Assembly (NCBI GenBank): GCA_944327365.1
Contig: CALVHI010000005.1
Coordinates: forward strand, 1-42,996
Direction of reading: 5' to 3'
Source of the DNA: an uncultured Bacilli bacterium
GTDB lineage: Bacteria > Bacillota_I > Bacilli_A > RF39 > UBA660
Length of the DNA stretch: 42,996 nucleotides
A program made the position numbers and the translations under genes. The notes under the pieces are model-generated. The model searched no databases. It saw nothing but the letters and a program-made list of their open reading frames with translations, and was not told where the DNA came from. Positions 1 to 42,996 of the stretch are shown here, piece after piece. Within the stretch, counting starts at the first letter, position 1. The number at the start of each line of letters is the position of its first letter.

Positions 1-59
1 TTATTTTTGTGATTATATTTATGCTATTTATTTTCAATAGCATAGGAAGATAAAAATAA
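1..59. repeat. nested inverted repeat at window edge
   Basis: Outer arms 1-8 and 52-59 are exact reverse complements (TTATTTTT/AAAAATAA). Inner arms 21-28 and 36-43 are also exact (ATGCTATT/AATAGCAT) with a 7-nt loop. The structure lies just downstream of the minus-strand MobC-like gene. It lacks a clean T-run on either side, so a terminator role is uncertain; it could also be a site of the mobile element. Confidence 0.4.
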
Positions 60-87
60 CTAAAGGGTCACAAACGGAATCTTTTTG

Positions 88-387
88 TTATTTGGTCTTA
101 ATTAGATTATTGAGATTATCAATTTGGCTTTGTAGATATTCTTCTTCGTGAAAATAACCAAGATAATGAAGTTTGACTTTCAATTTTGATAAGTCATCAG
201 TAATATTAAAAATATTATTTACTATGTTACTTATATCAACTTCAAGTGATTTATCGTCGGTATAGTCACGAATTAAAAATCTAATAAAGTCAGACTGTGA
301 AAGTCTGGCTTTATTAGATTTTTCTTCAAGCATTTTCTTATCTACATCATTTAAAAATACATTCACTTTTATATTTCTTTTTCTCAT
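88..387 (-). CDS. MobC-like ribbon-helix-helix mobilization protein
   Basis: This small protein (about 99 residues) starts at ATG 387; an in-frame TTG two codons upstream is an alternative. Residues ~5-40 look like a ribbon-helix-helix DNA-binding fold: a basic beta strand (RKRNIKVNVFLN), then two helices with the pattern SQSDFIRFLIRDY. The C-terminal half is helical. This arrangement is known from MobC/relaxosome accessory proteins of Firmicutes mobilizable elements, which help a relaxase bind oriT, and from related autoregulators. It is the last gene visible of a minus-strand set with a serine recombinase and TnpV, which supports a mobile-element role. The relaxase itself would lie outside the window, to the left. 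It could instead be a plasmid-type RHH repressor. Confidence 0.5.
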   Translation of the reverse strand: MRKRNIKVNVFLNDVDKKMLEEKSNKARLSQSDFIRFLIRDYTDDKSLEVDISNIVNNIFNITDDLSKLKVKLHYLGYFHEEEYLQSQIDNLNNLIKTK

Positions 388-417
388 AATCAAAAATTTC
401 TTTCTAAAAATTAAGGG

Positions 418-434
418 TATGGGAATTTCCCATA
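418..434. repeat. palindrome upstream of MobC-like gene
   Basis: TATGGGAA-T-TTCCCATA is a perfect inverted repeat with 8-bp arms around one base, 31 bp upstream of the MobC-like start. RHH proteins bind short palindromes, and oriT regions often lie beside mobC. Either an operator or part of an oriT is therefore plausible. Neither is shown by sequence alone. Confidence 0.4.
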
Positions 435-494
435 GCAGAAAATTTACGGGAGTAAGTTTTCAGTGCTGGCTAGTACAAATATTTTAATTTTTCC

Positions 495-857
495 TCACAC
501 ATTTTTAGTATAAATTAGTTCTTTTAAGATGATTTCTTCAGCACAATTTTTGTAGTTATTCATAAGTTTTACCCACTCAAGAGGGTTATCATTTTTCTTT
601 TTTTCGGATAGTTTTTTATCTAATTTTTTGTAATTTCTCATTAAAATATTGAATCTATTTTCTGCTTCAATACTAACTGAAACAAGATAATTTGTTAATT
701 CATTTTTCATTAAAAGTGTAGTATAAAAAGATTTATCGTGTTCTTTCAAATAGTTCAGTTTTAATCTTCCATATTTGTTAATATTCTTATTATTTTGTCT
801 TTTAATAGTTAGGCTTGGCAATAAATAGTCACCAATTTTTGTATAATTTATTTTCAT
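495..857 (-). CDS. TnpV family transposon-encoded protein
   Basis: The sequence fits the TnpV family known from Tn4451-like elements. Near the N-terminus it has GDYLLPSL, then GRLKLNYLKEHDKSFY, a central helical stretch, and the family-typical C-terminal WVKLMNNYKNCAEEI followed by LKELIY. Length (120 residues) is typical. The ATG at 857 is chosen because GGAGAG precedes it at good distance and the translation begins MKINYTKIGDYLLP like relatives. A longer frame upstream would overlap the preceding gene. The ribosome site lies inside the last codons of that gene, so the two are probably translationally coupled. TnpV has no firmly established activity; it travels with serine-recombinase elements. 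Confidence 0.75.
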   Translation of the reverse strand: MKINYTKIGDYLLPSLTIKRQNNKNINKYGRLKLNYLKEHDKSFYTTLLMKNELTNYLVSVSIEAENRFNILMRNYKKLDKKLSEKKKNDNPLEWVKLMNNYKNCAEEIILKELIYTKNV

Positions 858-861
858 TTTT

Positions 862-1104
862 TCATCTCTCCATTTCTTTATTTTTAATATTATTTTCATA
901 AAAATCTACTAATTTAGTTTTAGAATTGTATTTAAAATAACCAACATTATTATTTTTATCAATTAGTTTTATAGTAAATCTATCCAGTAAGTATAGACTT
1001 ACTTCATCAAGATTAAATTGTTGTTTTAGATAAGCAAGAACTTTAAATTGTTCTATTGTATTAACTTGATTTTTCATTATGTTTTCTTTATTAAGTAATT
1101 TCAT
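862..1104 (-). CDS. small hypothetical protein of the mobile element
   Basis: This 80-residue protein lies between the serine recombinase and TnpV and is transcribed with them. The start at 1104 is preceded by a strong AAAGGAG. The middle (~residues 30-65) looks like a small alpha/beta unit ending in strands (FTIKLIDKNNNVGYFKY). I do not recognise a named family. Its position and spacing (18 bp after the recombinase, 4 bp before TnpV) indicate that it belongs to the element's operon. Confidence 0.6.
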   Translation of the reverse strand: MKLLNKENIMKNQVNTIEQFKVLAYLKQQFNLDEVSLYLLDRFTIKLIDKNNNVGYFKYNSKTKLVDFYENNIKNKEMER

Positions 1105-1122
1105 TTGTATCTCCTTTCGTTT

Positions 1123-2913
1123 TTAGTTTGCTTCTCTAATATCTTTTTTAGATACTAATATTAAAACATCTTTGATAGTATTTCCTTCAATATATGGACA
1201 ACTAATAATGCCGTCTACATATAAATGTTTTCTTGCTTTTGAAATAAAATTTTTCACAAATTCATTAGAATATCCGTTATTTTTCATTTTTGTAATTGAT
1301 AAAATATCATAATCTAATTCCACTTTTTTTAGTTTTTCTTCATCTATTTCTTCTTGATATTTAATACCAATATTATTGTTTATCATAATTTCATTAAGAT
1401 ATTTTAAATAAGATTTATTGCTTTTTGCTATGAATTCATCTGTAAACTTTATATTTTTAATATCAATATTGTAGTTATTATTTCTAGTGATTTCTATTCC
1501 AGATATTAATCTATGAATCATATCTCTTTTGGCTTCTCTTGATAATAAATCATAAAGAAAAGTAAAACCTATATTTTTAATATTTGTAAAAATTAACTTG
1601 TCATTTTCTTCTATACAGTCTAATTTTTTAATCAGTTCTACTGTATATTCTTTAGAACTATTATCTGGATCAAGAGTAGTTTTCTTTTTATTTAGTTTAT
1701 CAATTTCTTTTTTGATAACATCATTTTTATGATTAATAGTTTCAACATCCAGAGTAGAACTTAAATATAAATCTACTAATCTTTTTTCTTGTAATCTTAA
1801 CTTTTCAATAGCTTTTTCAATTTCTTTTACATCATTACTTTTGGTAGAATTACAAGTAATAATTTCATTATCCATGGAAAGCATAAATATAGTAAGTTCT
1901 TCTAATATTCGTTTAAATTTATTTTCAATTTTTTCTGTATTATAATGAAGTCCAAAGCCACTACAATTATGATTTTTACATCTCAAATGATAATAAACTT
2001 TTAATTTTCCATTAGGATATTTAAAAGATTCAGAAGAAGCCATAATTTCACCACATATAGGACATTTTACTAATCCTGAAAATAAATGGATATGTTCTCC
2101 ATAATTGGAGTGTTTATTCTTTACTAATATATTCCTAGTAGCATTCCAAGTGATTTCATCTATAATTGGCTCACAATAATCTTTAACTCTTAAAATATCT
2201 TGTGGTTTTCGTTTATATTTTCCATATTCAAATATACCAATATAAATAGAATTAGTAAGTATTTTATAAACTCTATCAGATGCCCATTTACCAGGACTCA
2301 AATAAGCATTGTTATCTTTCATAATAGTAGCAATACCTCTTGTAGAATGACCTTCTTTGCATAGTTTAAAGATTTCTTTAACAACCTGTGCTTCAATAGG
2401 CTCTATTTCTAAATGACCAGTATCTTTATTTCTAGTATAGCCATAAGGTGCTTTACTAGGGTGAATATGTTTTAGTGCCATTTCTTCCATCGCTCGTTTT
2501 GTTCTTGCTCCAATTTCTTTTCGTTCTCTTTGTCCAAATACTAAATTCATTCCAAATATCATTTCACCATTAGCAGTAGATACATCATAAGGTTCTAAAA
2601 TAAGTTCTATTTTAACATCGTGTTCTTCACAATAATTAAGTAGCCAAAAGCCGTCATAATTATTTCTTGTAAGTCTATCTACCTTAATAGCAATTAATTT
2701 ATCAATCTTTTTAGATTTTATATCAGCAAGTAATCTCTGCATTTCTGGTCGCATTAAATCTTTTCCAGAATAACCTGCGTCATTATACACATCTACAATA
2801 CTATAATCATTTTTCTCACAATATTCTTTAATCATACGAAGTTGTGAATCAATAGAATAACCGTTATCTCTTTGGTCATCTGTACTAACTCTTACATAAA
2901 TACCACATCTCAT
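1123..2913 (-). CDS. large serine recombinase (TnpX/TndX type)
   Basis: This 596-residue site-specific recombinase cuts and rejoins DNA for integration and excision of its element. The N-terminal resolvase domain starts IYVRVSTDDQ with catalytic Ser10 and carries a KVDRLTRN motif with Arg80. A recombinase domain spans ~155-260. A zinc ribbon follows with Cys284, Cys287, Cys312 and Cys317, then a coiled coil at ~365-415 and a C-terminal tail. This order is typical of large serine recombinases of Tn4451/Tn5397-type elements. The start is preceded by GAGGAGATGA. It is the first gene of a minus-strand operon with a small ORF, TnpV and a MobC-like protein. The element's end should lie upstream of it, around 2920-3025 or beyond. 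No frameshift is seen, so it looks intact. Confidence 0.93.
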   Translation of the reverse strand: MRCGIYVRVSTDDQRDNGYSIDSQLRMIKEYCEKNDYSIVDVYNDAGYSGKDLMRPEMQRLLADIKSKKIDKLIAIKVDRLTRNNYDGFWLLNYCEEHDVKIELILEPYDVSTANGEMIFGMNLVFGQRERKEIGARTKRAMEEMALKHIHPSKAPYGYTRNKDTGHLEIEPIEAQVVKEIFKLCKEGHSTRGIATIMKDNNAYLSPGKWASDRVYKILTNSIYIGIFEYGKYKRKPQDILRVKDYCEPIIDEITWNATRNILVKNKHSNYGEHIHLFSGLVKCPICGEIMASSESFKYPNGKLKVYYHLRCKNHNCSGFGLHYNTEKIENKFKRILEELTIFMLSMDNEIITCNSTKSNDVKEIEKAIEKLRLQEKRLVDLYLSSTLDVETINHKNDVIKKEIDKLNKKKTTLDPDNSSKEYTVELIKKLDCIEENDKLIFTNIKNIGFTFLYDLLSREAKRDMIHRLISGIEITRNNNYNIDIKNIKFTDEFIAKSNKSYLKYLNEIMINNNIGIKYQEEIDEEKLKKVELDYDILSITKMKNNGYSNEFVKNFISKARKHLYVDGIISCPYIEGNTIKDVLILVSKKDIREAN

Positions 2914-2924
2914 AAAATATCATC

Positions 2925-3004
2925 TCCTCACTTGTTTCCTCACTTAAACGCAAAATAACAGACACTAAATTGAAATTTTTTAATATTTCTTATTAGTTTC
3001 CTCA
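2925..3004. repeat. short direct repeats upstream of the recombinase, possible att region
   Basis: TCCTCACTT occurs at 2925-2933 and 2937-2945. GTTTCCTCA occurs at 2934-2942 and 2996-3004, the latter within a longer near-repeat. The first copy overlaps the recombinase ribosome site. Repeats next to a large serine recombinase gene can be recombinase-binding half sites or the element boundary. The attachment core cannot be fixed without the empty site. Confidence 0.35.
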
Positions 3005-3025
3005 TTAAGAAAAGAAAAGTATAGC

Positions 3026-3310
3026 CTAAATTTTAAAATTATTTAAAATTTGTTTGATTTCTTTGAGATTATATTTTTGATTATACTCTTTAATAAAAAA
3101 TGGTTTATTAGATATTTCGTTAACTTTATATTCAAGAATTGTAAGAGTAGTAGGATATGTAATTAGATATTCAGTGGGTTCTATAACTTGTAAATTGGTG
3201 TGTAGTAGATTTTTAACCTTACCGTTTTTAATTTTGTATTTATAATCCTTAATCACTTCAAGTATTTCCGTATTCGGCTTTAAAGTCTGAATAGTCTTAA
3301 ATTCAAGCAT
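3026..3310 (-). CDS. hypothetical protein, 94 aa
   Basis: This small protein has a strong AAGGAGG ribosome site 9 bp before its ATG, which argues that it is real. It has no signal peptide or membrane segment, is mixed alpha/beta, and ends in a Lys/Asn-rich helix. I do not recognise the family. It sits between the tRNA-Gly and the recombinase, so it may be the outermost gene of the mobile element or a host gene next to the insertion point. Confidence 0.55.
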   Translation of the reverse strand: MLEFKTIQTLKPNTEILEVIKDYKYKIKNGKVKNLLHTNLQVIEPTEYLITYPTTLTILEYKVNEISNKPFFIKEYNQKYNLKEIKQILNNFKI

Positions 3311-3349
3311 AAAAAATGTCCTCCTTCCTAGAAAGAGAACATTGCTTTT

Positions 3350-3390
3350 ATATAAAATAAAAACTTACGAACTTTTTACAGTTCGTAAGT
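3350..3390 (-). terminator. intrinsic terminator after tRNA-Gly
   Basis: Perfect 11-bp arms 3363-3373 and 3380-3390 enclose a 6-nt loop. Read on the minus strand, the stem is followed by TTTTTATTTTATAT. It lies about 10 bp beyond the tRNA 3' end. Confidence 0.85.
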
Positions 3391-3400
3391 TGTATTCAAA

Positions 3401-3475
3401 TGGAGCAAGTGAGCGGAATCGAACCGCCGTCTCAACCTTGGCAAGGTCGCATACTAACCGCTGTACTACACCTGC
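3401..3475 (-). tRNA. tRNA-Gly(GCC)
   Basis: On the minus strand the cloverleaf reads with acceptor GCAGGTG/CACTTGC, D arm, anticodon stem-loop CCTTGCCAAGG with anticodon GCC, T arm GGTTCGATTCC, discriminator T and encoded CCA (3401-3403). A hairpin terminator follows. A possible promoter lies upstream (TTGCAT, 17 bp, TAATAT on the minus strand), overlapping the region that serves the divergent ltaS gene. Confidence 0.93.
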
Positions 3476-3521
3476 ATGTATAAATATATTATCAAATTAT
3501 ACACTCGAATGCAAGGAAAAA

Positions 3522-3550
3522 TTGCAAAAAGACTTATTTTATTATATAAT
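3522..3550 (+). promoter_or_regulatory. sigma-A-type promoter of ltaS operon
   Basis: TTGCAA at 3522-3527, a 17-bp spacer, and TATAAT at 3545-3550 lie 22 bp before the ltaS ATG. Confidence 0.7.
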
Positions 3551-3572
3551 TATGTATGAAGAAGGGTGAATT

Positions 3573-5651
3573 ATGACAGAAAAGATTAAATTATTTTTTC
3601 GAAGAATTCGAAGAAGTATTATTGAATATATAGCTACTAATCGTTTGTTTATTACTTATGTCATTCTTTCAATGATTGGACTTATGTTAGTAAGAAACTT
3701 TACGGTTGATAATATGTGGAGTAAAGAGGCTTTTATTGCTGATATTGCTCTTGTTTTGCTAATAGGGTCTTTAGGTTATTTAGTTAAGCCTAAAAATCAA
3801 TACCGTTATTTTATGATTGTTTTAATTGTCTTTGCTCTTATGGAAATTATTAATTCTATTTATTATACATTTTATTCATCATTTGCGTCTTTTGGAGAAC
3901 TTGGGACAGTAGGACAAACTGAAACTGTTATGGGTTCTGTATATGAAAGATTAAAAATTACTGATTTAATTTATGTTTTATTTCCTTTTCTTTTTTATTT
4001 AATTCATAAAAAATTACTTAGATCGGCTTATTATAATTTTATGAGTGTTGTAGAACAAGGAAAAAAGATGTGTGTGGTTACGCTTTTGGTTGGCTGTATA
4101 TTTTTAGCTTATACTTTTGTTACAGCATCAGGTACAGATTACTCAAGACTTGCTAAACAATGGAATAGGGTATATATTGTTGAAAGATTTGGGTTAGTTT
4201 TATATCAAATTAATGATTTAGTACAAACGCTAACACCAAAGTTTAATAGTTTATTTGGTTATGATGAAGCCGCTCAAAGTTTTATTCACTATTTTACTCA
4301 AGAAGATATTGATCAGTACGATGGAGAGAATAAATATACAGGAATATTAGAAGGGTATAATGTCGTATTCATTCATATGGAAGGAATACAAACTTATTTG
4401 ATGGATTTGGAATTTAATGGGGTAGAGGCAACACCAACGATTAATCGTTTAGCAGAAGAGGGAATGTTTTTTTCTCACTTTTATCCACAGGTTAGTATAG
4501 GTACTTCTTCTGATACAGAATTTACTTTAACAACTAGTTTAATGCCAGCGGCTAGTGGGGCAGTATTTACTCAATATTATGATCGAGATTATATAACGAT
4601 TCCGAAACTATTAAAAGAAAAAGGATATCATACTTTTAGTATGCATGGTAATAATGCTACAATGTGGGGAAGATCAACTGTTCATCCATTATTGGGGTAT
4701 GATGAGATGTATTTTGAAGAGTCTTATAGTTATAATAAAGATAAGGATGATCCTAATAATTTAGAATATATTAATTTGGGAATTAGTGATAAGAAGTTTT
4801 TTGAACAAGTTGTACCAATTATAGAAAATATTGAAGATACTTATACAAATTATATGGGAACAGTAATTACTTTATCTAATCATTCACCTTTTACTTATTT
4901 AAATAAATATGGGGAATATGATATGTCGACGACTTATGAAGAATGTGATTCTGAGACTGGCTTGTGTGAGGAAATAACTACTAATTATTTATATGATACT
5001 CCTGTTGGAAATTATATTATGAGTAGTCATTATGCTGATGAAGCTTTAGGAGAATTTTTTCAATATATAAATGAATCAGAACATTTTGATCATACTGTGT
5101 TTGTATTGTATGGGGATCATGATGTTAAGTTATCAAGAAATCAGGTGAATTATTTATATAATTATGATTATCGTACAGGTGAAGTAAAAAGTGAAGATGA
5201 TCCTACATATGTTTCTTATGATGATTATGATCATGAACTGAATAAAAATACGCCACTTATTATTTGGACGAAAGATGCGGATTTAAGAAGCAAATTACAG
5301 GGTGAAGTTCAATATGTCATGGGAATGTATGATGTAGCGCCAACACTTGGTAATATGTTAGGAATAGATAATCCTTTTGCAATGGGACATGATATATTTA
5401 ATATTAAAGATGCTAATTATGTTGTGTTTCCTAATGGTAATTTTTTAACGAGTTTGATTTATTATAATAATAGTGATAGTGAGTATAAAGTTTTACAAGA
5501 AGGGGCGCAATTTACTGCGGATTACATTACTCGCTTACAAAATAAAACAGAAGAAATATTAGATGTATCTAATGCGATTATTGTTCATGATTTAATTAAG
5601 AATGAAGGGGATACCGTTTTGGAAATGAAAGAGAATGAGGTAAATAAATGA
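3573..5651 (+). CDS. ltaS: lipoteichoic acid synthase-type phosphoglycerol transferase
   Basis: This membrane enzyme transfers glycerol-phosphate from phosphatidylglycerol to build polyglycerol-phosphate (lipoteichoic acid) outside the cell. Five hydrophobic segments (~24-41, 54-72, 78-96, 131-148, 166-184) precede an extracellular sulfatase-fold domain. Active-site features seen: Glu270 in IHMEG, nucleophile Thr311 in IGTSSDTEF, a HGNNATMWGR motif at ~358-367, His437 in NHSPF, and the metal site GDHD at ~514-517. At 692 residues it is slightly longer than Bacillus/Staphylococcus LtaS (~650), with an insert around 455-475 and an acidic C-terminal tail. The start is preceded by GAAGGGTG. It is the first gene of a three-gene operon and overlaps the next gene by 4 bp. 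It could be a paralogue with primase or processing roles. Confidence 0.93.
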   Translation: MTEKIKLFFRRIRRSIIEYIATNRLFITYVILSMIGLMLVRNFTVDNMWSKEAFIADIALVLLIGSLGYLVKPKNQYRYFMIVLIVFALMEIINSIYYTFYSSFASFGELGTVGQTETVMGSVYERLKITDLIYVLFPFLFYLIHKKLLRSAYYNFMSVVEQGKKMCVVTLLVGCIFLAYTFVTASGTDYSRLAKQWNRVYIVERFGLVLYQINDLVQTLTPKFNSLFGYDEAAQSFIHYFTQEDIDQYDGENKYTGILEGYNVVFIHMEGIQTYLMDLEFNGVEATPTINRLAEEGMFFSHFYPQVSIGTSSDTEFTLTTSLMPAASGAVFTQYYDRDYITIPKLLKEKGYHTFSMHGNNATMWGRSTVHPLLGYDEMYFEESYSYNKDKDDPNNLEYINLGISDKKFFEQVVPIIENIEDTYTNYMGTVITLSNHSPFTYLNKYGEYDMSTTYEECDSETGLCEEITTNYLYDTPVGNYIMSSHYADEALGEFFQYINESEHFDHTVFVLYGDHDVKLSRNQVNYLYNYDYRTGEVKSEDDPTYVSYDDYDHELNKNTPLIIWTKDADLRSKLQGEVQYVMGMYDVAPTLGNMLGIDNPFAMGHDIFNIKDANYVVFPNGNFLTSLIYYNNSDSEYKVLQEGAQFTADYITRLQNKTEEILDVSNAIIVHDLIKNEGDTVLEMKENEVNK

Positions 5652-6280
5652 GAAAAAGATATAAAATAGGGTTAATTGTGGTTGGTATTTTATTTTTGGT
5701 AGTTGCGAGTGTTGGGATTATTTCTATCTTTTTTAAAAGTGATCAGATAGAACCTAATGTTTCTAATATTATTTCTAATATAAGTGATTATGGGTATACT
5801 TTAGATGATCGTGATACAAATTATATGAAAGAAGTTTTTCAAGAGTTAGAAGAAGTTTTAAATGTTCGTGATGTTGATTTTCATGAATATGCTAATGTGC
5901 TTGCTAGATTGTTTGTTATTGATTTTTATACTTTAGATAATAAGGTTAATAAGTATGATGTTGGAAGTTTAGAATATGTTTATAGTGAAAAAAAAGATAT
6001 GTTTAGACAAAAAGCAATTGATACTGTTTATCGAGATGTTATGGATAATACATATCGGGATAGAATTCAAGATTTACCAGAAATTACTAATGTTACTATT
6101 TTAAATATAGAAGATGCAACTGTTACTTTAAATGAAGAAGAAGTAAGCGCTATTAAAGTAACTATGAATTATGAATATAAAGAGGATTTAGGTTATGATA
6201 CAGAAGGAACGATTTATTTCGTTAGAAATGCTCAAAAGTTAGAAGTTGTATCTTATACACCAAGTATAGAAGAAATATAG
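5648..6280 (+). CDS. membrane-anchored extracellular protein, function unknown
   Basis: This 210-residue protein has one N-terminal transmembrane segment (~7-29) after MRKR, so its ~180-residue body should face outward. The body has a helical first part (~45-150) and a strand-rich end (~145-205), and resembles no family I can name. Its ATG overlaps the ltaS stop (ATGA) with GAGGT upstream, so it is co-translated with ltaS. A role in lipoteichoic acid synthesis or localisation is inferred from position only. Confidence 0.85.
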   Translation: MRKRYKIGLIVVGILFLVVASVGIISIFFKSDQIEPNVSNIISNISDYGYTLDDRDTNYMKEVFQELEEVLNVRDVDFHEYANVLARLFVIDFYTLDNKVNKYDVGSLEYVYSEKKDMFRQKAIDTVYRDVMDNTYRDRIQDLPEITNVTILNIEDATVTLNEEEVSAIKVTMNYEYKEDLGYDTEGTIYFVRNAQKLEVVSYTPSIEEI

Positions 6281-6295
6281 ATAGGAGTGAAGTAC

Positions 6296-6898
6296 ATGGG
6301 AAAGTTTGATCCAATTGATATTTTCTTTATTGCGATTATATCTACTTATTTTATTACCTTAATATGTGTTGGTATTACTTTTCTGTGTATTTTTTTAAAT
6401 AAAAGAAAGAAAGAAAAGCAAGCTTTATTGACACAGAAAGAAGAGGCATCTGTTTTTGAAAAATCAGAAAAGAAATTAAAAGATAGGTTAGTTGCGATAC
6501 CTTTATTTAGAAAACTTTTTATGAAGGAAATTGCTGTTGATAAAACAAACGAATTACTGAAAGTATCAGAATTTGCCAAAATAAAAGCAGAAGAAAAAGA
6601 AAAGCAACAAGAAAATGATGATGTTAAAAAGCCAAAAAACGCGACGAATGCTAAGAAGACAAATAATACAGCTAAGAAAACAACAACTAGCAAAACTTCA
6701 AATAAAAATAATTCTAAAAATACTACTAAATCAACTAGTGTTAAGAAGAATGCTACTTCTAGTAGAGAAACTAATAGTCAGAAGAGTACATCTAGTAAGA
6801 AAAATACTAGAAGTAAAACTAGTACAGCTAAAAAGCAAAATTCCTCTAAAAAGAAAACTTCTACTAAAAAAAATTCAGGAACAAAGAAAAGTAACTAA
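6296..6898 (+). CDS. membrane protein with Lys/Ser/Thr/Asn-rich basic tail
   Basis: The ATG at 6296 is preceded by TAGGAGTGA at good spacing; an in-frame GTG three codons upstream sits inside that site and is unlikely. One transmembrane segment (~8-35) is followed by a charged linker and then a ~90-residue low-complexity tail made almost only of Lys, Ser, Thr and Asn, like histone-H1-type tails. Given the topology the tail is probably cytosolic. Its charge suits binding to anionic polymers (nucleic acid, teichoic acid or phospholipid heads). It is the third gene of the ltaS operon, 15 bp after the preceding stop. The tail is poorly alignable and function is unknown. Confidence 0.8.
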   Translation: MGKFDPIDIFFIAIISTYFITLICVGITFLCIFLNKRKKEKQALLTQKEEASVFEKSEKKLKDRLVAIPLFRKLFMKEIAVDKTNELLKVSEFAKIKAEEKEKQQENDDVKKPKNATNAKKTNNTAKKTTTSKTSNKNNSKNTTKSTSVKKNATSSRETNSQKSTSSKKNTRSKTSTAKKQNSSKKKTSTKKNSGTKKSN

Positions 6899-6952
6899 AA
6901 TGCACATAGATTTTAGTATTACTAATTTTTGTCTTTTAAAAATAGAATAACA

Positions 6953-7123
6953 ATGAGTATGAGCAAATGTTACTATTGGAATTCTTATGTAAATGAATGG
7001 CGTCAATTATGTGTCGATTTACATTTATATACACTTGAGGATAATATTTGTTTATTATTCTTTTCTTTTGGGCTTGTGTCTATTCATGTTTTAGTTGTAT
7101 TCATACTATACTTTAGGAGGTAA
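6953..7123 (+). CDS. possible small membrane peptide, 56 aa
   Basis: An open frame with several ATGs near 6953 encodes a Trp/Tyr/Cys-rich head and a hydrophobic C-terminal segment (~35-54) ending in RR. No convincing ribosome site precedes it. It fills the gap between the ltaS operon and the coat operon and ends 6 bp before the CotJA/CotJB start. It may be non-coding. Confidence 0.25.
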   Translation: MSMSKCYYWNSYVNEWRQLCVDLHLYTLEDNICLLFFSFGLVSIHVLVVFILYFRR

Positions 7124-7129
7124 TTTGAA

Positions 7130-7567
7130 GTGTTGTTTGAAGATAATGATTTTGATGTCAATATGGCTATATTTATTCCTGATGTGAATTTTAATAGTCG
7201 AAATGTTAATATTTTAAGTCCAATGGAAGGATTCTTAAGAGGGAATATGTTTTATGATGAGTATGAACCATATAAGAAACTTACTTATTTTAAGTTAGTT
7301 CCAAAAGATGAACAAGAAAAGCTTTTGTTTCAAGTAATGGCTTTATCATTTGCTATTAATGATTTGAACTTATATTTAGATTTGCATCCACAAGATAAAG
7401 AAGTAATGGATTTGTTTAATAGGTATGTAGGTGAAGAAAAAGAATTGTGTCAAGCTTATGTCAAGAAATATGGTCCGCTTGAAGTAAAAGAAACTATTGG
7501 CAATCAATTTACATGGATTAATAGTCCATGGCCATGGGATAATAAAGGGGGTAGCATGTATGTTTAA
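7130..7567 (+). CDS. CotJA-CotJB fusion-like spore coat protein
   Basis: Translation starts at GTG 7130, nine bases after a perfect AGGAGG. Residues ~28-52 (SPMEGFLRGNMF, DEYEPYKKLTY) resemble the short CotJA motif with a Pro-rich start, Gly-Asn-Met-Phe and PYKKL. Residues ~58-140 match CotJB: helices with FAINDLNLYLDLHP, then QAYVKKYGPL and a C-terminal WINSPWPWDN. In Bacillus these are two separate genes, cotJA and cotJB, preceding cotJC; here one 145-residue protein appears to carry both. It overlaps cotJC by 8 bp. It acts in assembling the inner spore coat, presumably in the mother cell. Confidence 0.8.
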   Translation: MLFEDNDFDVNMAIFIPDVNFNSRNVNILSPMEGFLRGNMFYDEYEPYKKLTYFKLVPKDEQEKLLFQVMALSFAINDLNLYLDLHPQDKEVMDLFNRYVGEEKELCQAYVKKYGPLEVKETIGNQFTWINSPWPWDNKGGSMYV

Positions 7568-8117
7568 GTATGCAAAACACACCAACTATCCAATTAATAT
7601 TAAGAAAAAAGATTTACAAATGGCTAAATATTTAATTACGCAGTTTGGTGGGCCAAATGGTGAACTCGCTGCTTCTATGCGTTATTTTTCTCAAAAATTT
7701 AGTATGCCTGATGATTATGGTAAATCTTTATTAAATGATATAGCTACTGAAGAATTAGGTCATTGTGAAATGATTGCTAGTATGGTTCATCAATTAACCA
7801 AAAATGCTAGTGTAAAAGAGATGGAAGAAGCTGGACTTGGTTCTGTGTTTACTGAACATGGTAAAGGCGTCTATCCAACTGATGCAAATGGAGTACCGTT
7901 TACAGTTAGTTATTTTGCGGTAACAGGAGATCCTCTCGCTGATATTATGGAGGATATGGCAGCAGAGCAAAAAGCTAGAGCAGTCTATGAAAATTTAATT
8001 AATTTAACACAGGATGAAGATGTAATTCGCGTTTTATTATTTTTAAGACAAAGAGAAGTTGTTCATTATAATCGTTTTAAAGAATTATTTATGTATTATA
8101 AGAAGAAGGGGTATTAA
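7560..8117 (+). CDS. cotJC: CotJC, manganese-catalase-like spore coat protein
   Basis: This 185-residue ferritin-like protein belongs to the Mn-catalase family. The ATG at 7560 follows GGGGGTAGC; a longer reading frame upstream has no family support. Visible family motifs: GELAASMRY (Glu35), ATEELGHCEMI (Glu64/65, His68), GVPFTVSYF, GDPLADIMEDMAAEQKARAVYE and LRQREVVHYNRF, which supply the di-manganese ligands. It overlaps the CotJA/B-like gene and ends the operon at a strong terminator. In the coat it may remove peroxide; for CotJC this is inferred from the fold. Confidence 0.93.
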   Translation: MFKYAKHTNYPINIKKKDLQMAKYLITQFGGPNGELAASMRYFSQKFSMPDDYGKSLLNDIATEELGHCEMIASMVHQLTKNASVKEMEEAGLGSVFTEHGKGVYPTDANGVPFTVSYFAVTGDPLADIMEDMAAEQKARAVYENLINLTQDEDVIRVLLFLRQREVVHYNRFKELFMYYKKKGY

Positions 8118-8118
8118 T

Positions 8119-8172
8119 AAAAGAGAAAGGCTATTGGGAAATTAAAAGTTAATTTCCTGATAGTCTCTTTTT
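8119..8172 (+). terminator. terminator of coat operon
   Basis: A long hairpin pairs AAAAGAGA, CTAT and GGAAATTAA on the 5' side with TTAATTTCC, ATAG and TCTCTTTT on the 3' side, with a 3-nt loop and a T-run. Confidence 0.85.
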
Positions 8173-8241
8173 GCTGTTGTAAAATTTATGAAGATGTGAT
8201 AACATTATATTAGAATAAAGAATGGTGGGTGGCTAGTATTT

Positions 8242-9876
8242 ATGCACACAGAAATATTTAAACAAATTGATTTATTAATAGAAATGTCTGGATCTTTATT
8301 AGATGATCGTGATATTGAGGCAGATTTAATTCAAGTAAATAAAGAAATACAAAATAAAAAGCAAAGATTAGATGATTTAAAGAGTATGATGAATGATGCT
8401 CGTTATTTTAATGCTTCAAGTGAACTTGTAGATAAAAATATTGAAGTTAGTTTAAAATCAAAAATTATTCGTTTCAATCAAAAATTGAAAGAAATAGAAA
8501 AAAATTTAAAGGGTATTAAAGAAAGAGAAGAGAGCTTGGATCGAGTGATTGCTTCTTTAAAAGAAGAGATAGAAGAAAATCAAAAATATGTTAATGCCTT
8601 ATCTTCTAAAATAGGACAAGATTCTACTTATAAGAAAGTTGTAGATCAAGAAAAAAGGCATCTACAGGATTTAGAAGAAGAGTTGAAGGAAAAAGAGCAA
8701 GAATATGAAGAAATTTCTAAAGAAGTAGAATTACATGAACAAGCTAAGGAAGAAATTATTCATCAAAGAAATGAGAATGAGGCTAATTTAAAAGAAGTGC
8801 AAGATAATTTAAGCAATCCTAATTCTTATATCAATGAAGAATTAAAGCAACAAGATGAAAGAGAACTTTCTTCTTTAAATGAAGATCTAGATTTACTTCA
8901 AAAAAAGAAGTTAGAATATCTTACGGATCCAAATATGATTGGAGCAGATGCTAAAGAGTTAATTATAAATCATAATTATACAGAAGCTTTAAATAAAATT
9001 AAAGAATTAGTGAAGATTGTTAAGGCTAAGCCTTATATGGATGTTACTAATTTAAGTGTTTTAGACGAGCAATTAGAAAAATTAGAAAATCAAAGAAGTG
9101 AATTATCACAGTATATTGATAGTAAAAATTATGCTGAAATGAATAGTGAGGCAATAAAAAAGAGAAAAGAATATTTAAAACAAGCGATAGCAAGCAAAGA
9201 GGAAGAAGTAAAAAAATATCAAGATTCTCTTTTAAATATAAACCAAGATGTAGAACAACATTTAAGCGTGTTTATTGAAAGTTTAGAAGAAGAACTTGTT
9301 ACTTTGATGAAAGAGATTAGTGAATATCAATCTTTATTAGCAAAGAGTAATCATCGAAAAACGAAAACAAATTTAGATAGTGCTATTTTAAAGAAAGAAA
9401 AAGAAGCAGAGGTTTTAAAAGAATTATTGCATAGATCTAAAAAGGATTTGTTATTGCAAATTTCTATTAGTCATACTTTAGAAAAAATTATAGGAAAATA
9501 TCAAGAAGATATTGGAGAAAAGAAAGATGAAATGGAAAATTTGGATCATTTAACAATATTTGATGAAGTTTCTATAAATTATATTGAAGAAGAAAAAGAT
9601 AAAGAAAAACTTAAAAAGATTCAAGATGAAATTCGCGAGATTAAGAATCGAAAAAAATATACAAAGACACCTGATGAAGTTTATGATCAATTGGAAATGT
9701 TGTTAGCTAGTGATGATTTAGTTAATAAGAATGATAATAAGTCAGAAAATAGTATAGAAATTGATGATCTTTTTGAAGAAGAACCTGCGGAACCAAAAAT
9801 TAAAGTGGTGGAAATGATTCCGGCTCAAACAATTCAGGCAAAGACAACTCAGGGAGGGACTTCATATGGGTCTTAA
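8242..9876 (+). CDS. long coiled-coil protein, function unknown
   Basis: This 544-residue protein is almost entirely coiled coil (~35-470), rich in Glu/Lys/Gln/Leu heptads. There is no signal peptide, transmembrane segment or Walker motif, so it is not an SMC-type ATPase. The C-terminal tail after ~505 is acidic and then Pro/Thr-rich, a probable disordered linker. The start follows GGTGG nine bases upstream. Its last codons overlap the next small gene by 11 bp, and cdaA follows from its own promoter. A scaffold or cytoskeletal role (division, chromosome or spore morphogenesis) is possible but not shown. I do not recognise the family. Confidence 0.85.
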   Translation: MHTEIFKQIDLLIEMSGSLLDDRDIEADLIQVNKEIQNKKQRLDDLKSMMNDARYFNASSELVDKNIEVSLKSKIIRFNQKLKEIEKNLKGIKEREESLDRVIASLKEEIEENQKYVNALSSKIGQDSTYKKVVDQEKRHLQDLEEELKEKEQEYEEISKEVELHEQAKEEIIHQRNENEANLKEVQDNLSNPNSYINEELKQQDERELSSLNEDLDLLQKKKLEYLTDPNMIGADAKELIINHNYTEALNKIKELVKIVKAKPYMDVTNLSVLDEQLEKLENQRSELSQYIDSKNYAEMNSEAIKKRKEYLKQAIASKEEEVKKYQDSLLNINQDVEQHLSVFIESLEEELVTLMKEISEYQSLLAKSNHRKTKTNLDSAILKKEKEAEVLKELLHRSKKDLLLQISISHTLEKIIGKYQEDIGEKKDEMENLDHLTIFDEVSINYIEEEKDKEKLKKIQDEIREIKNRKKYTKTPDEVYDQLEMLLASDDLVNKNDNKSENSIEIDDLFEEEPAEPKIKVVEMIPAQTIQAKTTQGGTSYGS

Positions 9877-10111
9877 GATTAATATGATTCTTGTTTTAGA
9901 GAATGATGAACAGTATATTACTTTAAAGGAAGCTATGTTACATGGTAAAAAGTATTTTTTAGCTATGGGGTTAAATCAAAATAAACAAGTTTTGCCAGAT
10001 AAAATTGTTATTTTAGAAGAACATGTGAGTGGATTTGATACTTATGTAAGTAAAGTGATTCAATCAGAGTTATTGATGGATTTGACAAGAATATTTAAAG
10101 CTCAGGTGTAA
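9866..10111 (+). CDS. small hypothetical protein, 81 aa
   Basis: The gene overlaps the coiled-coil gene's 3' end with AGGGAGG just upstream of ATG 9866. The protein is a compact alpha/beta unit: strand ILVLENDEQYITL, a helix, YFLAMGL, KIVILEE, and two C-terminal helices. The first half faintly resembles the small DUF1292/YrzB type (strand-rich, ENDEQYITL then KYFLAMG), but I cannot assign it. It is probably a partner of the coiled-coil protein because the two overlap. Confidence 0.75.
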   Translation: MGLKINMILVLENDEQYITLKEAMLHGKKYFLAMGLNQNKQVLPDKIVILEEHVSGFDTYVSKVIQSELLMDLTRIFKAQV

Positions 10112-10115
10112 TTAC

Positions 10116-10145
10116 TTGAAAAGAGATCCACTTTTTTGATATAAT
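10116..10145 (+). promoter_or_regulatory. promoter of cdaA-cdaR
   Basis: TTGAAA at 10116-10121, an 18-bp spacer, and TATAAT at 10140-10145 lie 26 bp before the cdaA ATG. Confidence 0.7.
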
Positions 10146-10171
10146 AAATAGACATGTAGGAAGGTGAATTT

Positions 10172-10987
10172 ATGACTTTAGCTAACGTTTGGGATATAAT
10201 AACAAAGATTATTGATATTGGGATTGTTTGGCTGGTATTTTATTTTATTTTAAAAAATATTAAAAATAATATTAAAATGGTACTTATATTTAAAGGTGTA
10301 TTACTTATTTTAGCAATTAAGCTTTTAAGTGATCTTTTAGATTTATATACCGTTGGAGTGATTTTGCAGTATTGCTTAGAATGGGGGCCTTTAGCAATTA
10401 TTGTAATATTTCAACCAGAGATTCGAAGTGTACTTGAATCAATTGGAAGGACACAACTTTTAGGAAGACATAAAATTTTGACAATTGATGAAAGAGAGAA
10501 AGTCGTCTTTGAAATTATGAAGTCTATTGAATATTTTAAGAGGAATCGAATTGGGGCTTTGATTGTTATTGAAAGAGAAATTTCGTTACAAGAATATATA
10601 GAGCCTGCAACTAAAATTTATGCTGATTTATCTAGTGATCTTTTGGAAACTATATTCTTTCCTAATGGGCCACTTCATGATGGTGGTGTTATTATAGAGG
10701 GAGATCGTATTACAGTAGCGGGAGCAGTATTTAAAACAAGTATGAATCCAAATATTTCAAAAAGACTTGGAACTAGACATAGAGCAGCTTTAGGAATAGC
10801 TGAAGAGTCTGATGCAATAGCCCTTGTTGTTTCTGAAGAGTCTGGACGTATCAGTGTGGCTGTAGATGGAGAACTTCATTATAATTTAACATTAGATGAA
10901 TTTAGGATGATTTTAATTGATGCTTTAAATCCAAAGCCTGAAGTATTTTATGAGGCGGAAGAGAAGAAAAGTGCAGGTGAAGAATAA
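10172..10987 (+). CDS. cdaA: diadenylate cyclase CdaA (DacA)
   Basis: This enzyme makes cyclic di-AMP from two ATP at the membrane. It has three N-terminal transmembrane helices (~8-28, 34-56, 61-80) and a DAC domain from ~95 to 255. Catalytic motifs are seen: LHDGG at 168-172 (Asp170; many family members have DGA here) and GTRHRAA at 200-206. Length (271) is normal for CdaA. AGGAAGGTGA precedes the start. The gene directly abuts cdaR, as in the conserved cdaA-cdaR-glmM cluster, but no glmM follows here. c-di-AMP controls potassium and osmolyte balance and cell-wall homeostasis. Confidence 0.95.
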   Translation: MTLANVWDIITKIIDIGIVWLVFYFILKNIKNNIKMVLIFKGVLLILAIKLLSDLLDLYTVGVILQYCLEWGPLAIIVIFQPEIRSVLESIGRTQLLGRHKILTIDEREKVVFEIMKSIEYFKRNRIGALIVIEREISLQEYIEPATKIYADLSSDLLETIFFPNGPLHDGGVIIEGDRITVAGAVFKTSMNPNISKRLGTRHRAALGIAEESDAIALVVSEESGRISVAVDGELHYNLTLDEFRMILIDALNPKPEVFYEAEEKKSAGEE

Positions 10988-12360
10988 TGAAGAAATTAAT
11001 GAAAGCTTTAAGTAGGTTTTTAATGGTTATTTATCGTGTTATTGATAAGCTTATTGTTACCCCAATTAGTAGAATTATTTTTAATATACGTGAGTATTTG
11101 CGCTCTAAAAACATTAAATTTGATTATATATTTAATCGTCCTAATTTTATGATTTATGTATCCCTTATTTTAGCAGTAGTAGTATTTTTACTTATTGATT
11201 CTCGAGTTATTACTTTAGTGGAATCAGAAGCTGAGGTTATTACCAATGTACCTGTTACTGTTAATTATAATGAAGAAGCTTATGTCGTTGAGGGAATTCC
11301 AAAGACGGTTGATATTGTTTTAATTGGCAGAAAAAGTGATATTTATTTAGCTAAGCAATTAGGAACAAATAATGTTATTTTAGATCTATCTGATTATGAA
11401 GCGAGAGAATCTGCTTATCGAGTATATCTATCATATACCAAATCGATAGATTCAATAGATTATAAGCTAGATCCTTCTTATGTAACTGTTACCATTAAAG
11501 ATAAAATTAGTGTTACAAAAACGATTGATTATGATTTAATTAATGAACAATATTTAAGTGATGAATTAAGTGTTGAGGCAGTAGAATTAGATCGTAGTGA
11601 AGTTGTTGTTAAGGGAAGTGAAGATGCGATCAATAATATTGCTTCAGTAAAAGCTCTTATTGACCTTAGTGATGAGATTTTAACAGATGTAGGATCTTTT
11701 ACTCTTGATCAAGTTCGTTTAGTAGCGTATGATTCTCAAGGTGAAGTTATTGACAATATAGAAATTGTTCCTACAGTGATGAGCGCGACAATTACTCTTG
11801 ATACTTATTCTAAATCTGTCCCTCTTGAAGTTCGTACGACTGGTACTTTGGTTACTGGAAGAGCTATTGCCTCTATTCTCATTAATAATAGTAATAATTA
11901 TTCGGTAACTATTTATGGTGATGAAGAACAAATTAGTGGTATTACAAGTGTTCCTGTTACTATCAATGTAGATGGTGAAGGGCAAAATAGTACAAGAAAT
12001 TACAATGTAACGATTTCTAGACCTACAGGTGTTAGAGCTTTAAGTGAAAATAATGCTAGTATTACCGTTACTTTTGGTGATGAAAGACAAAAAGAAGTAG
12101 AAATATCAACTATTTCAAGTAGGAATTTAGCTAGTGGCTATACAGCAAATATTGTTGGATCAAGTAGTGTAGTTGTTATAGTACGCGGTGTTCAATCTGT
12201 GATTGATGGGGTTGATGCATCAGATATTAATGCTTATGTTGATTTAACTGGTTATACGGCTGGAGAATATGATAGTGTACCTATTCATATTGAAAATAAT
12301 GATCCTAGACTTAATTTTGTTGTATCATCCACTGTTAATGTGCGAATTACAAATGAATAA
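10987..12360 (+). CDS. cdaR: CdaR, YbbR-domain regulator of CdaA
   Basis: This 457-residue extracytoplasmic protein has one transmembrane helix (~53-73) and about four YbbR repeats, each ending in strands of the type VPLEV or VTVTI with Asp/Ser-rich turns. A cytosolic N-terminus of about 50 residues, longer than usual, precedes the helix. The start ATG overlaps the last base of cdaA. CdaR is known to bind CdaA through the membrane and modulate c-di-AMP production. A Rho-independent terminator follows immediately, so the operon ends here without glmM. Confidence 0.92.
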   Translation: MKKLMKALSRFLMVIYRVIDKLIVTPISRIIFNIREYLRSKNIKFDYIFNRPNFMIYVSLILAVVVFLLIDSRVITLVESEAEVITNVPVTVNYNEEAYVVEGIPKTVDIVLIGRKSDIYLAKQLGTNNVILDLSDYEARESAYRVYLSYTKSIDSIDYKLDPSYVTVTIKDKISVTKTIDYDLINEQYLSDELSVEAVELDRSEVVVKGSEDAINNIASVKALIDLSDEILTDVGSFTLDQVRLVAYDSQGEVIDNIEIVPTVMSATITLDTYSKSVPLEVRTTGTLVTGRAIASILINNSNNYSVTIYGDEEQISGITSVPVTINVDGEGQNSTRNYNVTISRPTGVRALSENNASITVTFGDERQKEVEISTISSRNLASGYTANIVGSSSVVVIVRGVQSVIDGVDASDINAYVDLTGYTAGEYDSVPIHIENNDPRLNFVVSSTVNVRITNE

Positions 12361-12365
12361 AAAAT

Positions 12366-12400
12366 AGCAACCGGTTTAAATGGTTGCTTTTCTTATTTTT
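12366..12400 (+). terminator. terminator of cdaA-cdaR
   Basis: AGCAACC (12366-12372) pairs with GGTTGCT (12382-12388) around a 9-nt loop, followed by a T-rich run. Confidence 0.8.
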
Positions 12401-12433
12401 TTGTGGTATATTTTTTATAAAGGATGGTTAGCT

Positions 12434-12886
12434 ATGAAAAGAGTGGTTAAATATGGGATTATTTTACTAATTATAGTATTAGTAATTGTAGGGCTTTGGT
12501 TTTTATTTCATGATAAGGAAGGTTCTGGTGAAGAAATATTAGATGGAGCTTCCATGGTTATTAAGGAAGGAACATTAAGTAGAAGTGGAGCATCTATTCT
12601 TATTACTGATTATAGCGAAAGTGATGAAGTTCATACTTATGGAGATTGGTTTCGGATAGATGAGTATGTTGATGGAAAGTGGGTAGAATTAGAACCTATT
12701 ATTGATGATTATGGATTTAATGCGATTGGTTATACAGTTGATGAAAATCATGAATTAGAAATGGATGTTAATTGGGAATGGCTTTATGGGGAATTAGAAG
12801 ATGGTACTTATCGTTTAGTAAAAGATGTAGCGGTTAGTAGTATGCAAAGTAAATATGTTTATGCTGAGTTTGTACTATCAAAATGA
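12434..12886 (+). CDS. membrane-anchored bacterial Ig-like domain protein
   Basis: This 150-residue protein starts at ATG 12434 after AAAGGATGG. One N-terminal transmembrane segment (~5-27) is followed by a single extracellular domain with the hallmarks of the bacterial Ig-like fold seen in many Firmicutes small lipoproteins: a strand at MVIKEGTLSRSGASILITD, YGDWFRIDEYVDGKWVELEP, LEMDVNWEWLYGELEDGTYRLVKDV, and a final strand YAEFVL. The role is unknown. The gene stands alone between two terminators. Confidence 0.8.
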   Translation: MKRVVKYGIILLIIVLVIVGLWFLFHDKEGSGEEILDGASMVIKEGTLSRSGASILITDYSESDEVHTYGDWFRIDEYVDGKWVELEPIIDDYGFNAIGYTVDENHELEMDVNWEWLYGELEDGTYRLVKDVAVSSMQSKYVYAEFVLSK

Positions 12887-12903
12887 TTACTTGTTGTTAA
12901 GAT

Positions 12904-12943
12904 AGACATTAACTTAAAAGATTAAAAGTTGATGTCTTTTTTC
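12904..12943 (+). terminator. terminator after Ig-like gene
   Basis: AGACATTAACTT (12904-12915) pairs with AAGTTGATGTCT (12926-12937, one G-T pair) and is followed by six T. Confidence 0.8.
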
Positions 12944-12971
12944 GATGTATTGCAATAAAAAAATTTCAAGT

Positions 12972-13427
12972 TTATTTCAAATATTTGGGATTATCTGTTT
13001 TACCTAAAAGATAATCAGCAGATATATTATATTTTTTACATATTTGATATAAAAATGGAGTGGCGATTAAATAGCGTCCTTTTTCATAGTCTGCAATTAC
13101 AGATTGCGTAGTGTTTAAGATTTTAGCTAGTTTTTGCTGTGTTAAATGATTTTCTTTTCTAATTTCTTTTAATCTATTTCCAGCTAAATTTTTGTTAATT
13201 TGTTGTTTTATATTGGAATATTGTTTTTGATTTGTAAAATTAAATAGAAAATCTATAGATACATTGAAAAAATTAGATAATGTTATTAAATGTTTAGATG
13301 GAATTGTAGTATGTTCTGTTTCATATAAGCTGTATACTTTCCCTTGTATATTTATTTGAGATGCTACATCATTTTGTAATAAATTTAATCCTTCTCTTAA
13401 GTCTTTTAATTTTTCTCCATAATTCAT
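12972..13427 (-). CDS. tandem HTH (XRE/Cro-like) transcription regulator
   Basis: This 151-residue protein is made of two Cro/C1-type helix-turn-helix domains. The first (~1-62) is degenerate (LKDLREGLNLLQNDVASQIN). The second (~83-145) is canonical (LKEIRKENHLTQQKLAKILN, VIADYEKGR, ADYLLGKTDNPKYL). The ATG at 13427 follows GGTGAT. It is divergent from the secreted variable protein at 13618 and separated from it by 190 bp, so it is a good candidate regulator of that gene and of itself. A paralogue with the same two-domain plan lies at 40748-41191. Confidence 0.9.
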   Translation of the reverse strand: MNYGEKLKDLREGLNLLQNDVASQINIQGKVYSLYETEHTTIPSKHLITLSNFFNVSIDFLFNFTNQKQYSNIKQQINKNLAGNRLKEIRKENHLTQQKLAKILNTTQSVIADYEKGRYLIATPFLYQICKKYNISADYLLGKTDNPKYLK

Positions 13428-13482
13428 GTTAAATCACCAATATCATTTTCTCATTTTAAATATTAAAAACGACTACATTCAT

Positions 13483-13498
13483 AAAATACCGATATTTT
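13483..13498. promoter_or_regulatory. candidate operator for tandem-HTH regulator
   Basis: AAAATA-CCGA-TATTTT is an inverted repeat with 6-bp arms just upstream of the -35 of the divergent gene. A related arrangement, AAATA-CGGAAT-TATTT, occurs at 41220-41235 upstream of the paralogous regulator. Such AT-rich repeats are common by chance in this genome. Confidence 0.3.
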
Positions 13499-13500
13499 TC

Positions 13501-13529
13501 TTGACTTTTGATATATCTTAACTTATAAT
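13501..13529 (+). promoter_or_regulatory. promoter of the variable secreted protein gene
   Basis: TTGACT at 13501-13506, a 17-bp spacer, and TATAAT at 13524-13529 give a near-consensus sigma-A promoter with an 80-90 nt leader before the gene. Confidence 0.7.
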
Positions 13530-13617
13530 TAGTATGTAAACTAGGAAACTATCATAGATTATCTTGAAAGAAAAATAAATGAAGTAGAGCTTAACTAAAG
13601 GAGAGTAGGAGAAAGTG

Positions 13618-15381
13618 ATGGGGAAAAACAAACAATTAATTGTAATAGTATTAAGTTTAATAGCAGTAATAGGAGTATCTTTAGCATATTTTACTGTATC
13701 ATCGTTAATAAGTGGAAATGGATCAAGTGTACAAGGGACAACGGCAACTATACAGGGAAGTACTATAACTGTAGAAGGAACACTAGAATTTAATGATTTA
13801 GATATATTACCAGGACATAAAAATGTATCAAGTATCAAGATAACTGCAACAGGAGATAATACATTAATACCATATAATGTTATATGGAATGGAGAAAATA
13901 CTCTTAATACACCCTTAAATTATACAGTATATAAAACAAGTAGTGAAATAGAAGTAGATAGTACATGTAAAGATACAAGAGAAGTAGTAGATGGGGCATA
14001 CATGTATTATGAAGAATGTGAAATAACAAACATAGAAGAGTTAGGAACAGCAATAAGTACAGGAACAATTAATACCAGTGAAGAAAAAGTAACACTAGTA
14101 AAAGATGAGTTTATCACATCAACACCATCAGGGGATGAGATGTATTACTATATTATATTAGAATATCCAAACTTAAATGAAGCTCAAAACATAGATATAG
14201 GAGGATCATTTAATGGAGAGATAACAATAGAAGAAAGTAATGTAGAACCAGATATAAATATTATAGCAGCATATATCGAACAAGAAGATGGAACATATGA
14301 AGAGGTAAGTGATATACCACAAGATGGATATATAATCAATACTGAGAAAAGTGTATGTAGTAATAATGCTGTACCTAGTTGGGATCTTACTGATAATAGT
14401 TTGAAAGTTAGCAGTTTAACCAAAAGTGGGACAAGTTGTTATTTATACTTTGAAGAAGCTACTGCAAGAGATATAATCTTAGCCGGAAAAGACATTCAAG
14501 AAAGAACAGATTTTAGTAGTGCGCTTACAACCAATACGAATGGAATAATTTATCAAGAAGAAACAAGTGATGGAACAACTTATTACTTTGCGGGAAACAC
14601 AACGGAAAACTGGGTATCTTTTGCTGGATATTACTGGCGGATCATAAGGGTAAATGAAGATGGATCAATAAGAATGATCTATAATGGAATAACAACAGAT
14701 CAGATGGGAGAAGGAACCCAACTACAGATAAGCTCATTCAATAGTTCGCGTGATAATAATGCCTATGTAGGATACATGTATACATTGGATAATGTCCACG
14801 GAACAGGAACAGATAGTGGAATAAAGAAGATAGTAGATAATTTCTATCGAGACCATATTGCTGGAAAATTTGAACATTATATTAGTAAAGAAGCAGGATT
14901 CTGTGGAGATAGGACAAGAAGTACAAGTGAAAGTTCACTCAATAATTCAGGAGGAACGGGAACAACACAAACTTATTATGGAGCATATATCAGACTAGAA
15001 ACAAATAAAACGCCAACCTTTGAATGTAGTGATGAAGCATATGACTTGTATACCGCACAAGAAAGCAGTAAAGGCAATCATGCTTTAACGTATCCAATTG
15101 GACTCATCACAGCCGATGAAGTAGCTTATGCCGGAGGAGTAAATGGAAGTAGCAATAGTAGTTATTACCTATGTACAAACCAAGATTACTGGACGATGTC
15201 TCCATACGATTTTTTTACTCTTGGCTATGCTAGCGCGTTCCTTATGAATAGCAATGGTAGCCTCACTTGGAGCAATGTGAATGTCACGGATGGTGTGCGC
15301 CCAGTATTAAATCTGGATGCTGGTGTAACGCTAATAGGTGATGGTACTGTTGATTTACCTTATCAAGTAGTTATGTCTTAA
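13618..15381 (+). CDS. secreted surface protein with DGR-like variable C-terminus
   Basis: This 587-residue protein starts at ATG 13618 after TAGGAG. The N-terminus (KNKQLIVIVLSLIAVIG then SLAYFT) looks like a SipW/camelysin-type signal peptide. Residues ~30-205 form a strand-rich TasA/camelysin-like region. Residues ~215-275 are a second small region with paired cysteines. Residues ~280-587 form a larger domain with AGYYWRIIRVNEDGSIRMIY and ending YPIGLITADEVAYAGG, DYWTMSPYDFF and GVRPVLNLDAG, as in C-terminal FGE/C-type-lectin-like modules of gut Firmicutes surface proteins. Residues 530-558 show a codon pattern expected of a retroelement-diversified variable region, described separately. 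Upstream codons mostly end in A; the last ~100 codons do not. It probably displays a binding domain outside the cell. The ligand is unknown. Confidence 0.85.
   Translation: MGKNKQLIVIVLSLIAVIGVSLAYFTVSSLISGNGSSVQGTTATIQGSTITVEGTLEFNDLDILPGHKNVSSIKITATGDNTLIPYNVIWNGENTLNTPLNYTVYKTSSEIEVDSTCKDTREVVDGAYMYYEECEITNIEELGTAISTGTINTSEEKVTLVKDEFITSTPSGDEMYYYIILEYPNLNEAQNIDIGGSFNGEITIEESNVEPDINIIAAYIEQEDGTYEEVSDIPQDGYIINTEKSVCSNNAVPSWDLTDNSLKVSSLTKSGTSCYLYFEEATARDIILAGKDIQERTDFSSALTTNTNGIIYQEETSDGTTYYFAGNTTENWVSFAGYYWRIIRVNEDGSIRMIYNGITTDQMGEGTQLQISSFNSSRDNNAYVGYMYTLDNVHGTGTDSGIKKIVDNFYRDHIAGKFEHYISKEAGFCGDRTRSTSESSLNNSGGTGTTQTYYGAYIRLETNKTPTFECSDEAYDLYTAQESSKGNHALTYPIGLITADEVAYAGGVNGSSNSSYYLCTNQDYWTMSPYDFFTLGYASAFLMNSNGSLTWSNVNVTDGVRPVLNLDAGVTLIGDGTVDLPYQVVMS
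15190..15300 (+). other. candidate DGR variable region (VR)
   Basis: Codons 530-558 (15205-15291) contain no A at any third position: 24 of 29 end in C or T and 5 in G. The varied-looking residues (Tyr, Asp, Phe, Phe, Thr, Leu, Gly, Tyr, Ala, Ser, Phe, Leu and so on) are encoded by TAC, GAT, TTT, ACT, CTT, GGC, TAT, GCT, AGC, TTC, CTC and GTC. All are reachable from AAC or AAT by changing only the two adenines. This is the hallmark of adenine-specific mutagenesis of an Asn-rich template. The stretch is bounded by constant TGG-ACG-ATG-TCT and by a GC-richer end (GTGCGCCC) that could serve as the initiation site. No template repeat or reverse transcriptase is in the window. Confidence 0.7.
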
Positions 15382-15382
15382 T

Positions 15383-15485
15383 ATTTTGCCCATACTGCTT
15401 CTATTATTCTATTTTATAACAAAACTTTTTATTAATATGATTTCTATAATTTTTTATAATTGTATTCCTTATGTATGGGCAAAAT
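15383..15485. repeat. 13-bp inverted repeat directly after the variable gene
   Basis: ATTTTGCCCATAC at 15383-15395 is the exact reverse complement of 15473-15485. The arms are separated by 77 bp of AT-rich DNA with no ORF. The first arm begins two bases after the stop codon. It could form a long stem in RNA or a cruciform in DNA. Confidence 0.8.
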
Positions 15486-15488
15486 TAT

Positions 15489-15520
15489 AGCAAGAAATTC
15501 CTTTACTTTCTTGCTTTTTT
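15489..15520 (+). terminator. terminator of the variable secreted protein gene
   Basis: AGCAAGAAA (15489-15497) pairs perfectly with TTTCTTGCT (15507-15515) and is followed by a T-run. It overlaps the end of the convergent membrane-protein gene. Confidence 0.85.
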
Positions 15521-15877
15521 AAATTTTATATTTTTACCAATAGAACCTCCTAATAAACTACTAATTATTAAAATCATATAATAAATAAGTCGATCTATAT
15601 TAAATGGACTTTTAAATAATATTAGATTTATTAATATTAATAATATTACAAAAGATATACCTAATTTTAAACCTAAAATAATACCTCTTTCTTTTGTTTT
15701 ATGACTTGCTAATATAGCTATAATAAAGAAGCTAATTGCAGTTAATATTATAGATAATTTATTAATTGTAATACTTTCTATACCAGTTAAATTAATGAAT
15801 GAAGTAATAAGTGCTATAACTATAATAAATATAAGAAATAAACCATAATATTTTAAATATTCTAATAATTTACTCAT
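15503..15877 (-). CDS. TIGR04086-like four-helix membrane protein
   Basis: This 124-residue protein has four hydrophobic helices (~10-30, 42-60, 65-90, 93-115). Between helices 2 and 3 it has HKTKERGIILGLKLG and near the end SLLGGSIGKN. This is the pattern of the TIGR04086/YrzE family of small Firmicutes membrane proteins. The ATG at 15877 is preceded by GGGTGAT; a GTG three codons upstream lies inside that site. Function of the family is unknown. It is convergent with the variable surface protein gene and overlaps its terminator. Confidence 0.75.
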   Translation of the reverse strand: MSKLLEYLKYYGLFLIFIIVIALITSFINLTGIESITINKLSIILTAISFFIIAILASHKTKERGIILGLKLGISFVILLILINLILFKSPFNIDRLIYYMILIISSLLGGSIGKNIKFKKARK

Positions 15878-15985
15878 GATTATCACCCATTAAATTATAT
15901 TAATAGTTATAAAAAATAATACAAAGTATTTTCTTTCTTGTTTAAAAAAAATATCTTTCTATCATAATAATAGTAGGTGATGCAA

Positions 15986-16636
15986 ATGGAATTATTTACT
16001 GTTATGTTTAGAACACTATTCTTTTATTTTTTTATAACTCTAGCTTATCGCATTATGGGAAAAAGAGAAGTAGGTCAATTAGGAATTATTGATCTTATAG
16101 TATCAATTCTAATCGCTGAATTAGTAGCAATAAGTATTGAAAATAGTAATGATTCTATTATGCTTACTATAGCTCCTATTACCCTTTTAGTAATACTGGA
16201 ATTACTACTAGCATATATTTCTATTAAATCAAGAACATTTAGAACTATTTTTGGTGGAAAACCATCATTAATTATTGTGAATGGAAAAATTAACTATCAT
16301 GAGATGGTACGCCAAAGATATAGTATGGATGATCTTTTACTCAGTCTAAGACAAAAGGAAATCCGTAATATTGAAGATGTTGAATATGCTTTTTTAGAAC
16401 CTAATGGTAAATTATCAATCTTTAAATATAATTTCTTTAAATTAAAAAGTGCTTATCCTATGCCTTTAATTGTAGATGGTACTCTACAGGATAAAGCTTT
16501 AAAATATATTCATAAAACAAAATCATGGTTAGAGCGGGAACTTGAAAAAAGAAAATTAAAATTAAAAGATGTTTTTTATGCTTTTTATAAGGGTGGCAAA
16601 ATATATTTAGTTAAGAAAGAAGAAACAATTAAATAG
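15986..16636 (+). CDS. DUF421 (YetF-type) membrane protein
   Basis: This 216-residue protein has three N-terminal transmembrane helices with the family motifs YRIMGKREVGQL and DLIVSILIAEL, followed by a cytosolic domain with GKPSLIIVNGKINYHEM, DLLLSLRQKEIRNIEDVEYAFLEPNGKLS and PLIVDG. It is a clear DUF421/YetF family member; the family includes YetF/YdfS-type proteins linked to spore germination in Bacillus. The ATG at 15986 follows AGGTG by 6 bp; earlier in-frame GTG and ATG codons overlap that ribosome site. Confidence 0.88.
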   Translation: MELFTVMFRTLFFYFFITLAYRIMGKREVGQLGIIDLIVSILIAELVAISIENSNDSIMLTIAPITLLVILELLLAYISIKSRTFRTIFGGKPSLIIVNGKINYHEMVRQRYSMDDLLLSLRQKEIRNIEDVEYAFLEPNGKLSIFKYNFFKLKSAYPMPLIVDGTLQDKALKYIHKTKSWLERELEKRKLKLKDVFYAFYKGGKIYLVKKEETIK

Positions 16637-16683
16637 TGTCAATTAAATGTAAATTAAATGATGTCTATTTTTAGGAAAGAAGA

Positions 16684-16711
16684 GGAAGAATGGACGAATT
16701 CTTCTTTTTTT
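16684..16711 (+). terminator. weak terminator or attenuator before fmt
   Basis: GAAGAAT (16685-16691) pairs with ATTCTTC (16698-16704) and is followed by seven T. It lies after the DUF421 gene and 25 bp before fmt. Confidence 0.6.
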
Positions 16712-16735
16712 GTTAAAATAATATTGGTGAAGAAA

Positions 16736-17662
16736 ATGATTAGAACTGTTTTTATGGGAACACCTCTTTTTGCTGTTCCTATTCTAGATACATTATTAGA
16801 ATATACAGATGTTATTTTAGTTGTAACGACGCCAGATAAATGTGTTGGTAGAAAAAAGGAACTTACTTTATCTTCAGTAAAACAAGAAGCTTTAAAAAGA
16901 GGAATACCTGTATTTCAGCCTAATAAAATAAGAGAAGACTATGAAGAAATTAGCAAATTAAAACCTGATTTAATTATCACTTGTGCTTATGGTCAAATTC
17001 TTCCTAAAGAACTTTTAGATTTACCTCCTTTAGGCTGTATTAATATTCACGCCTCTCTTCTACCACTTTACAGAGGAGGAGCACCCATTCAGTATGCATT
17101 AATAAATGGGGATGAAAAAACCGGAATTACAATAATGTATATGGATGAGAAAATGGATACAGGAGATATTATAGCTCAAGAGAGTATTCCTATTTTAGCT
17201 AGTGATAATTTAGGTTCATTAAGTGCTAAATTAAGTAAGCTAGGATCAAGCTTGCTCGCTAAGACTTTGCCAAGCATCATAAATAAAACAAATAAACGTG
17301 AAAAACAACAAGAACAGAAAGCAACATATGCTTATACAATTAAAAGAGAAGATGAACATCTTGATTTTCATAAGACTTCAGAAGAAATAAATAACCTAGT
17401 TAGAGCGTTAAATCCTAAACCCTATGCTAATATATTATTAGATGATGAAGAGACTAAAATAATAGAAGGGTATGTTGGAAACGAAACTAAAATGAATGCT
17501 GCAACAATTTGTGAGATTAAGAAAGATGCTATAGGTATTGCATGTCAAGATAAAGTGTTTTATGTAACAAAATTAAAGCCCTTTGGAAAAAAAGAAATGA
17601 GTGCTAAAGATTATTTAAATGGGGTAAATAAAGAAGAGCTAATGTTAAAGGTAGTAAAGTAG
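16736..17662 (+). CDS. fmt: methionyl-tRNA formyltransferase
   Basis: This enzyme transfers a formyl group from 10-formyl-tetrahydrofolate to initiator Met-tRNA. The N-terminal Rossmann-type domain starts IRTVFMGTPLFAVPIL. The catalytic set is present: Asn103 and His105 in INIHASLLP, followed by YRGGAPIQ, and Asp141 in MDTGDI. The C-terminal OB-like domain spans ~205-308. At 308 residues it is normal in length. The ATG at 16736 is chosen because it matches the family N-terminus and follows GGTGAAG; upstream frame extension crosses the terminator-like hairpin. It leads the fmt-to-rpe gene run of translation and signalling genes. Confidence 0.95.
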   Translation: MIRTVFMGTPLFAVPILDTLLEYTDVILVVTTPDKCVGRKKELTLSSVKQEALKRGIPVFQPNKIREDYEEISKLKPDLIITCAYGQILPKELLDLPPLGCINIHASLLPLYRGGAPIQYALINGDEKTGITIMYMDEKMDTGDIIAQESIPILASDNLGSLSAKLSKLGSSLLAKTLPSIINKTNKREKQQEQKATYAYTIKREDEHLDFHKTSEEINNLVRALNPKPYANILLDDEETKIIEGYVGNETKMNAATICEIKKDAIGIACQDKVFYVTKLKPFGKKEMSAKDYLNGVNKEELMLKVVK

Positions 17663-17670
17663 GTGATAAT

Positions 17671-18357
17671 TTGAAGAAGAAAGAAAAAAAGCCAAGTCAG
17701 TTAAAAGCATGGCGAATGAAGATGAAATCTACACCAAGAGGAAAAGCTATATTAAAACTGATTTATTGGGCAATATTTTTTATCATTTTATTTTTATTAT
17801 TTAGTGTTGCCTCTCTTTTTCAAAGTGATAATCCACCAGTTCCAGTTACAGAAGATGAGCCAATCAAACAAGAGCAGGATACTAAAAAAAGCCTTGATGT
17901 ATTAGAAAGTGAACTTTTATCCAGTACATATCGCTATCAATATTACATAGAAGAAAATAATAATAGCTATTTTTTTGAAGGATTAAAAGCTTTAGATCAT
18001 ATAGAGGGATATAAAAGTTATAATGGCATTTCTTCGGGAGTGCTTCGCTATTATATTGATCAATCGGGAACTTATGAAATAAAAGGAGAAGAAAAGGTAC
18101 TTATAACTAATTTATATGAAGGCTTACAAAAAAATTTTTTGAACTTAGAATCTTTATTTCAAATCATGAATCAATTACCACTAATGCTTGATCAAAGTAA
18201 TTCTTATCCAGTATATACTGCTAAAGATGCTAATTACCAATATACTTTAAATATAAGTAAAGAGGGTACAGTCATCACAGATATCTCTATTGTATCTTTA
18301 GATAATCTTAGTTCTTACTTATTAAGTTTTACTGATGTTTTAGGAGAAGAAGAATGA
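17671..18357 (+). CDS. membrane-anchored protein of unknown function between fmt and rlmN
   Basis: This 228-residue protein probably starts at TTG 17671, eight bases after AGGTGAT; the first ATG is 15 codons later inside a basic region. A Lys-rich cytosolic head is followed by one transmembrane helix (~29-50), a Pro/Glu linker (~52-70), and an extracellular body of ~155 residues with alternating helices and strands. No family is recognised. It overlaps rlmN by 4 bp. In Bacillus the rRNA methyltransferase rsmB occupies this place; this protein has no methyltransferase motifs. Confidence 0.85.
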   Translation: MKKKEKKPSQLKAWRMKMKSTPRGKAILKLIYWAIFFIILFLLFSVASLFQSDNPPVPVTEDEPIKQEQDTKKSLDVLESELLSSTYRYQYYIEENNNSYFFEGLKALDHIEGYKSYNGISSGVLRYYIDQSGTYEIKGEEKVLITNLYEGLQKNFLNLESLFQIMNQLPLMLDQSNSYPVYTAKDANYQYTLNISKEGTVITDISIVSLDNLSSYLLSFTDVLGEEE

Positions 18358-19370
18358 ATTTATTTGGAATAACCAAACAAGATTTAGAGAACTATTTTGA
18401 AAAAATAGGCGAAAAAAAGTTTAAAGCAACCCAAGTATTTGAATGGATTTATCAAAAAAGAGTATGGGATATTGATTTGTTTAGTAATATTAAAAAAGAG
18501 AAGCGTGAACAATTAAAGAAAGATTTTAATTTAGATTTAATTAAAATTGTCAAAAGACAAGAAGATGAGTTAACTTATAAATATTTGTTTCGTCTTTTAG
18601 ATGGAGAGTTTATTGAAGCAGTTGTTATGATGCATAATTATGGGCTTAGCATATGTGTATCTAGTGAAGTTGGCTGTAATATGAGTTGTGCTTTTTGTGA
18701 GTCAGGAAGACTTAAAAAGCGTCGTAATTTAAAGTCCTATGAAATGGTAGAGCAAATTTTGTTGATTGAAAAAGATTTAGGCAAAAGAATTAGTAATGTT
18801 GTTATAATGGGTATTGGAGAGCCACTAGATAATTATGATAATGTTTGTCAATTTATCTATATTATAAATGATGCTAAGGGCATTCAAATTGGTGCAAGAC
18901 ATATTACAGTCTCTACGTGTGGGTTAGTCCCCAAAATATTAGATTTAGCTCATTTTCCTATTCAAGTGAATTTAGCGATTTCTCTTCATGCTCCTAATGA
19001 TGAACTTCGTAGTAAGCTTATGCCTGTCAACAAAGTGTATAGTATTTCCCTATTAATTGAAGCAATTCGTGAATTTTTGCAAATTACAAGTAGACGAGTG
19101 ACGATTGAATATGTTATGCTTAATAATGTAAATGATAGTAGAACTCAGGCAATAGAACTTGCTTGTTTGCTAAAGGGAATGAATGTTTATGTGAATTTAA
19201 TTCCATATAACGAAACGAATCATTTAGAGTTTAAGCGAAGTAGTAAAAAAAGAATAAAAGCATTTTATGATGAATTAAAACATCAACATATAGATGTTAC
19301 TATCCGTAAAGAGTTTGGCTCAAAAATAGATGCAGCCTGTGGGCAATTAAGAGGGAGAGAGATCGAGTGA
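18354..19370 (+). CDS. rlmN: RlmN-family radical SAM 23S rRNA/tRNA adenine C2-methyltransferase
   Basis: This enzyme methylates A2503 of 23S rRNA (and tRNA A37 in some species) at C2. The radical SAM cluster motif C-x3-C-x2-C is present at Cys108, Cys112 and Cys115 (GCNMSCAFCESG). GIGEPLDNYDNV and HITVSTCGLVPKI follow, and the second catalytic Cys329 lies in the C-terminal AACGQLRG. The sequence after the cluster (ESGRLKKRRNL) belongs to a Firmicutes subtype distinct from the Bacillus CASTLGGLKRNL type. Cfr (C8 methylation, antibiotic resistance) shares the fold, but genomic place favours housekeeping RlmN. It overlaps both neighbours by 4 bp. Confidence 0.92.
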   Translation: MNLFGITKQDLENYFEKIGEKKFKATQVFEWIYQKRVWDIDLFSNIKKEKREQLKKDFNLDLIKIVKRQEDELTYKYLFRLLDGEFIEAVVMMHNYGLSICVSSEVGCNMSCAFCESGRLKKRRNLKSYEMVEQILLIEKDLGKRISNVVIMGIGEPLDNYDNVCQFIYIINDAKGIQIGARHITVSTCGLVPKILDLAHFPIQVNLAISLHAPNDELRSKLMPVNKVYSISLLIEAIREFLQITSRRVTIEYVMLNNVNDSRTQAIELACLLKGMNVYVNLIPYNETNHLEFKRSSKKRIKAFYDELKHQHIDVTIRKEFGSKIDAACGQLRGREIE

Positions 19371-20116
19371 AATCATTTTATTTGACAGATACCGGAAAGA
19401 TTAGAACTCATAATGAAGATTCAGTCACTATCCTAAAAAATGCTAATAACGAACATTTAATGATTGTTTGTGATGGAATGGGAGGTCATAGAAAAGGTGA
19501 AGTAGCTAGTTCCATGGCAATTACAGCTTTAGGAAGTAGATTTAACAAGATTTCTAGTATTGGTTCTAAATTAGATGCAGTTAATTGGTTAAATGATAGT
19601 ATTAGTGAAATTAATAAAAATATTTTAGAATATGCTAATAATCATCCAGATTCAGTTGGTATGGGCACAACTATTGTTGTTGCACTATTAACTCATGATT
19701 ATTTGATTTTTGGCAATATTGGTGATTCATCTGGATTTGTAATGAAAAATGGTGGACTTCATAAAGTAACAAAAGATCATACTTTAGTTAATCTTTTGGT
19801 ACAAGCTGGTAATTTAACTCCTGAAGAAGCTAAATTTCATCCTAAAAGAAATGTTTTAATGAAAGCTTTAGGAGCAGCACCAACAGTTCAATTAGATATT
19901 TTTGATGTAGATATGACAATTGATGCAATATTACTTTGTAGTGATGGCTTAACTAATATGCTTACGAATGATCAAATAGAGAAAGTGTTAAATGATTCTG
20001 AATTAGATATTGAAGAAAAAGTGAGTAAATTAATTCGTAAGTGTAATGCTAGAGGGGGTACAGATAATATTTCGATTGCTTATTTATTAATTAATGAAGG
20101 GAGTAAGGAATCATGA
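19367..20116 (+). CDS. prpC: PrpC, PP2C-type serine/threonine phosphatase
   Basis: This 249-residue manganese-dependent phosphatase reverses phosphorylation by its partner kinase PrkC. PP2C motifs appear in order: DTGKIRTHNEDS at the N-terminus, VCDGMGGHRKGE (~34-45), GMGTTIVVALL, GNIGDSSGF, a DHTLVNLLVQAGNLT flap, LLCSDGLTNML and GGTDNIS near the C-terminus, supplying the metal-binding aspartates. The GTG start overlaps the rlmN stop (GTGA). The stop overlaps the prkC start, a tight coupling conserved in Firmicutes. Confidence 0.96.
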   Translation: MKSFYLTDTGKIRTHNEDSVTILKNANNEHLMIVCDGMGGHRKGEVASSMAITALGSRFNKISSIGSKLDAVNWLNDSISEINKNILEYANNHPDSVGMGTTIVVALLTHDYLIFGNIGDSSGFVMKNGGLHKVTKDHTLVNLLVQAGNLTPEEAKFHPKRNVLMKALGAAPTVQLDIFDVDMTIDAILLCSDGLTNMLTNDQIEKVLNDSELDIEEKVSKLIRKCNARGGTDNISIAYLLINEGSKES

Positions 20117-21870
20117 TCATGAAAGGGCAAAAGATTAGTGACCGTTACCAAATTATTAAATCGATTGGTGAAGGAGGAATGGCTAATGTATATCTTGCTT
20201 ATGATACCATTTTAGATCGTAATGTTGCCGTAAAAGTTTTACGCGGTGATTTATCAAACGACGAAAAGTTTGTTAGACGGTTTCAAAGGGAAGCACTAGC
20301 AGCATCTAGTCTTACTCATCCTAATATTGTAGAAGTATATGATGTTGGTGAAGATAATGGTGAATATTATATTGTTATGGAGTATATAGAAGGAAAGCAT
20401 TTAAAAAATTTGCTTAAAAAAAGAGGTAAGTTAACACTAAGTGAAGCTGTTGATATTATGTTACAAATTACAGATGGTATGGCAACAGCTCATGATTCCT
20501 ATATCATTCACCGGGATATCAAGCCTCAAAATATTATGATCTTAGAAAATGGACTTGTTAAAATTACTGATTTTGGTATTGCAATGGCGATGAATGCTAC
20601 CCAATTAACGCAAACCAATTCTGTTATGGGAAGTGTACATTACTTACCTCCTGAACAAGCTAGCGGGCAAGGATCAACTTTGCAAAGTGACATTTATTCG
20701 ATGGGTATAGTAATGTATGAGTTAATTACGGGTGAACTTCCCTTTAAAGGAGATAATGCAGTTGAAATAGCTCTTAAACATTTAAAAGAGCCAATTCCAG
20801 ATATTAGAGAAAAAATACCTAATGTTCCTAATAGTGTTTATAATATCATTAAAAGAGCAACAGCAAAAAATCCGAAAAATCGATATCATGATGCAAGAGA
20901 AATGCATGAAGATTTATTGACTTGTTTAGATGATTCCCGGAGGAATGAAGAAATTATTTCCTTTAAATATCCTGAATCAGAAGCAGATGATACCAAGATT
21001 ATGAAAATGGTAAAAGAAAATAAGAGAGAAAAAGAAGAAAAGAAAAAAGAAAATGAAGAAGTAATAGCAAAAAAGATTACAGGTGATGATTTGAAGAAGC
21101 AAAATAAATTATTAATTATTTTAGCGTTTGTTTTTACAGGGCTTATCGTAGGCATTACGGCACTAATAGTTTTTATCCCACTTTTAACTGGTGGTAGTAG
21201 TATTAAAGTTCCTGATGTAACGGATATGACAGTAAGTGAGGCAATAGATGCTTTACAAGATGCTGGGTTTGTTGTATCAGACGAGCAAAGGGAAGTAGAT
21301 TCAACAGAAATTGAGGAAGGCAGAGTAGTCAGAACGAGTCCAGCGGTAGGCAGTGAGCGAAAAGAAGGAACAACAATTACACTTTATGTTTCTCTAGGTG
21401 ATACACAAATTGAGATTGAAAATTATACTGGGGCAAGTTATTTGGAAGTAAAAGGAAGACTAGAAGCTTTAGGATTATATGTGTTAATTGAAAGAAAAGA
21501 TGTAGAAGATACAGAAGAAGATAAATATGAAGATGGTGTGATTATTGAGCAGTCGATTGAACCGGGACAAAAAGTTTCAGCCGGGACAAATATTACTCTT
21601 TATATTCCAAATATTGTAACGAATTATCCTGATTTTACGAATGGAGAATATACAGTAGAAGATATTGAAGATTTTGCAGAAACTTATGAGTTAGAAGTAG
21701 AATTTACATATTTAGAAACAAGTGAGTATGAACCAGATACAATTATAGATCAATCAAGGCCAGAAGGGCAAAGAGTAGTAGCTGGCCAAACAATTAAGAT
21801 TACAGTTGCTAAAGAACCTTCTTTAGAAGAAGGCCCTATAGAAGGGGAATGTCCAAACGGTATATGTTAA
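20113..21870 (+). CDS. prkC: PrkC, PASTA-domain serine/threonine kinase
   Basis: This membrane kinase senses peptidoglycan fragments and controls cell-wall growth, dormancy exit and stress. The kinase domain (~11-270) has GEGGMANVY, VAVK (Lys41), HRDIKPQN (133-140) and DFG (153-155). A charged linker leads to a transmembrane helix (~332-358). Three extracellular PASTA repeats follow (~364-428, ~431-501, ~502-575). The protein ends with a short tail ECPNGIC. Start 20113 overlaps the prpC stop (ATGA); ATG 20119 is an alternative with slightly better spacing to AAGGA. In spore formers PrkC triggers germination in response to muropeptides, which fits the coat genes in this window. Confidence 0.96.
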   Translation: MIMKGQKISDRYQIIKSIGEGGMANVYLAYDTILDRNVAVKVLRGDLSNDEKFVRRFQREALAASSLTHPNIVEVYDVGEDNGEYYIVMEYIEGKHLKNLLKKRGKLTLSEAVDIMLQITDGMATAHDSYIIHRDIKPQNIMILENGLVKITDFGIAMAMNATQLTQTNSVMGSVHYLPPEQASGQGSTLQSDIYSMGIVMYELITGELPFKGDNAVEIALKHLKEPIPDIREKIPNVPNSVYNIIKRATAKNPKNRYHDAREMHEDLLTCLDDSRRNEEIISFKYPESEADDTKIMKMVKENKREKEEKKKENEEVIAKKITGDDLKKQNKLLIILAFVFTGLIVGITALIVFIPLLTGGSSIKVPDVTDMTVSEAIDALQDAGFVVSDEQREVDSTEIEEGRVVRTSPAVGSERKEGTTITLYVSLGDTQIEIENYTGASYLEVKGRLEALGLYVLIERKDVEDTEEDKYEDGVIIEQSIEPGQKVSAGTNITLYIPNIVTNYPDFTNGEYTVEDIEDFAETYELEVEFTYLETSEYEPDTIIDQSRPEGQRVVAGQTIKITVAKEPSLEEGPIEGECPNGIC

Positions 21871-22691
21871 CAGGAAGAATTATAAAAAACATTAGTGATG
21901 TTTATACTGTAAAAGTAGGCGATAATTTTTATGAATGTAAAGCTAGAGGTAAGTTTCGTAATATGGGACTTACTCCTTTAGTTGGAGATATGGTTTTATT
22001 TGATGAGCAAAGTCTTTATATTTTAAAATTACTAGAAAGGAAAAATAAATTAGATCGCCCCAATATTAGTAATATTGATGTAGCTCTTATAATAACTAGT
22101 GTAAAAAAGCCCCAACTATCTTTGCTTTTATTAGATAAACAAATAACAAATATAAAATTAAATAATATTGAGCCAATACTTGTATTTACTAAACTAGATT
22201 TATTAAGTAATGATGAATTAAAAGAAATAAAAAAAATAATGAAGTATTATAAGAAATTGGGATATAAAGTGTTTAAAAACACCAAAATAAAGCCTCTTAT
22301 TCATGTGCTAAAGAAGAAAGTAGTTGTTTTAACGGGACAGACTGGAGCTGGTAAATCAAGTTTACTCAATAAATTTGATCAAAACTTAAATTTAAAAACA
22401 GCAGAAATTAGTGAAGCTTTAGGAAGAGGAAAACATACGACCAGACATACGGAATTTTACTTTGTATATGATATCTTGATCGCTGATACTCCAGGCTTTT
22501 CTGCTTTAGATTTAAAGGATTATTCTAAAGAAGAAATTAGAGATTCTTTTCCTGAGTTTTCCAAATATACTTGTGAATTTAAAAATTGTTTTCATGATAA
22601 AGAACAAAACTGTAAAATAAAAAAACAAGTAGAAGAAGGAATTATATGGAGAAGTAGGTATGAAAATTACTTACAATTATTAAAGAGGTGA
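21849..22691 (+). CDS. rsgA: RsgA, circularly permuted ribosome-assembly GTPase
   Basis: This GTPase helps mature the 30S ribosomal subunit. An OB-fold N-terminus precedes a GTPase domain with permuted motif order: G4 FTKLDLL (~112-118), then G1 GQTGAGKSS, then G3 DTPG. A C-terminal zinc site has Cys, Cys, His and Cys in TCEFKNCFHDKEQNC. ATG 21849 is the upstream start. ATG 21864 (MLTGRIIKN) matches the family N-terminus better, and both lie within the end of prkC. It is slightly short (275-280 versus ~290-300 residues) but complete. Its place in the prpC-prkC-rsgA-rpe run is canonical, and RsgA is a known PrkC substrate in Bacillus. Confidence 0.93.
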   Translation: MSKRYMLTGRIIKNISDVYTVKVGDNFYECKARGKFRNMGLTPLVGDMVLFDEQSLYILKLLERKNKLDRPNISNIDVALIITSVKKPQLSLLLLDKQITNIKLNNIEPILVFTKLDLLSNDELKEIKKIMKYYKKLGYKVFKNTKIKPLIHVLKKKVVVLTGQTGAGKSSLLNKFDQNLNLKTAEISEALGRGKHTTRHTEFYFVYDILIADTPGFSALDLKDYSKEEIRDSFPEFSKYTCEFKNCFHDKEQNCKIKKQVEEGIIWRSRYENYLQLLKR

Positions 22692-22695
22692 AATT

Positions 22696-23334
22696 ATGGA
22701 AATATCGGTTTCTTATTTGAGTAGTAAATATGATATAAAAAAGACCATTGATTTAATTGAAATGACAAATGCTGATTATATTCATGTTGATTTAATGGAT
22801 GGAGGATTTGTTCCAGCAAAAAATTTTAATTTATTAGAAGTAGTTACTTTATTAAAGTCTGTTAAAAAAAAGCTAGATATACACTTAATGGTATTCGATC
22901 CTATAATTTATATTGATGATTTAGCTAAGCTTAAACCTCAATACATTACTTTTCATATTGAAGCAACAAAAGATATTGTTAAAACAATAGAAAAAATAAA
23001 AGAAAAAAACATAAATGTTGGACTAGCTATTAAACCTGATACTAATATTTATGAATTAATTCCCTATTTATCTTTTGTAGATTTAGTTTTAATTATGAGT
23101 GTCAATCCTGGATGGGGTGGGCAAAATTTTATGCCAGAAGCTATTTCCCACTTTAAAGAACTGCTTAAAATAAGAGAAGATAATCATTTATCATTTAAAA
23201 TAGAAATGGATGGAGGAATAAATAAGGAGACTATTCAGCTTGTACCAAAACTAGATATTGCTGTAAGCGGATCGTTTGTTTGTACCAGTGATAATTATCA
23301 AGCTAGAATTGATGAATTAAAGCAAAATCATTGA
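22696..23334 (+). CDS. rpe: ribulose-phosphate 3-epimerase
   Basis: This 212-residue TIM-barrel enzyme interconverts ribulose-5-phosphate and xylulose-5-phosphate in the pentose phosphate pathway. Family motifs: HVDLMDGGFVP (metal His and Asp), LDIHLMVFDP, TFHIEA, the phosphate-binding stretch MSVNPGWGGQNF, and EMDGGIN with the catalytic Asp. The start follows AAAGAGGTGA. The serine in the N-terminal ISVSYLSS replaces the usual SPSILSAD. It ends the rlmN-to-rpe operon. A new promoter begins at its last codons. Confidence 0.94.
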   Translation: MEISVSYLSSKYDIKKTIDLIEMTNADYIHVDLMDGGFVPAKNFNLLEVVTLLKSVKKKLDIHLMVFDPIIYIDDLAKLKPQYITFHIEATKDIVKTIEKIKEKNINVGLAIKPDTNIYELIPYLSFVDLVLIMSVNPGWGGQNFMPEAISHFKELLKIREDNHLSFKIEMDGGINKETIQLVPKLDIAVSGSFVCTSDNYQARIDELKQNH

Positions 23335-23358
23335 CAATGTGATTATTTGTGTTATAAT
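23331..23358 (+). promoter_or_regulatory. strong promoter of a short RNA after rpe
   Basis: TTGACA at 23331-23336, a 16-bp spacer, and TATAAT at 23353-23358 form a perfect consensus hexamer pair. It overlaps the rpe stop codon and faces a region without an ORF. Confidence 0.8.
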
Positions 23359-23364
23359 AATAAA

Positions 23365-23464
23365 GTAATAAAAGTCACATCCTGCCTATATAGCTCGTTT
23401 CTTATATATGGGCGGGATAGTTTCAAATTTCATTAGTGGGACCCTTTAAATTCCCACATTTTTT
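23365..23464 (+). ncRNA. candidate ~100-nt structured small RNA
   Basis: Downstream of the promoter lies a 14-bp helix: 23379-23392 (ATCCTGCCTATATA) pairs with 23405-23418 with three G-U pairs and a 12-nt loop. After an unpaired A/T-rich stretch comes a terminator hairpin, GTGGGA (23436-23441) with TCCCAC (23452-23457), followed by six T. There is no ORF. A separate weak -10 (TATAAT 23488-23493) precedes the next gene, so this looks like a free-standing RNA. It does not match tRNA, 4.5S/SRP, tmRNA, RNase P or T-box motifs that I know. A leader or attenuator for the pseudouridine synthase is the alternative. Confidence 0.6.
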
Positions 23465-23514
23465 GTTAAAATTAAATAAATTTATGATATAATTTAAAAG
23501 GCTGAGGAAAATAT

Positions 23515-24159
23515 ATGAAGAAACTAGATATAATTTATGAAGATAATAAGATCTTGGTAGTTAATAAACCCAGTAAAATGCTAACGATTAGTGATGGAAC
23601 CTATGCTCCTACGCTTTATGAAATGGCACGACAATATGTCAAGAAGAAGCATAAATCTAATAAGATATTTATTGTTCATCGTCTTGATAAAGCAACATCA
23701 GGAGTAGTATTATTTGCTAAAGAAGAGGAAGTAAAAAGAAGTCTTCAAGATCATTGGAATGATATTGCATATAGAGAATATATTGCTATTTTAGAAGGAA
23801 AACTAAATGAAGATAATGGTATCATAACAAACTATTTATTAGAAGATCGCACTCATAAAGTTTATGCTTCAAAAGATAAAAAAGGTGAGTATGCCCAAAC
23901 GCAATATAAAGTTATAAATCGAACAAATAAAAATACAGTAGTAAAAGTTATTATTAAAACAGGTAAGAGAAATCAAATTCGCGTTGCTTTTCAATCAATA
24001 GGATATCCTATTATTGGTGATAAAAAATATGGAAGTAAGACCAATCCCATTAAAAGATTAGGCCTTCATGCTTATCAATTAAAAATAAAAATTGATGGAA
24101 AATATCTTGAATTTACAGCTAAACCACCTATTAGCTTTACACCATATTTGGGAAAATAG
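23515..24159 (+). CDS. RluA/RluD-family pseudouridine synthase
   Basis: This 214-residue enzyme isomerises uridine to pseudouridine in rRNA or tRNA. Motifs: LVVNKPSKMLT near the N-terminus, the catalytic aspartate in HRLDKATSGVVLFAK (~60-75), YREYIAILEG, GKRNQIRVAFQSIGYPIIGD and RLGLHAYQL. There is no S4 RNA-binding domain, so it is the short RluA/TruC-like type rather than full RluD. The exact target base cannot be read from sequence. GCTGAGGA precedes the start. Confidence 0.9.
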   Translation: MKKLDIIYEDNKILVVNKPSKMLTISDGTYAPTLYEMARQYVKKKHKSNKIFIVHRLDKATSGVVLFAKEEEVKRSLQDHWNDIAYREYIAILEGKLNEDNGIITNYLLEDRTHKVYASKDKKGEYAQTQYKVINRTNKNTVVKVIIKTGKRNQIRVAFQSIGYPIIGDKKYGSKTNPIKRLGLHAYQLKIKIDGKYLEFTAKPPISFTPYLGK

Positions 24160-24212
24160 ATGCAGTTTACTTAAAAATATAGTAAAATAAAAGTGTTAGT
24201 GAGGGAAGATTT

Positions 24213-25112
24213 ATGTTAAAAGTAGAAAATGTAACAAAATATTATGGAGACAACCTAGCTGTCGATCATCTATCATTTACTATTAATGATGGTGAAATAT
24301 TTGGGCTTTTAGGAGTAAATGGAGCTGGGAAGACCACAACATTTCGTATGATTATGAGTTTACTTGAGCCAACCGAGGGGAAAATCACTTTAAATGGCAA
24401 ACCTGTAGGTTATGATGTAAGTGAGAAAATTGGTTTTTTAACAGAGGAGAGAAGTTTACTTACAAAGCTTACAGTAAAAGAACAAGTTATTTATTATGCT
24501 ACTTTAAAGGGAATGAAAGAACCAGATATTCTAACAAAATTAGATTACTATCTACAACGCTTTGGCATCACAGAATATAAAGAGCGCAAAATTAAAGAAT
24601 TATCTAAAGGTAATCAGCAAAAAATACAATTTATCACAGCCATTATTCATGAACCAGACTTACTTGTTTTAGATGAACCCTTTACAGGACTTGATCCTAT
24701 TAATGTTGAATTATTTATGGATGTAATTAAAGAATTTAAAGAAAAGGGAAAGATGATTATTTTTTCATCTCATCGAATGGAGCATGTTGAACTATTTTGT
24801 GAAAAACTAGTCATTTTATTAAAGGGAAAAACGGTATTGAGTGGTTCTCTAAAAGAAATAAAAAAGAACTATCGCAAGAAAACGATTAGGATTAACGGGG
24901 TAGTTGATTTAGAAGCATTAAGAAAGTGCCCGAATGTTACAGAAGTAGTTGAAGAAAACTTAGATATAGTAGTAAAAATTGAAAGTGATGAGTATATAGA
25001 TGATGTTTTTAAAATTGTTAAAAAGGGTAAGAATATAACTAAATTTTTAGTAGAAGATGCATCTCTTAATGAAATATTTGTGAGTTTAGTGGGTGAAGCG
25101 TATGAAAAATAA
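24213..25112 (+). CDS. ABC transporter ATP-binding protein (NatA/YhaQ type)
   Basis: This 299-residue ATPase has Walker A GVNGAGKTTT (~35-44), a signature LSKGNQQKIQFI and Walker B LLVLDEPFTGLDP, then a switch His in SSHRMEH. The C-terminal ~80 residues match the DUF4162-type extension of exporter ATPases. It overlaps the permease gene by 11 bp, so the two form an exporter, likely for sodium, drug or peptide. The substrate is unknown. Confidence 0.93.
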   Translation: MLKVENVTKYYGDNLAVDHLSFTINDGEIFGLLGVNGAGKTTTFRMIMSLLEPTEGKITLNGKPVGYDVSEKIGFLTEERSLLTKLTVKEQVIYYATLKGMKEPDILTKLDYYLQRFGITEYKERKIKELSKGNQQKIQFITAIIHEPDLLVLDEPFTGLDPINVELFMDVIKEFKEKGKMIIFSSHRMEHVELFCEKLVILLKGKTVLSGSLKEIKKNYRKKTIRINGVVDLEALRKCPNVTEVVEENLDIVVKIESDEYIDDVFKIVKKGKNITKFLVEDASLNEIFVSLVGEAYEK

Positions 25113-26400
25113 GTTTAAATATTTAGTTAAATATAGCTTAAAAAAGAAGATTGATACTAAATGGTTTAAAATTGTTAATGTTTTACTATTAGTATTAATT
25201 GTCTTTTTAGTAAATATGGATTATTTAATCAATCTATTTGGTGGTGATTTTGAAGAAAAAGAAAACATCTATGTTGTAGATAATGTAGGAAGCTTTACTA
25301 CTTTCTCTACTTATTTTAATACTTTAGCTACCCAAATAAAGACAAGCGAATATGAAATTATTTTAGATAATAATATCTTAGATGATAAAGATGCTATTGA
25401 TGATGAGGTAGTTGTTGTTTTAAATCCATCCAATACGGGATATTTAAGCGGAGAAATAGTTTCATTTGATACTATTTCAAGGACAACTTATGAAATGATT
25501 GTCAATGCAATGAATGCTGTAAAAAGTGAACTAGTATTAAGTACGAGTGGACTTACTCCAGAAGAAATAACAGCTTTATCTAGCCCGGTAGAAATAACCG
25601 AAACGGTATTAAATGAAGAAGCTCAAAGCAATGAAACAAAACAGAATGTCGGTTCCATTGTAACAACCATTTTAATTATTCCTTTCTTTATATTAATTGT
25701 AACAATGGTTCAAATGTTGGGGGCTGAAATAAATGATGAAAAGACAAGTAGGGGAATGGAGATTATTATTTCAAGTGTTCCAGCCAAAACACATTTCTTA
25801 TCTAAAGTTGTTGCTGCTATATCATACGTTTTAATTCAAGGAATATTATTATTAATATATTCTGGAATAGCGATGTTACTTAGAAATGTACTGGCAAGTA
25901 CTAGTACCGCCTCAGCAGGCACGGGAATGTTTAGTGAGATTATAACGATGTTAAGTGATGCTGGAATATTTAGTTTACTTGCAAAGGGAAGTATCATTTT
26001 AATTGTTTTATTTGTAACCAGTTTTATTGCTTATGCAATAACAGCAGCCATACTTGCTAGTATGACAACCAATATTGAAGATTTCCAACAATTGCAAACA
26101 CCACTTATGATAATCATGCTTGTAGGTTATTATGTAGCTTTAATGGCAGTAATGTTTGATGGTTCTATATTTATTCATATTTTAGGGTATATACCATTAT
26201 TGTCTGTTATGATTGCACCTACTTTATATCTAATTGGTGAAATGAGTTTATTAGGATTAGCTTTATCAACGCTTTTAACAATTATTATTACTTATTTCTT
26301 ATATAAGTATGGACTTAGAATTTATAAAGTAGGTATTTTAAACTATTCATCAAGTAAATTATGGCGTAAAATGTTTAAATCGCTTGGAAATAAAGAATAA
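25102..26400 (+). CDS. ABC exporter permease (NatB/YhaP type)
   Basis: This 432-residue membrane protein has one N-terminal helix (~20-45), a large extracytoplasmic region (~50-180), then about six helices from ~185 to 410. GAEINDEKTSRGMEIIISSVPAKTHFLSK after the second helix is the hallmark of ABC-2-type/NatB permeases. The ATG at 25102 follows GGGTGA; a GTG three codons earlier is within the ribosome site. It pairs with the upstream ATPase and ends at a shared bidirectional terminator. Confidence 0.9.
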   Translation: MKNKFKYLVKYSLKKKIDTKWFKIVNVLLLVLIVFLVNMDYLINLFGGDFEEKENIYVVDNVGSFTTFSTYFNTLATQIKTSEYEIILDNNILDDKDAIDDEVVVVLNPSNTGYLSGEIVSFDTISRTTYEMIVNAMNAVKSELVLSTSGLTPEEITALSSPVEITETVLNEEAQSNETKQNVGSIVTTILIIPFFILIVTMVQMLGAEINDEKTSRGMEIIISSVPAKTHFLSKVVAAISYVLIQGILLLIYSGIAMLLRNVLASTSTASAGTGMFSEIITMLSDAGIFSLLAKGSIILIVLFVTSFIAYAITAAILASMTTNIEDFQQLQTPLMIIMLVGYYVALMAVMFDGSIFIHILGYIPLLSVMIAPTLYLIGEMSLLGLALSTLLTIIITYFLYKYGLRIYKVGILNYSSSKLWRKMFKSLGNKE

Positions 26401-26426
26401 GACGACTAGATTTTAGCCGTCTTTTT
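26398..26426. terminator. bidirectional terminator
   Basis: AAGACGACTA pairs with TAGCCGTCTT (one mismatch) and is followed by T on the plus strand. It lies between the convergent permease and CotF-like genes. Confidence 0.8.
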
Positions 26427-26660
26427 TAATTTTTTTAGAGTATCTTTAATTGTTTTGGTATCGACATTTTTAACCTGATACCAACCATATTCGGTCATTT
26501 TCTCATAAAGATTATGCTGAAGTTTTAATGTTTCTTCAAGTCCATAATGTAGCGCTTCATGCACACTTTCATTAGATGCTTCTAGTGTACCATGGACATA
26601 GACTTCCATATTACTTTTAAGAAGAAGTAAAATATTTTCCATTAATAGTTGGTCATTCAT
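26406..26660 (-). CDS. CotF-like spore coat protein (C-terminal-half type)
   Basis: This 84-residue helical protein has the CotF signature near its centre and end: EASNESVHEALHYGLEETL, then QHNLYEKMTEYGWYQVKN, where the GWY motif is characteristic. A Lys-rich tail follows. Its start overlaps the stop of the preceding small coat gene (ATGA), so the two are co-translated. Together they cover what is one protein in Bacillus CotF. A spore-surface role is inferred from the family. Confidence 0.8.
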   Translation of the reverse strand: MNDQLLMENILLLLKSNMEVYVHGTLEASNESVHEALHYGLEETLKLQHNLYEKMTEYGWYQVKNVDTKTIKDTLKKLKKTAKI

Positions 26661-26845
26661 TTAACTTCACTCTCCAGTAAACTCATGAGTTTGGTTTCTA
26701 TAGCTTGATGTTTTTTTAACTCGTTTTTTAAGAAAGCCTTTAAGTTTTTATCTTCAAGCATATTCACTGCCTCAGAAACGATCTCGCCCACATTTTGTTC
26801 ATGACCTATTGCATCTTCAACATATAATAATTCTTTTTGTGTCAT
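26657..26845 (-). CDS. CotF-like small coat protein (N-terminal-half type)
   Basis: The ATG at 26845 follows a perfect AGGAGG; longer upstream extension has no ribosome site. The 62 residues (TQKELLYVEDAIGHEQN, then AFLKNELKKHQAIETKL) match the ferritin-like helical pair at the start of CotF/YhcQ-type coat proteins. It is immediately followed by, and overlaps, the GWY-containing partner. The motif CATACTAA lies 4 bp before the ribosome site, like that in front of the cotJ operon. Confidence 0.75.
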   Translation of the reverse strand: MTQKELLYVEDAIGHEQNVGEIVSEAVNMLEDKNLKAFLKNELKKHQAIETKLMSLLESEVK

Positions 26846-26891
26846 ATCATACCTCCTGATATTAGTATGAACAAATATAAATGAATTAAAC

Positions 26892-26911
26892 AAAAAAGAG
26901 GGGATCCTCTT
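26892..26911 (-). terminator. terminator of phosphohexomutase gene
   Basis: Read on the minus strand, AAGAGG-ATCC-CCTCTT is followed by TTTTTT. It overlaps the stop codon. Confidence 0.8.
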
Positions 26912-28265
26912 ATTTATTATAAGCATTTACTAGATTAGTAAAGATCGTTTGTAAATTTTTAAGACCAACTTCATCGGTTGCTTCACATCTCATTGTAATA
27001 TTTGGCCCCGTATTACTAGCTCGAACTAAAGCCCAACCAGTTCTAAAGTTAGCCCTAACTCCATCAATTGAATTTAAAGACCATTTTTGTGTTTCACAGA
27101 AGTCTTTAATCATTTTGATAACTTCAAACTTTTTATCATCAGGACTAGGGAATTTAATTTCTGGGGTGCTGTAATATTTAGGAATATCTGCTAAAAGTTC
27201 ACTTAAACTTTTATTCGTTTTACTAAGAATTTCGAGTAATCTAAGCCCTGCATAAATACCACTTCCTACATCGGCAATTTTATCTCTAAAGTAGAAATGC
27301 CCAGAATATTCCCCCCCAAAAGGCATATCATCTTCTTTTACTTTCGCCTCTGTATAGCTAGCCCCTGTTCGGTAGCATACCGGTATACCGCCCAGTCTTT
27401 TAATTTCATCTTCTACAGCTTTAGAGCATTTCACATCAAAGAGGAATGTTTTATTTTTAACTTTATTAATAATATCGCGAATGATTAAAATCATATAGTA
27501 ATCACTAGGAACAATCTCACCTTTTTCATTTACAATACCTAGTCTATCACCATCGCCATCAAACGCTAGACCCACATCGGCATTTTTAGCAATGACAGTT
27601 TTTTTAAGTGCCTCAAGATTGGCTTCGACATTAGGGTCGGGATGATGATTAGGGAAATTTCCATCGCTTTCTTCAAATAAAATTTCAAAATCAACATTAA
27701 CTTTTTCAAATATTTTTCTAGCAATAATAGAGGTAGTACCATTTCCAAGATCAAGAATGACTTTTCTTTTTCTTCTGCCAAATTCAACTCCATATCTTAA
27801 ATATTCGATATATTTTTCTGTTATATTCCCGCTAGATACAGTCCCATTTCCAGATAAATATTGACCAGCAAAAGTATAATTTTTAAAATCTTCAATCATC
27901 TCGCCTCGAGCATTTGCTAAATTATCAAAAGAAAACTTAAACCCATTATCATCTTTAGGATTATGACTAGCTGTAATCATAATTCCGAACATATTATGAA
28001 TAAAACGAGCATAATAATGCATTGGGGTAGTAGTAAGCCCATAATTATAAACATTTAGGCCACTATCGGTAATCCCTTTGATGAGATAGGCAGCAAGAGC
28101 GGGTGAACTAACACGGTTATCATAAGAAACAATGCAAGTTGTTTGATTTAATTTTTCTTTTAAATAACTTCCATAACTTCTACCAATAGTATAAGCAACC
28201 GTTTCATTAATTTCTGTCGGATAAACCCCACGAATATCATACTCTCTAAATATATTTGGATTCAT
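26910..28265 (-). CDS. phosphomannomutase/phosphoglucomutase
   Basis: This 451-residue alpha-D-phosphohexomutase interconverts hexose 6-phosphate and 1-phosphate. It starts NIFREYDIRGVYP. Active-site features: the phosphoserine loop TASHNPKDDNGFK, the metal site DGDGDRLG, the sugar loop GGEYSGHFYF and the phosphate site RASNTGPN near the C-terminus. ATG 28265 follows AAAGAGG and fits the family N-terminus. The GEYSGH loop is of the PMM/PGM type, so this is not GlmM, the mutase usually beside cdaA-cdaR. It probably supplies sugar nucleotides for surface glycans or glycolipid anchors. Confidence 0.93.
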   Translation of the reverse strand: MNPNIFREYDIRGVYPTEINETVAYTIGRSYGSYLKEKLNQTTCIVSYDNRVSSPALAAYLIKGITDSGLNVYNYGLTTTPMHYYARFIHNMFGIMITASHNPKDDNGFKFSFDNLANARGEMIEDFKNYTFAGQYLSGNGTVSSGNITEKYIEYLRYGVEFGRRKRKVILDLGNGTTSIIARKIFEKVNVDFEILFEESDGNFPNHHPDPNVEANLEALKKTVIAKNADVGLAFDGDGDRLGIVNEKGEIVPSDYYMILIIRDIINKVKNKTFLFDVKCSKAVEDEIKRLGGIPVCYRTGASYTEAKVKEDDMPFGGEYSGHFYFRDKIADVGSGIYAGLRLLEILSKTNKSLSELLADIPKYYSTPEIKFPSPDDKKFEVIKMIKDFCETQKWSLNSIDGVRANFRTGWALVRASNTGPNITMRCEATDEVGLKNLQTIFTNLVNAYNK

Positions 28266-28319
28266 ATTTAACCTCTTTCTATTCTTTACTATGATAACAT
28301 AAAAACAGATAAAATACAA

Positions 28320-28348
28320 TTGCTTATCTTCACTATCTATGTTATAAT
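28320..28348 (+). promoter_or_regulatory. promoter of the 952-aa membrane protein gene
   Basis: TTGCTT at 28320-28325, a 17-bp spacer, and TATAAT at 28343-28348 lie 49 bp before the chosen ATG and are divergent to the phosphohexomutase gene. Confidence 0.65.
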
Positions 28349-28397
28349 GATAAAGATTTATAAATATTTTTTTGTGTGTGAAAGTAGGGAAACTAGT

Positions 28398-31256
28398 ATG
28401 AATGAAGGAACGCTAAAAACAACCCTTTTAGAAATAATAAAAGAGGCCGAAAATTTACCGGAAAGTGAATTAGAAGTAATACCTGGTACAAGAATTCATG
28501 TAAAAAAAGGTCGAGTAGATGAATTTAAAGCTAGTGCTAGATTTTATTATGGATTAAAAAATAATATAATTGTAAATAATGATGACTATATTAAAGAAGT
28601 GTATTATGAATTATCAGATGAACTAGCAAGAGATGAAGGCGAGCGAGTTTTATCTAAAGCTTACGAACTATATTCAATGAATAAAAGTGAATTAGAGCGT
28701 TTCAATGCGTTAAATAAAAGTTTAGCAATCAATGCTAAAGACAAAGAAAAGTATAGGAAAATTTTAGATGATTTAAATCATCGCAACATATCTGATCCTA
28801 AAGCTTGGGAAGAAATTACTAATCTTCAAAATACTTTAAAAACTTTATCAGATAATGAAATTATTATTAGAAATGCTATCGCTGAAATAAAAGATAAAGT
28901 GAACAGTGAAATTAAAAAAGTAGCTGAAGAAGAGATGGAACTTTTAAGAAACAATTATTTAAATTTACCTAGAGGGACTGAATTTACAGTATTGGGTCCT
29001 CCATTTAATGTAACGATACTAAAAAAAGATGCAGAAGTATATCAAGCTTTATTTGCTATTACAAAGATTTTGGAAAATGTAGATCCAAACAAAGAAATTG
29101 TAATGGTAAATAATACTGTATGTGTAAATCCGGAGCAAGCATTAAAAATAGAAGAATTATTATCACAAGTGAATTTGTTTAAATATACAAAAGAGCCTGT
29201 AAAAGAAACTGAGAGCGAATCCAAACTAGCTTCTCAATATAAAGTAAATAATACTTTCATTAGCACTATTTTTACTGAACAAAATCGTTTAAAAGCAAAG
29301 ATAGATGCTAAAAACTTACCAAGTGACAAACTAGAATATGATAATTTAACGAAAATATTAGATTACATAAAAAAAGCTAATTTATCAGGCTTTACTTTAG
29401 TACCAGTATGGGATATTGCTTATGTTCTAGAAAATGATAGAACTGCTTTTGAACAACTTTTAAAAGAAACAAATCTATTTAAACGTTATAATCCTAATTT
29501 AAAAATGATAAATGAAAACGAAGCATTAATTGCTAAGCTTAAAGAATACCAGCGTGAAATAGAAAATAGATACAATCACTATCCAAGAGCTTATAATATT
29601 TCTCTAGCTCAAGTAGGTGATACAATCATTTTAAAAGAAGATGAAGAGGAATATAGAAATATTAGTGAAATAATGAATATTCTTCAAAATTCTAAAGAAA
29701 ATTTAATTAGTATTAATGGATGCGGTAATATAAATTCTAATGATTATGTAAAGTATAAAGAGCTATTAAGTAACACAAAATACTTTACACCAAATATCAT
29801 GGCAAAAAAGGTTGAAGAACAAAATAGCCCATTAATTAAGGAAGTAGAACAAGAATTAACAGATTTAATTAAAAAAGCTAAAGCTACATCAAATGCCATT
29901 TTAGCCGAAGGAAAAGAAATTCTAGCCAGTGATTTAGAAGAGTATAATTTATTAAGTAGAAAATATACGATCTTAAAAAATGTAAATCCAAATAGTAATT
30001 TAGTAGAAGTAAATGGTGCTTTAATCAATAGCGAAGAAGCTATAGCATACCAGGAAGTTATAAAAGAGTTAGATGAAGTAAAGAAAAAACAAGCCAATAG
30101 ATCTTCTCTTGATCAAGTATTATCTGAAGAAGAAAGTAAACAAAATTCTCTATCGCCATCTAGTGAACCTAATACTAGCGCAAAAGAAGAAAGCAAATCT
30201 TCTGAAGAAGAAAAAGGTCAAGAGCAACCAGCAAAAAGAAAAGCAGTAAAAGCAGTTCGCAAAGCTAAAAATAACGAGTGGTGGAAGAAAAATTGGAAAA
30301 AGGTTGCCTTAGTTGGTTTATCAGCTATTGCAATTGTAGTAGCTTTATCTACTTTAGCGCCAACAATTGTCTATGCTAATAGCTGTTTAGCGATGGCTAA
30401 TCCAGCTTTATCAGGTATACTTGGGAATATAAATGCTACAATTGTTAACTTTTTTGGCTTAACCTTGAGTGAGATAAACTTGAATGTTGCCACATCACAA
30501 GCCTTCGCATCTCTTGCAACTGCTTTAGCTAAAATAGGAGTAATTGGAATTGGTACCGTTGGGGTAGTAAAAGGATTAAAAGGAATAAAAGAATTAGATG
30601 AAAACAGACTCCCAGATCCAAATCGAAAAACAATATCAAGACGCATATTAGATTTAGGAGAACAACTAATAGATAAATCTAAAGAATTAGGGAAAAATTT
30701 ATCGGCTAAAGCCTATGAATTCACTGAAAATCTAGCTCATGCAACTGATAACAAGAACGAACTAAATAAACAAGTAGTGAACGCTAAAATAGAAAGTGAT
30801 CCTGTAGCTATCTATAAAGAAATAGGGGATAATGTAAAAAAACATACGGAAGAAGAAAAGAAGGAAATGATTGAGGATCGTATTAATGAAAGATTTAATC
30901 GTATCAAACATGCCGAAGATGCTACATATTTGAGATCTACTACAATAAGTGATGAACCGGTTATTAAAGGTCCAGCGGTTGAACCTGCACCTGTAACGAT
31001 CACTATTCCAACTGATGATGAAATACTAAATTCAATTAGTGACAAAAGTTTACAAATAGCGCGCGTGGATAATTATAATGATGCACTGAAATCTGGCAAT
31101 ATGAAAAAAGCGAGTGAATATCAAAAATTAGTGTTTGATGAAACTGGTATTGATTTAAGCAAATATAATATGGATAATTATGAAGAATTAGTAGAGGCCA
31201 GAAGTGATGTAGCAAACTTCATGAATCAAATGAATACTACAAAAAGGAGTCGATAA
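28398..31256 (+). CDS. large repeat-containing membrane protein, function unknown
   Basis: This protein of 952 residues starts at ATG 28398 after TAGGGAAAC; the open frame extends 26 codons upstream across the promoter and is not used. Residues ~206-262, 306-361, 407-463 and 502-557 hold four copies of a ~57-residue unit with the pattern: charged start, EY, I-IL-N/K, NPN-x-L-V-x-VNG, Y-x-LL, LF. A Glu/Ser-rich linker (~570-615) and a basic patch precede a transmembrane helix (~635-660). A second hydrophobic stretch is at ~700-726, and a helical, charged C-terminus follows. No known enzyme motif is visible. The repeated units would be cytosolic if there is one helix pair. A small acidic protein gene overlaps its stop. 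Confidence 0.85.
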   Translation: MNEGTLKTTLLEIIKEAENLPESELEVIPGTRIHVKKGRVDEFKASARFYYGLKNNIIVNNDDYIKEVYYELSDELARDEGERVLSKAYELYSMNKSELERFNALNKSLAINAKDKEKYRKILDDLNHRNISDPKAWEEITNLQNTLKTLSDNEIIIRNAIAEIKDKVNSEIKKVAEEEMELLRNNYLNLPRGTEFTVLGPPFNVTILKKDAEVYQALFAITKILENVDPNKEIVMVNNTVCVNPEQALKIEELLSQVNLFKYTKEPVKETESESKLASQYKVNNTFISTIFTEQNRLKAKIDAKNLPSDKLEYDNLTKILDYIKKANLSGFTLVPVWDIAYVLENDRTAFEQLLKETNLFKRYNPNLKMINENEALIAKLKEYQREIENRYNHYPRAYNISLAQVGDTIILKEDEEEYRNISEIMNILQNSKENLISINGCGNINSNDYVKYKELLSNTKYFTPNIMAKKVEEQNSPLIKEVEQELTDLIKKAKATSNAILAEGKEILASDLEEYNLLSRKYTILKNVNPNSNLVEVNGALINSEEAIAYQEVIKELDEVKKKQANRSSLDQVLSEEESKQNSLSPSSEPNTSAKEESKSSEEEKGQEQPAKRKAVKAVRKAKNNEWWKKNWKKVALVGLSAIAIVVALSTLAPTIVYANSCLAMANPALSGILGNINATIVNFFGLTLSEINLNVATSQAFASLATALAKIGVIGIGTVGVVKGLKGIKELDENRLPDPNRKTISRRILDLGEQLIDKSKELGKNLSAKAYEFTENLAHATDNKNELNKQVVNAKIESDPVAIYKEIGDNVKKHTEEEKKEMIEDRINERFNRIKHAEDATYLRSTTISDEPVIKGPAVEPAPVTITIPTDDEILNSISDKSLQIARVDNYNDALKSGNMKKASEYQKLVFDETGIDLSKYNMDNYEELVEARSDVANFMNQMNTTKRSR

Positions 31257-31525
31257 TGAATAAAGAGGATATTATTACATTAGAAGATAATGTAGAATAT
31301 ATGGTGTTAGATACAGCTCTATTTAATCATGATAAATATTTATATTGTGTGGAAATAGATGAAGAAGAAATGCCTAAAAGTGAATATAAATATTTTAAAG
31401 AGATTAATGAAAATGGTAATTTATTTGCCGAAGAAGTAGAAGATGAAAACATCATAGAAGCGATATCTGCGATGTTTGCACTTAACGTTTTAAATAATAT
31501 AACAGACGAAGAACAAGACGTTTAA
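31256..31525 (+). CDS. small acidic protein, DUF1292-like
   Basis: The 89-residue protein is very acidic and resembles the DUF1292/YrzB pattern: DIITLEDNVEYMVLDTALF, YLYCVEIDEEE, then YKYFKEINENGNLF and an acidic helix at the end. AAAAAGGAGT precedes ATG 31256, which overlaps the stop of the 952-residue protein. It is the last gene before the ileS T-box leader. Function is unknown. Confidence 0.75.
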   Translation: MNKEDIITLEDNVEYMVLDTALFNHDKYLYCVEIDEEEMPKSEYKYFKEINENGNLFAEEVEDENIIEAISAMFALNVLNNITDEEQDV

Positions 31526-31544
31526 AAGATGATTTTGATAGAAA

Positions 31545-31702
31545 GCTTATGGTTGATGGAAATAAGTAAATAGTCTTTTAAAAAATCACTTGGGAGTCTA
31601 ATATTTGAATGATTAGAATATTACGTAACTTTGCGTTAAAAAGATAAGGTATAAATAAAGGTGGTACCGCGGAGATATCCGCCCTTTGGTGCTACCTTTT
31701 TT
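31545..31702 (+). promoter_or_regulatory. T-box leader (Ile) with terminator
   Basis: The conserved T-box sequence AAAGGTGGTACCGCGG is at ~31658-31673; TGGT within it would pair with the ACCA end of uncharged tRNA. The competing terminator pairs AAGGTGGTACC with GGTGCTACCTT and is followed by six T at 31697-31702. A long stem I precedes it (GATGATTTT near 31530 with AAAATCACTT near 31582). It lies directly upstream of ileS, so uncharged tRNA-Ile should relieve termination. I did not fix the specifier codon. Confidence 0.93.
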
Positions 31703-31720
31703 ATGTTTAAAGGAGGAATT

Positions 31721-34700
31721 ATGAAAAATTTTAAAGATTTAGATAAACGTAATGTAAGTTTAGTAGAAAAGGATATAAGGGATTATTGGGATAAGATTGA
31801 TATTTTAAAAAGAAGTATTGACTCAAGAGATAAAAACAATAACTTTGTTTTCTATGATGGCCCAGCAACCGCGAATGGTATGCCAGGACTACATCATATG
31901 GTAGCAAAATTCTTAAAAGACACATTTTGTAAATATGAAACTATGCAGGGAAAAAGAGTATTAAGAAAAATTGGTTGGGATACACATGGCTTACCAGTTG
32001 AAGTTCAAGTAGAAAAGAAACTTGGCTTTAGTGGTAAAGGTGATATTGAAAAATACGGTATTAAAGAATTTAACCAAGAATGTCGCAAAACAGTTTGGGA
32101 AAATGAAGATGCTTTCTCTCGTCTTACTAAAGAAATGGGCCAATTTATTGACTTAGAGCATTCCTATATCACTTATGATAATGATTATATTGAAACCGAG
32201 TGGTGGATACTAAAGAAATTCTTTGATGAGGGTATGTTTTATGAAGGTCTAAAAATCCTTCCATATTGTCCAAGATGCGGAACAGGCCTAGCTAGTCATG
32301 AAGTGCAACAAGGGTACAAAGAAATTGATGTTGATACCGTTGTTGTACCATTTAAAAGAATTGATGCGGATGAATATTTCTTAGTATGGACAACAACTCC
32401 ATGGACACTCATTTCCAATGTAGCTTTATGTGTGAATCCCAATGAATATTATGTAAGAGTAGAATCCAAAGGATATAAATTTATTCTTGCTGAAAAATTA
32501 GTATCCAATGTTCTTGGCGACGAATACATAGTCTTAGATAAATTTTTGGGAAGTACGTTAGAAAACGTTGGTTATGAGCAATTAATACCAAGCCTAACGG
32601 TAAATAAAAAAGCTTTTTATGTAACCTGTGATAATTATGTAACGATGGAAGATGGAACTGGTATTGTTCATATAGCTCCGGCTTTTGGTGCTGATGACTA
32701 TGAAGTAGGAAAAAGATATAATTTGCCAATCTTAAATCCTGTTGGTGATGATGGTTGCTATACCGAAGGGTTATGGAAAGGTATGAATGTGTTTGATGCT
32801 GATAAAGAAGTCATTAAATACTTAAAAGAAAATGATAAATTATTTAAAAAAATTCATATGAAACACAATTATCCTCATTGTTGGCGTTGTAATACTCCAC
32901 TAATCTATTATTCTAAACCAAGCTATTACTTAGAGATTACTAAAATTAAAGATAAAATAGTGGAAAATAACAAAAAAGTAAATTGGTATCCAGATTATGT
33001 CGGTGAAAAAAGATTTGGTAATTGGCTTGAGAATTTAAATGATTGGGCTATTTCCAGAAGTCGTTATTGGGGCACACCTCTACCATTATGGAGATGTGTT
33101 TGTGGCCATATGGACATGATTGGTTCACGCAGTGAATTAGTAGAAAAAGCTATTGAAGATATTGATGAGACGATTGATTTACACCGCCCATATGTCGATG
33201 ATGTTCATATCAAATGTCCAAAATGTGGTAAAGTAATGAGTCGTACTCCTGAAGTAATCGATTGTTGGTTTGATTCAGGTGCTATGCCATTTGCCCAGTA
33301 TCATTATCCATTTGAGAATATGGAACTTTTTGAGACACAATTTCCAGCAGATTTTATTTGTGAGGGAATTGATCAAACAAGAGGTTGGTTTTATTCTCTA
33401 ATTGTAATTGCAACTTTTGTAAAAGGAGTAAGTCCTTATAAAAATGTTCTAGTAAATGAATTATTATTAGATAAATATGGTAAGAAAATGCATAAATCAA
33501 AAGGAAATGCCATTGAGCCATTTAGTTTGATGGAGCATTATGGTGCAGATACCATTCGTTGGTATTTTCCGTATACTTCTCCAGTTTGGACACCAATCAA
33601 ATTTGATGAAGATGGCTTAAAAGAAGTATATTCTAAATTCTTTAATCCCCTTAGAAACACTTATAATTTCTTTCAATTATATGCAAATACTGATCACATT
33701 GATATTGATGAATGTAAAGTGGAATATGAAGATTTAGAAGAAATCGATAAATGGTTATTATCTAAATATCATAGTTTACTTAAATATGTAACTGAATCAT
33801 ACAATGAATATGATTTAAACAAAGTAGTAAAAGCAATTACCAATTTTGTATCAGAAGATTTATCAAACTGGTATATTAGAAGAAACAGAAATCGTTTCTG
33901 GGGTAGTGAGCTTGATAATTCTAAAAAGGCTGTATATAGTACTACTTATGAAGTATTAGTAGGCTTATCCAAAATGATTGCACCGGTAATTCCTTATTTA
34001 AGTGAAGAGTTATATCGAAACTTAACAGGTGAAGAATCTGTTCATCTTGCTTATTTTCCTAAGTACAATACCGAATATATTAGTGAAGCCCTAGAAGAGA
34101 AAATGGATACAGTAAGAACTCTTATTAGTATTGGTAGAAATACTAGAGAAGAAGCTAAAATAAAGGTTAGAGAACCACTATCTGAATGTTTGTTAAATGC
34201 GGATTTAAAAGATTTAATTGGCGATTTAAAAGATTTGATTTTAGAAGAATTAAATGTAAAAAAAGTAGTATTCACTAGTGATTTAAATAAATACATGAGT
34301 TTCTTTGTAAAGCCAAACTTCAAAGTAGCAGGGCCAATCTTTGGGGCTAATATTAAAGTATTTAGTGATATTTTAGTAAGATTAACTGATGAAGAAATCA
34401 CCAAACTAAATAAGGGTGATAGTATTCATATCACAATTGATGATACGGATTATGAAATTGATTCAAGTTATACTGATATTAGAATTAATGCTAAAGAAGG
34501 ATATAATGTAGGTATGGAAAATAATTTATTTGTTATTTTAAATACAGTACGCTCCGAAGAATTAATTTTAGAAGGGATTGCTCGGGAATTTGTATCAAAA
34601 ATTCAAAATATTAGAAAACAGGAAGATTATCATGTAGCAGACCGTATTACAATCGAATATAATGGTGATGAAGATGTTAAAAAAGCTGTTCTTATGTTCA

Positions 34701-34813
34701 AAGATTATATTATGAATGAAACACTAGCAACTAAAATAACGTTTAATGAAAACTTAAATGCCGAGTTAGATTTAAATGGTCATCAAGCTGGTATTATAAC
34801 GAAGAGAGTTTAG
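31721..34813 (+). CDS. ileS: isoleucyl-tRNA synthetase, IleS2-like type
   Basis: This 1030-residue class I synthetase charges tRNA-Ile and edits valine. ATG 31721 follows AAAGGAGG; upstream codons are inside the T-box terminator. The HIGH-equivalent is PGLHHM at ~55-60 and the KMSKS-equivalent is KMHKSKGN at 589-596, where the usual first Ser is His. The CP1 editing domain has CPRCGTGLASHEV and WTTTPWTL. GTGIVHIAPAFGADD and EVIDCWFDSGAMPFAQ follow, then a C-terminal anticodon domain. The CPRCGT/SKGN features mark the eukaryote-like IleS2 class, which includes mupirocin-resistant enzymes, rather than the common bacterial IleS1 (KMSKSLGN with a C-terminal zinc knuckle). Confidence 0.95.
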   Translation: MKNFKDLDKRNVSLVEKDIRDYWDKIDILKRSIDSRDKNNNFVFYDGPATANGMPGLHHMVAKFLKDTFCKYETMQGKRVLRKIGWDTHGLPVEVQVEKKLGFSGKGDIEKYGIKEFNQECRKTVWENEDAFSRLTKEMGQFIDLEHSYITYDNDYIETEWWILKKFFDEGMFYEGLKILPYCPRCGTGLASHEVQQGYKEIDVDTVVVPFKRIDADEYFLVWTTTPWTLISNVALCVNPNEYYVRVESKGYKFILAEKLVSNVLGDEYIVLDKFLGSTLENVGYEQLIPSLTVNKKAFYVTCDNYVTMEDGTGIVHIAPAFGADDYEVGKRYNLPILNPVGDDGCYTEGLWKGMNVFDADKEVIKYLKENDKLFKKIHMKHNYPHCWRCNTPLIYYSKPSYYLEITKIKDKIVENNKKVNWYPDYVGEKRFGNWLENLNDWAISRSRYWGTPLPLWRCVCGHMDMIGSRSELVEKAIEDIDETIDLHRPYVDDVHIKCPKCGKVMSRTPEVIDCWFDSGAMPFAQYHYPFENMELFETQFPADFICEGIDQTRGWFYSLIVIATFVKGVSPYKNVLVNELLLDKYGKKMHKSKGNAIEPFSLMEHYGADTIRWYFPYTSPVWTPIKFDEDGLKEVYSKFFNPLRNTYNFFQLYANTDHIDIDECKVEYEDLEEIDKWLLSKYHSLLKYVTESYNEYDLNKVVKAITNFVSEDLSNWYIRRNRNRFWGSELDNSKKAVYSTTYEVLVGLSKMIAPVIPYLSEELYRNLTGEESVHLAYFPKYNTEYISEALEEKMDTVRTLISIGRNTREEAKIKVREPLSECLLNADLKDLIGDLKDLILEELNVKKVVFTSDLNKYMSFFVKPNFKVAGPIFGANIKVFSDILVRLTDEEITKLNKGDSIHITIDDTDYEIDSSYTDIRINAKEGYNVGMENNLFVILNTVRSEELILEGIAREFVSKIQNIRKQEDYHVADRITIEYNGDEDVKKAVLMFKDYIMNETLATKITFNENLNAELDLNGHQAGIITKRV

Positions 34814-34830
34814 AAATAAACTTTCTTTTT
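34802..34830 (+). terminator. terminator of ileS
   Basis: GAGAGTTT pairs with AAACTTTC (one G-T) around a short loop and is followed by a run of seven T. Confidence 0.75.
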
Positions 34831-34889
34831 TTGTGCTATCGCCAACTCCTATGCTTAAGTATTTTCATACAATAAATAGGTGGAGGATT

Positions 34890-35285
34890 ATGATACATAT
34901 ATATAATATAATTTCTTATTTACTAGGAGGAATTGATGCACCAATGATTGTTTTATTTATTGTTATGGCTTATGTTTATATAACGTGTTGGTGCAAAGTA
35001 ATCTTTTGTCATAAAATGAATAAATTAGTTGGTTTAAAAGGAATAATTCGAAGTATTGGTTATTTAATGATTGTATCCTTGGCAACTCAGTTAGATAAAA
35101 TCATGGGAAGTAGTGAAGCAATTAGAACCATAGTTATTTATTACTTTATTGCCCATGAAGGATTATTAATAGTGAAATGTTGGTGTAAAATGGGACTTCC
35201 TCTACCACAGAAAATAGTAGATACTCTAGAAAATTTAGTTGGAGAGGAGGATACGCTTGGCAACACTACTGAACGTGAAGAATAA
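34890..35285 (+). CDS. phage-type holin (TcdE/Phage_holin_4 family)
   Basis: This 131-residue protein has three to four hydrophobic helices (~12-35, 45-70, 75-95) and the holin-4 features GGIDAPMIVLF and NKLVGLKGIIRSIGYL. It ends with an acidic tail and PLPQKIVDTLENL. ATG 34890 follows GGTGGAGG. It overlaps the M23 endolysin gene by 29 bp, the classical holin-endolysin arrangement. There are no other phage genes around, so it is either a captured lysis cassette or a host-used export module. Confidence 0.85.
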   Translation: MIHIYNIISYLLGGIDAPMIVLFIVMAYVYITCWCKVIFCHKMNKLVGLKGIIRSIGYLMIVSLATQLDKIMGSSEAIRTIVIYYFIAHEGLLIVKCWCKMGLPLPQKIVDTLENLVGEEDTLGNTTEREE

Positions 35286-36009
35286 TGTTTTAAAAGGAAG
35301 GAAACACTATTTAACAAGTGATTATAAAACGAGAAATGAATCAAGAAGTACGCATAATGGTATGGATTTAATTGGCCAAAATGGGGTAGATGATATTGTA
35401 GCCATCGCATCAGGTACTGTAAGTTACACTGGTTATGATGCAAGTGGTGGCGGATACTGGATTAGTATTACAACAAATGGTATTGAACACAGATATTTTC
35501 ATTTACAAAAGGGTTCCATAAAGGTACAAAAAGGTGATAAAGTTAATAAAGGTGAAATAATAGCAAGAATGGGTGCCACTGGAAATGCAACTGGAAATTG
35601 TTTACATTTTGCAATTTATAAAAATAGCTATGTTGACCCGAAACCTTATTTAATGAATGAAAATCCGTTTGGTGAATCAAGTGATGATGCTTATACCACT
35701 TTTGTACGTGATTTACAAGAAGCAATAGGAGCAAATCCAGATGGCATAGCGGGGCCAGAAACACTATCAAAAACACCAACGATATCAACAAGTACGGGTT
35801 GGAACCATTTAGCCGTAAGACCACTACAAGTTTATTTACAAAGCCTTGGATATGATTTAGGAAGTAAGGGTGTAGATGGACAGTTTGGCAAAGATATGAA
35901 AGCTTGTATTAAGAAATATCAGAGTGATATAGGTCTAGCCTCAAAATATCAAGACGGAATTGTAACGGCAAGAATGTATACATGGAGGCATTTACTTAAA
36001 TTAAACTAA
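35257..36009 (+). CDS. M23-family peptidoglycan hydrolase with peptidoglycan-binding domain
   Basis: The likely start is TTG 35257, seven bases after GAGGAGG. Of ~250 residues, ~20-130 form an M23/LytM domain: the zinc ligands in THNGMDL (His33, Asp37), the YFHL histidine (His82), and GNCLHFAIY with zinc ligand His117. The first His of the usual H-x-H is a Cys (Cys115). Residues ~145-250 form a peptidoglycan-binding module with the repeat RDLQEAIGANPDGIAGPET and VDGQFGKDMKACIKKYQ. There is no signal peptide, so export would depend on the overlapping holin, as with phage endolysins. Confidence 0.88.
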   Translation: MATLLNVKNNVLKGRKHYLTSDYKTRNESRSTHNGMDLIGQNGVDDIVAIASGTVSYTGYDASGGGYWISITTNGIEHRYFHLQKGSIKVQKGDKVNKGEIIARMGATGNATGNCLHFAIYKNSYVDPKPYLMNENPFGESSDDAYTTFVRDLQEAIGANPDGIAGPETLSKTPTISTSTGWNHLAVRPLQVYLQSLGYDLGSKGVDGQFGKDMKACIKKYQSDIGLASKYQDGIVTARMYTWRHLLKLN

Positions 36010-36033
36010 GAGCTTATTAAAGCTCTTAATTTT
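36007..36033. terminator. bidirectional terminator
   Basis: TAAGAGCTT (36007-36015) pairs with AAGCTCTTA (36020-36028), T-rich after it on the plus strand. It overlaps the stop codons of the convergent endolysin and NagZ genes. Confidence 0.8.
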
Positions 36034-37060
36034 TACATTGATTTAATTTTGTTATTTCTTCATTTATCTTATTAATATCTAAAGTATTAGTTACAGGTTG
36101 ATTGGTAATATGGTATTTTTGAATAAGAGAATCAATAAGTTTAATAGATTGATTGATGTTGGTTTGATTTAATTTATTTTGATTGTCATATTGTTGGAGT
36201 TTTTGATAATCTTTAAAGAATCTATCATCATATTTCACTATAATCATATTAAAACCATTGTTGATGGCTTTTTTCATAATTTTAGCTTTATTTCTAAATT
36301 TTAATAATCCCATATGAATATCGTCTGTTACAATTAAATTTGAAAAATTTAAATGATTTCTTAAGAATAAAACTGTTTTTTTAGCAAAAGAAGTAGGGGT
36401 AAGAAAAGTTATTTTTGGTATTAGAAAGTGTCCAACCATAATCGCATCACAGCCCTCAATGATGGCTTCTTTAAAGGGGATTATATCTTCTTTTATTAAT
36501 TTTTTAGTATTCCAAATAATTGGAATAAAATAATGACTATTAATTTTAGTTGCCCCATGACCAGGAAAATGTTTTGCAACAGGAATGACACCTTTATTTT
36601 GGAATTCTTTTATATAAGGAAGAGTATTTTTGATAACCAAAGAAGCATTATCACCAAAACATCTATCACCAATGGGATGATTATCAGGAAATCTTTTGAT
36701 ATCTAAGACGGGAGCAAAGTTGATATTGATGTTAGACTTGGAAAGAATCGTAGCAATAATTTCTCCGTGCTTTTTAATGAAATCTAAATTATGATGAAAA
36801 AAGTAAGGACTATTTAAATTTTCTATTTCTTTAGGTAAGCGGTTCACACGATATCCTTCCTCATCAATTCCAATAAAAATAGTATAGCCTGCTTCCTCTG
36901 CTAGACTGTGAATATAATTAATGAGATTTAGCATTTCTTCATAATTACGATAATTTCTAGAATAAAGAGTAAGTCCACCTACATGACAATCTAAAACAAG
37001 TTTTTTAATAATATTTCTATCATTTGTACTTAAGCCAACAAATAACATTCGTCCAAACAT
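36026..37060 (-). CDS. nagZ: NagZ-like beta-N-acetylhexosaminidase (GH3)
   Basis: This 344-residue single-domain glycoside hydrolase family 3 enzyme cleaves N-acetylglucosamine from muropeptides. Motifs: GIDEEGYRVNRLP, NFAPVLDI, GDRCFGDNA, the KHFPGHG loop (catalytic His), and the nucleophile Asp in VTDDIHMG. There is no signal peptide, so it is probably cytosolic and recycles cell-wall fragments. AGGTGA precedes the start. The C-terminal region (~285-344) is Asn/Gln/Lys-rich and low in similarity. It stands alone, divergent from the NfeD gene. Confidence 0.93.
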   Translation of the reverse strand: MFGRMLFVGLSTNDRNIIKKLVLDCHVGGLTLYSRNYRNYEEMLNLINYIHSLAEEAGYTIFIGIDEEGYRVNRLPKEIENLNSPYFFHHNLDFIKKHGEIIATILSKSNININFAPVLDIKRFPDNHPIGDRCFGDNASLVIKNTLPYIKEFQNKGVIPVAKHFPGHGATKINSHYFIPIIWNTKKLIKEDIIPFKEAIIEGCDAIMVGHFLIPKITFLTPTSFAKKTVLFLRNHLNFSNLIVTDDIHMGLLKFRNKAKIMKKAINNGFNMIIVKYDDRFFKDYQKLQQYDNQNKLNQTNINQSIKLIDSLIQKYHITNQPVTNTLDINKINEEITKLNQCKN

Positions 37061-37151
37061 AAAATCACCTAAAAAGATTATAACATAAAAGCAAAATAGA
37101 TTGTAATTTTTTGTATAATAACGTATAATTTAAGTAGGTAGGTGAAGTTGA

Positions 37152-37571
37152 ATGTGGATAGCATGGTTAGTGATAGTAATACTTTTAACCATTTTAGAAG
37201 TAATCACAATTAATCTTGTCAGTGTATGGTTTGTTGTAAGTGGCATTGTAAGTTTATTTTTGTCCTTCATCATAGATTCGTTTTTTATCGAGTTTATGGT
37301 ATTCGTTTGTTTAGGACTAGTACTAATGCTTTTAACAAGACCATACTTAGTAAAAAAGTTATCGAAAAAGAAAGTGAGTACAAACTTAGATCGCGTCATT
37401 GGTATGAAAGGAATTGTCACGGAAGAAATCGCCAAGTTTAAAATTGGTGAAGTAAAAGTAGATGGCAAAAGATGGAGTGCCATCGCTGATGAAAAGATAA
37501 AAGTTGGTGAAGAAGTAACTATCAATGATATTGATGGTGTAAAACTCATTGTAAGAAAGGGTGAAGAATAA
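37152..37571 (+). CDS. NfeD-like membrane protein
   Basis: This 139-residue protein has two to three transmembrane helices (~4-22, 24-45, 48-65) with EVITINLVSVWFVVSG, followed by an OB-fold domain (~80-136) with GMKGIVTEEI, GEVKVDGKRWSAIA and VGEEVTINDIDGVKLIV. This is the NfeDb type. It abuts the SPFH gene (stop and start overlap), the standard NfeD-stomatin operon of membrane microdomains. Confidence 0.92.
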   Translation: MWIAWLVIVILLTILEVITINLVSVWFVVSGIVSLFLSFIIDSFFIEFMVFVCLGLVLMLLTRPYLVKKLSKKKVSTNLDRVIGMKGIVTEEIAKFKIGEVKVDGKRWSAIADEKIKVGEEVTINDIDGVKLIVRKGEE

Positions 37572-38458
37572 TGGAGTTTTTAATAGCAATTTTAGTTTTA
37601 ATTATTGTATTAATTATACCAAACATAAAAATAGTACCTCAATCAAAAGCGTATGTAATTGAAAGATTAGGAAGTTACCACATGACTTGGCAAAATGGTT
37701 TACATGTAAAAATACCATTTATAGATCGTGTATCAAAAATAGTTAGTTTAAAAGAAACGGTTAAAGATTTTGCTCCCCAACCAGTAATTACAAAGGATAA
37801 TGTAACCATGCAGATTGATACAGTTGTTTATTATCAAATAACAGACCCTAAACTTTATACTTATGGTGTAGATGCCCCAGTAAGTGCCATTGAAAATTTA
37901 ACGGCGACAACACTTAGAAATATTATAGGAGAGCTAGAACTTGACCAAACTTTAACAAGTAGAGATATTATAAATGGTAAAATGCGAGCTATCTTAGATG
38001 AAGCAACAGATCCATGGGGAATTAAAGTAAATCGGGTGGAAGTAAAAAATATTTTGCCACCAAGAGATATTCAAGATGCCATGGAAAAACAAATGCGTGC
38101 GGAAAGAGAGCGAAGAGAAAAGATCTTACAAGCTGAAGGAGAAAAGAAATCAAGTATTTTAATTGCCGAAGGTGAAAAAGAAAGTGCTATCTTAAGAGCA
38201 GAAGCTGAAGCAGAGAGTGCTATTAAAGTAGCAGAAGGCCAAGCAGAAGCAATGATTAAAATAAAAGAAGCAGAAGCTAAGGGAATTGAATTACTTAAAA
38301 ATGCTAAAGCTGATGGTGCGGTATTAACCTTAAAAAGTTATGAAGCTTTAAGTAAAGTAGCAGACGGCCAATCAACCAAATTAATTATTCCAGCTAACTT
38401 GCAAGATATTGCTACTTTTGGTACAACTTTAATGGAGGTTATGAAAGATAAGAAATAG
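37571..38458 (+). CDS. SPFH/stomatin-like membrane scaffold protein
   Basis: This 295-residue protein has an N-terminal membrane helix (~2-18), an SPFH/band-7 domain (~20-180) with VPQSKAYVIERLG, RVSKIVSLKET, DNVTMQIDTVVYYQI and LRNIIGELELDQTLTSR, then a long Ala/Glu/Lys-rich coiled coil (~180-260) with repeated AEGEKESAI-type units. This is the slipin/QmcA-like family that forms oligomeric membrane scaffolds. It pairs with the upstream NfeD protein. Confidence 0.94.
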   Translation: MEFLIAILVLIIVLIIPNIKIVPQSKAYVIERLGSYHMTWQNGLHVKIPFIDRVSKIVSLKETVKDFAPQPVITKDNVTMQIDTVVYYQITDPKLYTYGVDAPVSAIENLTATTLRNIIGELELDQTLTSRDIINGKMRAILDEATDPWGIKVNRVEVKNILPPRDIQDAMEKQMRAERERREKILQAEGEKKSSILIAEGEKESAILRAEAEAESAIKVAEGQAEAMIKIKEAEAKGIELLKNAKADGAVLTLKSYEALSKVADGQSTKLIIPANLQDIATFGTTLMEVMKDKK

Positions 38459-38471
38459 TCTTATCTTTTTT
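38444..38471 (+). terminator. terminator of NfeD-SPFH operon
   Basis: AAAGATAAGA (38444-38453) pairs perfectly with TCTTATCTTT (38459-38468), followed by T. The SPFH stop codon sits in the 5-nt loop. Confidence 0.85.
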
Positions 38472-38477
38472 GAGATT

Positions 38478-38948
38478 ATGGAATATCATACAATAAAACC
38501 ATTTTTTAATAAAGATTCGAAAGTTTTAATATTAGGTTCATTTCCTAGTGTAAAATCAAGAGAAGAGGGCTTCTATTATGCTCATCCTAAGAATCGCTTT
38601 TGGCAAGTTTTATCTTATATTTTTAATGAAGAAATTGAAAATAAAGAAGATTTTTTAAAATCTCATTATATTGCTTTATATGACGTTTGTGCTTCTTGTG
38701 AAATAAAAGGTTCTAGTGATGCATCTATAAAAAAAGTAATTCCCAATAATTTAGCTTCTATATTAAATTATAGTAAAATAAAAGTAATAATATTAAATGG
38801 TAAAACAGCATCGCGTCTATTCTCAAAGTTTTATCCCGATAATCAAATTAAAACTATAACCCTCCCTAGCACAAGTCCTGCCAACGCTAGTTATAGTCTA
38901 TCTGATTTAATCCAAGAATATCGTATTATTAAAGAATTTACACGATAA
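38478..38948 (+). CDS. DNA-deoxyinosine/hypoxanthine glycosylase (UDG family 6)
   Basis: This 156-residue base-excision enzyme of the uracil-DNA glycosylase fold has motif 1 VLILGSFPSVKSREEGFYYAHPKNRFW, which contains the GSFPS and YYAHPKNRFW signature of family 6 (HDG), and motif 2-like LPSTSPANAS near the C-terminus. It probably removes hypoxanthine from deaminated adenine. The ribosome site is weak. The ATG lies within 10 bp of the upstream terminator, so either it is read through or a nearby promoter is used. Confidence 0.88.
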   Translation: MEYHTIKPFFNKDSKVLILGSFPSVKSREEGFYYAHPKNRFWQVLSYIFNEEIENKEDFLKSHYIALYDVCASCEIKGSSDASIKKVIPNNLASILNYSKIKVIILNGKTASRLFSKFYPDNQIKTITLPSTSPANASYSLSDLIQEYRIIKEFTR

Positions 38949-39038
38949 ATGTAAAGTAATAAAAAAGAAGGGGGATATCTTAAAGAAATACTTTAAAAAT
39001 AAATTTATTTATGCTATACTGGATAAGGTGGTAGAAAA

Positions 39039-39407
39039 ATGGATAAGTTAGGATATTCAAAGATAGAGATTTTAGTTGTTATTGTATTATTAGGTATAGT
39101 AGCTTTTATAACGATTAATAAAACATCATATGCTTTTGCAACTAATCAAGCTGATGCTGTAAATGAAGTAAAATATTTAATCGAAATACAGGCAGAAGAT
39201 TATGCTAAAGCGAATACATCTCTTTTTGAAGAGACGAAAACAACTTATATTAGTGTTGAGGACTTAATTAAAGCAGGATATTTAATAGGAAATGATGCTG
39301 GGCTTTTAACTGATCCTACTGATTCATCTAAAAATTTAAATGATACCAAAGTAAGATTGGATTATGATGAAAAAGAAAATAGCATTAAAGCTACAGTAGT
39401 AGATTAA
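39039..39407 (+). CDS. type IV pilin-like (pseudopilin) protein
   Basis: This 122-residue protein has the class III signal peptide MDKLGYSKIEILVVIVLLGI: prepilin-peptidase cleavage is expected after Gly5, with Glu at +5 and a hydrophobic helix to ~27. The body after residue 30 is a short globular head with ISVEDLIKAGYL, a common pseudopilin pattern. AAGGTGG precedes the start. No prepilin peptidase, ATPase or platform gene is nearby, so it is an isolated member of a com- or secretion-type pilus. Confidence 0.85.
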   Translation: MDKLGYSKIEILVVIVLLGIVAFITINKTSYAFATNQADAVNEVKYLIEIQAEDYAKANTSLFEETKTTYISVEDLIKAGYLIGNDAGLLTDPTDSSKNLNDTKVRLDYDEKENSIKATVVD

Positions 39408-39431
39408 GCGAGTAAAAACTTGCTTTTTTTT
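39407..39431 (+). terminator. terminator of pilin-like gene
   Basis: AGCGAGT (39407-39413) pairs with ACTTGCT (39418-39424) with one G-T and is followed by eight T. Confidence 0.8.
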
Positions 39432-39478
39432 AAAAATAAGTGTATAATACTAAGCGAATAAAAAAAGGAGAAATTACT

Positions 39479-40036
39479 ATGGAAGAAAAAATAAGAAATT
39501 TGACGTTTATAGTTATTTTAGGCTTTATTATTTTAGGAATTTTAATTATTGGTTTATATTTTAAAGATGGAGTTTCTACTAACAATAACAATTCAAATAA
39601 TAATGGTAGCAATAGTAGTACTGAAGGTTATGATGTAAGCAAAATGAATGAAGTAGATGTAGATGAAGTTCTAGCTTTATTTGAAGAAGATGGAACTCAT
39701 GTATTATATATTGGTCGTAGTACTTGTTCTGCTTGCATTCAATTTGTTCCCGTTTTAAATCAAGTTCAAGAAGAATTAAACTTTACAACTAATTACTTAG
39801 ATGTACAACAATATATGGGAAATTGGTCTAAAGCTCAAGAGGAGTTAAGCCCATTAATGGAACTAGCAACGATTGAGGCAACTGCAAACGGTGAAACTGG
39901 TGAATTAGGTGAATTATTTATTGAAAATGGCTTTACTCCAGTATTAATCGTTATTAAAGATGGTGAAATTGTAGAAGGCTTCTTTGGAAGTAGAAGTGCA
40001 ACCGAATTAACAAATATACTTGAAGAATATCTATAA
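39479..40036 (+). CDS. membrane-anchored thioredoxin-like protein
   Basis: The 185-residue protein starts at ATG 39479 after AAAAAAGGAG. An N-terminal membrane helix (~8-28) and an Asn/Ser-rich linker (~32-50) lead to an extracellular thioredoxin fold (~55-185). The redox motif is STCSACIQF with Cys83 and Cys86 (C-S-A-C), and FTPVLIVIKDGEIVEGFFG carries the cis-proline. The bacteriocin-transport-accessory-like arrangement suggests disulfide exchange outside the membrane. The partner is unknown. Confidence 0.88.
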   Translation: MEEKIRNLTFIVILGFIILGILIIGLYFKDGVSTNNNNSNNNGSNSSTEGYDVSKMNEVDVDEVLALFEEDGTHVLYIGRSTCSACIQFVPVLNQVQEELNFTTNYLDVQQYMGNWSKAQEELSPLMELATIEATANGETGELGELFIENGFTPVLIVIKDGEIVEGFFGSRSATELTNILEEYL

Positions 40037-40054
40037 GAGTGAAAGCTCTTTTTT
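40035..40054 (+). terminator. terminator of thioredoxin-like gene
   Basis: AAGAG (40035-40039) pairs with CTCTT (40046-40050) around a 6-nt loop, with a T-run. It overlaps the stop codon. Confidence 0.65.
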
Positions 40055-40207
40055 CTTATATGTCAAAAACTAAATATTCAAATAGAGAAATACTGATTGA
40101 TAAAAACTTTTAAAGGTGCGATCAGACAATGGAGTTGTTTAATAATGATTGGTTAAAGCACAATTTGTAGGAAGAAAAACAAATATTGTAAAATAGCAAA
40201 GGTAAAA

Positions 40208-40400
40208 CAAATAAAAATGCACGACTTTTGACATAGCCATGCATCACTTATTAGTGTCAAGTGGAGTACCTATTACCGCTGTTGCAAAAAGGTTAGGACA
40301 CCCCCCCGATACAAATATGACCCTCAATATTTATTCTCATTTTATTCAAACTGACGAAGATAAAGCTATCAACTATCTTGAAAGTTTAGATAAAAATTAA
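40208..40400 (+). pseudogene. tyrosine recombinase (phage integrase) C-terminal remnant
   Basis: Translation around 40220 gives HDF-stop-HSHASLIS: the catalytic Arg of the H-x-x-R box is replaced by TGA (one change from CGA). Then a one-base frameshift leads to LLVSSGVPITAVAKRLGHP, TNMTLNIYSHF with the nucleophile Tyr, and an end in NYLESLDKN. Upstream DNA (40055-40207) shows no further integrase reading frame, so most of the gene is gone. The copy cannot encode a working enzyme. It sits beside tRNA-Pro and tRNA-Arg, a common integration site. The rest of the gap (40055-40476) holds no gene that I can see. Confidence 0.85.
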
Positions 40401-40418
40401 AATTCTTAAGAGAATTTT
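40399..40418. repeat. perfect inverted repeat after integrase remnant
   Basis: AAAATTCT-TAAG-AGAATTTT has 8-bp arms. A second TTTTAAGAGAA follows at once, making a short direct repeat with the loop region. It may be an old terminator or attachment-site remnant. Confidence 0.5.
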
Positions 40419-40476
40419 AAGAGAATAAGTAGTTTATAAATTAATAAACCCTTTAAAAAAAGGAATTAATTTCAAA

Positions 40477-40553
40477 TGGTCGAGAAGACAGGATTTGAAC
40501 CTGCAACCCCTTGGTCCCAAACCAAGTGCACTACCAAATTGTGCTACTTCTCG
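40477..40553 (-). tRNA. tRNA-Pro(TGG)
   Basis: On the minus strand: acceptor CGAGAAG/CTTCTCG, anticodon stem CTTGG/CCAAG with loop TTTGGGA (anticodon TGG), T arm with GGTTCAAATCC, discriminator A and encoded CCA (40477-40479). It is 4 bp after the tRNA-Arg gene in the same transcript. Confidence 0.94.
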
Positions 40554-40557
40554 ATAC

Positions 40558-40634
40558 TGGTGCGCCCTAAGGGAGTCGAACCCCTAACCTTTAGATCCGT
40601 AGTCTAACGCTCTATCCAATTGAGCTAAGGGCGC
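40558..40634 (-). tRNA. tRNA-Arg(ACG)
   Basis: On the minus strand: acceptor GCGCCCT/AGGGCGC, D arm TAGCTCAATTGGATAGAGC, anticodon loop CTACGGA (anticodon ACG, read as ICG), T arm GGTTCGACTCC, discriminator A and encoded CCA (40558-40560). Confidence 0.95.
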
Positions 40635-40671
40635 ATCTCCATTAGTTAGTGCACTTGTAAAATGCATTACC

Positions 40672-40700
40672 ATTATATTATAATTATATGTAAAAATCAA
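40672..40700 (-). promoter_or_regulatory. promoter of tRNA-Arg/tRNA-Pro
   Basis: On the minus strand: TTGATT (40700-40695), a 17-bp spacer, and TATAAT (40677-40672). Confidence 0.7.
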
Positions 40701-40747
40701 GAGTTTTTGTTTATGTTTTGCTTATTTTTATATCAAAAAATAGAGAA

Positions 40748-41191
40748 TCATTCAGGATCTCTATCTTTTCCAAGTATTTTATCAATTGAATAATGATATT
40801 TTTTGGCTAACTGATATAGAGTAGTTGTAAGAATTAAATTCTTAGCATTCTCATATCGATTCCAAGTAGGCTGATTAATTTTAAGTTCATTAGAAATCTG
40901 TACTTGAGTTAAGCCTTTCTTTAATCTTATTTTTTTCAAATTTTCACCAGTGACCTTTATTTTAATGTCTGGTTTTTGATTGGCATATTTCATTTTGTTG
41001 TTAAATCCAACAACATAGTCAATAGAAACTCCAAAATAATTACAGAATTGGTTTAATCTTTTAAGAGGTATAGTATCTGTTCCGCATTCCCACATACTAT
41101 ATGAGCCTTTAGAAACACCCATCGCTTCTGCAATATCTTGTTGTCTTAAACCAGCATTTTCCCTAATTTCCTTCATTCTTGGAAAATTCAT
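40748..41191 (-). CDS. tandem HTH (XRE/Cro-like) regulator, paralogue of 12972-13427
   Basis: This 147-residue protein has two Cro/C1 HTH domains: ~4-60 (MKEIRENAGLRQQDIAEAMG, then SYSMWECG and GVSIDYVVGF) and ~80-140 (LKKIRLKKGLTQVQISNELK, TWNRYENAK, HYSIDKILGKDRDPE). The ATG at 41191 follows GGTGAT. It has the same two-domain plan and a similar ending to the regulator at 12972, so the two are probably paralogues. It is divergent from the unknown gene at 41309 and may regulate it. Confidence 0.9.
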   Translation of the reverse strand: MNFPRMKEIRENAGLRQQDIAEAMGVSKGSYSMWECGTDTIPLKRLNQFCNYFGVSIDYVVGFNNKMKYANQKPDIKIKVTGENLKKIRLKKGLTQVQISNELKINQPTWNRYENAKNLILTTTLYQLAKKYHYSIDKILGKDRDPE

Positions 41192-41219
41192 AATTATCAC
41201 CAGTTATAATTTTCTCAAA

Positions 41220-41235
41220 AAATACGGAATTATTT
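41220..41235. promoter_or_regulatory. candidate operator of tandem-HTH paralogue
   Basis: AAATA-CGGAAT-TATTT is an inverted repeat 28 bp upstream of the regulator start and similar in layout to 13483-13498. Confidence 0.25.
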
Positions 41236-41308
41236 ATATTTTGGAGTTTATATGCATAACATTTTACAATAAATATTTTATATGATAAAATTGTAATAGG
41301 GTGAGAAT

Positions 41309-41890
41309 ATGAATAAGGATAGCTATATTAATACATTATATCAGGATTTAAAAGATAAAATAGAATTTGATGAAGATGTTGAAGCTTTATTTAGAATATT
41401 GACAAATATGATGGAAATAAACAGAAAAAAAGGGATAGAATATTGGCTTTATATCATGAATCATTATTATTTAGATTTACAAAAAGATATTGATTTCACC
41501 CCTCTAGCTAAAAATTTTTTATTAGAAATATTAAACTATTTTACTTTACAGCAAACTTTGCATATATTAACACAAGTTTCTCATCAAAATCAACCGATTA
41601 TTAATCAGCATTTTTTTAATGTTTTTCATCAAGATAGCATTATCTACCAATATTTTTATCAAATTATTATAAAAAAGCAATCAAAAAAGGAATTAGAAGA
41701 ACTATCTTTTTTAGCACATCAAAAGTTAAATAAATTAATATTTGATACGACAATATTTTTAAAAAATATTATCTTAATTCACATTAGAACTAAACAAATT
41801 GATGTAGCTCTTTTCTTAAAAATCTCTGACTTACCTAAAAAAAGTAAAGATAAGGCTTTATTAAAATCATTATTCATTGAATATATTTAA
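41309..41890 (+). CDS. hypothetical all-helical protein, 193 aa
   Basis: The gene has a GGGTGAGA ribosome site before ATG 41309. The protein is predicted all-helical and rich in His/Gln/Asn/Leu, with no signal peptide or membrane helix and no motif that I recognise. It is divergent from the tandem-HTH regulator and 34 bp upstream of another unknown gene. Confidence 0.7.
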   Translation: MNKDSYINTLYQDLKDKIEFDEDVEALFRILTNMMEINRKKGIEYWLYIMNHYYLDLQKDIDFTPLAKNFLLEILNYFTLQQTLHILTQVSHQNQPIINQHFFNVFHQDSIIYQYFYQIIIKKQSKKELEELSFLAHQKLNKLIFDTTIFLKNIILIHIRTKQIDVALFLKISDLPKKSKDKALLKSLFIEYI

Positions 41891-41924
41891 TTTTAAGTGT
41901 ATAATAATAATGAGGTAAATGATT

Positions 41925-42629
41925 ATGAAATATTTTTTGGCATTGGATAAAGGCCCATCATATCGTAATGATGAAAGATATCTTAAAATTGATTTAAATA
42001 AAATTAATAGTTTGCTAAATCAAGATAATAACTTAAAGCCTCTTTGTGCTTTTACTTGTACGTTTAAAGATAAAGGTGAATTAAAGAAATTCTTAAAAGC
42101 AAATCATTTAATTGATGCTAGATATGAAAATTATGATTTAGGAATAACTTATTTTAAAGAATATTATCGTTTTGTATCTGTCCCATATCAAGCTGATGCT
42201 AAATTTTTAAATCCTAAAACATTAGAACAAGTGATATACGAAAAGAGTAACCATCCTAATTTTTTATCAATTATAATTAAACAATATCATAAAGTTCCTT
42301 ATCTTAAAGAGGAAATTTATTCTTTTCATAGCTATATTACAAATCCTTATGCAGACTATAAACTTTATAATGTTATTCGTTCTTTTGTCAATAAAATATG
42401 TTTTCGCAAGAATAATGATGGAATATATGTTCCTGATTTCAAAGGGACATATAATTTAGGCATGCTAATAGCTAAAATAGGGAATAAAGATGTTAAAAGC
42501 AATGAAATTAAACAAACTAAGTCTGTGGAAAAAGTAGAATATAGTGAAGATGATCCTAGAGCTCATCATTTAGAAGAGTTGAAAGAACGATATGAAAAAT
42601 CACAAGATGGGCAAATGCGTTTGTTTTGA
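41925..42629 (+). CDS. hypothetical protein, 234 aa
   Basis: ATG 41925 lies 8 bp after GAGGT; an earlier in-frame ATG is too close to that site. The protein starts KYFLALDKGPSYRNDERYL, is mixed alpha/beta with many Tyr/Asn/Lys, and has no membrane segment. The last ~40 residues are a charged tail (YSEDDPRAHHLEELKERYEKS) ending in QMRLF. That pentapeptide resembles a clamp-binding QxxLF motif. I do not recognise the family. Confidence 0.75.
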   Translation: MKYFLALDKGPSYRNDERYLKIDLNKINSLLNQDNNLKPLCAFTCTFKDKGELKKFLKANHLIDARYENYDLGITYFKEYYRFVSVPYQADAKFLNPKTLEQVIYEKSNHPNFLSIIIKQYHKVPYLKEEIYSFHSYITNPYADYKLYNVIRSFVNKICFRKNNDGIYVPDFKGTYNLGMLIAKIGNKDVKSNEIKQTKSVEKVEYSEDDPRAHHLEELKERYEKSQDGQMRLF

Positions 42630-42717
42630 TTGTAAATATTATGTAAATAGTGATGGAATTTACTTCATAAATAAAAAAATATTTAGTATGATATTATTGT
42701 AAAAGGGAGCGATGTAT

Positions 42718-42915
42718 ATGTTATATCCTTCAATCGATAAATTGTTAAACATTGTAGATTCGAAGTATATCCTTGTTCACGTAGCGTCTATGAGAAGTAA
42801 ACAAATGCTTGAAAACAGGCATTTTCAAATGCGTGAAAAGAATTATGTTAACAAAAAAGAGTTAGGAAGAGCATTAGAAGAAATCGAAAAGGGATTAGTA
42901 AAAATTAAAAAATAA
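42718..42915 (+). CDS. rpoZ: RNA polymerase omega subunit
   Basis: This 65-residue protein matches omega: MLYPSIDKLLNIVDSKYILVHVASMRSKQM and GRALEEIEKGLVKI near the end. It stabilises the beta' subunit. ATG 42718 follows GGGAG by 8 bp; ATG 42712 is too close. gmk, the usual upstream neighbour, is not here. The remaining 81 bp of the window show no feature. Confidence 0.9.
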   Translation: MLYPSIDKLLNIVDSKYILVHVASMRSKQMLENRHFQMREKNYVNKKELGRALEEIEKGLVKIKK

Positions 42916-42996
42916 TATTTTTCGCAAGATTTTAGAGTAAATTCAGTTTTTAAATGAATTAACGAGATTATAAGACTTATTTCTGGAAAAAACAAT

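Follow-up and report, generated by a model that had tools for sequence, protein, structure and literature searches.

A putative family of dispersed template RNA genes serving one diversity-generating retroelement reverse transcriptase in an uncultured Bacilli lineage

The templates of a diversity-generating retroelement (DGR) found in a small gut bacterium very probably form a multicopy, trans-acting RNA family that serves a single DGR reverse transcriptase (RT); we infer their transcription and activity. Each template unit stands alone, is about 255 nt long and carries a -10 box, terminators with T runs and a fold supported by covariation. The window analyzed, a stretch of 42,996 nt, is contig 5 of a draft genome (1.03 Mb in 56 contigs, 86.5% complete) and contains one of the genes that would be diversified. 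It is near certain that 15199-15303 is the variable region (VR) of a DGR target gene. The DGR reading as such, first put forward from the window alone, is near certain too, with near-copies of the region, one RT and adenine-specific variation all present in the genome.

The target gene and its variable region

The target gene (13618..15381, + strand), placed from the open-reading-frame list and its paralogues, encodes a secreted or anchored surface protein of 587 aa, with a hydrophobic segment N-terminally and the variable region C-terminally. Pfam searches of the protein returned DUF6273 only, with a score below the cut-off. The predicted model of the target domain has a pLDDT of 64 and its best structural match, a mannose-binding C-type lectin, is not significant (E 0.3), and the lectin/FGE-like fold initially suggested for this domain is a tentative assignment.

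The VR (15199..15303, + strand, codons TCT to CCA) is homologous to the template core and was delimited by alignment with the templates and with 14 paralogous VRs. The constant 5' flank of the VR (15178..15198, + strand, ending in TACTGGACGATG) is common to the paralogues in the alignment and absent from the template elements. The VR ends 78 nt upstream of the stop codon, followed by a constant, IMH-like 3' tag (15291..15329, + strand). This tag, which had been singled out as a GC-richer segment, has copies of 100% identity at four other places in the genome and is contained in an identical 45-base match at a fifth. Its first 13 bases (15291-15303) are common to the templates, while the rest is common to other target genes only; the template elements part from the target genes directly after GTGCGCCCA, into ATATCC.

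Numbering from the ATG at 13618, none of the 29 codons 530-558 (15205-15291) ends in A, as opposed to 47.6% of codons 1-529 (binomial P ~7e-9), and no 29-codon window upstream in the gene has fewer than 5 A-ending codons. NNY codons make up 83% of the same stretch and 44% of the upstream part. The sequence-only reading had held that every variable-looking residue here has a codon that A changes alone can produce from AAC/AAT. The pattern stands, yet "every" is slightly too strong, as TGG at 15268-15270 is not an NNY codon; among 44 templates of relatives, however, 8 have TGG fixed at this place, including L065, the best match to the window VR. Relative to L065, which belongs to another species, the window VR shows 9 mismatches at A and 8 at other bases, and it is among the most drifted of the 15 VRs in the genome. 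With a template match among the weakest, the window VR is probably an old one, unless the draft lacks the template that belongs to it. Elsewhere in the window, near the contig end, lies a large serine recombinase-like gene (1123-2913, - strand, 596 aa), likely a mobile element.

Searching the genome at the DNA level with 15180-15330 revealed 19 places, namely 15 target-gene ends (the window included) and four template-like elements. All 15 ends share a constant frame, YWTMSP...GVRPVLNLDAG, around the hypervariable stretch. Full-length or partial paralogues of the window gene are located on contigs C12, C48, C19, C25, C39, C16, C28, C36, C44, C50 and C46. Several of the contigs C12, C16, C19, C25, C28, C39, C44, C46 and C50 start or stop inside target genes; the repeated domain thus probably breaks the assembly and conceals further targets, and the genome is best described as containing at least 15 VRs.

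Template elements as candidate RNA genes

The four template-like elements carry AAC/AAT at the variable codons, as had been predicted for a near-copy of the window region. Three of them, at C2:5860-6115, C7:6202-6454 and C9:452-704, are intergenic and share a 3' tail that is unrelated to the target genes; we regard these as the genome's own template RNA genes. The fourth (C2:25513-25686; in its wider extent L013:3466-3745, equal to C2:25465-25744) is chimeric. It begins like a template, with the promoter, the 5' tag and a core rich in AAC, followed by a target-gene 3' end up to the stop codon and a plain terminator, and has no scaffold, which suggests recombination between a template and a target at the GTGCGCCCA point.

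The order of parts in an element is a TGnTATAAT-like -10 box, the 5' tag GGTTAATCT, an AAC/AAT-rich core, a structured 3' scaffold and terminator-like hairpins. TGnTATAAT or a similar sequence is found at a fixed distance upstream, and at the 3' end either the last hairpin runs into a T run or an extra hairpin and T run follow. From an alignment of 50 full-length elements of the genus, reaching from the -10 box through the tail, a fold of 6 helices and 41 pairs was obtained in which 97.5% of cells are paired and 29 pairs have changes on both sides. None of 500 shuffles did as well, and with partners offset by one to three columns the paired share is 30-47%. As the alignment used for scoring also yielded the structure, the percentage paired is biased in its favour, and the number of compensated pairs carries more weight. 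Helix 1 is a 9-bp stem in which the 5' tag GGTTAATCT pairs with AGATTARYC of the scaffold, spanning the whole template and joining the ends of the RNA; its replacements include U-A to A-U, A-U to U-A and U-A to C-G. At the Rfam gathering threshold the elements match no family, the only hits being tRNA and T-box in L013, L023, L024, L027, L083 and L088.

Among 44 templates of the genus, the codon within GTGTTC-NNT-GTG has an entropy of 1.87, 1.83 and 0.27 bits at its positions 1, 2 and 3, respectively. All bases occur at positions 1 and 2, T is found at position 3, AAT/AAC are among the variants, and codons 2 and 9 behave alike. The templates therefore look as if they had themselves been adenine-rewritten. 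These entropies and the chimeric element at C2:25513 hint at a reading that we advance tentatively, in which the template RNAs would be an evolving, copy-amplified library, occasionally rewritten in an adenine-specific manner or by exchange with targets, such that the programme of mutable positions would be heritable and diversifying and not an invariant master.

The MutS_I-Avd-RT operon

An RT somewhere in the genome had also been anticipated, and exactly one is found above the Pfam cut-off (C27:7388-8497). It is the last gene of a MutS_I-Avd-RT operon (C27:6680-8497) on a contig other than that of the window. The protein matches RVT_1 with 66 bits and has the motifs GLPIGNMTSQ and YVRYMDDF, in keeping with a DGR-type RT. 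Among solved structures the best-scoring relative is 8ub7 (82 bits), which we take to be the BPP-1 DGR RT complex; the next is a group II RT (49 bits). Assignment of the RT to the group II intron, Drt3a or retron St85 type was rejected, as the NCBIfam scores of 102/300, 64/200 and 40/235 bits, respectively, are all under the cut-offs. A second RVT_1 match, at C8:3869, is an integrase and not an RT.

The first gene of the operon (L011:6680-7078, on C27) encodes a protein of 133 aa with a MutS_I domain (PF01624, above the cut-off), and its leading position is conserved. The second (L011:7071-7401, on C27) is avd-like: after frame correction, its own protein matches PF22296 bAvd with E 3e-8 and 34 bits, under Pfam's 40-bit cut-off, and we accept it as an Avd homologue. 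In this draft avd has a one-base frameshift within a run of six T, which may be an assembly error, slippage or decay. In relatives all three genes are intact, the adjacent avd homologue included, and their reading frames overlap, constituting a conserved operon. Named relatives of the RT come from MAGs labelled uncultured Bacilli, Tenericutes or Mycoplasmatota, one of them being Candidatus Caccenecus avistercoris.

The template had been expected beside the RT, a position that is common in DGRs though no strict part of their definition, and this expectation failed. There is no template on contig C27, and none in 270 kb around 23 related (main-clade) RT loci. Among the places listed for 36 congeneric genomes, no template lies on the same contig as an RT match; "unlinked" applies at the contig scale only, because all of the genomes are fragmented drafts. 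That fragmentation, together with the adjoining template that related RT lineages do have, would allow for a conventional DGR in which a working template adjoins the RT and was missed by the drafts, the dispersed elements being decayed or idle. We consider this improbable given the lack of any template at the 23 loci with their flanks. Moreover, the overlapping frames leave no space for a template within the operon, and decaying copies would lose the -10 box, the terminator and the 29 compensated pairs.

Copy number and dispersal

A covariance model of the scaffold identified 217 elements in 32 of the 36 congeneric genomes, with up to 25 in one. The 99% complete relative G017 contains 11 templates and a single RT, and its long frames give 39 matches to the VR domain. 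Templates occur in 28 of 29 RT-positive genomes versus 4 of 7 genomes without a detected RT (p = 0.018, relatedness being ignored). Elements this numerous and scattered, some of them clustered in tandem, would also suit parasites of the DGR RT, that is, RT-dependent, MITE-like RNAs of little relevance to the host. Such parasitism strikes us as more improbable still, as the cores still match the constant codons of the targets in the correct frame and keep AAC where the genes vary.

Adenine specificity of the variation

The variation in the VRs is adenine-specific. When 14 VRs were compared with the consensus of 30 templates, mismatches fell on 54% of A, 13% of C, 9% of G and 4% of T. At AAY codons the VRs are changed 98 times at the first, 72 times at the second and 24 times at the third position, each out of 154. 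With templates from its own genome only, A is mismatched at 53% versus 11-19% per other base class. Because this bias is moderate, each of the 15 VRs was compared with its best match among 62 templates of the genus, pooled from several species, and base controls were added. Mismatches were found at 186 of 345 adenines and 67 of 780 other bases, or in rates at 54-56% of template adenines versus ~9% of other bases. As the best template is chosen for having the fewest non-A mismatches, the selection was repeated for each base, and only A separates (A 55.5% vs 8.8%; C 17 vs 24, G 26 vs 24, T 19 vs 23). Adenines account for 186 of 253 mismatches pooled over the 15 VRs, or 74%, which is just under the usual DGR criterion of 75% of mismatches at template A (PMC8144416).

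The poorer fit to the genome's own templates would be expected if templates are missing from the 86.5% complete draft or if the VRs are old. In the relative G017, 20 extracted VRs gave 46% at A versus 14-27%; some are near-perfect (17 A and 3 non-A mismatches), and the remaining ones are old or written from other templates.

The same data bear on gene conversion from silent cassettes, in which the elements would be archives used by ordinary recombination without reverse transcription. Homologous non-coding copies are indeed dispersed, tandem clusters exist, and templates and genes do recombine, as seen in the chimera at C2:25513. However, the VR bases that are missing from the templates fall on template adenines, and cassettes of DNA need no RNA fold, promoter, terminator or DGR-type RT, which leaves this explanation with very little probability. 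Plain diversifying selection on paralogous surface proteins, without a mutator, can draw on the large paralogous family and a variable site that is probably a binding surface, yet it is practically negligible, as third positions, the freest under selection, change least and the flat C-, G- and T-centred controls contradict it.

Proposed mechanism and comparison with known systems

For the trans-acting template family we propose the following course. A template RNA would be transcribed on its own and then fold, the pairing of the 5' tag with AGATTARYC closing the template into a loop. By analogy with BPP-1, the Avd-RT would bind this RNA via the scaffold, which would act as the BPP-1 spacer does. 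cDNA synthesis would start near the IMH end and insert bases at random wherever the template has an adenine; the product would replace the VR of any of ~15-40 target genes that have the same core and GTGCGCCCA end.

The system resembles the BPP-1 DGR (Mtd; Avd-TR-spacer-RT) in the nearest solved relative of its RT, presumably the BPP-1 enzyme. It is likewise similar in having an Avd homologue, adenine-specific rewriting of a gene 3' end and a structured RNA 3' of the template. In BPP-1, Avd-RT is recruited by a structured spacer on the 3' side of the template, which also primes cDNA synthesis (PMC12875486). BPP-1 has a single template, located in cis with avd on one side and the RT gene on the other, whereas here the templates are separate RNA genes in many scattered copies; the stem closing the RNA 5' to 3' and the MutS_I protein in the operon are also features absent in BPP-1.

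Remote DGR targets are known from Treponema denticola (PMC4891356) and from cyanobacteria including Trichodesmium, where a template RNA is reported to be highly expressed (PMC7517822). According to the accessible parts of these reports, one RT serves distant targets, as here, while the template stays in the RT core locus; in the present lineage the templates are remote and multicopy as well. In Thiohalocapsa PB-PSB1 some loci have been inferred to owe their diversification to an RT and/or template acting in trans from another site, the explanation given being duplication and disruption of whole DGR loci and not an independent family of template RNA genes (PMC10907252). Multiple templates per DGR have already been counted (PMC6642488). 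Our literature searches, whose scope excluded many subscription papers and all preprints, found no stand-alone or dispersed DGR templates; with no earlier report found, what appears to be new is a family of autonomous genes for structured template RNAs, dispersed in the genome.

Descriptions of DGRs portray a fixed cassette whose one invariant template is close to the RT, in contrast to the independent multicopy family proposed here, in which one enzyme and a family of templates would serve up to ~39 target genes within a genome of 1.3 Mb. Such a natural arrangement would be guide-RNA-like, with a compact, portable RNA scaffold directing what a mutagenic RT rewrites, and the covarying scaffold and template-closing stem offer a handle on the RNA features that recruit a DGR RT. 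Metagenomic DGR surveys search the neighbourhood of the RT for both template and target and, by their own account, miss remote targets (PMC8144416), so the DGR diversity of this lineage would be undercounted.

Possible origin and decay of the system

Elements adjoin the RT in several more distant systems (RTs 44-55% identical), namely L110, with four in tandem upstream of avd-RT, L114, L115 and L117. Genomes G089 and G231 have a template beside the RT, and G137, from another genus, has one element beside the RT and at least 11 elsewhere. A midpoint-rooted RT tree unites the 14 members of the dispersed clade with good support and sets them amid cis-template RTs. These observations fit a path that starts with a promoter-bearing template in cis and leads through tandem copies to dispersal, its direction being inferred because of the midpoint rooting. 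A search of IMG/VR for a phage carrier gave no match to the 19-base template-scaffold junction pattern, an exact pattern being a weak test.

The RT genes at G008:C6, G012:C50, G001:C47 and G006:C43 have several frame breaks while templates are still carried, which suggests that some species are losing the system.
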